Source of the DNA: Plumapathes pennacea
Taxonomy: Eukaryota; Cnidaria; Anthozoa; Antipatharia; Myriopathidae
Assembly: GCA_964036295.1 (NCBI GenBank)
Contig: OZ038462.1
Location: 20,584,363-20,648,362 of the forward strand
DNA length: 64,000 nucleotides
Reading direction: 5' to 3'
Part shown: piece by piece, positions 1 to 64,000 of the stretch
Position numbering within the stretch: position 1 is the first letter of the stretch
How the letters are laid out: each line of letters begins with the position of its first letter
Position numbers and translations under genes: made by a program
Notes under the pieces: generated by a model
The model's database searches: none
Told to the model about the DNA's origin: nothing
Seen by the model: only the letters and a program-made list of their open reading frames with translations

Positions 1-341
1 GAAATGGCTGCTCTGGATATCCGGAATTGATAGCTCAGAGATCTGTAAGTTTCCCCAGTAGCCAAGAATCGTATGGCTAAAGTCAGTCTTTCTGGTGCAC
101 TGATAACCGTATGGCCACCGAAGACTTGATGTGGAGTAATAGCTCCTTCAATAAACCCCAGAACTGACTGGAAGTCTCCATGATTCATTCTCATCATTTC
201 CCCATAGCCTGCCGTGTCTTCTATCATCAGTTCTCTTACAATATTATTGAAACATCCTTTCTCTTCTCTTCTCTTTATCCACTCCCTCGTCTTTCCCCTT
301 TTCCCGTCTCCCTCCCCTTGCTCGAGAAGCCCCACAATTGC

Positions 342-391
342 CATGGCTGCAAAACATCGTCGCCGGACTCGATCCATAGAACCGTTTTTCA
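342..391 (+). CDS. possible short first exon (low support)
   Basis: An ATG at 342 follows a long pyrimidine-rich stretch that could be a 5' UTR. It opens a basic peptide beginning MAAKHRRRTRSIEPFF and runs into a potential splice donor (AG then GTGACT) at 392. No downstream exon could be joined with confidence; the nearest candidate coding exons on this strand begin near 1.24 kb. This is an inference from an ATG plus a donor only and could be chance. Confidence 0.2.
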
Positions 392-759
392 GGTGACTGT
401 GGAAAGTAATCGTGCTATTGCTTTGATTTTGCGTAGCATTCTTGGCCGGCCAAGCAAAAGCAAAACCCGATTGCGATATTCTCACGCAAGAAAGTAAGTG
501 CATGGCGATGGCGTTTCCTCGCACTTCTCATTGGTTTCTTCTTCGAAGTAAAATCAAACGCGGATTGCTTTGGCTTCAGACTAGTTGAAAGTATTTCTTA
601 CAGCCTCTGTGATTGGCAGTGTACTTGCTTTGGTTTTGGTTTTCGACAGTCATCCAAAAACGGCTCTATTGATCGAATCCAGCGACGACGTGTTGCAGTG
701 ACCAAACATGGCGTCAAAAGCGGGAGCCTGGGTCAAATATCATGCCCATGCCTCTCACT

Positions 760-905
760 GACAAACCATGTGAAATGGCGTCAGTTTGTCGCAACATGTT
801 GCAACATGTTGCGTTCGTTTGGCCAACCCCGCTCAGCATGTTGCGTTCGTAGCGCAGCATGACCCAACAATGTTGCGCCAACATGTTGCATCCGTTTGGC
901 CAGGG
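760..905. mobile_element. remnant rich in CAACATGTTG palindromes
   Basis: The stretch contains repeated AACATGTTGC / CAACAATGTTG motifs next to 'catccgtttgg' and 'ggccag'. The motif set resembles the inner termini of the two Harbinger-type elements at 6652-7349 and 24328-24965, which carry 'catccgtttgaac' beside the same palindromes. No clean terminal inverted repeat or target duplication was found, so this is an old related copy or a relative of that family. Confidence 0.45.
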
Positions 906-962
906 CTTTACGTAACTACAGTAAAAAGTAAATAACATCCGCCAAAACCATGTAAGCTGAAA
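905..962 (-). repeat. dispersed repeat, inverted relative to 3575-3632
   Basis: The segment 'agtaaataacatccgcc' with its flanks is the reverse complement of a segment at about 3575-3632, and shorter matches occur near 3385-3450 and 3860-3890. It is a dispersed repeat family of unknown class and contains no coding sequence. Confidence 0.6.
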
Positions 963-1245
963 ATTTAAAAAAATGGCCTTCTGTAAATTCATGGAGCACA
1001 AACTGGATTTTGCCATTTCACCTTTTGACTGGGAAATGACTTTACAGCCCTAAAATGAATGGATTTCGTTTAACGATCTCTGCTACTTCACCAGAAAATA
1101 GGAGACATATCCAACTGAGAGAGACTAAATAAGAGAAAGGAAATCTTGTTCTGTCAAAATCGATTGTCGAATTGCCGTACATCTGTATGTAATTTGAACT
1201 GCTTACTTTCTCGGGTTTTCAAGCTATGCGCGTGTTTCTTTAAAA

Positions 1246-2529
1246 GAATAAGTATAGCGAACGCTTCGGAAGACTGCGCTACTATTCCGGAGCCGTGGGT
1301 AGCCGATGTATCCTTCGATTCTTTCAATGGTTTATACACTTCAACGCTCGAGAAAGCACTGGAACTCATTAGAGTGTATGAGATAGCGACTTCTTCTCGT
1401 TATGCTGCAAGCAAAGACTTCGGAATGTCTGGTAAGTGCCCTGAACATGTAAAAGCTTAATCTAGAAATAAATGGGAAACATGCATGTACAGTAAGTGTA
1501 AGTATAAATACAAGATGACCAGAGATGTGCTAAAATAAACCCCTAATCTCTGTTTGGCTTTATCTAACAAGAATTTGTTTATATTGACATTTTAAAATAG
1601 CCAGCTCAAAGGTTTCTTTGTCACATAGATAAGGCCGGGGGGAATAGTTTATTATATACATTGCAAAGGACCATTCCTTATTTATGAAATAGGCCAGGTG
1701 TGGAAAAATTAATATTAAAGGACAAAATTCACTAAGTCCCCCCTTCCTCTCAAAGTCCACACACACACACACACACTTTGTTTAATAATTTTCAATAAGA
1801 GTTGAACTCTGTGTAATTTAACAATAACTAACTACTCAGCATAATATTGATTACAAATATGCACATGACCAACCCCTACCCACCCCCCCCCCCTCCCCCC
1901 TCCCCTCTTTCCTTCATAAATAATGACCCTAAGTCATAGTCCCTAAGGATCTGTTCTCTGACTGTAACAATTGTATAATCATTAAGGTGGCAAAAAACAC
2001 AAAATTCTATGGAAGGAAGTCAGTACAGATGGCCCTGGTATAGAGTTTGATGGGATCCCATTCATGATCATTGGGAGGAAAGTTCTGGAGTGCCACCATG
2101 GTCCAAATAGGAACAAGATTTTAAAAGCAAAGCTGGCAAAAGAGAGAGGTAAATTGTTGCAGAAAATAAAATCATATATGATTTTATACCACACAATTTT
2201 TTTAAAGCAACATCACTTGTCTTTCATACTATCAGTGTTTATTCCTTACAAAGTACCAAAACAAATATTAATACAGTATTCTAAACAGAGTGAAAAGTAG
2301 TCAAAATCATAAAGCAAAATGCCTTATGTCTACACAACTTGCATAGCACATATTGTCTAGAACTGCTGAAGTCTGGTATCTTCTTATTTAGAAATAGCTA
2401 TAACTGGTATTGAGATGTGTAACATTAAAATTATGTCTAACAGATAAATGAACAAAGTGACCATGCCTTCTTCAGGTGCAAGACACCAAGAAGTATCATT
2501 GCCCAGCAAAGATATACATAAAAACCTAA
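1246..2529 (+). pseudogene. CaRF/ALS2CR8-domain gene fragment (three exon-like blocks)
   Basis: Three exon-like blocks are visible. The first (about 1246-1431) encodes a segment ending ASKDFGMS and stops at a GTAAGTGCC donor. The second (1987-2148) follows AAG and joins in phase to give GGKKHKILWKE, then a GIPFMIIGRKVLECHHGPNR segment. The third (2476-2529) encodes VQDTKKYHCPAKIYIK and then a stop. The order (H/C-rich 'ECHHGP', then 'DTKKxxCPAKI') matches the calcium-responsive transcription factor (ALS2CR8/CARF) domain found in many cnidarian genes, a zinc-coordinating DNA-binding-like region. The second-to-third junction is out of phase as drawn, so an exon may be missing or the gene is broken. 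There is no convincing start, and the block is truncated just after the CPAKI motif. Family assignment is from memory of the motif; the pseudogene status is inference. Confidence 0.6.
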
Positions 2530-2589
2530 CATAACCCCAACCACCTAGTAGAGAGAAGAATCTCTGATGTGGCTTTTACAGAAAGGCAG

Positions 2590-2805
2590 TCTGCACTTCA
2601 ACTTAAGTCAAGAGCGACCAACAGGATCTTGCTGTTTGTAACACAATACCAGCCGTCAGTGTACAACTTAAAAGAAATTTTAATGAAAAACTGGCATCTA
2701 ATACAAAACCAACCTTTATTGAAAACGATATTCATGGAACCCCCTATAATATCTTTTAAGAGAGGCAAATCCCTTAAAGACATGCTCATCAGAGCAAAAA
2801 TATGA
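2590..2805 (+). pseudogene. Penelope-like retroelement protein fragment
   Basis: An open stretch of about 70 codons reads LKSRATNRILLFVTQYQPS, then a KNWHLIQNQPLL segment, then MEPPIISFKRGKSLKDMLIR, and ends in TGA. The pattern 'RIPLVVTYxPxxxN...IL.KHW.LI...F.EPPI.AFRR.KSLKDLLVRAK' is familiar from the linker between reverse transcriptase and GIY-YIG endonuclease in Penelope-like elements. The reverse-transcriptase core and endonuclease are absent, so this is a short relic. It lies directly downstream of the CaRF-like exons on the same strand. Confidence 0.5.
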
Positions 2806-3335
2806 AGGCACCAAAAATATATTCACAACTGGAGTTGTGCAGGTCTGTCAGCCCCCCCCCCCCTCTCTATTCAGCATTGGAACCAGCATGACAGCCCAAT
2901 CCATTGAGCAAACATCATCATGGAACTCGTCAGTGAGGGGATCAAACATGCATTCATGTGTGAGCAGAGCACACACATTAACATTTCTGTTTAGAATAGT
3001 TAACTTAGTCAGAACTATATTGATTTTTTATCTGATTGAAACAGAATTGGAACTGGGAATTATATAATTCATATAGAAGGTTTTGTCATGATGTAGTACA
3101 TGGCCATCAAAATCTGTGATCATATTAATGTTCTCAATGCCATTTATAAAATCTGTTCTTTTTGCTTCAAATAGGTGGTCAAGATGTGTATTTTTGTCGG
3201 TCAATGGCAGTGACAGAAAGTGCAAAGTGACTTTAAGTTTAAAATTTTGCAGCAACAATGATGAAGTTTGATGGCCAGTTGCTAAAACACCCCATATGTA
3301 TTACTATTTACTGCCAGTTTACATGGACCAGTAAT

Positions 3336-3500
3336 CGGCATTATGATTACAACAACTTATTTTTAGCGCACGCTACATGGTTTTGGTGGATGTTATTTAC
3401 ACCATTCACCAGAGTAAAGAGTAAATAACATCCACCGAAACCACGTACAGTAGAAATACGCTGGAAATAAACTAGTTGTAGTCATGATGCCAATTTCCAG
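3336..3500. repeat. foldback element, about 165 bp
   Basis: The left arm ('aatcggcattatgattac...') is the imperfect reverse complement of the right arm ('...gtagtcatgatgccaatt'). The arms are roughly 75 bp. The centre carries 'ggtggatgttattta' against 'taaataacatccacc', the motif shared with 905-962 and 3575-3632. It is non-coding. Confidence 0.65.
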
Positions 3501-3574
3501 CCAAAAGGTGAATCGGTAAAATTCAGTTTTTACTTCCATAGATCAACAGAAGGCCATCTTTTTTTTTTTAATTT

Positions 3575-3890
3575 TCAGCTCACATGGTTTTGGCGGATGT
3601 TATTTACTTTTTACTGTAGTTACGTAAATAGATAACGACCTTCAGAACCATGTTCATGGTTGTACAGGAACGGAGAACAATCCGATAAAAATATACTCTA
3701 AGTAATGACAACAGCGTGAAAATTGTCTTAAGATTGACTTTACTCACGTTAACACTATAAGAGTATCATTCACCGCAAAGTACCGCAGATCGTGACGAGC
3801 TCGCCTCGGCCGCCATGTTGATTAGACTTGACGTCATGACCGCTGACAGCAAATTTTCAATTTCGGCTCATATGGTTTTGGCGGGTGTCA
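3575..3890 (+). repeat. dispersed repeat copies and uncharacterised spacer
   Basis: A copy of the 'catggttttggcggatgtt' repeat lies at 3575-3632 and a shortened one near 3860-3890. Nothing coding is visible between 2.8 and 4.4 kb. Confidence 0.5.
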
Positions 3891-4419
3891 AACAGATTGC
3901 GCTCGGTTATCCAGCATGTGGTCTCGGAAGATCAAACATGCGGGATACCTGACCGCGCCCCTTCGTCAAAAATTGCAGGAAATGGCGTTTATTCTCTAAT
4001 CACTCTGCAGTGAAACGAGAACAAATCATTTTGACATAATTACCATCAAACATACAAGAATCAGGAATGGGCATCTCGTTTATTGATAGCCAGGCTTACA
4101 ATATAATGGGCAGTGAAACAGTAGCCATTTAACAATATATGAGGACTAATAGAATATCCATTGATATCTGGCACACAATAGTAATTTTTAACAAGGGCAA
4201 TAATGATTAACTTGCACACCGTAACAAAACTAAAGAAATTTGACGGAAGGTAAACGAGAGATGCCGTCGAGTGACACTTGCTTGTGAAACAGACCTTATA
4301 TACCGTACCTTCTCACGAATAGTCATGCACACTTCACAGCTATAAACAGAGTGAATACCAACATGTCCGAGCTACCGCGACAAGCGTGCATTCCAAACGT
4401 GACAAAATACATTTCTGGC

Positions 4420-4530
4420 CTCCTAGATTTTAAAATTTTCCCGGGGGAGCATGCCCTCGGACCCCCCTAGCATACTCGCGCCTTCGGCGCTCAATTTTGG
4501 AAACTACCCACTAAAAATGCTGGATCCGCC
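4420..4530 (+). repeat. dispersed 'GGGGAGCATGCCC' repeat tail
   Basis: The text 'cctagattttaaaattttcccggggg...agcatgccctcggacccccctagca' recurs at about 57115-57190 and 58058-58130 in this window. It looks like the conserved part of a short dispersed (SINE- or LINE-tail-like) family. It has no coding potential. Confidence 0.55.
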
Positions 4531-4610
4531 CCTGGAATGTGATAAAAATAAATACACGAGGCTGTTGGTTCATCTAATCAGGTGTGAAAATGCGCGGCTC
4601 AAATTCGACT

Positions 4611-4657
4611 CCCTGCCGATGTTCTCGCGTTGAACGCAAAAACATCGGCGGGCAGGG
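4611..4657. repeat. compact hairpin repeat, imperfect copy
   Basis: 'ccctgccgatgtt' and 'aacatcggcgggcaggg' pair around a central 'gcgttgaacgc'. The left flank (aaattcgact) and right flank (atgaagttc) are shared with the perfect hairpin at 12779-12821, which defines a small repeat family. Confidence 0.65.
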
Positions 4658-5047
4658 TGCCAGGCTCATGAAGTTCGTTATGTATCCTAACCCTATTCAG
4701 CTCCAAACCAAATAATTTTACCGATCAACAGCGCTATTCCTATTTCGGAATAGACCCAATCGAACGCGCCCTTGGTGTGACACATAGCTTCACGCACGCC
4801 TTGCGAACCTATCTTTTTTGCGAAGCTGCATGGGCTTGCGGACGCACCAACCCCAGCGGCTAGGCACTACAAAACATTCTCATTGGCTGTCGCTTCGGAC
4901 TGTCTTCTTTTTTATTGGAGCTCCTGTTTGACAGCATTTGATTGATTGACAGTTTTTTGGGTTTGTCGGTTAATAAGTGTGTCAGAGCCCCAGAACCTCA
5001 GAACCAGAGTGATTTCGCCTGTTCTGCACCTTGTTTCGCCATTCAGG

Positions 5048-5783
5048 ATGAAGTTCGCCTTGATTTCTGTATTTCTGCTCGCCTCTTTTGCAGTTGGTAA
5101 GTTTAATTACGAATAGCTAGTCCTTTTATTAAACATTTCTGTAATGTAATCTTACATATACCCAGTTTCTGTCGTGCTATTCACTACAGTTCTGTCCTTG
5201 ATCACGCAGTTCACTTTTCTTTATACCATTAGTTCAGTATCAATTACATCTGCGTTTCAGCTTTTACTATTACTCAAATCATCCGTTCATAGTGATCCGA
5301 ACTATATAACGTAACGGCGTGGCAATTGCTGCGAGGTGTGTCGGTCAGTAGTGATCAGTATAAATCCCGTGTTTTGTTCCACATCGGATTCAGAAATTGC
5401 GGAAACATTTTGTACTGGCAATAATTTGTATTGGCAATAAATTCTATTTCTTCATTTAAGCCTTGTCGCTCAAGTGCTACACATGTACTGATTGCAAAGA
5501 TGATGGAGAAGAGAAGAAATGTCCCTCTGGCATGGATAAATGCGGCAAAGTATACGGCAAAGACAAGGACGGGAAGGAATCCACTTCTCGAACATGCACA
5601 AATGCTGCGGGCTGTAAACTAGCCAAAGGAATCTGTGAGGCCGCAGAGAAAGCAGACAGCGACGTCACATGTAAGGCTGTCTGCTGCGACTCTGATCTGT
5701 GCAACTCTGGAGCCGCCCCGTCCTTCAGCGTTCTGCTCGTCTCCCTGTGTTCCCTGTTCGCTATGGTCTCGTTCTTCAAGTGA
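5048..5783 (+). CDS. Ly6/uPAR (LU, three-finger) GPI-anchored protein
   Basis: There are two exons: 5048-5096 and 5461-5783. The junction is canonical (GTAAGT donor, TTTAAG acceptor), gives 123 aa and ends in TGA. Exon 1 encodes a hydrophobic signal peptide (MKFALISVFLLASFAV). Exon 2 starts the mature domain at LKCYTC, the hallmark first strand of LU domains, and contains twelve cysteines ending in CCDSDLCN, which matches the CCxxxxCN signature. The C-terminus is a hydrophobic tail (about 20 residues) after an SGAAPS stretch, as expected for a GPI-attachment signal. LU proteins act at the outer cell surface as receptors, toxin-like ligands or complement regulators; the specific role here is unknown. 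An AATAAA lies near 5966. The gene appears intact and has no homologous neighbour in the window. Confidence 0.9.
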
Positions 5784-5960
5784 GACGCCACGCTAAAAGC
5801 AACGCGGAATTTTTGCACTTCAAGGTAGCTTTGATATATCCTGTAATGTTTCTAAATTTCACAGTAAGAACACCATCATTATAATTCATCGGTTATGACC
5901 GTTAACTCGCAGTTTCCAAAATCTCTTTTTTGTTCATGCATTGTAACAGGACTTTTTGCT

Positions 5961-5975
5961 TTTGAATAAAAGAAT
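5961..5975 (+). terminator. candidate polyadenylation signal of the LU gene
   Basis: AATAAA lies about 180 bp downstream of the LU stop codon in 'ttgaataaaagaat'. It is positioned as expected for a short 3' UTR. Confidence 0.45.
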
Positions 5976-6651
5976 ATTCTTTATGTTTGGTTTAATTTTT
6001 TTAAATGGCTTCTCGTGCAGATCAGCGCGTTTTTTTTTTTTTTTTTTTTCTGGCAAAATGACTTTCAATTCACTCGCATTTGCAGGTTTTATGATTCCGC
6101 AATTACGTCAACAAAAATGTCCCGCCCTGTATTGTTTTAGAAAGAATAAAACAAAGGTTATAGCGAAGTTTTTGCACGTCAAGTTAGCTATGATTTATGA
6201 CCTAATTTAGTATAACCAACAGAAAAAAAAATGAACTAGACTGGCCTTGCCAGTGAGCTCGCGGCGTGAGTTAGGTCGAGACCAGAATATAAAATGGAGT
6301 GTAGGGGACAAGAGCGGAACTCCCAAGAGAGACTTCCAATTTCTCACCATAAAAATATCACACAGTATAGAGAACTTGGCTTTTAACACCTTGCTCTTTT
6401 GACACCTTGATTAAACTAAAAATATTATTATTACAACACTCATACACTTGCTTCTTAAAGGTTGAGCGACCCTGCATCTTGAGAATGCGTGGCATATCTT
6501 TTTATGCACAATCGATTATGACAGTTTGACCTTGACTCTTATTTTTAATCAGAGGCCACGATTAATCCAGCCTTCGTTTCACTACTTGTGTTTTCTTTTT
6601 TTAACTCAATACGTTTCTTCTATCAGGCTTTCGAGTATTCGTGCTCTGTAA

Positions 6652-7349
6652 AGGCCTGTTCAAACGGTGCAACATGTTGCATGCAACATCATCCAACGTT
6701 GTTGCATGCAACATGTTGCACCGTTTGAACACCCTGTTGCACGATGTTGCACGATGTTGGATGATGTTGCATGAAGTTTGATTTGGTTCAAACTTCCAAT
6801 GCAACATCGCCCAACATTTCTTTTGTTCTCGTGATCAACAAACCGTGTCACAACATGTTGCATCCGTTTGAACGGCTTTGTCCAACAATGTTGCACTCGC
6901 GCACGCGCACTCATTGTTGGATCGCATAGTATCCATGGAGATAGTTGTGTTTAACAGTCTGTTAAGATGTCGGACAGTGAACACGAGGAAGTTTCATCCG
7001 AACAGTTTGACGAAACACCCGCAAAAACTCCTCAAAATGGCAAGAGAAAGGCAACAGCAAACACCTCTACCTTTCCGTTCTTCGCCTTCAAATATCTCCA
7101 GAATTATTGCTGCAGCTAAGCATTTTCGCTTCTTTTGCTCTCAAGGACGCTTCCATACCAAAGTATAAACAATATAACGGCCAGTTTGAGATGCATTGTG
7201 GGTTTTTTAATCCCAGAATCCTTCTAGAATTCAATGTTGCGTGCAACATGTTGGATCCGTTTGAACACCTCATGCAACATCATGCAACATCGTCCAACAT
7301 GTTGCATGCAACAATGTTGGATGATGTTGCGTACCGTTTGAACAGGCCT
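6652..7349 (+). mobile_element. PIF/Harbinger-type non-autonomous element, TSD TAA
   Basis: Termini are 'aggcctgttcaaacggt' and 'accgtttgaacaggcct', flanked by TAA at 6649-6651 and 7350-7352. The empty site with a single TAA is present at 13563-13565 in the duplicated segment. A 3-bp TWA duplication is typical of PIF/Harbinger transposons. The subterminal regions are arrays of CAACATGTTG/ATCCAAC palindromic motifs. Inside, an ATG at 6967 opens a reading frame beginning MSDSEHEEVSSEQFDETPAK that ends after about 50 codons; it may be a leftover first exon of the parent element's protein. No transposase is encoded. Confidence 0.85.
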
Positions 7350-7401
7350 TAACAAATATAAAATTGAAAGCGAGGAATGTCACACGAGAGATGTTTACAA
7401 T

Positions 7402-8108
7402 GGCTGTGGTCACACTAGAAAGCTAAATCATGATTTCGCACCCTAAATCTTGATTAAGGAAACCGCTCTCTTGAATATATCAAAGATGACAGCTAACTTC
7501 ATAATCCGATTAGATAAATGAAATAGAACACGTTCTGAAAGGGCAGCATCTGAACTTTGGAGCTGTAAAAACTTTGGCCCTTGCAAACGTTATCATCGGT
7601 CTCTTTGCCTTGTTTTGCTAAGAAAATTAATATGGAAAGCCCGATCCAGACGACTGAAAATAATCAGGATGTTCATGCTCCAGAGGGAACGGAGGAGAAG
7701 GCTGGTTGTTGGCTTGCACATCATAGTGCTTTCCGAATCTGCTGGAACGTTAAAGTTAAACGGAGGTCGATCGGACACCTTAAGAGAAGTTGCGAAAAAA
7801 GTGCAGGAATTGATAAAAGTGAGTTGTGGTACATGATTACGATCAATACGGGGGCTGACGTCGGCAATTCGATGAAGCGTGCGATTGGTTCATGGAACAA
7901 GAGTTAGATAAATCACCTTTTAAATCGTACTTTTGAGATGATTTAGAACGAGAGTTATTTCTTTCAACTAAGCCGCTTTCGATATCACTTTACAACATTA
8001 ATCAGTGCGGTTTCCACTGGGCAGTTTTTACGGTCACACACAGATTTTGGCTAAATCGCGATTAAGCACTGCTAAATCGTGATTTAACTTTCTAGTGTGA
8101 CCACAGCC
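7402..8108 (+). mobile_element. non-autonomous TIR element, 3-bp TSD (AAT)
   Basis: Inverted termini are 'ggctgtggtcacactagaaa' and its complement ending 'tgtgaccacagcc', with further inverted 'gctaaatc(a/g)tgattt' motifs inside. It is flanked by AAT at 7399-7401 and 8109-8111, and the empty site is at 13612-13614. Length is 707 bp. A reading frame at 7581-7907 has no recognisable domain. The 3-bp duplication suggests a Harbinger relative. Confidence 0.8.
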
Positions 8109-9533
8109 AATATTATTGCGCTTTTGTTCACAGTGTGTTCAGTCCATTTGTGACTGCAAACTCAATCCTCAGAATTATTTCGGTGTATTTTTCATTTCTG
8201 GTATTTAATGAACATTGCGAAACAAAGGCTACATGATCGAATGAAAGAAACACTTCAACAGGCAATGTACGATACGCAGAAGAATTTTATGAGGCAACAG
8301 ATGCCATGTACAGAGTAAAGCATAAAGCGTCATTGTTCTACGGCTAAAGCTCACCGTAGCTTTGGTTTCTGTTTTCGCCCTGTTATCTTCCCAAAAGTAT
8401 TTCGTATCGCCACAGAAAGTTTCGTCGGGACTAAATATTTATCGGCGACAGCGGTATCCATCAAATATTTGTTTACGGCTATTCTCAAAGCTTCTGCGGT
8501 GAACGCGAACCAAAATCTTTTCCTAAAATCCAGTTTATCCGTGCATATTCCACAGAGCCAAATGGCGTTGAGTTTGAATGGGATGCAGTTAACTTTTTCG
8601 CTTCACTACTTATATGTTTTCTTTTATTAACTCAATACGTTTTTTCTATCAGGCTTTCGAGTATTCGTGCGGGTGTTACTAAAACGCGAAACAACCAAAC
8701 AACCAAACAGCGAAACAGCTAATTATTAACTAAAATTAACGGTAATAACTAATAGAGATTATTACGGGGAAACAACGAATTATTAACTAAAATTTACTGC
8801 AATAACTAATACCTATATATGAAGGATGATTATTGAACCTATTGGTCAAATAAACAAGCCCGTTGTCATCTGTCTTTGAGCTCTGGTATTTCCGGTATTT
8901 TCGGAGTATTGTAACGCATTCGTTCTTTTTAGTTAAAACAGCATCAAAGAACAGAATACTCTAATGATAAAATGGCTCCAAAGAAACTCAATCCAGCCCC
9001 CCTCTCACACACACACAATGCAACCCAACCAAACAATGTTTGCTGTTTTTTTGCTTAGTGGTTTTATTGCTTGTCACCTCTTCAGCAAGGCAAGGCAAGG
9101 CATAACGAAAAAAAAAAAAAAAAAAAATGCCCGAAACGGTCAGAAACTCGACAGGAGACTACATACCAAACTTGAAACCGAAACGGCTGTAACAATTTCC
9201 TATTTGTGACAGAGTGATAAGAGATTATAAAAATGTAATCCATCGTCTTTTGTTCTTACAATAAAAGCCGCAGTCGCCAGTTAGCCTTGTTATGATTATA
9301 ACATGACGAACTTCATGCCACTTTAACGCACTCTGCGGGAATTTGGTCAAATTTCCGGTGTTAGCATGGAAACGCGCGTAATTAAATTACAGTTTCCGAT
9401 CAACCCACACAGCTTCGGATGGAGTGTTGACATGTACTGAATGAAACTCGAGAAGGGCACAGTTAGTTATTTACCACGCGCGGAGATCGAAGTGTTGTCG
9501 CTCCGTTCGATCTCTCCGTGAAAGTAGTGTAAA

Positions 9534-10075
9534 ATGCTGTTCAGCTGCGTTTTTGGTCAAACTCTCGATGCCGTTAAATCTCGTAGTGTCACTCGCAGCG
9601 AAAACTTTGTGCATTTCTTTTCGGTTTTATGGAAATAGACTTCGAAGCCTGATCGGCCTGTTCGACTCGTCACAAAAAGAAATTCAGAGACACAGTGCTT
9701 GTGGCGACATCTTTTGGGACTTTGGCACACTCATCGAGAAAGAGAAAACTGGAAATGGACGATTTTTCACTGCTGAAGTTCCGATCCGTTCTATCGCGCA
9801 ATGAGTTTGTTTGTCGAAGCGCGGGAACGACATGGCGATGTTCGCGCCATTTTTGTGAACTGATCGATCGAAGGAGCTGCTGTCCGCCGTGGAGGATCTG
9901 GATTTACTTCTTGCAACTGGCACAATTTCTCCTTACGCTGGTGAATAAAACGAGCCATAATCGCAGAGACAGCAGCAAAGAGGCGCCGGCGCCCTGTGGA
10001 ATTCAATCTCGCAGCTTGACAAAATGTGCTAAAGCTTTCAATGTTGGACAGACCTGGGTGAGCAAGATTCTTTGA
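9534..10075 (+). other. unassigned open frames inside the long-TIR element
   Basis: Overlapping short frames occur here. One starts at 9534 (MLFSCVFGQTLD, about 34 codons); another at 9695-10075 contains SSRKRKLEMDDFSLLKFRS. No domain is recognised and no complete gene can be drawn. It could be another captured host fragment, as suggested for the kinase piece downstream, or chance. Confidence 0.3.
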
Positions 10076-10367
10076 CTTTACGCAGTATTTATATTTGAGC
10101 CGTTTTCTTCTGTTTCGCTTGCTCAACATATTGTAACTGAATTTTCATCATATTGGCCCCAACCCTCAAAATATTGTTCCGACATTGCACAGATGTACTC
10201 TCAGTCATGCCATTCAAACTGTGCTCCTGATCTTGCAGTGTCTTTCCTACATATATCATACTCTGTCACCTTTCTTTAAATATTTTGTAAAACCAGTCTC
10301 TTGCATTAAATTCTGTACCTTTGTAGTTTATTAACCAGGCAAGGGTTTTATAACAAGTGACTGTGTA

Positions 10368-11540
10368 AATCAATTGGACACCTTGAAGCAACAGGGGAAC
10401 TTGGCTGAAAGGCTGTGACTTTGTGAAACATATTTTTGTTTCTTGATGCTTCATTAGGTACTAAAAAGCGTTTGATGTTTTTCAGATAAATTTGTTTCCA
10501 TAATAGTTGTATGTCCAATCAATTGGACACCTTGAAGCAGCAGAGGAACTTGGCTGAAAGGCTGTGACTCTGTGAAACATATTTTTGTTTCTTGATGCTT
10601 CATTGGGTACTAAAAAGCGTTTGATATTTTTCAGATAGAATTCGTTTTCATAACAATTGTATGTTTAATCAATTGGACGCCTTGAAGCAGCAGAGGAATT
10701 TGGCTGAAAGGCTGTGACTCTGTGAAACATATTTTTGTTTCTTGATGCTTCATTGGGTACTAAAAAGCGTTTGATATTTTTCAGATAGAATTCGTTTTCA
10801 TAACAATTGTATGTTTAATCAATTGGACGCCTTGAAGCAGCAGAGGAATTTGGCTGAAAGGCTGTGACTCTGTGAAACATATTTTTGTTTCTTGATGCTT
10901 CATTGGGTACTAAAAAGCGTTTGATATTTTTCAGATAGAATTTGTTTTCATAATAATTGTATTTTTAATCAATTGGACGCCTTGAAGCAGCAGAGGAACT
11001 TGGCTGAAAGGCTGTAACTCTGCGCAACATTATATTGTTTCTTGATGCTTCATTAGGTACTAAAAAGCGTTTGATGTTTTTCAGATAAATTTGTTTCCAT
11101 AACAGTTGTATGTCCAATCAATTGGACACCTTGAAGCAGCAGAGGAACTTGGCTGAAAGGCTGTAACTCTGCGAAACATTATATTGTTTCTTGATGCTTC
11201 ATTAGGTACGAAAAAGCGTTTGATGTTTTTCAGATAAATTTGTTTCCATAACAATATTGTATGTTTAATCAATTGGGCGCCTTGAAGCAGCAGAGGAATT
11301 TGGCTGAAAGGCTGTGACTCTGTGAAACATTATATTGTTTCTTGATGCTTCACCTGGTACTAAAATAAGAAGCTTTTGAATTTTTTCAGATAGAATTTGT
11401 TTTTATAACAATCTGTGTTTAAAATCAATTGGACACCTCGAAACAGCAGAGGAATGTGGCTTGAAAGGTTGTGACTTTGAGACACTTTTTCTCGTACTAA
11501 ACGCTTTTGATATTTTTTCAGGTAGAGTTTCTCAACCCTT
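10368..11540 (+). repeat. 150-bp tandem satellite, about 8 copies
   Basis: Units begin at 'aatcaattgg' at 10368, 10517, 10667, 10817, 10967, 11116, 11267 and 11423. Spacing is 149-151 bp, then 156. Each unit holds 'ccttgaagcagcagagga', 'ttcttgatgcttcatt' and 'gtactaaaaagcgtttga'. Units 3 and 4 are nearly identical; the last is divergent. The array lies wholly within the long-TIR element. Confidence 0.9.
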
Positions 11541-11946
11541 TTTTTATGTTATGTGACTTCAGTTGCACTATAACAACATTGTGAAAGGCTAACGCGTCAT
11601 ATGAAGGAGAATAGATAAGCGTGACATTTTTCGTGGGTGCATTTTAATGAATAAAAATTCTTATCGGTTGGGTTTCAGTTCTTGTGCGTCCTCGAAGTAT
11701 TCTGTACTGTCAGAGGGCTGTGTTGTGAATAGGAATGAAGAAGTTCGTGATGTGTTGCGGCTGTAGCATACGTTTTTAAGATCGTATGGCCTTTTGTTGA
11801 GACTCTGTCACTTGTTATTCCTGCTCCTAAAGAAACCGTGGTAAATTTGTTTGGAGGTTATCGGGGGTTTCGCATATTTACACGCGTATTGGAACAATAT
11901 GTACGTCGTTCTCGAAAAGCGCGACGGATACTAAACTGCTGCGGTT

Positions 11947-12198
11947 GTGATTGGAAGGAGTCCGTCAGGCATTGACCCCTCCACTGAAAAATATCTCCGA
12001 ACAGGCCCACCGCGACTACTGGAAGCATTACCGCAGAGGCTGCGCAAGCAATGCTTTGCCAGCGATGTGTACAGTTTCGCGGTGATGGCGGGGAAGTCTG
12101 GTAAACTACCTGGTTTAGTTTCCCAGGCAAAGAAAGAAAATCCAGACGACAGGCCAACTGTCGATGAACTTGTTCGCTTTCTTACCGAATACATTTAG
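11947..12198 (+). pseudogene. protein-kinase C-lobe fragment
   Basis: An 83-codon frame contains SDVYSFAVM (kinase subdomain IX, usually DVYSFGVVLWE) followed by NPDDRPTVDELVRFL (subdomain XI 'P..RPt...l'). The segment normally lying between these motifs is shortened. The N-lobe, HRD and DFG motifs are absent, so it cannot be an active kinase. It ends at TAG. It is most like tyrosine-kinase-like host kinases, so it is best read as a captured host fragment inside the 8671-13545 element. The alternative is a decayed resident gene in which the TIRs arose by chance proximity, which the sister empty site argues against. Confidence 0.7.
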
Positions 12199-12778
12199 CC
12201 AGTAATTCTATTGGAGTTTTTCTAAATTGCGTCGAATAGCTGCGCTAGCTATATTACGGCGGTTTTTTCACGACCGAATTCGGGACCGAATTCCAGTTTG
12301 GCGTTCCAGTAATTTCGTCTACTTCAGCTTATACTTTTTGTTCTTTACTTTTTGATACTTACTCTGACAAAATATCTGCTATTGTTATTTAGTATTATTG
12401 TAAAGAAGGACGAGTCGACGACGGCAAGTTGTCCGAGGCAGTAGCAATAAAGTTTCATTCTTATTTACTCTTCATGTGATGCGCGGCTGTCCTCACACGG
12501 CCAGAACTGTCGGCCACATGCCCAAGAGAGAATAGGGTTAAGCATTAGAAGATCTGAGCAAAAGTCTTTATTCTAGTGAGCCTGCATTTAAGAACATGGT
12601 TTTAAATTGAGCATGCTGTTCGATTGCGTATTACACGCGTTTTTACAAAGCCGGTGAAAAACATGCCACAGAGAAACGCCTTCCGGCCAGTTTTAATCGC
12701 TCATCTAATCACCTCTCAGAACTCTTCACACTAAGAGTGATAACTTTTGAAAGTTAGTTGGGCGTCCCAAATTCGACT

Positions 12779-12821
12779 CCCTGCCGATGTTCCCGATTTG
12801 AAATCGGGAACATCGGCAGGG
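12779..12821. repeat. perfect 21-bp-arm hairpin
   Basis: The arms 'ccctgccgatgttcccgatt(t)' and 'aaatcgggaacatcggcagg(g)' are exact reverse complements around a single G. The flanking text (aaattcgact before; aaagtcgcatgaagttcatc after) matches the imperfect hairpin at 4611-4657. A reversed half-copy of the right flank lies at about 9302-9335. Confidence 0.85.
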
Positions 12822-13870
12822 GGCCGCGTTGTTAAAGTCGCATGAAGTTCATCATGTGTTGTTGTTTTTGTATTAGGATTTTGTTTTAGAATGACCTAAT
12901 ATCTATAATGCGGAGAGCACTATAATATGAACATTAATTTCTAACCCTTTGCTGTCCGTATTAGAAAAGTTTGACTGCATTCCCTTTTCATGTTCGATAT
13001 TAAAACGAGATCATGTGGGTGGCCGGTTTTTGCACAGGTGTTATAAATAGATTAACACTGTGAGCACTGATATGCAGTTGGCCGCCCACTGTCGACAAAG
13101 TTCAGCTAGATGTTTTGTTCTATTTCAAGTAAAAAGACAAGAATGGTGAAAGTAATAAAAAGAAATTGCAGAGCGCCTGAGTTTGAGAAGCAGCCGCGAA
13201 TAACAGTTCATTCATTCCTTGAGGACTGGAGATTGTCTATATGTACCCTTGTAAAACTTTGATGCTGTTACTTTTAAAAAAAGTGCGTTACAACACTCCG
13301 GAAATACCGGAAATACCGGAAATACCGGTGCTCAAAGACAGATTGATGCCAACTTGATGCAACATGACAACGGGCTTGTTTATTTGAGCAATAGGTTCAA
13401 TAATCATTCTTCATATATAGATATTAGCTATTGCAGTAAATTTTAGTTGTTTCCCTGTAATAATCTCGGTATTAGTTATTACCGTTAATTTTAGTTAATA
13501 ATTAGCTGTTTCGTTGTTTCGCTGTTTCGCGTTTTAGTAACACCCGTTTTCGTGCTCGGCTGTAACAAATATAAAATTGAAAGCGAGGAATGTCACACGA
13601 GAGATGTTTACAATATTATTGCGGTTTTGTTCACAGTGTGTTCAGTCCATTTGTGACTGCAAACTCAATCCTCAGAATTATTTCGGTGTATTTTTCATTT
13701 CTGGTATTCAATGACCATTGCGAAACAAAGGCTACATGATCGAATGAAAGAAACACTTCAACAGGCAATGTACGATACGCAGAAGAATTTTATGAGGCAA
13801 CAGATGTCATGTACAGAGTAAAGCATAAAGCGTCATTGTTTTACGGCTAAAGCTCACCATAGCTTTAGTT

Positions 13871-14279
13871 GTGTTTGATGATTGCTGGGATCTCTTTGAT
13901 TTTGCGTCGAAGTTCGGAATTGTCTCCCTTGATCTGCTCTAATTTATCAGCAGTGTATCTTATCTTATAGAGCGGATCATATTCGTTCTACCAGGAATTC
14001 ATGACTGTAAATGGTTTGCATCTGATGTTTTGAACCTGATCTTATATACGATCTTGGTCTATTGTTTATAAAATATCGCCGATGATTGGTATACCACTGA
14101 ATGGTGAATTAGCACCTAAGGCACCAGTCAATTGTATTGTTTTTTTCCATAGTTGCTGATTGGATGGTAGTGTAATAGCAAATGAAATATAAAGCAAGTA
14201 GATTTTCTTTCATTACATTTATCACTCCGCTACCACTTGATAACGAAGACAGGAAAAACAGAAATATTTCCCCGCCAAT
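13871..14279. other. non-coding stretch left of the Polinton genes
   Basis: Homology to the duplicated segment ends near 13870. No gene is visible to 14279. It may contain the left Polinton terminus, but no long inverted repeat partner was recognised near 23-25 kb. Confidence 0.4.
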
Positions 14280-15136
14280 ATGATAGAAGAGTTACCTCTA
14301 AGCTCTTTGGATATCTCTAAAGTGGAAGAAAAAACTCTGGATTTACCGCGAGTTGCTGATTTGTTTAGTCGTGAAGTTTGGAAAGAAGCCAAAGAGAAGA
14401 AAAACAAGAAAGTTCCAAAACGCAAGGTGAAGGAAAGCTCATCTATCGCACGACCTAAGAAGACTAAAAAGAATAAGCAGAATGTGGTCGAAACGGCGAA
14501 CAATTACTACGTCAGCTTGAGTCAGTGGAAACATCACAGCCGCCACTGGAAGCACCGACACTACTTAACTACAACATGCAGAAGCTGAATATGTTGAGCA
14601 ACAACAATTTCATCCGCCACCCGAGGAAGATAAGCTAATGCATGCAAAAATGGAAGGGTTCAATGACTCTGATATTACAGAGTTCCTAAACAAAACGTCT
14701 GTAGTCATTCGCGCCGAGCAATCACTTCAACGGGCTCAGCTAGCCATTATACAAGAATTTATTCAACATGCAGTGGTTAAGCGGAGTATTGAACGCTGTG
14801 AGGCTTGTAAAGCGGGAGGTGAGGGCGTCCACAGTACCTGCGAACAGCCTTTTTACACTGTATGGTGTAATGATCCAGCACCAATCATTCGTCAGATGCG
14901 TATGTGGGACGGTGATGGATCGATGGTATCAGTTTGTGCGCCGTCACATGAACTGTTTACCCGAAGAGGTACATCGCATCTACGGAGTATGCTGTCCATC
15001 TACATTACTGTATGCTCTACATAATAAACTCACGATGCAACCACCATGTTTTGAATGTGATAAGTGGAAAAGAGTGGATGGTTTTATAAGGAGAATGTTG
15101 GAAACTATAAAGTGTGTCACTTCTTTATCGACATAG
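14280..15136 (+). pseudogene. Polinton-region plus-strand gene, frameshifted, unknown function
   Basis: A single gene seems to run through three reading frames. It starts MIEELPLSSLDISKVEEK with a lysine-rich middle (KKNKKVPKRK; ARPKKTKKNK). It then shifts into the frame ending EEDKLMHAKMEGFNDSD and EQSLQRAQLAIIQEFI with a C-x2-C-x7-H-x2-C cluster (CEACKAGGEGVHSTC). A further shift near 14880-14900 gives WYQFVRRHMNCLPEEVHR and a final CFEC. It converges on the minus-strand capsid operon-like cluster. The product is not recognised; a basic DNA-associated virion protein is only a guess. At least two frameshifts make it a pseudogene unless assembly errors are involved. Confidence 0.5.
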
Positions 15137-15398
15137 CGGCTAGAGAGTTTCTTTGTAACCAAATGGGACAGAATGAGTGACAAAAAAAATGAACTTGTAC
15201 TTTTTTTATTTGTTTCTTTACTTCCCTAAGGTACATGTAAATGTCGACCTTTTTTACATCGATTAAAAGACGCGTAACAAAATGGGGTTTCTGAATTTGT
15301 ATGGCTTCGTTTGTTCCTCAAACCCGCTTCCATACTGATTCTCGTCAAACAGATCATCTCTTTCTCTCACTTCATCGTCTTTTTTCTTATCTTGTGCT

Positions 15399-15995
15399 TT
15401 AACTCTTCCTCTTGTATTTGGTGGGGATACTTTTAGCTACTTTGTGACTGGATGCCTTCTTGGTAAACGATGGCAGTGGCGTTTTAGATAATGAGTTAAC
15501 AGTAGTAGTGTGTGTTGGCTTGGGTGAAAACGATGGAGGTGTCGGAAGTTTTCGACGTGAACCTGTCTTTTGGGCATGTGAATTCACTTCGTGGATGGGA
15601 GTTTGCTTAGTCAACGGTGTTGAAAGTGATGGAGGTGATGGAAGGTATTGACGTGTCTCTGTGTTAGATGACTCTGGTTTCAGCAAAGTGTTGAGGTCGT
15701 CCATTGTGACGTTTTCATACTCTTTACTGTTTTTGTTTTTCTTTGCCTTGAGTCGGACAGGAGTTGGTGAGTTTAGTTGTCGACGATTGTGATGGTTAAA
15801 TTGATTAAGTTCTTTCAGGAAATTGCTTCGTTTTTCCAAAATCCCTTCATCCGATGTTAAGATCTGATTGAGTCGGGCTCCTGATTCTGCAGGTGAATAG
15901 CGGCGGTTGCTTGGAGGTGTGGACATATAATTAGCCCAGTCCTGAGACACAAATCGACTTGGTACGATCACCATTGAGTTCTCATCATCATCCAT
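15399..15995 (-). CDS. Polinton accessory protein, Ser/Thr/Pro- and Lys-rich
   Basis: An open frame of 198 aa begins MDDDENSMVIVPSRFVSQDW. Its N-terminal part (about residues 1-75) is more ordered. Its C-terminal half is low-complexity with repeated LPTPPSFS/SLSTPL patterns and a basic end (PTKYKRKS). It lies 30 bp downstream of the basic 129-aa gene in the same direction as the capsid genes. No function is assigned; a disordered, basic virion or scaffold protein would fit its place. The frame is intact. Confidence 0.6.
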   Translation of the reverse strand: MDDDENSMVIVPSRFVSQDWANYMSTPPSNRRYSPAESGARLNQILTSDEGILEKRSNFLKELNQFNHHNRRQLNSPTPVRLKAKKNKNSKEYENVTMDDLNTLLKPESSNTETRQYLPSPPSLSTPLTKQTPIHEVNSHAQKTGSRRKLPTPPSFSPKPTHTTTVNSLSKTPLPSFTKKASSHKVAKSIPTKYKRKS

Positions 15996-16025
15996 TTTTT
16001 CCTGTTTTGATTCTTGGTGTGTGTA

Positions 16026-16415
16026 CTATCGACCTTGTGTTAGAAGATCCAAGGCAATAGGGATTGCAATTCGAGCCAAAGCTGCCAATGCGAATCCTCC
16101 TGTTTGCTTGTTTCCGATCAAGAGAGATTTTAGACGTTGTGGTTTGATCCGGTAGTTACAAGCAGTCTCGAGGCTTTTTCCCAACTGTACTCGATTGACG
16201 CCTTTTATGACTTTGGGTGGGATAGTAATATTCCCCATTTTGACGTTCTGTAGTACTTCCTGCAATACCTGAAGTTGACTCACCCCCGTTTTATCGATTG
16301 TGCGATGACTTGGATTTTCAGCAAACTTACGAAGAAGTGCAGAGTGACGTCTCATGAGTGGTGTTGGTCCTCTACGCACAGACATTTTCCGTGTATTTTT
16401 CTTGGCAAGAGACAT
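16026..16415 (-). CDS. small basic Polinton protein with hydrophobic C-terminus
   Basis: The frame encodes 129 aa. It has a basic N-terminus (SLAKKNTRKMSVRRGP), a middle region with 'VLQEVLQNVKMGNI', and a C-terminal glycine/alanine-rich hydrophobic segment (GGFALAALARIAIPIA). Polintons and adenoviruses carry small basic minor-virion proteins with similar properties, but no specific homology can be claimed. It lies between the packaging ATPase and the 198-aa gene in the same direction and appears intact. Confidence 0.55.
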   Translation of the reverse strand: MSLAKKNTRKMSVRRGPTPLMRRHSALLRKFAENPSHRTIDKTGVSQLQVLQEVLQNVKMGNITIPPKVIKGVNRVQLGKSLETACNYRIKPQRLKSLLIGNKQTGGFALAALARIAIPIALDLLTQGR

Positions 16416-16467
16416 GATGAAGACTGGTCTTTGCTGAGCTGCTTTCTTTTATATAGCTTTCTTTATT

Positions 16468-17163
16468 CTACCAAGTTTTGCTTGGGATAAAGACTTGGGT
16501 GAGACCGCGCGCCTTTGTCGGAATGATGTTAAGTCGTATGCGGTGCTTGTCATTTGTAGCCATATCAAAGTCTATCATCAGATTACTGTATGGTTTGTTG
16601 ACCGTTTTGCGTCTTAGCCAGCGCATGATTTGGTTAAACTGACCTTTGCTGTAACTTGAATGCAAGAAACGTTCAATAACACGAATGTTTCGGAGCTCGA
16701 TGATGAAAATGGCTACAGACACGTTTCATGAAATGTCTACTGAATGTCTCCCTTGGTGATAGAGGTTTTGAGTCAGCTTGAATGCCGTAATGTTCTTGTG
16801 ATGCGACCACTTGGTAAAAATGTCCAATACGTTGCTATCCTTGACTCCTTCTTTCATTAGATCATCTAAGACGATTATATGTGTTTCATTCTCTGGAGCT
16901 GCTTCAGGAAAGTCTTCGTCAATGGACTCAGGCAAACCCTCCCGAAGTTCGACGACTCCTAACTGGAGGAGCTTATTGTATCCATGTTGATAAGCTCCAT
17001 AATACCATACAACCCTTGTGACTGAACGATGAAAAAAATATTTCCACCGTTGTAAGATGTCCGTCACAAGTGTTGTTTTACCACAATTGGTTGGGCCGCA
17101 GACAAGAATACGAGCAGGATGTTTAAACTTAGTGTTTATTGATTGCGGTGCTAATGCCATCAT
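16468..17163 (-). pseudogene. Polinton packaging ATPase (FtsK/HerA-like), one in-frame stop
   Basis: The frame starts at 17163 (MMALAPQSINTKFKHPAR). It has a Walker A motif GPTNCGKTT near residue 25 and a Walker B strand HIIVLDDLM near residue 100, typical of the A32-like/FtsK-HerA ATPases that package Polinton and large DNA-virus genomes. It runs to a TGA at 16723-16725 and then continues in the same frame to 16468 with further ATPase-like sequence (FIIELRNIRVIERFL). Length including the stop is about 231 codons, near normal for the family. The TGA lies where an arginine codon (CGA) would be expected, so a single C-to-T change explains it. It could also be an assembly error or a polymorphism. 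Confidence 0.85.
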
Positions 17164-17223
17164 TACAGAGTGAGATGAAAACTGATCAATGGTTACATGC
17201 TTTTTATAACTTTTCTCGTTACT

Positions 17224-17814
17224 CTATCCTAGTTTTGATGCGCATCGTGCGAGACGCTTACATTGAGTCCTTGCACAACACCCCTGCCCTGACAGAGGTG
17301 TATTAGGAATACTATCAACAATGTCTAGACAATGCGAGACCACATCGGCCACGTACTGATCGTTATTGTTCGGTTTCCCGGGCATGATATCCATATGGCT
17401 AGTATCATATGTGCCCAGCAATCCTCGATAAGCAGCAGCGTAAATACAATAGTGTCCACAGACATTGGTTGTCCAACCTTGATATTGATTGGTATTTTGT
17501 TCAACATGACGGAAATGCTTCACAAAGTTACTGATCCAGGGATTATTGTAAAATGTCAACAGATCCATTCCGTAGCTGTCAAACACATTTAATGTAGTGG
17601 GTTCATCGCTTCCTAACAATATCCAATGCTCTCCTGCTTGCGTTGATGGCTGTGTATTAGTTACACGTATCCATGGCTGAAAATGTGTGTATCCATCAAA
17701 CGGCGTTGGCAGCAGGTCACAAGCAAAGGTACCTCGGAAAAGGTGTTCAGTCAAAGGATGGTGATTCAGGACTGAATCTATTTGACTGGTCCACAAAGGT
17801 GCAATATTCGCCAT
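17224..17814 (-). CDS. Polinton cysteine protease (adenain/Ulp1-like)
   Basis: The frame is intact, 196 aa, starting MANIAPLWTSQIDSVL. The catalytic order of adenovirus-type proteases is visible: His in GEHWILLG (about residue 63), Asp in NVFDSYGMD (about residue 78), a Gln upstream of the nucleophile (YQGWTTN) and the nucleophile in NVCGHYCIYAA (about residue 118). These enzymes mature capsid proteins during virion assembly. It lies between the packaging ATPase and the major capsid gene, the classic Polinton morphogenesis block. A cysteine-rich tail (GCCARTQCKRLARCAS) extends the C-terminus. Confidence 0.9.
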   Translation of the reverse strand: MANIAPLWTSQIDSVLNHHPLTEHLFRGTFACDLLPTPFDGYTHFQPWIRVTNTQPSTQAGEHWILLGSDEPTTLNVFDSYGMDLLTFYNNPWISNFVKHFRHVEQNTNQYQGWTTNVCGHYCIYAAAYRGLLGTYDTSHMDIMPGKPNNNDQYVADVVSHCLDIVDSIPNTPLSGQGCCARTQCKRLARCASKLG

Positions 17815-17854
17815 GCTCTCTGTATTTTTCTCAAAACGTATCCTTCATCTCTTT

Positions 17855-19184
17855 TTATACTGTTTCCTCAAAGGTGATGCTACCTGTCATATCCAGCTCC
17901 ATGACAGCACTGTAGTCTAGCAAAAACAATGCTTTAGTGTTGGGAGCAGGTGCATCATCAAAAGTGAGTACGAAGCGTTGAGAACCGTTGGGCAAATCAT
18001 ACAAAACTGTATCGGTATAGTCATCATCGGGTGTAAACTCAAAGATTTGTATGAAGTGATCTTCTTTCCACTGATTATAGGTGATTTCACACCCGACACC
18101 AGACATTTCTTGCATTCGTATGAAACGGCGGTAACCTTCATACAAGTCACTGGCGTCGTCCAACTTCAACTCGTCCCACCCACCATCTCCATCTGTCTCA
18201 ATCATAACCAAATTCCGCTGTTTGAATTGAAAAGGAGTGTGTTTGTAACTGCCTTCAAACTGAGCCTGGTCACAGAGCATCAACATAATTCTCTTCGGCA
18301 TTGGCCCATTTGCCACCACCTCTGATTAATTAGGTTATGTGTTTTTACCGTTGGTGAGTGTGAATTCCCTCAGCACAATGTTGTCCGTAGTGTAATGAGC
18401 TTTGACTGGGGAAGCACTTGATAGTTTCGTCTCCAGAGCCGGTAATGCCAGCTCGGGGTTGATTAACGGGTGATACACACTCAGTCAAGTACGGCTTACC
18501 GACAAATGTAAAAATGGCATCTGTGATTGTTTCAGCATGGAGGCAAAAGGTCGGTTTGTTAGGATACAATTTGATATTAATCCGAACTTGTGGTAACATA
18601 TATTTTTCCACGGAAAACACAGGAATCTGGTTCATCGGCATTGTTAAGTGTACGACTTTACTCGCGCTGGTCAGAGCAAGCCGTTCTGTACGTCCTGTAT
18701 TGGTATTATCATAGGCATCAAGTTTACCACTCGTATCAGAATACCAGCCTTGGAAGACTCCCCACGTCTTTTTTGCGACATCTGAGAGACCGAAGAATGT
18801 AAGGAACCACTGGATGAGACAGAAGGATCGCGCAGAGGCTTTTGCCACCTTTCTTTCGTTTATTTTTATTTCGGCGTGAGAGAAGACCGAAAATGCCATG
18901 TTATTGATGAAGGTCACATTATCTTCAGCAGTGTAGTTTGCACCATTTGGTTTGGTAATCTTCACGGCAAAGTGTAGTTGCGACTTGCTAATATCAATCC
19001 ATTTGTTGGCCGAGTAAATGTTAAACTCCAACGGATCGGTGCTATCATTAATCGGTTGAACTTTAACTGGCTCATTACCAAAAATAGAAAAGTCGACAGG
19101 AGGGTGCGAGAATATGTCGAGACCGTCATTCTGTACTCGCGGACCTTTATGTCCGCCCCGTTGTGTAGGCATAGAGCGCTTCAT
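17855..19184 (-). pseudogene. Polinton major capsid protein (double jelly roll), broken
   Basis: The start at 19184 (MKRSMPTQRGGHKGPR) leads into the first jelly roll (PVDFSIFGNEPVKVQPI; DPLEFNIYSANKWIDIS; FINNMAFSVFSHAEIKIN). A frameshift near 18450, in the run of C before the 'GAG', diverts the frame; the correct reading continues to TLTNGKNT. Two TAA codons then lie near 18330-18345, and the frame resumes as VANGPMPKRIMLML and runs to 17855. The conserved order matches Polinton major capsid proteins, which form double-jelly-roll capsomers. The stop-containing 27-nt segment begins GT and ends AG but is far below normal intron size, so decay is the simplest explanation. The gene is non-functional as assembled. 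Confidence 0.8.
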
Positions 19185-19269
19185 GATGATGCTGACAAGT
19201 TGATCAGTCGAAATGAAAAATGTGAAACATATTAGTGAAAGTGTCTTTTATTTATACCCTTTCATTTTT

Positions 19270-19540
19270 TTACAGAAATATATTGTCATGCATTCCTGTG
19301 TATCCATAAACTTCCAATACCACGACCACGTTGACCTGGAACATTAATAGGATATAGTCTATTGCAAAACCTCGTCGACCACCAAGCTGCGGGTATGCGA
19401 TGATACCACGATGACGGTTATACTTGTACATTGAATGTACCATGTCTACAAGCTTTTCTTTTTGTCTTGAAAAGAAAAAATAGCGTTTGATACGAAAAAC
19501 CACTTTGGACACTTTCCTTGTACCATTTGAAGAAAGAGAA
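19270..19540 (-). pseudogene. possible PX-like small gene remnant
   Basis: Between the two capsid genes a short minus-strand stretch contains YPQLGG in one frame and VPGQRGRGIGSLWIHRNA in another, ending at a stop. Short 'QRGRGIGS' proteins (PX-like) lie at this position in many Polintons, so this may be a frameshifted remnant. Evidence is weak: one motif, no intact frame. Confidence 0.25.
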
Positions 19541-19555
19541 GTAACACATTTTCTT

Positions 19556-20590
19556 TTATAGATGATAGCCAACTGGGCTTCGTCTTCGGAAATGAAACAG
19601 CAGGCTTGTACTCCCCCGGGCAAAGTCAATTGCATCGCCATTATCGTCTACTATCTCGATCTGCATGCTGCTGATGGTTTGATCCAGGACCGGATAGTAC
19701 AACGGGTTAGCATATTCCACAGAGTAACTGATACCTTCTGGACGTCCTGGATTAGCTATGACTGCTAATAGCTTGTATTCACCACCGCCGACAAGGCGCT
19801 TTCGAATGAAATCGCAGTAGACCAGAAATCGTTGAAATTGGTTTGTAGATCCAGACAGATTAGCTTTACGATCAACAGGAATTCCAAGGCCTCCTTGACT
19901 TGCATTAGACGCGCTCTCGTGCTGTCCTAACCACCACCATTGATTCGGCTCCAATGTAATGTTAGGATTAGCTTCTTTCATCGCTCTTGCTTCGATTTCA
20001 GGCACGAGTTCACCTTCTGTACTTCTCTCTGACGTATCATGAAATAGTCGGTAGGGAATGCTGTATTTTTTTGAATTTTCAGTGTACGCAAGCAGCTCTA
20101 GGAGAGGACCATTTACAAATATTTCATGACGTTTGCCCAATTCCAGGAAATGATTGTTGTTGTTGTTCACTCTCACTTGCGGTGATGCGAAACCTTCTGA
20201 TGGTGGATAGGCCTTTTTTATCTGTAGTATGATTTGATCTCTTACATCTTGAACGGTTTTGAAGTGTTCCCACTGGAGTGTGTGAATAGTTGTTCGTTTG
20301 TTGATATGACTGAACCACTCACAAACACCATCCTCTGTTTGAACCCGTTCTGTTAAAACAGGGACTTCTCGCGTAGTGACTGCAAATAGGGATTGTCTAC
20401 GGCTCTTGCGAGGTACTTGATTCCAAGAAGCAGGAAATGTGATGCGTTTAACAGCTACTTCCATAGCATTCATATGACAGGCACGAGGCAGAGCATTTGT
20501 AAATTTGTCAGGTCTGTTGTCCTCCGTTACCAGCGCAGACTTGGCATTGCTAAACAAATCTACATTTTCATCAATCATGACCGACGCCAT
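19556..20590 (-). CDS. Polinton minor capsid protein (penton homologue)
   Basis: The frame is intact. The best start is the ATG at 20590 (MASVMIDENVDLFSNA), giving 344 aa; an upstream in-frame ATG at 20644 overlaps the chromodomain remnant and is less likely. Features are the N-terminal 'FTNALPRACHM...VAVKRITFPASWNQV' region, repeated FxxFV-like strands, and the conserved C-terminal 'MQIEIVDDNGDAIDFARGS' followed by LLFHFRR. That end is diagnostic of Polinton minor capsid proteins (single jelly-roll pentons). It lies just upstream of the major capsid gene in the same orientation. Confidence 0.85.
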   Translation of the reverse strand: MASVMIDENVDLFSNAKSALVTEDNRPDKFTNALPRACHMNAMEVAVKRITFPASWNQVPRKSRRQSLFAVTTREVPVLTERVQTEDGVCEWFSHINKRTTIHTLQWEHFKTVQDVRDQIILQIKKAYPPSEGFASPQVRVNNNNNHFLELGKRHEIFVNGPLLELLAYTENSKKYSIPYRLFHDTSERSTEGELVPEIEARAMKEANPNITLEPNQWWWLGQHESASNASQGGLGIPVDRKANLSGSTNQFQRFLVYCDFIRKRLVGGGEYKLLAVIANPGRPEGISYSVEYANPLYYPVLDQTISSMQIEIVDDNGDAIDFARGSTSLLFHFRRRSPVGYHL

Positions 20591-20756
20591 GATGTCGAAT
20601 GTTTTTATAAGGCTCCCAACTATTGTAGGACGAATCGTAGCCACGCCACTTCACTAGCACTTCGTTCACTACACGTCGACCAACTCGTCTTCTTCGTCGA
20701 TCTAGAATGTCTTCAACGGCAAATAGTTGTCCTGGATTCCACTCAATCTTTGTCAC
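20571..20756 (-). pseudogene. integrase C-terminal chromodomain remnant
   Basis: The 61-codon frame contains EWNPGQLFAVEDILDRRRR, then VLVKWRGYDSSYNSWEP, a textbook chromodomain (aromatic cage residues and the WEP end). Polinton integrases are retroviral-type with a C-terminal chromodomain that may bind histone marks. The zinc-binding and DDE catalytic parts are absent. The 3' end overlaps the start of the minor capsid gene by 20 bp. Its 5' side abuts the PolB remnant in a different frame, which implies an internal deletion that removed the integrase core and the PolB polymerase domain. Confidence 0.8.
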
Positions 20757-20757
20757 T

Positions 20758-22279
20758 TCATCCGCGTAAAAGCGTCCGTCTATAGGCGAACCGTCCAGCT
20801 TCGCGCTTTTCTGTGCTCATTGAGTCGGGATCATAGGTCTCACGAGGAGGCATTGGACCACGGTAATCGGCTTCTATGTTTGCCTTGGTGTGAAATAAAT
20901 GACAGAAGTAGCCTTTGGCGCACAGGTCGTCTTCTCCTTCTAATCGTATGTCAAACATCTTTGGAAACTCGGCCAACGGCATTTGCAGAAAATTCAAACT
21001 ATCTACAAACCGAATGTTCTCCTCCGGAAGAGTAAGTGCCATTATCTTACCACCTGCCATGATAACGTCTGGTCTGAAGTGGTGTTGTAATAGTGTTGAC
21101 AATATGAACTGTCCGTCAAAACCTGAGATATGAAAGAAAGAAAGAAAAAAAAAAGCACTTACAAAGATGTCAACGCAGTAACGGGAGGGTGCGGTGAAGG
21201 GGGTGTATAAAAAATGAAGTTAGTGGTTTATGTTCTGTGCAAATCTTACACCATCTGTAAAAGCACATATGTGGTTCTCTTACATCATGCGTGTACTCCG
21301 CTTGGCAAACCGTACACAGGCGGGTACACTTTCCTGTCTCTAAAGACAGATGACGGTCATAACACGCCTGGCCGTAAAAGCTTCTACGGCAGTCACGACA
21401 GGTCATCACGTCGGGTACATACATCACTAAAGCATTGTGTGCAATACTTCCCACAACGATGAGCATGTTTGTGATCGAGAGGCTTATTACAGGGCTCACA
21501 GAAGAATCGTCGACCGAAATAGACACTCAAACGACGAATGTAGACATAGTGTCCCGACACCAGAACCAGAGGTAAAACCTTATGACCTGGCTCAAAGTCG
21601 GCCTTGTAGAAACAACACTTTCTATCATAGGTAAACACCCTGATACAGTAGCCTAGTGGGCCAACATGCTTCTGGAACTGTCTCAGTTCTTTAACTCCAC
21701 ATGGATTGTTTGGATTTACTTGACTTTTTCTGCATAGCTCTCTTGCAGCTCTCGTCCACTTCTTCATACTTCGTGTGAGCTTACGCGACTCTTCATAGCC
21801 TTGTTGGTGGTAGGTCATTCCGAATACCAGAATTAGTTTTCGACGGCCACTCCCACTCGGTCGTCGCATGGCAACGACATTAACATCCAGATCTTCACTT
21901 AGACTGATATCTTTATCACCTTGTCACAAGTTGCATGAATAACTTCATCAGTCAGCTCCTGAACCGGTCTCCAATGAATACGGATTGGATGGTTTAAACT
22001 TTCCGCCTGAAATACAATAGCCATGTAGTGTTCATCTGTCAAGTTCATGTCTTCGATAACATGATTAACCATACCTCGTATTTCCTGGTTTAAACTGTAC
22101 ATGATATCCCCCATCGAACCTCCATGTTTAGCCGAAAAGGCCTCAACCCGTCGCTGTGATGGTCGAAAGCGATAGTCATTCATCACCGTGCCAAATTTTG
22201 CGACGTTTCGCCGACTAACATGTACTACGTCCCAAAGACCTTCTCGAAATTTCTCCCATGTGATCCTGGTTTTCATCAA
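20758..22279 (-). pseudogene. Polinton protein-primed DNA polymerase B, N-terminal part only, degraded
   Basis: From 22279 downward, fragments in several frames match family-B, protein-primed Polinton polymerases. First comes an N-terminal segment ending PIRIHWRPVQELTDEVI. A shift near 21890 leads into GSGRRKLILVF and a cysteine/histidine-rich region (MTCRDCRRSFYGQACYDRH; MCFYRWCKICTEH). Then come exonuclease-domain pieces HISGFDGQFIL and MALTLPEENIRFVDSLNFL, and GYFCHLFHTK. The sequence stops at about 20758. The palm motifs (SLYP-like and YxDTD) and the thumb are absent. It is non-functional. Confidence 0.8.
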
Positions 22280-22324
22280 TGAACATTCCGTCGTCTGAAT
22301 CTGAATCTTCAGATTTTACGTCCA

Positions 22325-22510
22325 TCAGCATCTCAGGACCACCACCCATTTGCTGATCACTATTCCAATTCTCCCATCCACTACCGCTTTCTTTACTTTA
22401 CCCCACATGTCGTCATCTTCAATTAATATTTCGTCCCAACCCATATCCTCACTTTCATCCGAGAACATTTCCTGATCCATATTGCTGTCTGTCTGCTGAA
22501 AAAAACACAA
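22325..22510 (-). CDS. short acidic frame upstream of PolB
   Basis: A 61-codon frame contains SNMDQEMFSDESEDMGWDE and an EDDDMWGKVKKAVVDG segment. It lies 45 bp upstream of the first PolB block in the same direction and may be the missing acidic N-terminus of that protein or a small separate gene. Not recognised. Confidence 0.35.
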   Translation of the reverse strand: MCFFQQTDSNMDQEMFSDESEDMGWDEILIEDDDMWGKVKKAVVDGRIGIVISKWVVVLRC

Positions 22511-22764
22511 ATGACTTAGGCTCTATCTTCATGTTTACTTTAATACAACCTCTCAACAATACATATGTCAAAAAACATGATAGACAGAAAAGACACCAAT
22601 CACATAACAACACGTCATGATAAGGTGTGTTCACTTTTTTCTTTCCAAAGAGAGGTCTATGATGTAATATTTCATTAATATTTTTGCGGTAAAATAATTT
22701 TGTAATGTGACACTCTGTAAGGAAGACGGGAAAACATTTTTTAATAAAATAGAAGAAGGAAATC

Positions 22765-23316
22765 ATGAAAGTAAAAATTCATGATGAACTCAAAGCAAAG
22801 CTCAAACAATTTTTACATTCCCGACAACTTCACTCGCTTTTGGAATCAAGTCTCACAGTTGGGCTGTGCTACATTTTCAAATACATCCGTGGGAAACTCT
22901 ACCGACACAGCATTTGGAAACTAATCGTATTCGCCAAAAAACTTGTCCGATTCCTTGGCATTTCTTTACCACCTTCAGTGATAATGATGGATGGTGACAC
23001 AGATATCAGAGAACGTTATGTTGATCAGCAGGAAAACCGCATTGCAACAACTATTCTCGAGCGCTTGGAACGTCTCTCAGCTGACTCGACAATAGATTGC
23101 GAAGATGGTGGACAAGCGGACATTGGCTATATTTTTTATGATCATGAACCGTTTGAATGCACTGTAGGTCATTACAGTGCGGCGCGAGTCGATGTTGGAC
23201 ATACACAGGGAAAATACTTTCAACAGGGGAACAAGGCTCATATCACAGAAGATGGAATCATTGCTTCACTAAACATTGACTGGGCAGATTACTTATTATT
23301 CTTGTTTCCTCAATAA
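22765..23316 (+). CDS. intact 183-aa unknown protein at the Polinton edge
   Basis: The frame starts MKVKIHDELKAKLKQFLH. It has two hydrophobic, basic helices (LTVGLCYIFKYIRGKLY; IWKLIVFAKKLVRFLG; about residues 30-70), then a hydrophilic part ending ADYLLFLFPQ. It is transcribed opposite to the PolB/capsid block, as is the 14.3-15.1-kb gene at the other end. The stop codon overlaps an AATAAA (23313-23318), a compact arrangement common in virus-like elements. No known family is recognised; a membrane-active or membrane-anchored protein is possible from the helices. Confidence 0.6.
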   Translation: MKVKIHDELKAKLKQFLHSRQLHSLLESSLTVGLCYIFKYIRGKLYRHSIWKLIVFAKKLVRFLGISLPPSVIMMDGDTDIRERYVDQQENRIATTILERLERLSADSTIDCEDGGQADIGYIFYDHEPFECTVGHYSAARVDVGHTQGKYFQQGNKAHITEDGIIASLNIDWADYLLFLFPQ

Positions 23317-23490
23317 AATAGTTTACAATGGGCAACTCGTGTGTTTTGTTCTTTTAATTGCATTTTCTTTTCACTGACCGAGCAGCGGCGTAAACGCTTC
23401 ACTGAACATTGATCGAACAGATCAGTCACTATTCATCTTCTTTTCGTCAGTACAAAAATATGGTTTACAACAGGCGACTCGTGTGTTTTG
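23312..23490 (+). repeat. short direct repeat downstream of the 183-aa gene
   Basis: The text 'ggcaactcgtgtgttttgtt' near 23330 recurs as 'aggcgactcgtgtgttttgt' near 23470, each after 'tttacaa'. Repeat spacing is about 142 bp. It is non-coding. Confidence 0.5.
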
Positions 23491-23499
23491 TTTTGTTTT

Positions 23500-24327
23500 T
23501 GGACTACTAATGTTTTTTCATAAATAGAATATATTTATTAATTCATTTTTTTATTTATCAAATAGGGGTGTCGTATATTTTGCCTGATTGTTTTTTAACA
23601 AAAAACAGCAACTTGTCAAGGTTAGTATTGAATCGTGAATAACAATTGAGTCAAGAATAGGTTTTTTAGAGGGGAGGTGTTGGGTGTATGGGTGAGGGTA
23701 GGGAAACAAAAAACATAGACTAAAAGATTTACTCGTCATTTTTTCATTTTATTTTAAAAAGTAAAAAGATCATGATAATCCATAATCATGATGATTGTCA
23801 CTTCCACATGTACACAGCGCCGACCCGTGATAGCACGGTGACCATGAATTATCTAAATTGGAAAAATCATCTTCATAATCACCTTCCTCCTCCGCGCTGT
23901 CTTGATAGTAATCAACATATGTCTATAATGTAGAAATTAAAATAACGACAGCACAAAAATTTAACAAAAGAAGAAAACAAACACATCATCATCATCGCCT
24001 CTATAGAGCTTGAAAACTGTATCCTATTGATAAAAAGGACATAATGATTCTCTTGATCAAGGAATAAAACAATCACATACACTGTCACCCGCCAAAGTGT
24101 CTTCTAACAATAATCGGACGTATGACACACATCTTTTGCCTGTACTTTCTTCTTTGGAATTCGTCCGCCTCTCCCACCCATGTCCTCTTTACACACTTTT
24201 TTTCACCCCCACACATAGAAGAAAAAAAAAACGAGAAAATAAAAAATCTATTATTCTTCAGTATCATAATAGTAACCACAGTCAATAACTTTATGTTGAC
24301 ATTGCCAGCTATAACACTTTGGATTAA
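23500..24327 (-). other. AT-rich stretch with two possible minus-strand exons
   Basis: A frame at 23772-23924 (minus) follows a TATAG acceptor-like end and encodes TYVDYYQDSAEEEGDYEDDF, finishing ...HHDYGLS and stop. Another at about 24087-24190 encodes RTWVGEADEFQRRKYRQKM and meets a GTGACA. Their phases do not join cleanly, so no gene model is proposed. The acidic character resembles the small gene at 25082-25712. Confidence 0.25.
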
Positions 24328-24965
24328 AGGCCTGTTCAAACGGTACGCAACATCATCCAACATTGTTGCACGCAACATGTTGGACGATGTTGCATGAGGT
24401 GTTCAAACGGATCCAACATGTTGCACGCAACATTAAATTCCAGAAGGATTCTGGGATTAAAAAACCCACAATGCATCGCAAACTGGCCGCCATATTGTTT
24501 ATACGTTGGTATGGAAGCGTCCTTGAGAGCAAAGAAGCGAAAATGCTTAGCTGCATCAATAATTCTGGAGTTATTTGAAGGCGAAGAACGGAAAGGTAAA
24601 GGTGTTTGCTGTTGCCTTTCTCTTGCCATTTTGAGGAGTTTTTGCGGATGTTTCGTCAAAATGTTCGGATGAAACTTCCTCGTGTTCACTGTCCGACATC
24701 TTGACAGACTGTTAAGCACAACTATCTCCATGGATACTATGCGATCCAACAATGAGTGCGCGTGCGCGAGTGCAACATTGTTGGACAAAGCCGTTCAAAC
24801 GGATGCAACATGTTGTGACACGGTTCGTTGATCACGAGAACAAAAGAAATGTTGGGCGATGTTGCATTGGAAGTTTGAACCAAATCAAACTTCATGCAAC
24901 ATCATCCAACATCGTGCAACAGGATGTTCAAACGGTGCAACATGTTGCACCGTTTGAACAGGCCT
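24328..24965 (-). mobile_element. second PIF/Harbinger-type element copy, TSD TAA
   Basis: It has the same family and termini (aggcctgttcaaacggt) as 6652-7349, in inverted orientation. TAA lies on both sides (24325-24327 and 24966-24968). The internal ATG block reading MSDSEHEEVSSEQF-like sequence is retained on the minus strand, with scattered substitutions. Length is 638 bp. Confidence 0.85.
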
Positions 24966-25081
24966 TAAAACACCACTCGCTGTCGCTTCCATTGTGCTCA
25001 TCGTCTTCATTCCTTCTCTCAACCTCTTCTCTCTTGATTTTTTCACACACAAATTAAAACCCTATATCAGATTTTTTTTTC

Positions 25082-25712
25082 TTAACGTATAGAGTAAAAT
25101 ATTTCGTTTGGAAAAAAACTCAGTATCACCGTGACGTTGACTGTCTTTTCCTCTTCTCCTTCTCCTTTGTTTTCCTCTTCTCCTTCTTCTTCTTCTGCCT
25201 CATCGTCGAGGTAAACCGTACTCCCTACAACATTATCAGAGACCTCACTCTGCAAGACAATATTAAATATGAAGACTTAGCGTTGAAGAACCTCATAAAC
25301 TCGGAAGAAGGACAAATAAAAAAAGAACCGAATGATGTAATCAAGAGACCTCATGTTTCGCACATGTTTTCATAAAACACTAGTCATGTACAAGAAATTG
25401 GCGCGAAAAGTCATGTAACAATAAAATCCCCTGTTTCAGTTTTAGCTTTTTTTCTTTGATAAAAACAGATACAATCTGATTTATAAAACACACAAAGTCT
25501 GACACTTCATTTACCTCTTCTTCGTCGTCATCAGAAATGACGACAACCAACGGCTCTGGCGACTTTAGCTCGTCACTATTTTTCATCAAATCCTGTAAGA
25601 AAAGGAAACCAATTTTTTTGATCAGAAGAAAAAACGAAATAATTATGAAATAAGTAAAAAAGCAAAACGAGCAAAACGAGCAAAAAATACTTACAACATA
25701 TGCTTGTGCCAT
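25082..25712 (-). CDS. small spliced acidic protein with a SUMO-interaction-like motif
   Basis: Three exons (25695-25712, 25515-25592, 25082-25249) join in phase with GT-AG borders to give 87 aa. Exon 1 encodes MAQAYV. Exon 2 encodes DLMKNSDELKSPEP followed by LVVVISDDDEEE. Exon 3 encodes SEVSDNVVGSTVYLDD, a Glu-rich tract, and ends in TAA. The run VVVIS followed directly by acidic residues is the canonical type of SUMO-interacting motif, as known in PML and PIAS proteins; here it is a motif-level inference. No homologue is recognised. Whether it is host-derived or part of a mobile element is open; it sits between the Polinton/Harbinger region and a tandem repeat. Confidence 0.55.
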
Positions 25713-25779
25713 TTTTCTTTTCTTTTCTCTCGTCTACTTGACTCAGCAACAGCATGATATTTCAATTTTTTGTCGACTC

Positions 25780-26880
25780 TCAAGGGAAGTTAAGTAATAC
25801 TTTTTCATCTTGTGCAATGATTTCACAACATATCATCAACAATGGCTTACCACGTGGACATGTGAGAAGATACTTGAAACACAGAGACTTTCGCATTTCG
25901 TGTCAACGATTCATATCTCTATAATACGTTAATGTTGTGTGAATGTATCTGTGATGTCTAAGCACGTATTTTACAAGAAAACACGGTCTTTTCTGCACTC
26001 ATTAAAAAATGATCAATCATAATCCCTGTTTTGTTCTCGGACTTGTAAGTCTCTGGGGTCATCAACGTACGACCTGATTTTAATAATTTCACAACAATCA
26101 TCGAGCATGACTTACCACATGGACATGATTATACAGTTGCTAACGCAGACACTCCCACATTCCATGTCAACGATTCGTATCTTGTAATACACCAATGTTG
26201 TGTGAATGTGTCTGAAATGTGTAAACATGTGTAAAAATCGATTTTTAGAGATAAACATATCCTTTCCTGCACTCATTAAAAAAAGATCAATTATAATCCC
26301 TGTTTTGTTCTCGGACTTTTAAGTCTCTGGGGTCATCAACGTACGACCTGATTTTAATAATTTCACAACAATCATCGAGCATGACTTACCACATGGACAT
26401 ATGATTATACAGTTGCTAACGCAGACACTCCCACATTCCATGTCAACGATTCGTGTCTTGTAATACACCAATGTTGTGTCAATGTGTCTGACATGTGTAA
26501 ACATCGATTTTTAGAGATAAACATCCTTTCCTGCACTCATTAGAAAAAGATCAATTATAATCCATGTTTTGTCCTCGGACTTTTAAGTCTCTGGGGTCAG
26601 CAAAGTACGACCTGATTTTAATAATTTCACAACAATCATCGAGCATGACTTACCACATGGACATATGATTATACAGTTGCTAACGCAGACACTCCCACAT
26701 TCCATGTCAACGATTCGTATCTTGTAATATACCAATGTTGTGTGAATGTGTCTGACATGTGTAAACATGTGTAAACATCGATTTTTAGAGATAAACATAT
26801 CCTTTCCTGCACTCATTAAAAAAAGATCAATCATAATCCATGTTTTGTCCTCGGACTTTTAAGTCTCTGGGGTGAGCAAC
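25780..26880 (-). repeat. ~270-bp tandem repeat, 4 units, each with an exon-like core
   Basis: Unit boundaries marked by 'tcggactt' fall at 26037, 26311, 26575 and 26851 (spacing 274, 264, 276), with a divergent first unit from about 25780. On the minus strand each unit has an AG acceptor context, then a 96-98-nt core (25851-25948, 26116-26211, 26390-26487, 26654-26751), then a GTAAG donor. The core of the last two reads HTTLVYYK, RIVDMECGSVCVSNCII and CPCG. These could be duplicated alternative exons or simply a satellite. Confidence 0.8.
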
Positions 26881-26998
26881 ATACGATGTAATAACACTTT
26901 CTTTTGTTTTTTTTTTCAAAACCTTTTCACATGAAGTAATCAGCTTCAAAATTAAGATTATTTGTCCTCCATGATCATATCATTTGCAGTTAAAAAAC

Positions 26999-27386
26999 AT
27001 GAAAATTAACTGTGCCAATCTAACCTCGCAAGTAATGCATGCAAGGAGAGTTTTAACAAATATTAACCCAAAAGTGCGCGAGAAAGGACACTGGGAACTA
27101 CAATGCTTGCTAGATGACCTATTGTCAAGTGTGAAGCAGACCAAGTAAGTTCGTTTTTTTTTCTTCGGTTTCTTCAGAAAATGTACACTTTACACAAAAA
27201 TATTTATCATGTGTTATTTCCTCTTATTTTCACAGTTCATCACTCTCACCCTTAGTACTCGGACTCTCCGAGAGACAGTTGTCCTACGGACAGAAGGAGG
27301 TAGAAACCCCTGGAACCGTAACGAAGTCCAAAGAAGAACGATTGATAAATGAAATGGAGACAAAGAAGCAAGAAACGAACGTTTGA
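26999..27386 (+). CDS. two-exon 98-aa protein, unknown
   Basis: Exon 1 (26999-27144) starts MKINCANLTSQVMHARRV and contains KVREKGHWELQCLLDDLL. It ends at a GTAAGT donor. Exon 2 (27236-27386) follows TTTTCACAG, continues in phase as SSLSPLVLGLSERQLSYG and ends KKQETNV-TGA. The exon 1 frame is open upstream to a TTTGCAG at 26989, so the ATG could be internal to a longer transcript. AT-rich flanks with AATAAA-like text lie just downstream (about 27419). No domain is recognised. Confidence 0.5.
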
Positions 27387-27729
27387 TTGATGAACTTTTT
27401 AACGGCATTTGAAAACAAATAATAAAAAAAGAAAATGTGAATAAAGACGAAAATAAAAAAGGACGGAAGTCATTTATACATTTTGTGTCACTTCTTGTAT
27501 TTTCATCCCTCATTCGCCCCCCATCTCCATCTTTGTTTATATACAGTGGGAATAGTATCTTATCGTGATCAAGAACTGGGAAAACGCAGAGTTTACAACT
27601 GAAGTGCGAGAACGTAGAGGTATAAGACATGTAAACTTTGACAAAAGAAAAGAAAATATTCTTACCTCACATTTGCATCTCTTTTCAATCACTCATCACT
27701 AGCTAAATTATCACATCATTATGCTAGCA

Positions 27730-27860
27730 TGAGTCGGTTCGGGTCTTGGTTCAGGAAAATTTTAACCTTTTGGTCTGGAATAGGGTCGGAAATTTTGATA
27801 TTAGGTCTGAAATAGGGTTGAAAATTGCACATTTTGGCACTTTGTCGCCCACGAATATGT
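27730..27860. repeat. fragment of the 'gtctgaaatagggt' dispersed repeat
   Basis: 'ggtctggaatagggtcgg' and 'aggtctgaaatagggttg' match the fuller copy at 28868-29215. Nothing coding is evident between 27.4 and 28.4 kb. Confidence 0.55.
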
Positions 27861-28380
27861 TATAAATCGCTATACTCGCAAAATTTGAAGAAGCTGTCGT
27901 GTGACAAAAATTGACATGAGGAGCCGCACGCCTTGACAACGGCTTTCGGTAGGGACAATTTGTCCCGATCGCCCGTGGAGTGCGGTCGGGTTGGTATGAA
28001 TGACAGAGGTGTAAACTCCAAATTTGTCCCGAATTGGAAATTATAATTTTTTCCGGCAATCATGCTCTGGTGGCCTTTCTGACTCTATAACAGAAATCGC
28101 GCTTATGTGGCGAAAGTTATCAGTCGGCATCTCACGAAAGAGCTTGACGTCCAGCAAAAAATCTGATTAGTTTTCCGCCAGTCAAAAACATTGCCACTGA
28201 TTTGTCTTCACTTCCGTGCAATATTCCCTCACAAAGATTCGTGTCGAAACACGCACTTCCTGAAAACAATACAGCATGCAGAAACACCGACTGGTTGAAA
28301 CAGTTACACCACAAAGGGTTTTTATTGAATACAGCTCGAAAACCGATGTTGCCACAGGGGTACAGCCCTGTATCAGGATA

Positions 28381-28825
28381 CAGTGGAATCTCCCTGAGCG
28401 GCCACTTACCAAATGACCGATTGGTCCCTCAGTCAAATTACTATTAGTGAAACCTCTCGGAAGCGGCCGCGACCACCATTAGGTTTACCATTTGAGTTTT
28501 CTATTGTTGTTGTTGTTGTTGTTGTTGTTGTTTTGTTTTGTTTTTTTCATCTCGGGTAAGCGACCAATCTATGCTCTGAAAGAGCAAATATCTGAACAAG
28601 GACTACCTTGAGAAACCGAACCAAACAAAACACTAACACTTGTAACGGGAAACAACTGAAGGTTGTTTTTTTTTACTGACAAAAGTTGTTTTTTACTCAC
28701 TAAAACTGCATTATTTGGCACTAGTTGTGGCTCAAAGCTGGATCTCACTTAGGTGTCCCATGGTGAGAAATTCCCGTAAGCGACCAAGACGAACGAAGGG
28801 TGGTCGCTTACGGGAGGTTCCACTG
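28381..28825 (+). mobile_element. Tc1/mariner-type MITE, TA target site
   Basis: It begins 'cagtggaatctccctgagcg' after TA (28379-28380) and ends 'cttacgggaggttccactg' before TA (28826-28827). Subterminal 'ggtcgcttac' motifs are inverted. It contains a (TTG)n microsatellite at about 28505-28533 and no transposase. Confidence 0.75.
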
Positions 28826-28867
28826 TATGTATACTGTTCTTTTCAGGCAGAAAGCGCGTAATATTCC

Positions 28868-29215
28868 CACGGGGGGGGGGGGGAGGGGTACTCCCATATA
28901 TAAGCCATATAGGTATGTGCCGCCCCAAAGGGTATCGTTTTCAAGCATTTTTAGTCTGAAATAGGCTATCGATTTTGCCTTTTTGGTCTGAAATAGGGTA
29001 TCGATTTTGTCTTTTTGGTCTGAGATAGGTATGATTTTAACAGAAATATGTCGCCGTGGACACTTGCACGTCAAATGGAAGAAAACACAGGGCGGAAATC
29101 GTTGCAAAAGAACAAAAAATCTCTAAAAAGGTCTGAAATAGGATGTAAATTTTGGAGTCAGGTTTGAAATAGGATATAGAAAATCAGGTATTTTGAGTGT
29201 CCTCCCCCCCGGGGG
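28868..29215. repeat. dispersed repeat bounded by G and C runs
   Basis: It begins with a long G run and 'gggtactcccatatataagc', carries three 'gtctgaaataggstatcgat' units, and ends with C and G runs near 29205. Similar short pieces occur at 27.75-27.85 kb and 39.6 kb. It is probably a short non-autonomous family. Confidence 0.6.
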
Positions 29216-29323
29216 GGGTAATATTTTGGCCATAATAGCAGCTAAACGGAGTCCGAAACCCTCCCCCCTTTATATTATAAATTTCGAATCTGGTACACTA
29301 AAGGATTCTTGTTGCGAATTTAA

Positions 29324-30245
29324 GGTGATTCCCTGGTTTTGCATTGCGCATCTTTACTGCGCATAACACTTTCGAGACAGTGGACATTGAGGACCACTAA
29401 ATTTTCAAGAACGAAATTTCTTCATTTTGTATGCAAATAACTTTTATTTTTCATCATTTTTTACAACTCAGATTGGGTTTGCAGGAGGTTTTAGTTCACG
29501 CGTTATGGCTCGCGTCAGCAATGTCCGCCATTTTGAAAATCTGGTCGTATGATACAAAACAAGCAATAATTCATAAATTGTTCACACTGAATGCAGAGAG
29601 GAGACATGAAAATACACCTAAGGCTTTCTAGTACATAATCGAACTAGAAAACCTTTTTGAAAACGATAGAAACCCTGTATTTGTTGCCATCATATCAATG
29701 AGGGGCCTGGGCACTAGTACACCAGTAGAGACTACTCTGCAAGCGCTGCCGTTATAACGAGTGCGGTGGCCCCCCTTTTTTATTTCATATATTTTAAGAA
29801 AATAAGACTCTCCATTACATATCCGAATTTAAATAAATTTTCACTGCTCAATTTTGAAATATTCCCATTGAATCGCTATTACGATGTGTTGCAAGGTGTT
29901 TCACAGGAAAGCGTGAAAATGAACAAATTGTTTATTATTTCATTAGCTTGATATATTTTTTTACTTTTTATTTTTCATTTTTTTGCTACTTTAGGCGCTT
30001 CACAGTAATGATGTTGTGTTATCACAATAACAATACTACATTCTCCCTTCTGGCACTTTTTTCATATTTTTTCCATATTGTTGTCACATAGCAAAGTAGG
30101 TCTGAACCACAGCCATGGAGCTCGGAAACAAGTACCGTAAACCCCCCCCCCCCCCCCCCCTTTTTTTCCAAGTACTATAGCTAATTAAAAATTGTGCAAA
30201 GTTTCAAAAGAAAATCACTGCAACTTCATTTTCGATGGAATCACC
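29324..30245 (+). mobile_element. piggyBac-type non-autonomous element, TTAA target
   Basis: 'ggtgattcc' follows TTAA at 29320-29323 and 'ggaatcacc' precedes TTAA at 30246-30249, giving a 922-bp element with short inverted termini. TTAA duplication is the mark of piggyBac transposition. No transposase frame is present. Confidence 0.7.
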
Positions 30246-30676
30246 TTAAGGAAAATCTGTGAAGTAGAAATATTGCGCGATTCGAATGAACGGAAATACG
30301 TCACGATCGGCCTCCCATCGGCTTTCTAGTTATCCGCTTTTCGTGATTGGCCAGCTCAGGCGGCCTCCAGAAACTGTGATATCGCCACAGAAAGCAATAA
30401 GTTACACATATGAACAAAGCCAGTGCGATAAAGCTTTATAGTTTCTGTTAAAATCGCTTCGAGCGACATTTTCCCTTGTAATAGACCGAAGACGTAATAT
30501 GGTCATTCCCAGTCCCAAGGAGTTCAGACGCACGGCCTGTTACCATGGACACTCCAGCAAAATTTTGTAGTCACGTGATCATGACACTGAGAGAACCTTC
30601 CGGCAGAAGATGTTTGAAGACGATGTGTTTTGTCGTTCCTTTTTCGGCTACAGGTCTTGTTTAAGCTAAACCAGAA

Positions 30677-33600
30677 ATGTTTAGCCTTATGGCTAACTGC
30701 TTTTCCTGGGTAAAGAAGCGAAGGGAACCATGGAAGTAAGTACTTTAGTGTACGAGATTACCCGGCGCTTTGCCCTCGTGCATTTTGCGAGCCATGTTTA
30801 TAACGCTTGATGTCATTTTTCGCCGTGTTTATTAGGAAAGTGACTCTTCTCATGGTTGGTTTGGACAATGCGGGTAAAACATGCACTGTTGCTGATCTTA
30901 AAGGAGGTACGAATGACCAATTTTGAGGCCGTACATAGCACATACAATCGTAGTTTATAGAATATACAGAATGAACTGTGAAGCGTCAGGAAGCTAAGTT
31001 ACGTGATGTCTGATTGTACAGACTTGAAATTTAATCAGCAATTTTACACGATACCAATACCGATAAAACTTTATATTGGAGAGTACTAAGTGATATTTAA
31101 CAAGGACTAGCTGTATATATTGACTCATTGCACTCCGTTGCTTTCGGTTGTCCTGAGTAACGAGTGATACTATGCCTTGTTAAGATCGACTTTCTCTCTC
31201 ACTATAGAAATGGTTTACGGGAAGTTCTATCAATTTTATTATTATTATTATTATTATTTTATTTTTTACGTACGTTGTGTTTTAAAATAGTCGGAAATGA
31301 AATATTATGCAATTTATTAAAATAACTTAAATAGTCAGCTTCCTTGGATGATGTTTGATAGGAGCAAGTTTATAGTCATACTTCATCTCTTTATAAATCA
31401 AAGTGAGCAGTTTGCATTAGAAATCACAACTGTTCTCAGAGGCACAAGACCATGTAGGAATACACCTATGTTAAAAATCTTGGCAAGATCTTAGTCAAGG
31501 TCCTGTAAGATCTTACCAAGATCTTGGAAGACACTATCCAAGATACTGTAAGCTGATGAATCTTGGCTGGCCTTGCAAGATCTTGCCAAGATGATGGTGA
31601 GACAAGATCTTAGCAAGATCTTGCCAAGATGTTCAATGGGTGTTCAACTCCGGTAGTTCAACCAATGCCAATGGTGACTTGGCGAGGAGGGTGCCTCTGT
31701 TTCCTAAGACAACTTTTCTCTATACAAAAGGGACCTAAGACCAGTGTCATAATTTTATTACACCAATGTACATGTAGAAGGTCTAAACAGACCGTATACA
31801 ATATTAAGAGGTACTCTGGACCTTATTAAAATAAACTTTTTTGTGGCACTCCTTTGCAAATGTTGCAAATGTGAAAAAATCAGGAAATTTTAAATTTCAA
31901 AATTAGATAAGACTTGACCTAGGATTTGAAATTTTGGAAAATTGCCAAATTAAATTAAAGTGACATGAAAACACAAAGTTAATATGTTGCAAAAACTTCA
32001 TGTAATAAGGTAGTAAACACTGGTGCCTGGTGATTACAGCTTGATATGTGAAGCCTAGAGTTCCACCAAAGCTGTCTATTTCAGCTCCACATTGTTGACA
32101 TGAATATTCTTCTTTTCAGATACGACTGATGGAATCACTCCCACCGTTGGTTTTTTGACCTCATCATTCACATTGTTTAGATATCATGTTACTATGCTAG
32201 ACCTGGGTGGAGGGCCTAAAATTCGAGCAGTGTGGAAAAATTACTTTGCTGAGGTAAATATATACATGTATTACATAACTTACTGTAAAATTAATGAACC
32301 ATGATACAGTGGAACCCCAATATAGCAAGGGCCAAGGGACTGGGGAAATGTGTTCATTATATCTGGGTTCTGTTCTATACATTTTACTGTAACTTTGCTG
32401 GCCAGGCTGAAGAATATTGTTCATTATACCAGGGACTTCATTATAAAGGGGTTCGTTATATATATAGAGGATATTACACAGCGGCGCCAATATATGAATT
32501 TTATTTTTGAGTTGTAAAAACAATATTTTACGAACGAGCGCTTTACGAGTGAGTAAAATATTGTTTTTACCATGAGAAAATAAAATCCATATCTTCAAGC
32601 CACTGTGTAATTTTCTTTTTATTATATTAGACATGAGTGTTTTACGAGAAATTGCACAAACAACCGTGCAAAAGCAGGAAATAATGCCAACGATATCCTC
32701 ACTAGTGAGGATATGGAAAATACGCCTATCATGTCCCGGATGTAGTTTGGTATGGATTTTACGCACGGTATATTTTCCAGTAAAACACTCGTGTCTATAT
32801 AATAAATCAGGGTTCTACTGTACATGGCAATATTTGTTTCTTAGATGTAAGTTACTCTCTTGTTTGATTTTATTAATTTGATCCAATCTCGTCTTTCAGA
32901 GTTACGGCATTGTGTTTGTGGTAGACTCGAGTGATGTCAGACGTTTGCAAGAGTCCAAGACTGTTTTGCACGAAACTTTTAATTCACCCCTATTATCTGG
33001 AAAGTCACTTCTAGTGTAAGTACTGTCAATGAACTGCTATCTTGGAAAGTTTTATAAATTAAAATAGGTTTTAGCCATGTCTCTGATACTGTAGCTAAAA
33101 ATAAATAGTTCTGTTAATTCTATCAGTTGACCCAACAGTGATAAGCTTTAATTTTCTTTCCTCTCCTCACTATACATATTCATAAAGTTCTCACTACATC
33201 ACTCCCAAAGGTTGAGAGAATCTGCAGTTTGAGTCTTGGAGTGAAAGGGTTAAACCTCAGACTTATGCATTTTTCATTGTCAGTCTCTAATTTTAATCTG
33301 TGCTTTGCATTTCAACTTTAATGTTCTGGACTTTCTTTCCTCGTACCCTTTAGTCTGGCAAACAAGCAAGATATTGAAGGAGCGCTTGATGAACACCAGA
33401 TCTACGAGCAACTTAGCTTGGATGAACTTAAGGAAAAACACAAGTGTTCATGCCAAGTGGTAAGCAACAATTGAGAGAAACTTCCCAAGTCAATAAATTC
33501 TGCTTTTGCCGTCATGTGAAATAAATTCCCTTGTAAGCTCCTGTTACTGGCTAGGTTGACACTACAAAGAGGTGGTATTTGTATTTGGAATACAACAAGT

Positions 33601-36600
33601 TTGCATGTAAAGTCTGTAGTCACCCAAAATTGACCAAAGCTTAAGTCAACTTGTAAAAGACTCTACTGTGAACCCAACTAAGGGTAAAATGACTCAGTAT
33701 AGGTTTGTAGTCATAAAACCAATTGCAATAGTCTGAATTGTGGCTGTACTCAACATAATTTACAGATTTTATCTCATGTATATCTAATGACAAGTTTGTT
33801 TTTTCCTTGCAGTTTACATGCACTGCTGTGCTGGGAAATGGAAATAAAGTAGACAGGCAAATCAAAAAAGGTATGTCAGTCAGTACTCTATAAAACATTG
33901 TTCTAAACAAAATATTGCAGCCTACAAATTTATTTTGATGTTAACCAATATTTTCATAGTAGTTGTTACAATGCTGAACATTATTATTAAACTCTTTTTT
34001 TTTTTGTGACAGGATTTCAGTGGCTATTGTCTGAGATATCTGATGAGTTTTCCAGCCTGTCTGAGAGGGTTGATCGTGAATATGGTGAGCAGAAGCGGTT
34101 AGAAGCAGAAGATCGTGCCAGAAGACGGGAAGCTGTCAGGAAGATACGAGAAGAAAGGTGAGAAATGATGACCACAACCAAGCAAAGATGCAAAGAAATT
34201 TAAGAATTATGATGTTGTATAGCAATTAAATTAGCCCTTTCACTCCCAGTGACCAACTATTAATTTTTTCTTTGGTTTCTCACTAGAAACATATCATATG
34301 TTAGTAAGGAGAACCTGACTTTCACAGTACATTCTTCTTAAATGATTGGAAGAATCTGCATTTTAAACTTGGTAATGCAAGGTTTTAAAAGCAGTTGCAG
34401 AGATAAGCCCAGAAAAAATATTGGGGTTCAGGAATCAACGACCTTTGGGATACCAATTTGATGCTTTAATTATTACTGAGCTATGAAGCCTTATGGGAGC
34501 AGGTCAGATGTGTGGTTAGACTGTCAATGTTTTGAAATTCTGTACTGTAGATATGTGTTAAGTCAAGGTATATTTTATTTGTATTGGATGATGTGTTCTT
34601 TCTGAAAAAAAAAATGTCTGATTCTTTATCAGAGAAAAAGCTGAGCAGGAGGCAGAAAGAAGGGAACAAGAAGCAGATGAAGAGTCAGATGAAGGGGTAA
34701 TAGTTGGAACGGTAGGTGCAGATCACTGAATTAGTGCCAATCATGCATAAATTACATACTAAAGAATAATACACGGGTGCTTGGATATTATTATGAAATT
34801 TAACATTGTGTGTTCATCTCAAAGTCTCACGAGTAAGCAAAGCAATATTGAGTGAGATATAAAGATGAACAGGAAATGAACAGATATCAAGATGAACACG
34901 AGAAGATATATTTCATGTCTTTAAGCATCCATGTATTATTCTGTTTATTCTATTTTCTGGTGTGATACAGAGATGCTGTATCACACCAGAGATACCTCTA
35001 AAAAATGTGAAAACGTGCAAGATCACTGTTTGGCTGATATCAACACACGTAAAAAATAAATATTAGTAAATTGTATTTTACATGTGTTCAGATACTACTA
35101 ACAGTACACTTCTCTGAGTGGTGTAAATCTCTGTATCACACCAGAGCTTAATATGTAACTATGTACTAACTTGTGGCAAAAAATATATTAAACTGGTGTT
35201 GCCAACTGGCCAGAACAGTCTGTATTTCCTGTCTCTAGTGTGTTTTAGTGTGCCTGCGATTATTTTAGATGGTCAGCAGTTTAGTTTTAGTTTCAGTTCA
35301 AGTAAGCCAGTATTTAGGGTCCACAGCCTCAGTATCATGTTTACCATATGGTCTCTTTGTTTTAGCTCACCATCTGGTTCCTTTATATAATTTACTCCTT
35401 TGTTCCAGTTCTTTGTATTCTACCATATGTTACTTCTTTCTAGGCTACTTAAGGCAAAATTTTTTTTGCTCAATTAGCAGTTAGTCTTCAATCAGCAGTT
35501 AGTTATCGGTCAGTCATCAGTGAGTCAATCAATCGTCAACCATTTTGTGTATCTGTGAAGTGAACCCAATAAATCATCAGCAACCGGACATCTCACGCAC
35601 ATGGAGTCGAGTCAATAACAACTGGTACATCAGCAGCATTAATGTTCCAACGCCTCCTGTTTTCTTTAACAGGATAAAAAGAAGAAAAAGGAAACTGCCT
35701 CAGAACCTGATACACCAGAAAAAACGAAGAAGAAGAAAAAGAAGAAGAAGAAACAGATCAGGCCCAAGATAGAGGAAGACGAGGATGAGGATGAAGATGT
35801 TGGTGTAGTTACATCAAAGGTGTGCATCATTGCTGCAGAGCTTTCATTTATGTTTTTTTAACTTGTATATTTCATCAGCTTTCATTCAAATGGTCACACT
35901 GTCACATCTTTTTTTATTTTATTTTTACTCTGCATTGTCTTGGGTTTTGGAGGCTCGGGGCTTATGCTGTCAGTAATGACATTAACACAGGCCAAAAGAC
36001 TTTGGGAGTTTGATCACATACAGTAGAACCCCACTGTCTCAAAGTCTCAAGGGAGGTGGGAACCTGGGGGGAGGAGAGGAAAATTTTTACCAAGTTCATT
36101 TCCAAGGGAGTTTAGATTCTTTTGAGATAGTGGGCAGTTCAAGATAACTGACTTTATAAATATAGACACGAGTGTTTTACTGGAAAATATACCGTGCGTA
36201 AAATCCATACCAAACTACATCCAGGACCCGAGTGGCGTATTTTCCATATCTTCACTAGTGAGGATATCGTTGGAATCATTTCCCGCTTTTGCACGGTTGG
36301 TTGTTTGTGTAATTTCTCATAAAACACTCATGTCCAATTATGATAAAAAGAAAATTACACGGCGGCTTGAAGATATGGATTTTATTTTCTCATGGTAAAA
36401 ACAATATTTTACTCACTCGCGAAGCGCTCGTTCATAAAATATTGTTTTTACCACTCAAAAATAAAATTCCTATCTTCGCGCCGCCGTGTACTATCCTCTA
36501 TGTATTTCTTTAAACTTTACTGTTGAAGTAGGCAGTGGCCTTCAAGTGCCGTAAAATGAGGTTCTTGTGTGTCTAAAATCATTGACAGTTTTATCCCCAA

Positions 36601-37968
36601 GTGCATTGTACTAAGCAGTATATGATCAATACTTACAATAAGTTGTTTCTTTCTATAAATGTGCCAAGATGTCTGGAAGCATACCAAATGGAAAGCATAA
36701 GATGCGGCATACAACAAGAGAGGATGATGAGGGCAGTGGAGAAGATAACAGAGAAGCAATTCAAGCTAGTCAATCACTATCTGCCATTGGTGAGGATGGA
36801 GAGGGGAAGAAAAAGAAGAAGAAAAAGAAAAAGAAGAGAAGGCAGAACAAGACAGCACCTGCAGTAGATGATGAAGGGGATGGATATGAACTTCCCCCCT
36901 TGGCTTGGGGTAGCCCTTCCAATTCAATGAATGGCTTTCCTGGCAAATCAGCTTTGAAGTCTAGGCGACTTGAGCCAATAGGCAGAGGTAATATGGAAAT
37001 AGATGTTACTAATTAAAGTAGCCTGCGATCAGGCCCTCCTTTCCCTCCCCAGTCTGTCACTGTCAATTATATTTTTTGTGGTTGTCGCCATCGTGGAGGG
37101 AAAGGAGGGCCTGATTGCAGGTTATAATTAAACTAAAGAGATCATCCACAGACAACAGCAACTGTAATAACAATGCACACATGCTTGTGCATTGGACTGT
37201 TGTTCTTATTGAATATGTTGTTGTCATACCATGGGAGAGTTCATTAGTTTGTATTATTTTTGTCTGTATTTCCTTAGTTTGTAACATAATGCAGTGAAGT
37301 GGAGAGAAAGATGCTTTCCTCACATGCAGTAGAGATGAAATGGAATTTTACTGAGTTTTATGTGCCTGGGGAGATTTTTGTTTGAAGAGCTAGATTACCA
37401 ATATGCAAGAGTGTGATAAGAATGTATTAGGTAGAAAGCCCTTGTGATCCTAGCTCTTTATCTTTACTATTCACTGTTGGATCTCTTGTCCTGAAAGCTC
37501 AAGTGTGTGGGTGTGTAATAAAGTGTGGATTGGAGGATTAGGATACACCACTTCAACTCTGTGTTTTCATAATATTGAGGAACTGAGTCAGAAGGTGATT
37601 GTTCATAATGCTAAATCTTTATCTTTATCTTTTTTGACAGGCTCCTCGAATTTTTCTGTTCCTCCAATTCCAGAGGATGAAGATGTGAGTACCCTGAACA
37701 TGTCAACTCTCTCACTCAATATCATAATTTATGATTCCAAATCCTGTGCCAGCAGAAAAATAAAATGTATCAATCAGAGCAGCTGCTTTAGTATCTACTG
37801 TTAGTAATATTGTTCTCAAGACAAGTTTGCTGCATAATATTATTATTGTATGGTCATACTAAACAAGTTTTTATCCTGCAGAACACAAGTGCTTTACCTC
37901 CTTTGCGAGGCAAGTCCTCATGGACAAGAACAAGACCAAATAGTGAAGACCAGGACTTGATGACATAA
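30677..37968 (+). CDS. ARL13B: ARL13B, ciliary ARF-like GTPase
   Basis: Twelve exons with GT-AG borders join in frame to 454 aa: 30677-30735, 30836-30906, 32120-32253, 32900-33015, 33354-33459, 33813-33870, 34013-34157, 34633-34711, 35673-35819, 36669-36987, 37641-37684, 37882-37968. The start MFSLMANCFSW matches vertebrate ARL13B, and Cys8 is the expected palmitoylation site; the neighbouring Cys9 of vertebrates is Phe here. The GTPase domain has GLDNAGKT, TPTVGF, an atypical DLGGG in place of the usual WDxxGQ, and NKQD. A coiled coil (about residues 190-255), lysine-rich tracts and a Pro-rich C-terminus follow, ending RPNSEDQDLMT. ARL13B acts in the ciliary membrane as a GEF for ARL3. The vertebrate RVEP ciliary-targeting motif is not seen; the aligned text reads KTAP. 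Introns hold several MITEs. Confidence 0.95.
31455..31635. repeat. AAGATCTTG-palindrome repeat in an ARL13B intron
   Basis: About nine copies of 'caagatcttg/aagatcttgccaagat' variants lie within 180 bp of intron 2. The motif is self-complementary, so the block is a nested set of palindromes. Non-coding. Confidence 0.7.
32306..32821 (+). mobile_element. Tc1/mariner-type MITE with nested foldback element (ARL13B intron 3)
   Basis: 'acagtggaaccccaatata' at the left and 'cagggttctactgta' at the right form imperfect inverted termini with TA at the edges. A foldback element (about 32466-32805) is inserted near the right end, with the same sequence as 36164-36499 and 42377-42706. Confidence 0.65.
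34956..34990. repeat. 15-bp perfect inverted repeat in an ARL13B intron
   Basis: 'tctggtgtgatacag', 5-nt spacer 'agatg', 'ctgtatcacaccaga'. The half-site 'ctctgtatcacaccagag' recurs near 35130. It may be the centre of a larger MITE. Confidence 0.75.
36020..36499 (-). mobile_element. partial mariner-type MITE followed by foldback element
   Basis: 'tacagtagaaccccactgtc' at 36020 opens a truncated mariner-like MITE. At 36164 it meets 'gacacgagtgttttactgga', the minus-strand copy of the foldback element that ends near 36499 with 'cgcgccgccgtgta'. It lies in ARL13B intron 9. Confidence 0.65.
37020..37123 (+). mobile_element. 104-bp MITE with 28-bp inverted termini
   Basis: 'agcctgcgatcaggccctcc' at the left and 'ggagggcctgattgcaggtt' at the right are near-perfect inverted repeats. 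It lies in the intron between ARL13B exons 10 and 11, 33 bp after exon 10. Confidence 0.75.
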
Positions 37969-39630
37969 TAAAGGGCAATTGAAGGTACAGGCCAGGGATC
38001 ATACATTTTGTGAATCATTCCTGCATCAACTCGAGCTGGAAGATTGCTATTCACAAAATTGCTGGTACAAAATGCTTACAGCAAAGATCTATATAATGGC
38101 ATTTGTTTCAACACTGCACAATTGCATATGAGGATCTCTGAGAGGATTCAAGAGATTTCATGCTGATGTCAGGTAACCCGAGTAAATAAGCCTGACGCCT
38201 GGGAAAGAGAGCCCCGTACGAGGGCTCAGAAGGCTCTAATGGAGCACCTGGTAAAGGGACTCAGTTAGGGATTGGTTTGATGGCCCACCATACCAGGACA
38301 TTGTGAAGATGGTCCTCAGAGACAATTTGGAGTAACTTTTGGCTCCAGTAAAATAAAACATTTTAATCTAATATTAGAAGAACACAGCATCACACTACTT
38401 TAGTCTATGGTCTCTAAGATTGTAAAATGTTATCTCTGGTGACAAACTGCAAGAGAAAATTGAAGTTGATCACTATAGGTTTAAGGTCCTGACACCCAGT
38501 ATACTGGAAATCAGAGAGAAAATGAAAGACCTCAGAATTTATCATACAAGTCCACAATAAATTATTATGCCCCTAAAATATTGCAAAAACAGCATCATCA
38601 TATTGATATCATTCTCATCTATCATATGCTACAATGTCAAAAGGATGGTTGATGTGTTGTAGTCTGCATGGATACAGCCACTTCACATTGGCCATCACCT
38701 TATATTGAGTCCCTCAAGGCACCCATGTGAAGCTCAGCTGTATCTACAGACTATCCATGTTGCTATTACTGCTAAAATGCAAAATAATAATATTATTTAC
38801 ATTTAGTATAATAGTTACTAGGGGAGGCTTGGGAATGCAGGAAAATGACATGGTCGGCTGATCCAGACTGTGCTAAGAATTTTATATAAGGCAAATTAAT
38901 TCTGATTTTTTTTTTCCTAATGAAGGAGCAGGCAGTTTCTTGAAGCTGTGTCTTGTTATTTAGGCTGAGAAAGTCTGGAAAACAGTGTAATTTCATTTGT
39001 TGAAATGTGCCAGGAATTGTCAGTTTCTTCACATTAGCACAGTTTGGATGTTATGCATAAAATTGTAACAGATATTTATTTAGAAATATGTATTTTATAG
39101 ACTAATGTTTTAAAATTTATCAATTTATTCGTTGCACTGATAGATGGTTATTCTTGACCAATAGCCTGTTAAGGTAATTTACATTGCCGTAAGCTGCCAC
39201 TCTGCAGTTCGTTCCCAGACTTCTGCTTCAAGAGATGTCTGAAATAATGGCTGTTTTAATGCCATCCAGTGACATCATCACAAGAACAAGGAAAAGGACA
39301 AATTTTGATCCTTGTACTTGTGTTTTGCGTCAAGCCTGTTTTAACCATAAGATAAGTGCTTATGTTTGCGTCCATGCTTGCATTGTTCATGAAAACTAAT
39401 GAAAGCATAGGGGGAGTACTTGAATTTTTTGTTTAAAATATTTTAGTAAGTTCATGAAACACTCATTCATTGAATAGTAAATGATACAAATTATGTAAAA
39501 TATTTTAACTCAAAAAGCAAATCTAAACTAATTTAGTATCCATAAAAATGTTGCAAACATTTGAATGTGATTACTTTTCTGACTCATCCACTTGGTCATT
39601 TCTTCGCCCAGGGAGGGAGGGATGGGGGTA
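37969..39630. other. ARL13B downstream region, nothing recognised
   Basis: Only scattered short frames and AT-rich sequence are seen. No gene, RNA gene or clear repeat is recognised across this stretch. Confidence 0.5.
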
Positions 39631-39639
39631 CTCCTCATA

Positions 39640-39905
39640 GTTTTGGGTGGAAGTGTGCTTCCCGGGTCTGAAAACCTTTCAGTCCAAAATATACAAGGTG
39701 CCCTTCAACCTGGAAGCTAGCGCATACATTCGGGGGATGAAGAGGAATAATGGAATAAGAATAACGGGAATTTTTACAGCGGAATAATGGAATAATGGCC
39801 TTGGTTTTTCTGGAATAATGGAATAACGAGATATTCTGGACTGGAATAATACTGGAAATTTTTGAGGTGGAATAATGGATAATGAACATTCCATTATTCC
39901 TCCTT
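39640..39905. repeat. 'ggaataatggaataa' simple repeat block
   Basis: Irregular repeats of GGAATAAT(GGAATAAC) occupy about 39740-39900, preceded by a 'gtctgaaaacctttc' dispersed-repeat tail. The open frames predicted here are products of the repeat. Confidence 0.7.
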
Positions 39906-40204
39906 ATCCTCCGAATACGTATTTAGAAATTGGTCATACAATATTTCAGTCTCTCCTGGATCTCGATTCCATTGTGAATGGGCCATTAACCTCACCCCTG
40001 GGCTCATAATTTAAATTATCCTAACTGTTTGAGAACACAATGTGTGTGAGTAATATAGTGAGAATTTATTGTCCAATCAGTTTTAGTTATGACAAAATTC
40101 AAAATCCGGCCCACCCCTAAAAAAAAGCCTCAGAACCATCCCCCGCTGGTAGAGCTCTCATGTATGCTATACACCACGCATCCCAATAGCATGTAAAACG
40201 TATA

Positions 40205-40735
40205 TAGTGTCCTCTTATGTATTCCTATATATTCCTCTGTATTCTTTTGTATTCCTATGTATTCCCATGTATTCCCATGTATTCCTATGTATTCCCGTGT
40301 ATTCCTATGTATTCCTATGTATTCCTATGTATTCCCGTGTTTTCCCATGTATTCCCATGTATTCCTATGTATTCCAATGTATTCCTATGTATTCCTTTGT
40401 ATTCCCATGTATTCCGTGTTTTCTCATGTATTCCCATGTATTCCTATGTATTCCAATGTATTCCAATGTATTCCTTTGTATTCTCATGCATTCCGTGTTT
40501 TCCCATGTATTCCCATGTATTCCTATGCATTCCTATGTACTCCTATGTATTCCTATGTATTCCCATGTATTCCCTGTTTTCCCATGTATTTCTATGTATT
40601 CCTATGTATTCCAATGTATTCCTATGTATTCCTTTGTATTCCCATGCATTCCGTGTTTTCCCATGTATTCCCATGTATTCCTATGTATTCCTATGTATTC
40701 CTACGTATTCCTATATACATTCCCGTATACATGGG
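40205..40735 (+). repeat. decanucleotide satellite (TGTATTCCYA)n
   Basis: About fifty copies of the 10-bp unit 'tgtattccta/tgtattccca' lie on the plus strand, with 'ccgtgttttccca' variants at intervals giving a higher-order period of about 90-110 bp. A 10-bp unit in a 3-bp code leaves all three frames open, which creates long spurious reading frames rich in Tyr, Ser, Val, Phe and Pro. Confidence 0.9.
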
Positions 40736-40782
40736 AATACAGGGGAATAAATAGGAATACATGGGAAAACACGGGAAAACAC

Positions 40783-42298
40783 GCTGATTGGATACATATT
40801 ACTAACAAGTTAGGCTGACACCAGTATCGCACTCTTCTGGGCAAGGGATAATTCACCACGGCTTGGGGGCCGGATTATCTCTCCCCGTTCGGTCTGGAAG
40901 TTTCGCGGGTGTTGGCGAGCTGCTCCTCTATCTGGCTTGGGGGCCGGGCAGCTCTCCCCCGACCCACCGGTGTGTTGTCATCGGGCCGGGTTAAATACTC
41001 GGTTTTTAAATTTTTCTTTTTCTTTTTTCTTTTTAAAGTTTCCGTGTTTCTTTTGCGACATATATCATCAGTTTATAATCCAATCCATAACCGATGAATA
41101 TTGGCAGAGAAATCTTTGTGCGTGGTGGTAAAATGATTTGTCAACAACAGCCATTTAAGAGAAGAAAGCTATAGGCTTTTGCATTTGTCGGAAATTGCCC
41201 ATTATGTTTTGGCCTAATGTCAGACTCGCATGAAACATTCAAGAAGGCTCTTTAATGCTATGACAAAAATGTCTGTGTGCAATCTTCGACATTTTAGACA
41301 ACCGACCGTACGAGCAGAAGTTAACGTGTTCTAAATAGAAGAACTTCAAGCCAATTGCGTTGTTTTCTTGCTATATCTCCATAAATCCTTACTTTCTAAT
41401 CAAATCCATAACTCAATGCACAGATCTATGCTTGTCAATTCTTCTTAGTGAATTTCAGGCCAAACCGATTAATATTAGCAGAGAAATTCTTGCTGCGCTG
41501 TGGTAAAAACAATCCTCAACATCGGCCATAAAAAAAAAGAAATTAAAAAGGAGCTATGGCAGGCTGTGTATCTTTTTTTCAGACAATGCTCCTTTTGGGT
41601 ACAAAAATAGACTCGCATGAAACGTTCATATAGCAGTAAACACAAGTTCAGCCCATCAGCCAAAAAACCCAGAAGCGCATGCGCTGACATCACAGCTTGC
41701 AAGCCGCTATTGACGCGGCATTAAATATAAACTCTGAGCGCAAAACTCGGATATTAAATGATTATGGGATGTGAAGGGAGCTAAAGCATGGTTATTATGA
41801 GCCGCCGTTGCAAATGTTCGTAATAGAAGAAGCGACGATACAAAGGTACATCCCATATGGATGAAGGGCCTGGTGTCTCGGAGGCTATATAGCTGATTGG
41901 ATACATATTACTAACAAGTTAGGCTGACACCACTATCGCACTCTTCTGGGCAAGGGATAATTCACCACGGCTTGGGGGCCGGATTATCTCTCCCCGTTCG
42001 GTCTGGAAGTTTCGCGGGTGTTGGCGAGTTGCTCCTCGATCTGGCTTGGGGGCCGGGCAGCTCTCCCCCGACCCACCGGTGTGTTGTCATCGGGCCGGGT
42101 TAAATACTCGGTTTTTTAATTTTTCTTTTTCTTTTTTCTTTTTAAAGTTTCCGTGTTTCTTTTCCGACATATATATCATAAGTTTATAATCCAATCCATA
42201 ACTGATGAATATTGGCAGAGAAATCTTTGTACGTGGTGGTAAAATGATTTGTCAACAACAGCCATTTAGGAGAAGAAGGCTATAGGCTTTTTCATTTG
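40783..42298 (+). repeat. 1.1-kb direct duplication, second copy internally deleted
   Basis: 'gctgattggatacatattac' starts at 40783 and again at about 41891. About 400 bp after each start match closely, including 'ggcttgggggccggattatc' and 'cgggccgggttaaatactcg'. Copy 1 then has about 660 bp that copy 2 lacks (junction 'tttgtcgg'/'ggatgaagggcctgg'). The GC-rich 'ggcttgggggccggg' motif occurs twice per copy. Class is unknown; possibly an LTR- or SINE-like unit. Confidence 0.75.
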
Positions 42299-42309
42299 TC
42301 GGATGGATG

Positions 42310-43078
42310 AAGGGCCTGGTACATATTAATACATAGGAATACATGGGAATACATAGGAATACAGTGGAATAAATAGATGATATTACACCGCGGCGCGAAG
42401 ATATGAATTTTATTTTCGAGTGGTAAAAAAATATTTTACAAACGAGCGCTTCGCGAGTGAGTAAAACATTGTTTTTACCACAAGAAAATAAAATCCATAT
42501 CTTGAAGCCGCCGTGTAATTTTCTTTTTATTATATTAGACACGAGTGTTTTACGAGAAATTGCACAAACAGCCGTGCAAAAGCGGGAAATGATTCCAACG
42601 ATATCCTCACTAGAGGATATGGAAACTACGCCACTCGGGTCCCGGATGTAGTTTCGTATGGATTTTACGCACGGTATATTTTCCAGTAAAACACTCGTGT
42701 TTATATAATAAATAGGAATACACGAGAATGTATGGGAAAACACGGGAATACACGGGAATACATAGGAATAAAGGGAAATTAATAGGAATACAGAAGAATA
42801 CATGGAAAAAGACGGGAATACATAGGAATACATAGGAATACATAGGAGTACATATGAATAGAGGGGAATACAGGGGAATAAATGGGAATACGCGAGAATA
42901 CATAAACACGGGAATACATGGGAATACATGGCAATATATGGGGATACATAGGAATACATAGGAATACAGGGGAATAAATAGGAATACACGAGAATACATG
43001 GGAAAACACGGGAAAACACGGGAATACATAGGAATACATAGGAATACATAGAAATACATGGGAATACATGGGAAAACA
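42310..43078 (-). repeat. decanucleotide satellite, inverted copy, interrupted by a foldback element
   Basis: The complement of the 40205-40735 satellite ('taggaataca/tgggaataca') occupies about 42325-42376 and 42707-43078. The break between them is exactly the foldback element at 42377-42706. Confidence 0.9.
42377..42706 (+). mobile_element. foldback element with 9-bp target duplication
   Basis: Flanked by 'aataaatag' at 42368-42376 and 42707-42715. The first ~170 bp fold into a long hairpin: 'tggtaaaa(a)aatatttta' against 'taaaacattgtttttacca', around 'cgagcgcttcgcgag'. Further palindromes lie around 'gatatcctcactagaggata'. Two more copies lie at 32466-32805 and 36164-36499. It is non-coding. 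Confidence 0.8.
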
Positions 43079-43253
43079 CGACGGCTGATTCCTTTGTATT
43101 CCCATGTATTCCTCAGTCACTAGCCTCAGTGTCCCTCCTACCACAATGCAAAGCGCACCGCACAGTCTGCAAATGTTTATTTTGCATCGTTCTCTTGCAA
43201 GAGCGAGGTATTTTTTGGCGAGAACCTGTAGCTTTTCTTCAAAGACTTCAACG

Positions 43254-46225
43254 ATGAGTGGCAATAAACCTTGCATTATTGTCGATGTAACATCTGACAC
43301 CATCTGACCATGGTAAGAGAGCTCTAAAATCTCTAGAGTTTTTGGAAGGGCATGCCATCTTGAAAACTGCATCCTTGCTCGATGTGTGTATATCTAGATA
43401 TATTTTATCGCTTCTTTTGCCTTTCTTTAGGTGCTATGTGGGGAAGCGTCATCTGGAGGAGGCCATGCAGGCATTCTCTGGAGACGTCAACTTCGAGGTG
43501 ACGTGGAAGCCATTCTTTTTGAACCGCAACACACCGGAAGCTGGTGTTCCCCTTATGGTGTACCTGGAGAAAAAGTTTGGACCCCAGGTGAAGAAACAGG
43601 CCCTTGAAGGAAGAAGTCCCTTGACGCAGGCTGGACAGGCAGTGGTAAGAATCATGTTGGGATATTGAATGCATCAGGCAGGATGCGAGACAATATATTA
43701 TATTGCTATGTATATGTAAAATTATAGAGTATGTCACTTTTACCTCGGAAGCTCTGCACTGCATGACCACATAGGGCTGGGGGTGAAACCATGGGTGGCT
43801 GGAGGCGAGGCAGAGCAGAGGCAAGAGAGTGAGGGGTGAGGAGGTTATGTCACCTCGCCCCCAGCCACTGCATGGAGCATCTGAAAGCGAAATAACCTCT
43901 GGCACTCAGGGCAATCATATGACTAATGTGTCAATCAATTCCAGCTGCTACCATCCCCTCCACCTCCTGGGCCCATCTCTGGGTATTTGCATTATTATAA
44001 TCCCCGAGTGAAGCGAGGGTAATATTTACGACGCTAATGCAGCATAGTCGCCTCATTTGAAGACTCCAAGCGTGTCGCCATCTCGAAATTTAATGTTCGT
44101 GTGTGTGTGTGTGTGTGTGTGTGGTACGACTTTTTAGGCCAGGTGCCTAAGGCAATGACGTAATAATCATCGATTAGCGTCTCCGCCAGTGCTTTTAAAA
44201 GATTTGAACGAAGCAATAATTCACGTAAGTGGTTTCACGAAAATGATTTTGAAAACTGGAAAACTTGAAACAGAACGGTCTCGCAAAGCTCGTCTTCAAC
44301 AGAGAAGGGAACAGGCACAGGCAAGGCGAAATCGTGAAACGATCGAACAGCGCCAAATACGTCTAGAGAAAAGACGACAAACATGTTATAACCGACAGCA
44401 TCCTGAACGGAAGCGTGCCGAAGGAATGGCTCCGCAAAGGGAACAGCGCTTGAAAGCAAATCGGGAGCTTCAGACGCTGTTTTGTGTTAAACTCAGATAC
44501 TTATTCAGAAAGGACAAGCAACAAAGGTTAGTCAGTGGAAATCGAACAATCACCGTGACAAATAATTATATTCTACCCGAGTGTAACTCGATCACTTCAA
44601 GAATGTATTAGGATCTGTATGCTGATCATTTTCCCTCGAAGTATTGTTTTAATACGCTTCTGTCGCCAGTTTCGGCTACCGTATTCGCTCAGAACAATCG
44701 GAACTTGGAGTCTTGAATGATTTAGTCAGAGGTCTTATTTTTTCTAGTTTCAAGACTGTAACAAATGCTGTAATCTGACATGCGGTGATTGCAGCGAGAG
44801 GTGAATCGTTCACAAGCCCTTCGAAGTATGACTAGATCTGAAGCCCGTGTATAATTTGAAATAAACCGTTCAAGTTTTGCTTTGATTCTGGGAGAATTTG
44901 AGCGGGTTCACATACGAAACAATTTGAGCTTATTAAATATGCATGCCTGAGTCTGGAGCATGCAGTCCAGAGTAAAAACAAATCGCACAGGAAGCCTATT
45001 TAATTGTACTGCCTAAAAATTCAAAATTGGAAAATCAGTGTTCCTGTTTTCCGTACTACGACGGCCGGCCAACTTCAAAATTTGAGTATTAATATTTGAG
45101 AACGTGCTTGGCAGACTGTATGAATTAATTTGACGTGCCGACCGTGGGAAATACGTACTTCGTCACGCAATCGACTCTTAAGCCTGGCCCTCACTAGCAC
45201 ATAAGCATAAGCATAAGCACAAGCATAAGAATAAGAATAAGAGAACGACAGTGGCGACATAAGCATAAGCATAAGGAACGAACATGTTTGATCCCTATGC
45301 TTATGTCGCCACTGTCGCTCTCTTATTCTTATGCTTATGCTTATGCTTATGCGCTAGTGAGGACCAGGCTTTATAACACACACCATTCCTTCCTTTGCGT
45401 GTAGCACTTGACTTCGAAGAAAAGATTGAGTCAACATTTCGGTAAAACAAAGGCTACTCTTGTTGGGATCAGTACCAAAGTAAAAGTCCTATCAATGGCA
45501 GAGCGAGGGGGTATCTGCGGTTATCGTATTTCTAGTTATAATATTATTTTTTGTGGAACAATAAACTCCCCACCCCCAGGTTACCAGAAATAATATTACA
45601 AGTGCCCCGCTCCAAGGCAAGTTTTTATGATCACCCCAGCATGTATGTGATTGGTTGTTGCACTCCTAATTTTTGAACATTTGTCATATAGGGTTGTAAG
45701 ATTCTGAAGATCAGTTGACTTGTCCACAGCCCCAGCCCCACCTTCCAAACAAATTTCAATCATGGTATTGCTTTTTTGCAGCTGACTAATCTTTCCTGCT
45801 CTGTCCTATTACAGGGAATCAACTTCAACAGCAACCGTTACATAGTCAACACCCTAAGATCTCACTGCCTTCTGGACTATGCCAAAACTGTGAACAAACA
45901 GGATGCAGTAGCAGAGAAACTCTTTGCGGCTTATTTTGAAGATGCGCAGAACATCAACTCTGAAGAGGTCTTGAGTTCACTGGCCACAGGACTGGGCTTG
46001 GATCAGGCGATGGTCACAAGGCACATGAAGGATCCAGCTGTTATTGCCCGAGTGGATGAAGAGGCTGCTGAGGCATTAGATCATGGTGTTAGTGGTGTTC
46101 CTTATTTTTTTATCCATCTGAAAGGTGACACTAAGAATGTGGCTGCTTTTTCTGGGGCTCAGCCTCCAGATACTTTTAAGAAATTGTTCCAACAGCAATT
46201 AACCAAAGTTAAATCTAATGTGTAG
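43254..46225 (+). CDS. DsbA/FrnE-family thiol oxidoreductase, candidate selenoprotein (UPWC)
   Basis: Three exons (43254-43312, 43431-43644, 45815-46225) join in phase to 227 residues, ending in TAG. Exon 1 reads MSGNKPCIIVDVTSDTI, then TGA at 43305-43307, then PW. Exon 2 continues CYVGKRHLEEAMQAF. FrnE-type DsbA proteins have CPWCYVGKR here, so TGA replaces exactly the first catalytic cysteine (residue 18). The rest is intact: the helical insert (LFAAYFEDAQNINSEEVL) and the cis-Pro loop (GVSGVPYFF), then FSGAQPPDTF. Length is normal for the family. The 3' UTR carries a SECIS-like structure at 46874-46940. Together these support Sec insertion, giving a U-x-x-C redox centre. The alternative is a nonsense mutation, but no other lesion is seen. 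Substrates are unknown; related proteins catalyse thiol-disulfide exchange. Confidence 0.88.
44035..44130 (+). repeat. (GT)n microsatellite region in intron 2
   Basis: 'gtgtgtgtgtgtgtgtgtgt' near 44100-44122. It lies in the 2.2-kb second intron of the DsbA/FrnE gene, next to a 'cccgagtgaagcgagggtaa' dispersed repeat. Confidence 0.8.
44189..44611 (+). pseudogene. Arg-rich STPR-like transposon protein fragment in an intron
   Basis: An open frame of 140 codons contains TERSRKARLQQRREQAQARR and RNRETIEQRQIRLEKRRQ, i.e. imperfect ~24-residue 'RRRxRxxxERxxxRxRR' units. Similar arginine-rich repeat regions occur at the N-terminus of Helitron-encoded and other transposon proteins. No helicase, Rep or DDE domain follows. 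It lies inside intron 2 of the DsbA/FrnE gene on the same strand, and is probably a transposon relic. Confidence 0.45.
45181..45370 (+). mobile_element. 190-bp palindromic MITE, TSD TTA
   Basis: The termini 'agcctggccctcactagcac' and 'gcgctagtgaggaccaggct' are inverted repeats flanked by TTA (45178-45180 and 45371-45373). The arms are made of 'cataag' tandem units and pair almost throughout. The 3-bp TTA duplication fits PIF/Harbinger. It lies in intron 2 of the DsbA/FrnE gene. Confidence 0.8.
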
Positions 46226-46873
46226 GTTGTGTCAAACAGTATTATAGTTACAGGCATTGTTTGAGTACTGCACCATGTGCACTTTTTATGTAATTTAGCT
46301 GCACTTTGTAACTGTAAGCTTTAAAAAAGTCCATATATATTTGCTGGGCCATCCTGTAGGCTTGCATCTGCTTTTGTTGCTTCATAACTGCAAAGTTCAC
46401 TTTCATTGTGTCATAATCTGTAGTTCAATCCCAATAACTCAAACCAGTAGCTTGAACCAATATTTGTTTCACTTCACTTTTGCTAGCACAATAATTTTAT
46501 CCCAGATGAGTTGAACTCCTCATAATTTGAAACACTTTTTGTTTCCCTTGGAGGTTCCAGTATTTTATTGGTCCCAAAATTATAATGCTGAAATACTTTG
46601 AATCAAAGAAAAGACAGGTGATTTTAGTGAGACTGATATTGCCAGGCCATTTTAGGTGGCACATTGCAACTGCACTTGCAAAGAGTGAGGGTTTAGTCGT
46701 CCTTCCCCCTCCCCCTGGGGCTTGGTTGAGCTGGGGTTGATTGATATGATTTTTGTTAAGTTATGCTAAGGCATTGTAAAGAGTAAACAACTAAGTGACT
46801 GTGAGATCTGCTGTTTCCCCTGTCAGAACTCAATTAAGAATATTAGTGGCATTTGATAGCCTGGGTTGGTCTT

Positions 46874-46940
46874 GTGTTTCTGTGATGATGACTTAGGAAG
46901 CAAACTTCGATTTTCCAGAGTCTGATGCTGCCAGAAATGT
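46874..46940 (+). promoter_or_regulatory. SECIS element (candidate) in the DsbA/FrnE 3' UTR
   Basis: Reading 5' to 3': lower helix TTTCTG (46877-46882) pairs with CAGAAA (46932-46937). The core ATGAT (46885-46889) faces TGAT (46923-46926), which gives U.U, G.A, A.G, U.U non-Watson-Crick pairs. Upper helix GACTTAGGAA (46890-46899) pairs with TTCCAGAGTC (46913-46922) with one A.A mismatch. The apical loop contains AAA (46902-46904). Spacing from the core to AAA is 12 nt. This is the eukaryotic SECIS layout, placed about 650 nt after the stop and about 100 nt before AATAAA. Confidence 0.85.
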
Positions 46941-47032
46941 GATCTAACTCACCTGTACAAATGGTTTGCAGACATATCACTATGTTAGAACAATGTATGG
47001 AACTGAAACTTGACTTTGCTTGCTGTATCAAG

Positions 47033-47038
47033 AATAAA
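47033..47038 (+). terminator. polyadenylation signal AATAAA of the DsbA/FrnE gene
   Basis: AATAAA in 'tcaagaataaaatatgac', about 810 nt after the stop codon and downstream of the SECIS candidate. Confidence 0.6.
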
Positions 47039-47229
47039 ATATGACGATATCGAGGAACGTCTTTTACTGCACATTTTGGTCTTGTAAAGCCAAATGAATT
47101 TTTTTTTCTGGGTTTACTAGATGTGAGGTAATTCTCTAACTTCAGAAATCTCACACATTTTTGGTGCCAGGATGGGAATTTGACACTTGAGGGAACCAAC
47201 CCTCCCAACGCCTTGGAGATGGGACCAAG

Positions 47230-47410
47230 TGCACTGTCCACCGATGTATCAACCAACCGTCGGCCACAGTTGACTGACTGTCAGTATACTTTCCAATGAC
47301 GAGTCAGTCGACAGTCAGTCACCAAGTTGATTGATGGTCGACCGACTCTTAGTCGACCTATGGTCAGCAGTTGGTAGGCAGTTAGTAATACTGTAAGTAA
47401 ATCAAATATT
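47230..47410. repeat. GTCAGT/GTCGAC-rich simple repeat
   Basis: Irregular alternation of 'gtcagt', 'agtcgac' and 'ggtcgacc' occurs across about 170 bp. The sequence to 48.0 kb holds nothing coding that is recognised. Confidence 0.5.
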
Positions 47411-48335
47411 TAATATTCTCACATAAGATCTATAATTTGAAAAAAAAAAAGAATTACTATTAAAATCAAGGAGTTTGAAATTTTAAAAAATATTTCAAGG
47501 TGTTTTTTTTAATTGGTTAATGTTCATGATCAAGAGGACAGAATGTTTCAAGTTCGCGTGAGCCGGTGTATGGCTGTTTATAGTTAGGACTGGTAACTAT
47601 TATACATACACGCATGCGCTGTAGCTGAGGTGGGCGATTTTATTCTTTGTTTCGTTTGGGGTACGTCTTTCCCGTGTTTGTTTTATAACTGTTAATTTAG
47701 CTCTTGAAGCCCTGACTTTACAGTTCGGGATCATTACTTGAACGTTTGTTCGCATACGATTTGTCCGCCCTATTTCTTTTGGCTTTTTCGCCTTTACACG
47801 GAAAAGCAGGAACGTGCACTTTAAAAAAGTGTTCAACTTTGCCAGTCTACTCTGCTAAATACGTTTTTATTGCTGAATCGATTGTTGTGTTTCAAACAGG
47901 AAGCATCGGAGTGAGAAAGCACTCTTTAACAATCTAGTCATAAATCACGCTAACATGTTGGAGAAACAGTTTGATTACCGTTTTTTATGTGTGTGTATAC
48001 TGAAGAACCGAAGTCACAAAGCTTCTTGTTTAGCAAAGTAAAAGAGACAACACATTGATGTTACACCTCTTTTTCAGGTGCAGGAAAGCTTTATTCAGTG
48101 TACTTCAGAAATCTTAACAAACCAGCATGGGTTGACATTTCGAGTTGCGAAGTGGTCCAGCATGGAGCAGTACGATATTGGATGATGTAAGAAACATGTG
48201 GAACATGAAGAGAATAGAGTCTTCAGCTGTAAATTTACGTTATTCAGCAAGAAGATGTTCGGGCAAACTTCCTGGTCTTCCAGGCTTAGTGAAACAAGAA
48301 ACCAATAAACAAGAAGCTTTGTGAGATCTACGGCC

Positions 48336-51300
48336 ATGAGCAGTGAAGAGCAAGCCAACACTCTGCGGCTTATCAGACTGCTGAATGTAGGAGGGACTGA
48401 TGCCCTGAGGGATGTGTTTGATGCCAAGTTTCCACCAGCCACACTGGCAGCATCACTTCGACCCCTACACACCACCCTACAAACACTGTTGAGGAAAAAA
48501 GTGTTAAACTTGTCACAGTGGGACAAGCTGTACCCTGCTGTACCAGGAACCCCAGATTCCAAGACTTTTGACATTTCTTTACTGTATGCACTTCTGCGGA
48601 GCATCTGTGGTTTCAAGTCTCCAAAACATCCACTGTGGACCAGTAATCCCCTAGCGGCAGACAGATCAGTTGAAGCCAACATTGCTCGTGTTAGGTGGTA
48701 TAGAAATGATGTCATCCACAACTTGGCATCAGGAGTTGATGATGTGACATTCCAGAACTACTGGACTGATATTTGTTCAGCACTGAAAGATCTGGGTATT
48801 CCTCAAGCAGAACTCGATGCCCTTAAAGACTCCCACCTTGATGAAAAGAAGTACACAGACATGTTGCTTGAATGGAAGAGAGAAGATCAGTTACTTCAAC
48901 AAAAAGTTGATGAGACTTTAACTGAAGTTGAAGACATGAAGCAAATGTTAAGAAAAGAAGAAGGAACAAAGGAATCAGTGTGTGAAATTAGAGATGAGCT
49001 GCAACAAGTTAAGAGGGAAGTTAAGGGCACTACAGATGAAGTGAAAGCTGTGAAGCAAATGATGAGCGAGGGACAGGAGACCACAAAGGAAGAAGTGCTC
49101 AGAAAGTTGGCCAAAATAAACTTCAACCAAGAAATGAAGTCTCAAGCCAAAAAGTGCCATCCAGGAACTCGTGAGTGGCTATTCAGCAAAGTAGAGGATT
49201 GGTTTCGAGATGAGGAGTCTGAATCACGAGTGATGATCATATTAGGAGATCCTGGCATGGGTAAGACTGTTGTTGCTGCAACAGTGTGCCAAAGAATGCA
49301 GACCTCAGGAAATCTTGGAGGGATGCATTTCTGTATACATGGAAATAAGCGCTACATGAACGCAAAGCTGATGCTGCAGTCACTTGCAAACAATTTGTGC
49401 AATGTCCTCCCTGCATACAAAACTGCGCTTATAGATTTGTTGTCCCATAATCTTGGTGAAGATCAGGATCTTGGTAAGATGAATGTGGAAGAGCTGTTCT
49501 GTTTTCTGCTTCAAGAACCCTTAAGTGAAGTACCTGCACCCAAGGAGCCATTCCTTTTTGTCATAGATGCTCTTGATGAAGCCGATTACCATGGGCGGAA
49601 TGAGTTAATGGATGTGATGTCTTCATACTTTGCCAGACTTCCTCCATGGCTAAAGTTCTTGGTTACATCAAGGTCAGATGTAAATGCAAAGTCAAAACTG
49701 GAAGATCTCTGTCCATTAGAAATAACCCCAGACCATGAGAGAAATGTGGAGGATTTGGAGTTATTTCTGAGAGAAAAACTGCAAGCATTTGTGCCTGCTG
49801 AGTGGCTTGATGCAACCTTGTCTTCATGTTTGAAGAAATCTCAAGGACAAATGCTGTATGCTTTTTGTACCATTGAATATCTTTCAAAGCATACCAACAT
49901 TTATTGGGAATATTTGGACAATGTTTTGCCAGATAAAATTTCTTCATGGTACAAGCACTATACAGATTGCCTGAAACAAGATCTTGGTGTAACAGATGCA
50001 GTATTCTCAAGATTCCTTGCTGCGTTGGTGGCATCAAGAGAACCTCTTCCTGTTGAAATCATTCCATTGCTACTGAAATTGGAAGCTGAAGAAGATCAAA
50101 GAATTGTGAGGTCTATTGAAGCTGTTTCGTCACTCCTGCCTCTGTGTGAGGAGAAAGTGCATGTGTTCCATAAGTCCTTCACTGACTGGTTGATTGAGCC
50201 TCAACCATATACCTACGGTAAACCCAGAGCTTATGTCACAGAGAGACAAGGTCACCAAGTTCTTAGAGAAGTGTGCAGTGAAGTATTGGAATCTTTGAAG
50301 AGCAAGACTGAACTTTTGAAGGACAATGACATCAGTTTGAGTGAGAGTTATGCCTTGAAACATGGTATGCAGCATGATGTGCTTCAGATTGAAGGGTCAG
50401 GAAATCAGAATGTGCAATTAAAGAATCTTGCCATTGATTTGGAATTTCTGTTGCTGAGACTCATTTACGGTTCAGTGTATGATGTCATTGAAGAGTATGA
50501 TGTCTGGGAAGGCAAGATGTCCCCAGATGCAACCCCAAAGGTAGAAGAGATCAAGTACATTCTAAGGGGGAATTCATCAATTCTTTCAGCCAGGCCACAA
50601 AACATTCTTGAACACATTGTTAATGAAGCTGAGTGTGAGGAATTGATAGCACAAGCTCATGAGCTGCTTCACAAGGAAAAGTACCAACACACCTGGATGG
50701 AAGTCATCAACAGAAAGATTGGAGACAAAACTAATATACTGGCTGAGCTAGAAGTTGGTAAACCAATTCATCAGTTTGAGGTTTCTCCTGATGGAAAAAT
50801 GCTTGCTGTGAATGCTGAATATGAAGGATCAAGGTCATCTGGGTTTGAGGAACTGTCCTTGTGGTTGATCACCTCTGGTAAACTCATGTGGAGAAAGAAG
50901 ATTACTGTATCAGAAAATATGCAATATTATCGCTGCTGCACCTTCTCTCCAGATGGCAATCTTATTTTGTTTGGCCGACTTGACCAAGTATGCCATATTT
51001 TGGATGGAGAATTTTGGCAATATTTTAACAAGAACAATCATGAATACTTCAACTGTCAGTTTTCTCATGATGGGAAAATGCTACTAACCCAGCCTAAGCC
51101 TGATTGTCTAATTCTGTGGGATGTGGACAAGCAGCTGCAGCTTCATGTATTGTTTGTGGGAAACAGTACACACAATAGGTTTGGAACAGTACAGTGCCAT
51201 GTTAAAGACTTCAAATTTTCTCTTTGTGGACAGTACATTGTTTTTGTCAGTTATTTTGAAATTTTTCTCTGGGATAGTAGCACTGGTATAAAACTAGACA

Positions 51301-52616
51301 GCATCAAGTTGGATGGAATGTCCTTGTGGTGGCACTTGGATTGGGTGTGCCCCCCTTCTGGTGGTCATCATCTGTTTTTGTCGTCTAGTTTGAAGAGACT
51401 CATTTTCAAGATCTCATCTTCGCAGTTGGTTAAATGTCACCAGGATTTTGATGCAACAGTGGAGTTCATCTTTTCAAGAGATGGAAAACATGGAACTGCT
51501 ATTATTGACACTGTTAAGGATGAATGTTTCAATAATAATGTAAATGATCAACTCAGTTGCTGCCCAATTAGTGTGGGGTCTCTGCTTGGTTATGGTAATT
51601 GTAAATTTGTAGATGAAAGGTCAGTGATTGTGGAAAGAAAGCGAGACTGTTCTAAACTTAAAACTTTACAGGTGGTCAGGACATCTGAAAGAGCAGAGCA
51701 TACAGGTACTTGCAGCATAGCCAGCCAGGAAAACTCTTGCATTTACACTTGTGCATTTTCTGAGGATGGCACCAGATTGTATACAATTGAACATACAGCT
51801 GATAGATTCCCAGATGGAGTACCACAGGTTTTTGTGTACAACACCAACCAAATGCAAGGTGGACATCTGCAGAAAAGGGCAACTACAGGAATTGATGCAG
51901 TTTTTTTATTTGTCCTCACAAGTGGTAAGGTCCTAGTCTTTTACAACTATTGTAAATGTGAAGTGTGGGATAGTGATTTGGAAAAGTTATTGTGGACTTG
52001 GGAATGTAAACAAGATGCCAGACCACTTTGTGCAGCAGAAGAAGTTGGAGTTTTTATGGGTGGCAGGTCTGGTGAAGTGATTGTCTGTGATGTACAAACT
52101 GGGAATGTGAAGTTCACATTGGAGGGACATAACGAGCAAGTGCACAAGGGCTGGATTGATCATCAGAATTCTTGCTTATTAACAACAGACATATTAAGTT
52201 CTGTGATTCTCTGGGATGTTGATTCACACAAACCTAAGGAATGCTACACATTTGTTGCTAAAATGGTGCGTGACTGCAGTTTTGCCAGTGAAAAACAGCT
52301 AGTTGCAGTGTTACTTAATGATGATGTGTACATTTTGGATAAATCAAGTAGAGAGATCATCAAGTGGCTGAATCACCTTTCAGTTTGCCGCATTTGCTTT
52401 GTGCATGGGACCAGTCTTCTTGCTTTTGTTGGACATACAAGTCTGTTTGTTGTGGACATCAGTACCTCTGATGAAAAGCTGGCAGTCGTCAGGTTTATGA
52501 AACCTAACAAATTCCAATTTGGGCTTTGTTACTCCCGAGAGTCAAGAAAGTTTACAGTTACTGGATCTGGTGGAATTTTGCTTGTGGAACTTCATAATTC
52601 ACCAAGCATTGGGTAA
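48336..52616 (+). CDS. NLR-type STAND protein: HEPN - coiled coil - NACHT - WD40-like propeller
   Basis: A single open exon of 1426 aa from ATG 48336. Residues about 1-150 are a HEPN domain of the DZIP3 type (LSQWDKLYPAVPGTPDSKTF, and the R-x4-H motif RNDVIH at 123-128). Residues about 165-265 are a coiled coil. NACHT follows with P-loop GDPGMGKT (304-311) and Walker B FLFVIDALDEAD (406-417), then a helical/winged region. From about 770 to the end there are repeated beta-propeller strands (VSPDGKMLAV; FSPDGNLILFG; ILWDVD). Proteins of this build are cytosolic innate sensors in which ligand-induced NTP-driven assembly activates the N-terminal effector; HEPN domains with R-x4-H are often RNases. 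The stop (TAA) lies inside a perfect donor (GGGTAAGT), so a spliced longer form is possible. Paralogous to the gene at 60.5 kb. Confidence 0.9.
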   Translation: MSSEEQANTLRLIRLLNVGGTDALRDVFDAKFPPATLAASLRPLHTTLQTLLRKKVLNLSQWDKLYPAVPGTPDSKTFDISLLYALLRSICGFKSPKHPLWTSNPLAADRSVEANIARVRWYRNDVIHNLASGVDDVTFQNYWTDICSALKDLGIPQAELDALKDSHLDEKKYTDMLLEWKREDQLLQQKVDETLTEVEDMKQMLRKEEGTKESVCEIRDELQQVKREVKGTTDEVKAVKQMMSEGQETTKEEVLRKLAKINFNQEMKSQAKKCHPGTREWLFSKVEDWFRDEESESRVMIILGDPGMGKTVVAATVCQRMQTSGNLGGMHFCIHGNKRYMNAKLMLQSLANNLCNVLPAYKTALIDLLSHNLGEDQDLGKMNVEELFCFLLQEPLSEVPAPKEPFLFVIDALDEADYHGRNELMDVMSSYFARLPPWLKFLVTSRSDVNAKSKLEDLCPLEITPDHERNVEDLELFLREKLQAFVPAEWLDATLSSCLKKSQGQMLYAFCTIEYLSKHTNIYWEYLDNVLPDKISSWYKHYTDCLKQDLGVTDAVFSRFLAALVASREPLPVEIIPLLLKLEAEEDQRIVRSIEAVSSLLPLCEEKVHVFHKSFTDWLIEPQPYTYGKPRAYVTERQGHQVLREVCSEVLESLKSKTELLKDNDISLSESYALKHGMQHDVLQIEGSGNQNVQLKNLAIDLEFLLLRLIYGSVYDVIEEYDVWEGKMSPDATPKVEEIKYILRGNSSILSARPQNILEHIVNEAECEELIAQAHELLHKEKYQHTWMEVINRKIGDKTNILAELEVGKPIHQFEVSPDGKMLAVNAEYEGSRSSGFEELSLWLITSGKLMWRKKITVSENMQYYRCCTFSPDGNLILFGRLDQVCHILDGEFWQYFNKNNHEYFNCQFSHDGKMLLTQPKPDCLILWDVDKQLQLHVLFVGNSTHNRFGTVQCHVKDFKFSLCGQYIVFVSYFEIFLWDSSTGIKLDSIKLDGMSLWWHLDWVCPPSGGHHLFLSSSLKRLIFKISSSQLVKCHQDFDATVEFIFSRDGKHGTAIIDTVKDECFNNNVNDQLSCCPISVGSLLGYGNCKFVDERSVIVERKRDCSKLKTLQVVRTSERAEHTGTCSIASQENSCIYTCAFSEDGTRLYTIEHTADRFPDGVPQVFVYNTNQMQGGHLQKRATTGIDAVFLFVLTSGKVLVFYNYCKCEVWDSDLEKLLWTWECKQDARPLCAAEEVGVFMGGRSGEVIVCDVQTGNVKFTLEGHNEQVHKGWIDHQNSCLLTTDILSSVILWDVDSHKPKECYTFVAKMVRDCSFASEKQLVAVLLNDDVYILDKSSREIIKWLNHLSVCRICFVHGTSLLAFVGHTSLFVVDISTSDEKLAVVRFMKPNKFQFGLCYSRESRKFTVTGSGGILLVELHNSPSIG

Positions 52617-53123
52617 GTTGACATTTTTTCTATAGCTTAAAGTGGGCGTAGCAGCAAAAATATTACTGTTAAAATCAGTTCTACGTTGGGTAGATTGTTC
52701 ACTAGTAGAATATTTCTTGGTTTAAATGTGGTGCCTATGAGTTATGAAGTTATAAATTTTGCATATATGGTATGCTAATGACATGACATCTACCCAGGCA
52801 TTTGGTATCATTTCTTTCTTGTAATTGAAACTGTTTTTGAATTCAGAACAAAATTTCAGGTAAAATAATTTTACAAGTGTCAAACAAAACATGGATGTGT
52901 ATAAAATGTTGTTTATCTCTACCAGCAAGGTTTTGAAGAAGAAATTTAAACCTTCAAAATTTGAAGGTATAACATTCAAACCAAGAAATGTTCTACTAGT
53001 CAACTGGTGAGGCTAAATATAATTTAGACAAAGCATCGAGACAGTTGCTGGTCAGCAGATGCTCCCTGTAGCCAATGCTTAACAGTCAATTAACCTCTTG
53101 CAGCAGATGGTTGCGTTCAATGT
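52617..53123. other. NLR downstream region, nothing firm
   Basis: AT-rich non-coding sequence. A possible downstream acceptor (CCAGCAAG near 52930) exists, but no clear 3' exon could be assigned to the NLR. Confidence 0.4.
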
Positions 53124-53368
53124 TGCTACAATCCTGGTAAAAAATTTTGGACACTAGGACAAAGTCCTCTAATTTTGAGTTTTTGTGCCGCCCCCTCCCC
53201 CACTCTGCTTCAATGTTGAATTGCACATCTTTCAGCCCTGAACCAACATTGATTGGAGGAAAGGGTGGGTGGGTGCCTTTTTAACTAACTAGGCCAGCCA
53301 AGGTGGGTGATATCAACAAAATAGCACCATGATCAGGGTGTCCCAAAGACTTTTGTCCAGGATTGTAG
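53124..53368. mobile_element. 245-bp MITE
   Basis: 'gctacaatcctggtaaaaaa' at the left and 'ttttgtccaggattgtagc' at the right are inverted termini, with 'ttttggacac' against 'gtgtcccaaa' just inside. The centre has 'ttcaatgttgaa' and 'ccaacattga'. A similar centre lies in the inverted repeat at 57436-57700. Confidence 0.65.
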
Positions 53369-53841
53369 CTCAATAATTATTGTAGCCGGATCAATTTTGC
53401 TGTGCTAGTAGCTGGTTCATCTTTACTCAAAAAGCATTCATTAACTCATTGTTGTCTCAATCTTCAAGAAGTCTTTGTGTTCAGTTCTTTGATTATCGAA
53501 TTCCTTGGTGTCTTTGAGGGTTTTTCTGCCAAGACTTTGATCTGTAGCTTGTGGTTGCATTCTTTGGCTTTGTTTGTGGTTGGTTTGCTTGCTGCTAGCT
53601 TGCCTTCTGCAAATTTTCAAACTTGGCTTGTTTTTCCAGTTCCAGTGGAGTCCAGTGCGTGCATTGCAGTATTGTTGCATGCTCGTTCGCATCTGGTCAG
53701 CAAGCATTTTTGTCATATTGGGCTTTAGAATATTGTAAAGATCAGTTAACATGTTCCCAGCCCGGCTCCACCCCAAAAACAAATTTCAATGGTATTGCCT
53801 TTTTGATGTTGGCTAATCTTTCATGCTCTGCCGTATTACAG

Positions 53842-54258
53842 GGAATCAACTTCAACAGCAATTGTTACATAGTCAACGCCCTAAGATCTCACTGCCTTTT
53901 GGACTATGCCAACAAACAGGATGTAAACAAACAGGATGCAGTAACAGATAAACTCTTTGCAGCTTATTTTGAAGATGTACAGAACATCAACTCTGAAGAG
54001 GTCTTGAGTTCACTGGCCACAGGACTGGGCTTGGATCAAGCGATGGTCATGAGGCACGTTAAGGATCCAGCCGTTCTTGCCCAAGTGGATGAAGAGGCTG
54101 CCAAGGCATTAGATCGTGGTGTTAATGGTGTTTCATATTTTGTTACCCATCTGAAAGGTGACACTAAGAATGTGGCTGCTTTTTCTGGGGCTCAGCCTCC
54201 GGATACTTTTGAGAAATTGTTCCAACAGCAATTAACCAAAGTTAAATCTAATGTGTAG
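53842..54258 (+). pseudogene. partial duplicate of the DsbA/FrnE third exon
   Basis: The exon body and about 110 bp of upstream intron match 45700-46225, as does the 3' flank to about 55140. Exons 1 and 2 are absent between the NLR and this block, so the UPWC site is missing. The cis-proline loop has changed from VPYF to VSYF, and a short in-frame insertion (NKQDVNKQD) is present. In the 3' flank the SECIS-equivalent sequence is deleted: the text jumps from 'gtctgggtcgagtct' to 'catgctaccagaaattt'. It cannot encode the redox enzyme. Confidence 0.85.
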
Positions 54259-55503
54259 GTTGTGTCAAACAGTATTATAGTTACAGGCATAGTTTGAGTA
54301 CTGCACCATGTGCACTTTTCATGTAATTTAGCTGCACTTTGTAACCATAAGCTCTAACAAAGCCCATCTATATTTGCTGGGCCATCCTGTAGGCTTGCAA
54401 CTGCTTTTGTTGCTTCATTACTGCAAAGTTCACTTTCACTGTGTCATAATCTGTAATTCAATCCCAATAACTTGAACCTTCTGGTAGCTCGAACCAAAAT
54501 TTGTTTCACTTTGATTTTGCTAGCACTATAATTTTATCCTGGATGAGTTGAACTCCTCATAATTCGAAAAACTTTTTGTTTCCCTTAGAGGGTTGAGTTA
54601 TTGGTCCCAACATTATAATGCTGAAATACTTAGAATCAAAGAAAAGACAGGTGATTTTAGTGAGACTGATATTGCCAGGCCATTTTAGGTGGCACTGCAA
54701 CTGCACTTGCAAAGAGTGAAGGTTTAGTCATCCCCCCTCCCCCCTGGGGCTTAGTTGAGCTGGGATTGATTGATATAATATTTTGTTAAATTATGCTTAG
54801 ACTTTGTAAACAGTAAACAACCAAGTGACTAAGCTCTGCTGTTTTCCCTATCAGAACTCAAATATGAATATTAGTGGCATTTGATAGTCTGGGTCGAGTC
54901 TCATGCTACCAGAAATTTGATCTAACTCACCTGTGCAAATGGTTTGGAGACATCACTATAATTTAGAACATTGTATAGAACTGGAATTTGGACTTTTCTT
55001 GCTGTCCAGAATAAATATGATAATATTGAGAAATCTCTTGTACTGTGTTTTCTTTTTTCTTGGTCTACTAGGTGTGGAAGAAATCTCCAACATCAGCAAT
55101 TTCATACAATTTTTTGGTGCCAGAGTGGGAACTTGACATTTGGGGGAACTGACCCTCCCACCTCCCAGTTTCAGGGAGGAAGTGAAGACTTCAAACCAAA
55201 ACTCACCCCACACTCATGCCAGACTTTTGACAGAAGAAAAAAATGCTTAAGCACTGCAACGCCTTCAGGAACTTTTAGCGGTTTACCAGTGCAGGCGAAA
55301 TTTTCTGTTTTTGTTTTTGTTTTTGTTTTTGTTTCTGTTTGAAGTTAATTTCTATTGTCAAAGTTGACCTCATTGCCAAGTTCACCTGAGCCAACAATGT
55401 TGCAGTACGTGATGGTGCAGTGTGCAACTTCTTTGTCTTTTTAGTTTTATAACTGTTGGGTACAATGTGTCCAGTTATTTCCTTTAACTTTTTCACCTTT
55501 TAA

Positions 55504-55614
55504 GGTGATGTTACACGACAATTTTTAAGAACAATTTTTTGTGCAACACCTTTAATTTTGTACCTAGAGTTTTGGCTCCTCCAAAAACTCCTACTCCTCG
55601 TGTAACATCGCCTT
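55504..55614. mobile_element. ~110-bp MITE
   Basis: 'aaggtgatgttacacgacaa' at the left and 'cgtgtaacatcgcctt' at the right are inverted termini. The centre is non-coding. Confidence 0.65.
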
Positions 55615-55794
55615 CATACGCAGAAAAGCAGGAACGTCTGGCATGGCCATGATCGACGCACTGGGGAATTGGATCACTTGCATTTTAGAAAATGACCCTG
55701 AGGATTTCATTTGCCCGCGGGATTCGTTTCACCGCCTGGGAGTGAGTGGCATTCCTGCGCACGCGAGGACTGGGCACGAATCAAACGTGTTCCA

Positions 55795-55813
55795 AGATGG
55801 CGACGGAGAGAAA
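55795..55813 (+). CDS. possible short first exon MATERK
   Basis: 'CAAGATGGCGAC' gives a strong start context. The frame reads MATERK and meets a GTGAGTGAG donor. It could be the first exon of the kinase relic downstream. However, the left TIR of the 55978-59195 element lies between them, so a link is doubtful. Confidence 0.3.
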
Positions 55814-56422
55814 GGTGAGTGAGTTTTGCGTTTCTCTCGTACAATCTGTCCCTCTTGATGGCCATCCTTCGCTGATTCATCGAAAATATAGACCAGAAGA
55901 GAGCTACGATTCTTTTTATGCTAATATTATTTATTATAAATATTATTGCGTCGTTTGACGATTGGATATTCATGAATGGCTTATGGTACTTTGCGAAACG
56001 AAACAAAATGGTACTTTGTGAAATGGTATTGTGGAAAATAGTACTTTGGGAAATATTGCTTTGCGAAATGGCGAATACTAACGTGATATCTGCGCAAATG
56101 TGTGGCCCTGAAGCTTCATTCGCAAACTATCAATTTCCCGGGAATTGGGACTTCGCCGGTGAGCAAGAAGACTGGAAAAAAAAAAACATAATTTCTTTCG
56201 GACAACAGCTGTGTTGATAAAATATAGTGTTAATAAAATTAATCACAATTTACATGCCGATAACAATAGGACGTGATAACAGTAGAACTCGATAACAATA
56301 GAACTCGTCCCGCATGTGTGATCTGTCATTTCTGCCATATGACTTGGCAGAAAAGTTACAATTTCCAGACGCCTGTGTTTGACTTGGACCGGAGCATGTA
56401 AAAAAAGAGATTGAACAAAACC

Positions 56423-56895
56423 ATGGCAAGTAAGTTTCCATTCCTTGAGAGAAGACAGTCAGGCAATTCAACGATCACCGAATTACTCGCATTTAGCTAG
56501 GATGAGCTTACGGAAAAAGATGATAGGAAGAGATGGCTTTGGTTTGGTTTTTAGTTTGAAGCAACACTGAGGTGAGGTGGTCATCTTCAAAAAGTTGACT
56601 CGTGAGTATGAATGTGAGAAGCGCCTAATTATAAAAGAAGCTTGGATTCTAAATCAGATGTCCATTGAGCATATAGTTCAGCTAAAAGCCGTGTGCAGCA
56701 ATCCTGTGGCCATAATACTGGAATATCTACATTTTGATTTTGCTCCTTCGGCATCAGCCGCCACATACATTCTCTTTAGGATTTCCTGGACTTTACCTCT
56801 TCTGAAGATGGTTACTTGATCAGTTTCTCAGGTTTGCACGTAAAGATAGGTGAAGATGTTGCCCATGGCCTGAAGTTCCTCCATAAGGGACCGTT
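56423..56895 (+). pseudogene. protein-kinase N-lobe relic
   Basis: From ATG 56423 the frame reads MASKFPFLERRQSGNSTITE and hits a stop. A second frame gives MIGRDGFGLVF, a glycine-rich loop, then a stop. A third gives VIFKKLTREYECEKRL (VAIK-like lysine), then HIVQLKAVCSNPVAIILEYL. Another frame gives GLHVKIGEDVAHGLKFLH (subdomain VI start). HRD and DFG motifs are missing. The order identifies a tyrosine-kinase-like host kinase relic with several frameshifts and stops, lying inside the 55978-59195 element. Confidence 0.75.
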
Positions 56896-57114
56896 CATTT
56901 TTTATGAGGTGGGGAGGGGGGGAAGCAAAAAAATATGGCCTCAAAGGGGGGGGGCATGCAAAAAAAATGGAGGTAAAGGGGGGGGGGCCATGCAAGAACT
57001 TTGACAGCTCATGAGGTATTACTATGAAAACAATACGTGGACAAGTACAACAGAATGGAAAGTTTACTAATACAGAGGCTCCATAGCCTTAAAAAAATGC
57101 AGGAAAACAGTGTT

Positions 57115-57190
57115 TCAGGGAATCTAGATTTCAAAATTTTCTGGGAGATCATACCCCTAGACTCCCCTGGCAGCTTGTGCCTATGGTGCT
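57115..57190 (+). repeat. dispersed 'agcatgccc' repeat, copy 2
   Basis: 'tctagatttcaaaattttct' then 'gagatcatacccctagactc' resembles 4420-4530 and 58058-58130. It is non-coding. Confidence 0.5.
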
Positions 57191-57435
57191 CAAAACCCTC
57201 CCTGATCTGCCCCAGCTGCTTTATTCCATTAATGAAACATTCAACTATTAGCTATTAAGGGCAATTAACTATATCAATGGCAGATTTAGGGGGCCTGAGG
57301 GGGCTGTGGCCCTTCTCCCCTTTCATTTTGGTCCGGGATTTTTTAGACAATGTAGTCTTGTACAGTGGTACACGAGTTTTTGTTTTTTTTTGTTTTTTGT
57401 TTTGTTGTTGTTTCTATCAATCAATTCAGAACCTT

Positions 57436-57700
57436 CAATCAAATGCAAAATGGTTGAGACACTCGCAAAAAAAGACCCAATTTTCTCTTCTATTCCGTCA
57501 CTCTTATCTGGATTGCGTTTGACAGCATCTTTCCCCCCCTCCCCCGTTTCAATGTTGAGTATCCAATATCGTACAGTGAGATTTCAGGCCCGAACAACAT
57601 TGAGACGGGGGGAGGGGGGGCAGAAATGAACAAAACTTAAAAGCCGATAAATTGCTCAAAATATGCACAGTGTCTCAACTACTTTTGCATTTGATTGTTT
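57436..57700. mobile_element. ~265-bp inverted-repeat MITE
   Basis: 'caatcaaatgcaaaatggtt' with 'gagacac' at the left and 'gtgtctcaac' with 'ttttgcatttgattg' at the right are inverted termini. The centre carries 'ttcaatgttga' and 'aacattgagac'. Confidence 0.65.
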
Positions 57701-58057
57701 GTTCAGTTTCATAACCAAATTATTGTAAAGAAAATTGAGAAATATAAGCAGCAATGTTGAATGACTACTTTGTGAGAGCAACACTCTGACACCGATCCGG
57801 CCTGGAATCCGGCCCAGGCATAATTGTGTTGCAAAATCTGTCAGAAAAGAGCCTTAGAGCCAATGAGAGAAAATGGGTTTGTTGCTCAATGTAACCTGTA
57901 TATCTATACTTTTCAAGTGTTATGCAGTTCGATGTGGTGCTGAACTTACTGGCAGTACGTGAAAGATAAATTTCCTTTCAAAAGCTTAATATTTGTGATC
58001 TATTCAATCCGCTTATTGCGCCTGCTTAATGGTCTAAAAATGCGGGAAATTGCTGTT

Positions 58058-58165
58058 TTAGGAGGTTTATATTTCAAAATTTTCCAGGGGAGCATGCCCC
58101 CGGACCCCCCTAGCAGCTCGCACCTAGCAGCACTCACCCCTCCCCCCCTCCCCCCTCCCCCCCCC
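58058..58165 (+). repeat. dispersed 'agcatgccc' repeat, copy 3, with C-rich tail
   Basis: 'tttcaaaattttccagggga' then 'gcatgcccccggaccccc' closely matches 4440-4480. It is followed by a CT/C-rich run (58138-58170). Confidence 0.6.
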
Positions 58166-59761
58166 CCTTGCTCAGTTTCCTGGATATTGTAGGATTTATC
58201 ATGCTTTCAGACATTCCAAGCCCCGAATATTTAATGCAATCTCACAAATTTTCATGCAATTCAAAAATAAATAAAAATATGCTGCCTGAAACCTTCAAAT
58301 TTCATTGAAATTTCACTGAAAATGCTCTGAAAATGCAATTTCAAAAGACTACCTTTTTAAAAATTTTTCCCGGCCCCCGTAGGTGATCAAGCCTTGACGG
58401 CGCCCACAAAATCTCCCTATTTTTCTGCTCCAAGGGTTGAATGTCTGCACTTATACATTTTTTAAGACACAAAACGACCTATAATTTTTCTATGCATATA
58501 GCATTTATGAATAAGTGATAGGGATTATTCCACTTCCACCCTCGACCCTGTAGGTAAAGCTTGATGCTTGACATAAAGCTGGGATTTGCTGCTTTAATGT
58601 GAAGTGAGGCTCCAAGGGGGATACATATTTTTCTTAGCAGGATGCATAATTTTCTATTGTCTTAGGGGGGATATACAAAAGAAGGTGTACTTTGTTAAAT
58701 TTCCTCTTCCTCTCCTGGTTTTTAATGAATGCAGCCTAAAAAGCGTCCTTTTGAGAACAGTCATTTAATTCGCAAGGGAAGAGATACAGGAAACACCTTA
58801 TTTTAGTCCTTAATTCGAGTCAATCTGCAGCTGAGTTGCTGAGTTATAAATAATGCTCAGTAAAGATCATGTAAAAAAATGTGGGGGGGGGGGGGGGTGT
58901 TTGTTCTAATGAAACAATGATTTGATGTAGACACTAACTTTGGTCCTCAGGAAAAGGGACATTGACTGATTGGCTGAAATTCGATTTGAAATTAAATATT
59001 GTTAGAACGGTGTATTCATTCTTAGTCTTCTTGCTCACCAAGTCCCATTTTGCAAAGTACTGACTCCTGGGTAAATTAGTAGTTTGCGAAATGAAGCTTC
59101 ATGGCCACATTTTTGCACAGTGTTATAACATCAATATTTGCCATTTTGCAAAGTACCATTTCACATTGTTTTGTTTAACAAAGTACAACAAGTCCTATTC
59201 ATACATTCCACTTGAGAAAATACAAACATGTGACCTTGGTGAATTGTTTGACGTTGGAGGAGCTGTATTGAAGGAAGCGAAAATTGTATTTGAGATTACA
59301 GAGAACTCTAAAGTGTTCCTTCAACACTTAAAATTGGGCTGTTTCCTTGAAATATTAATGTTCTTGATTGCTAACTTCTAAAAATGATTCCTGTTCAATA
59401 TTAATACAAAAGTACCTTGTCAATGTCTTTCCGGGGGTAGGAACAATGGTAGGCTTTGGTTGAAAAATATTGCCTTGGGGTAGAGGGATTGGCTTTTGTC
59501 ATTGTGCCAATGCCCTGGGTCAAACCCCAGGGATGGCCACTGACAAGTGCATAAGCGATCAACTTCTTGGGTTTCTGGGTCGATTTTGGCTGGGAAATAA
59601 AAAAGGTTGGAAATTTCATCAGCCTTGCTCAAGATATAAACTGCCTAGAATCTTGAATGGATTAAAACACATATTTACTTTTGATGTTCTGTTTTGATAT
59701 TCCTTTGATATCTCAATTGATTCAAATGTGAAGGCAATAAATATTGCATTCTTTGTGACCA

Positions 59762-60014
59762 CTTGCTCAATCTGGCCATGCATGGATGGATCATTGGCTC
59801 AACAGATTTTTGCAAAAATTTTGACCAGATGGTGACAGAGTTGACAAACATGCTTTTGCCACGCTGTCCCCACAGCTTGCTGTTTTTTCGTGGTCATGCA
59901 AGCCAGTTTGACGCTTTCCCCTCATGTTTCCTGCACTGAGCGCTGCTGAACACGCAGGTACTGGCTCGAGCCATTGAGCCACTGATCTGTCTATGCATGG
60001 CCAGATTGAGCAAG
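59762..60014. mobile_element. 253-bp MITE
   Basis: 'cttgctcaatctggccatgc' at the left and 'gcatggccagattgagcaag' at the right are inverted repeats. The interior has 'tggctcgagccattgagcca'. No coding function. Confidence 0.75.
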
Positions 60015-60530
60015 CACACACAAAGATTGGCTTAAATCTTGAGTAGTGGTACCCAGAAACACAAAATAATAATAAAAACACACACCAGCGGGTAAGTAAA
60101 CTTTTTACTGTCTCAACACTTTTAGCACATATTCAGGTCATTCGTAAATTCTCATACAAACTCTTGCTTATAGCTTTGGCGACCTGTGGTATGAGTACTG
60201 ATGAACCGAAATCGCACAGCTCATTGTTTAACAAAGTAGAAGTGACAATGCATTGATGTTACACCTCTTTTTCTGGTGTAGAAAAGCTGTGCACTTCAGA
60301 AGTTTTAACAAGCCAGCATGGGTTGACCTTCAAGCTCCAAAGTGGTCCAGCATAGAGCAATAATTGTGATGTTGGGTGATCGATGTAATACAAACATGTG
60401 GAACATGAAGAGAGTAGAGTCTTCAGTTGTAAATATATATCATCAAGAGCAAGAAGATGCTCAAGCAAAACTTCCTGGTATTCCTGGCTTAGTGCCAAGA
60501 AACATATAAAAAAGAAGCTTTGTAAAATCC

Positions 60531-63500
60531 ATGGCCATGAGCAGTGAAGAGCAGGCTAACACTCTGCGGCTTATCAGACTGCTGAATGTAGGAGGGACTA
60601 ATGCCCTGAGAAAAGAGTTTGATGCTAAGTTCCCACCAGCCACAATGGCAGCATCACTTGCAAGTTGGCCCCTACACACCACCCTACAAACACTGTTGAG
60701 GAAAAAAGTGTTGAACTTGTCACAGTGGGACAAGCTGTACCCTGCTGTACCAGGAACCCCAAATGCCAAGACTTTTGACATTTCTCTACTGTATCTGCTT
60801 CTGCGGAACATCTGTGGTTTCAAGTCTCCAACAGATCCACTCTGGATCAGTAATCCCCCGGCGGCAGACAGATCAGTTGAAGCCAACATTGCTCGTGTTA
60901 GGTGGTACAGAAATTATGTCATCCACAACTTGGCATCAGGAGTTGATAATGTGACATTCCAGAATTACTGGACTAATATTAGTTTAGCACTGAAAGATCT
61001 TGGTATTTCTCAAGCAGAACTGGATGCTCTCAGAGATTCCCCTCTAGAAACCTCTGTGCTTAAAAAGTTGTGCAAGATAAACTTTCAACAAGATTTGGAT
61101 TTTCAAGCCAAAAAGTGCCATCCAGGAACGCGTGAGTGGTTGTTTAGCAAAGTAGACAATTGGTTTCGAGATGAGGAGTCTGAATCACGAGTGATGATTA
61201 TATTGGGCGATCCTGGCATGGGTAAGACTGTTATTGCTGCAACAGTGTGCCAAAGAATGCAGACCTCAGGAAATCTTGGTGGGATGCATTTCTGCAAGTA
61301 TGGAATGGAGCGACCCCGGAATGCTAGGTGGATGCTGCAATCTCTTGCAAATAGTTTGTGCAATGTCCTCCCTGCATATAAAACTGCACTTATAGATTTG
61401 TTGTCCCATAATCTTGGTGAAGATCAGGATCTTGGTAAGATGAGTGTGGAACAGCTGTTCTGTTTTCTGCTTCAAGAACCCTTAAGTGAAGTACCTGCAC
61501 CCAAGGAGCCATTCCTTTTTGTCATAGATGCTCTTGATGAAGCTGATTACCATGGGCGGAATGAATTAATGGATGTGATGTCATCATATTTTGCTGAGCT
61601 TCCTTCATGGCTGAAGTTCTTGGTTACGTCAAGGTCAGATGTGAATGCAAAGTCAAAGCTGGAAGATCTCTGTCCATTGGAAATAACCCCAGACCTTGAA
61701 AGAAATGTGGAGGATTTAGAGTTATTCCTGAGAGAGAAACTGCAAGCACTTGTGCCTGCTGAATGGCTTAATACAACCTTGTCTTCATGTTTGGAGAAAT
61801 CTCAAGGACAAATGCTGTATGCTTTTTGTACCATTGAATTCCTTAGAAAGCGTACCAACATTAATTGGAAATATTTGGAAGATTATTTACCAGATAGAAT
61901 TTCTTCATGGTACAAGCACTATACAGATCGCCTGAAAAAAGATCTTGGTGTAACAGATGCAGTTTTCTCAAGATTCCTTGCTGCTGTGGTGGCATCAAGA
62001 GAACCTCTTCCAGTTGAAATGATTCCGATGTTACTAAAATTGAAAGCTGCGGATGGTCAAAAAATTGTGAAGGCTATTGAAGCTGTTTCATTACTCCTGC
62101 CTCTGCATGAAGGAAAAGTGCATGTGTTCCATAAGTCCTTCACTGACTGGTTGATTGAGCCTCAACCACAGACCTATGGTAATCCTAGAGCTCCTGTCAC
62201 AGAGATACAAGGCCACCAAGTTCTAGTTGAAGTGTGCAGTGAGATGTTGGAATCTCTGAAGAGCAAGACTGAAGTTCCAAAAGACTTCTCTTTAAGTGAG
62301 AGTTATGCCCTGAAACATGGCCTGAGACATATGCTTGAAGTAGCAGAGGGAGACGCTCAAGGCATGCAGTTGAAGAATATGGTCCTTGATTTGGAAGTTC
62401 TGGTATTAAAACTCATTCACTGTACTGTGTACAGTGTCATTGAAGAATGTACTGACTGTGCAGGAAAGGTGTCTCCAGATGCAGCCTGTAAGGTAGAAGA
62501 GATCAAGCACATTCTTCAGTTGAATGCACCCTTTCTTTTGGTTAGACCAAAAAACATTCTTGAGCACATTGTCAATGAAGCTAAGAGTAAAGAATTGATA
62601 TCACAAGCTCATGAGCTTCTTGAGAAGGAAAAGTATCAGCACACCTGGATGGAAGTCATTAACAGAAAGGATGGAGACAAGTCTGGTATTTTGGCTGAGA
62701 TAGAAGTTGGTGAACCAATCCATGAATTTGAAGTTTCTCCAGATGGAAAAATGCTTGCTGTGAATGCTGGAGAAGTAGAGTGTGGCTTGTGTTCCAGAGA
62801 ACTCTCCTTGTGGTCTGTCTCCTCTGGTAAGCTAATATGGAGAAAGACAGTTGATGTATTAAGTGTTGGATATCAACAATGCTGTGTGTTTTCTCCAGAT
62901 GGAAGTCTAATCTTGTTTGGCCGACTTGACCAAGCATGTCATTTGGATGGAAATATTCAGCCCTATTTTGATGGCAAAAACTATAATTTCGTCAAATGTC
63001 ACTTTTCTCCTGATGGGAGAAGACTGATAACTCAGGCTACAAGTTATCACAGCATTTCTGTGCTGCAACTGTGGGATGTGGATAGAAAGGTGTGGGTAGC
63101 AGACATCTCACATGAAGATGCACACAAGGATGGTACAAATTCCCAGGTCATTGACTTCAAGTTTTCTCCTTGTGGACAATACATTGCCTCTTTCAGTAAG
63201 TATGGTGTTTGTCTCTGGAATAGCACTGGTGAAAAACTGCACAGCATCGACCAGTTCACAGTTGCCCAATCTACGTTAGGCTCCTTGGACTGGGTGTGTC
63301 CCCCTACTGGTGATCAACGCATATTTCTGTCTGACTGTAATCGTACAAGATGTGTATTAAAGATCTCTTCTTCAAAGTTGATTAAATATGCTGAGGATAG
63401 CAATGCAACAGTGGATTTCATCTTCTCAAGAGATGGCAAATATGGAACTGCTATTGTCAAACTGTACAGTCATAATGTAAAGGAACAACTCAGTTGCTGC

Positions 63501-64000
63501 CCAATTAGATTGAGATTTGTATGTTTTCATGGTATGTATAAACTTGTAGACGAGGGATCAGTTGTTGGAAGTGATGACATATTTACTCCTAAGACATTAC
63601 AAGTGATTAGGGCAGGTGATGAGTATTCAGATGTAGCTGTTCAGAAAAACCCTTCCATGTTTCACAGTTGTGAATTTTCTAGAAATGGCAACAAATTGTA
63701 TACATGTGAGCAATCATACTGCCCATATACCAAGTTTGACTGGATGCACAGAGATGCAATGCTACCAAAGGCATGTGTCTATGACATCAATCATGGTGGT
63801 CCTCCATGGAAAAGTGCAACTGTAGCGGCCATAGTTGATTGTGTGTTTGTCCTCACAAGTCAGAAGGTTTTAATCTTTAAGAACAACAAAACATGTCAAG
63901 TGTGGGATGGGGATTTGAAGAAGTCATTGGGAACTTGGGAATGTGAACAAGATGACGAACCACTTTGTGCAGCGCAAGAGGTTGTTTTTATGGGTTACGC
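60531..64000 (+). CDS. second NLR paralogue (HEPN-NACHT-propeller), runs off the window
   Basis: Open from ATG 60531 (or 60537, MSSEEQANTLRL) through the last base, 1156 codons plus 2 nt, with no stop. The HEPN domain keeps R-x4-H (RNYVIH, residues 125-130 from 60537). NACHT has GDPGMGKT at 224-231 and FLFVIDALDEAD. Propeller strands follow (VSPDGKMLAV; FSPDGSLILFG; FSPCGQYIASF). Compared with the 48.3-kb gene, about 82 residues of coiled-coil linker between HEPN and NACHT are missing, and DSPLETSVLKKL joins the two. NACHT is highly conserved between the two, while the propeller has diverged most, as expected for ligand-sensing diversification. The 3' end lies outside the window. Confidence 0.9.
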   Translation, partial: MAMSSEEQANTLRLIRLLNVGGTNALRKEFDAKFPPATMAASLASWPLHTTLQTLLRKKVLNLSQWDKLYPAVPGTPNAKTFDISLLYLLLRNICGFKSPTDPLWISNPPAADRSVEANIARVRWYRNYVIHNLASGVDNVTFQNYWTNISLALKDLGISQAELDALRDSPLETSVLKKLCKINFQQDLDFQAKKCHPGTREWLFSKVDNWFRDEESESRVMIILGDPGMGKTVIAATVCQRMQTSGNLGGMHFCKYGMERPRNARWMLQSLANSLCNVLPAYKTALIDLLSHNLGEDQDLGKMSVEQLFCFLLQEPLSEVPAPKEPFLFVIDALDEADYHGRNELMDVMSSYFAELPSWLKFLVTSRSDVNAKSKLEDLCPLEITPDLERNVEDLELFLREKLQALVPAEWLNTTLSSCLEKSQGQMLYAFCTIEFLRKRTNINWKYLEDYLPDRISSWYKHYTDRLKKDLGVTDAVFSRFLAAVVASREPLPVEMIPMLLKLKAADGQKIVKAIEAVSLLLPLHEGKVHVFHKSFTDWLIEPQPQTYGNPRAPVTEIQGHQVLVEVCSEMLESLKSKTEVPKDFSLSESYALKHGLRHMLEVAEGDAQGMQLKNMVLDLEVLVLKLIHCTVYSVIEECTDCAGKVSPDAACKVEEIKHILQLNAPFLLVRPKNILEHIVNEAKSKELISQAHELLEKEKYQHTWMEVINRKDGDKSGILAEIEVGEPIHEFEVSPDGKMLAVNAGEVECGLCSRELSLWSVSSGKLIWRKTVDVLSVGYQQCCVFSPDGSLILFGRLDQACHLDGNIQPYFDGKNYNFVKCHFSPDGRRLITQATSYHSISVLQLWDVDRKVWVADISHEDAHKDGTNSQVIDFKFSPCGQYIASFSKYGVCLWNSTGEKLHSIDQFTVAQSTLGSLDWVCPPTGDQRIFLSDCNRTRCVLKISSSKLIKYAEDSNATVDFIFSRDGKYGTAIVKLYSHNVKEQLSCCPIRLRFVCFHGMYKLVDEGSVVGSDDIFTPKTLQVIRAGDEYSDVAVQKNPSMFHSCEFSRNGNKLYTCEQSYCPYTKFDWMHRDAMLPKACVYDINHGGPPWKSATVAAIVDCVFVLTSQKVLIFKNNKTCQVWDGDLKKSLGTWECEQDDEPLCAAQEVVFMGY

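Follow-up and report, generated by a model that had tools for sequence, protein, structure and literature searches.

A candidate selenoprotein gene of the FrnE/DsbA type in Plumapathes pennacea and its partial tandem copy

The window analysed here, by which we mean the whole 64,000-nucleotide stretch of Plumapathes pennacea DNA, contains a three-exon gene in which the UGA at codon 18 most likely encodes selenocysteine (Sec) in place of the leading Cys in the CxxC motif of a FrnE/DsbA-type protein, making it a candidate selenoprotein gene. A preliminary description of this DNA had proposed putative Sec insertion at the catalytic Cys, and this is still the best reading given the site of the TGA, the tally of homologues, a SECIS candidate in the 3' UTR, and the tRNA-Sec and other TGA-bearing genes found elsewhere in the genome.

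The coding sequence, join(43254..43312, 43431..43644, 45815..46225), is 684 nt long, is divisible by 3 and comprises 227 codons; when spliced it has one internal stop, the TGA at 43305-43307 that forms codon 18, and its terminal stop is the TAG at 46223-46225. The motif at the TGA reads I-(TGA)-P-W-C-Y-V-G-K-R and the product is MSGNKPCIIVDVTSDTI-U-PWCYVGKRHLEE... Both donors (ATG/GTAAGA and GTG/GTAAGA, the slash marking the splice site) are canonical, the acceptors are ...TTCTTTAG/G for intron 1 and ...TATTACAG/G for intron 2, and the introns lie in phase 2 and phase 0 respectively. The preliminary description had a sole in-frame TGA falling on the first Cys of CPWC-YVGKR and three open exons, in phase and closed by a true TAG stop, and both points are borne out by this gene model, whose features are as follows.

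43254..43312, + strand: exon 1, coding part, encoding MSGNKPCIIVDVTSDTI-U-P-W and ending two bases into the Trp codon
43305..43307, + strand: in-frame TGA, codon 18, proposed Sec at position 1 of CPWC (from splicing, alignment and the homologue tally)
43313..43430, + strand: intron 1, GT-AG, phase 2 (from the splice sites)
43431..43644, + strand: exon 2, running from the second Cys (CYVGKR...) as far as ...AGQAV (from the spliced translation)
43645..45814, + strand: intron 2, GT-AG, phase 0, containing an inverted repeat at 45211-45352 (from the splice sites)
45815..46225, + strand: exon 3, coding part, TAG-terminated, carrying the GVSGVP motif (from the spliced translation)
46226..47056, + strand: 3' UTR, 831 nt, its end placed from the poly-A signal AATAAA at 47033
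46876..46938, + strand: SECIS candidate (Rfam SECIS_1, 25.7 bits; best place in the window by our own descriptor)

The GVSGVP of exon 3 we take, from knowledge of the fold, to be the cis-Pro site. An upstream in-frame Met at 43173 (43173-43253) would add MFILHRSLARARYFLARTCSFSSKTST ahead of the assumed start; this extension resembles a presequence, with four Arg, one Lys and no acidic residue, but the resemblance is not significant, its hydrophobic moment being reached by 524 of 2000 shuffles. The inverted repeat in intron 2 has arms of 62 nt that are 92% complementary and is built on CATAAG units; its appearance is that of a foldback or MITE-type element.

When the TGA is read through, the protein matches PF01323 (DSBA) at 3.4e-35 over residues 10-216 (122 bits, cut-off 25.6), and the closest solved structures by sequence are D. 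radiodurans FrnE (5cnw, 4.4e-26, residues 4-213) and then SCO1869 (9.9e-23), with both alignments running through CPWCY-GK. The NCBIfam search gave a weak partial match to a (seleno)lipoprotein family, at 26 bits against a cut-off of 190. As the spliced protein is not one continuous stretch of the window, the fold was modelled for P0001, a relative that is 60% identical, using an alignment (A4) of 36 sequences. The P0001 model has a pLDDT of 96.8, with a strand at 7-14 and a helix at 19-34, and residue 18 immediately precedes that helix, the usual place of the nucleophile in a thioredoxin-fold CxxC. Foldseek with this model placed D. radiodurans FrnE entries in the top five positions (TM 0.79-0.84 by query length) and SCO1869 next. 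The DsbA/FrnE-type assignment of the preliminary description is therefore upheld, by PF01323 and by FrnE being the best PDB match by sequence and, for P0001, by fold; with strong confidence, the gene product is a single-domain FrnE/DsbA-type thiol oxidoreductase with a predicted UxxC site, U-P-W-C.

D. radiodurans FrnE (5cnw, 5cp1, 5xwh) is the best solved match by both measures and shares the CPWCY-GKR motif, but it has Cys where the window protein has the proposed Sec and is 260 residues long rather than 227. We also presume that it has a second, C-terminal cysteine motif; this is absent from the 227-residue product, which has no Cys beyond residue 109, whereas Cys239 appears in the title of 5cp1. 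The 2-hydroxychromene-2-carboxylate isomerases and kappa-class GSTs share the superfamily fold and gave weaker Foldseek matches, but the window protein has UxxC/CxxC and is much closer to FrnE. On contig C5 the genome has a third DSBA match, a separate exon, which was set aside as HCCA-isomerase-like by eye and not FrnE.

The position of the TGA was followed through 178 fetched homologues (71 listed in one search and 120 of 7958 listed in another, the two partly overlapping). The motif was found in 155 of these, with Cys at the TGA position in 154, some of which could hide Sec as the programs used turn U into C, and Trp in one, P0001; the remaining 23 are mostly shortened or genomic fragments. 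P0001 is a continuous frame of 227 residues on a contig of 1122 nt, which suggests spliced RNA, exon 1 is conserved with it in the alignment, and its Trp may best be read as a TGA translated under another code, judging from the protein rather than the codon. Four fragments (P0057, P0058, P0060 and P0069) enter exon 2 as ...FR-CFVGKR across the same boundary, which would be the unspliced reading of an acceptor TTTAG/G TGC. The nearest named homologues are corals, and all four of them, P0007 (Montipora foliosa), P0008 (Acropora muricata), P0012 (M. capricornis) and P0015 (Oculina patagonica), start downstream of the TGA site, as would be expected if annotators stop at UGA, and this explains why coral gene models miss the active site. 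P0015 is shorter than the others and may be a partial sequence.

The preliminary description had invoked a SECIS candidate with no location given for it, and one was found at 46876-46938, ahead of the AATAAA at 47033 and so within the 3' UTR. AUGA is present, the apical loop has AA, the 3' side carries UGAU, and helices I and II are there as well. The SECIS_1 match was obtained by scanning 46150-48500 alone, and its 25.7 bits, below the curated cut-off of 35, correspond to an E-value of 0.041 against 4227 families in 2351 bp. Rfam at curated cut-offs returned nothing in the whole window, the candidate was not among the matches listed by a permissive scan of the whole window, and it was not among the 11 places listed in a genome-wide search with RF00031, in which 150 of 4541 candidates were scored. 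Our own SECIS descriptor gave the candidate a score of 20, the highest in the window, and on 40 random 64-kb sequences (first-order Markov, keeping dinucleotide content approximately) it averaged 0.425 hits per sequence on one strand with a maximum score of 16; since the descriptor was written after the candidate had been seen, this is a check of specificity and not an independent discovery. The other places that it found in the window were at 46888 (a second register of the candidate, score 18) and 48706 (score 14), with none on the minus strand. Folding lends no support: the stretch is equalled or bettered by 134 of 200 shuffles (z 0.54) with a program that does not model the non-canonical quartet. 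As a genomic yardstick, the SECIS match downstream of a TGA-bearing GPx scores 24.0 bits; the 25.7 bits of the candidate fall in the range of SECIS matches beside the selenoprotein genes of this genome, although the score alone is no proof. What makes the case for a SECIS is where the candidate sits, in the 831-nt 3' UTR of a gene whose catalytic Cys position holds a TGA.

The host decodes UGA as Sec, as seen from a tRNA-Sec, a thioredoxin reductase (TrxR) and TGA-bearing GPx genes. The tRNA-Sec lies on contig C11 (76.3 bits) and is confirmed by ARAGORN with anticodon TCA. At least 11 places in the genome are listed for RF00031 under the same scoring of 150 of 4541 candidates; the best of those listed, at 44.6 bits, follows a deiodinase exon at ~1 kb, and another, at 32.3 bits, follows at ~160 nt a TrxR frame whose end reads GGC TGC TGA GGT TAG, encoding Gly-Cys-UGA-Gly and then a stop. 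The place of 24.0 bits (C5:1966933-1966998, minus strand) is downstream of two GPx matches, C5:1968170-1968319 with one TGA and C5:1967366-1967554 with none, which are taken for two exons of one gene. GPx (PF00255) has 15 matches genome-wide, eight of them with exactly one TGA. Seven GPx exon matches, three with one TGA each, lie within ~29 kb at G000 C2:9628055-9656945. Comparable SECIS scores seem to occur outside selenoprotein genes too, as two near-identical SECIS_1 matches among the other eight listed places, L016 (G000 C7:13314634, 26.5 bits) and L018 (C6:14986708, 26.2 bits), look by eye to be copies of one dispersed repeat, and would be either chance matches or mobile SECIS-like hairpins.

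It would seem very unlikely that the gene is instead a pseudogene or the product of a sequencing error, in which a FrnE gene with Cys had its TGC or TGT mutated or misread to TGA. Such a change takes one base, and the gene has a degraded partial copy at a distance of 8 kb. However, the rest of the frame is open and conserved with canonical splice sites, the 3' UTR has its SECIS candidate, P0001 departs from Cys at exactly this codon, the four named coral proteins begin downstream of the site, and the family is a known selenoprotein in Nematostella (PMC3473315). Less probable still, and the least likely of the readings that we have considered, is a start downstream of the TGA at the exon 2 Met (...EEAMQAF), giving a protein without an active site as in the coral annotations. 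Seven homologues, P0002-P0008, do start at the corresponding Met or only a few residues from it, but a product of this kind would have no first strand and would keep only a minor part of the helix after the CxxC (7-14 and 19-34 in the P0001 model), and it would leave the conservation of exon 1 with P0001 to be accounted for; furthermore the same mis-annotation, which put the Sec-TGA into the 5' UTR, is described for DsbA of Ciona and amphioxus (PMC2874816).

If the UGA is indeed read as Sec, it would be decoded by SBP2 and eEFSec acting at the SECIS of 46876-46938. In the enzyme Sec18 would then attack and Cys21 resolve, with disulfides or selenenylsulfides being exchanged on substrates or peroxides. 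The protein is probably located in the cytosol, or possibly in mitochondria by way of the upstream Met at 43173.

The preliminary description had hinted that the family might be new to animals, whilst itself being unable to rule out a prior description, and this hint does not stand: animal Sec-DsbA/FrnE was published in 2010 and 2012 and is in SelenoDB 2.0 (PMC2874816, PMC3473315, PMC3965025), with two genes in the anthozoan Nematostella. In the first of these, a DsbA selenoprotein is reported from Ciona intestinalis, C. savignyi and Branchiostoma floridae, in which Sec takes the place of the upstream Cys in CxxC and whose TGA exon had been mis-annotated as UTR (PMC2874816). The second counts two Sec-DsbA in Nematostella vectensis and one each in Lottia, Capitella and Branchiostoma, with Cys forms in Amphimedon and Trichoplax (PMC3473315), and SelenoDB 2.0 records 'FrnE (DsbA)' as an added animal selenoprotein family (PMC3965025). 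In other papers, Acropora, Nematostella, Hydra and Trichoplax are found to carry dsbA genes, whose prediction selenoproteins were suspected to disturb (PMC3640398), and some green algae have FrnE selenoproteins (PMC6627142). Neither the family nor the position of its Sec nor the SECIS mechanism is new for animals, an anthozoan among them. The window gene shares with the animal proteins (Ciona, Branchiostoma, Nematostella, Lottia, Capitella) the DSBA domain, the proposed Sec at CxxC position 1, a putative 3' UTR SECIS and a TGA-bearing exon 1 that is easily missed by annotation, a likeness drawn from published descriptions; it differs in having a downstream partial tandem copy without most of the SECIS. 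No published account of this particular gene was found in the literature searched. What is added here is one more member of the family, together with a partial duplicate that lacks a functional SECIS; it is one more case for a published invertebrate selenoprotein family, and general views are unchanged.

The gene has one partial tandem copy, 8 kb downstream at ~53700 to 55130, made up of the tail of intron 2, exon 3 and the 3' UTR, and the four matches listed in a genome-wide protein search are the three exons and this copy of exon 3.

53842..54258, + strand: exon-3 copy, protein 85.5% identical, Pro of GVSGVP changed to Ser
54259..55130, + strand: 3' UTR copy, end approximate, with a 50-nt gap relative to the gene

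As intron-2 sequence precedes its acceptor, the copy is a DNA duplication, and for the same reason the idea of a retrocopy (one open frame, family positions 8-190) was rejected. It has diverged from the gene at 31 of 411 coding positions, 78 of 768 in the UTR and 38 of 150 in the intron tail, and it retains the acceptor, the frame and the TAG, but two positions at which the family alignments show no variation have changed in it (Thr104 to Ala and Pro187 to Ser). Leaving out two gene codons and four copy codons around a length difference, there are 28 differences in 402 sites (10, 6 and 12 by codon position), giving dN 0.056 and dS 0.135 by NG86 and 0.075 and 0.074 respectively by YN00. The largest gap between the two is of 50 nt (46868-46917 in gene coordinates) and takes 42 of the 63 SECIS bases, from the 5' side through the apical loop into the 3' side, and the surviving TGAT is TCAT in the copy; a scan of the same size as that of the gene listed no SECIS in the 3' region of the copy. 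We infer that the 50 nt were lost in the copy and not gained in the gene, and most likely the copy is decaying and nothing held its SECIS in place. It is a modest natural case of a SECIS probably lost after duplication. There is a very slim chance, slightly below that of the pseudogene or error, that the exon-3 copy is an alternative last exon, with splicing picking either a SECIS-bearing mRNA for the Sec enzyme or a SECIS-less mRNA ending at the UGA; if true, this would be a splicing switch for a selenoprotein.

Finally, the interval from the FrnE gene to its partial copy holds an NLR-like gene on the same strand (48336-52616), a single-exon frame of 1426 aa with HEPN_DZIP3, NACHT/NPHP3_N and WD40-type repeats. 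Arrays of a 10-bp minisatellite (GGAATACATG-like) are found at 40216-40781, 42320-42376 and 42707-43080, the last of which ends ~170 bp upstream of the FrnE start codon.
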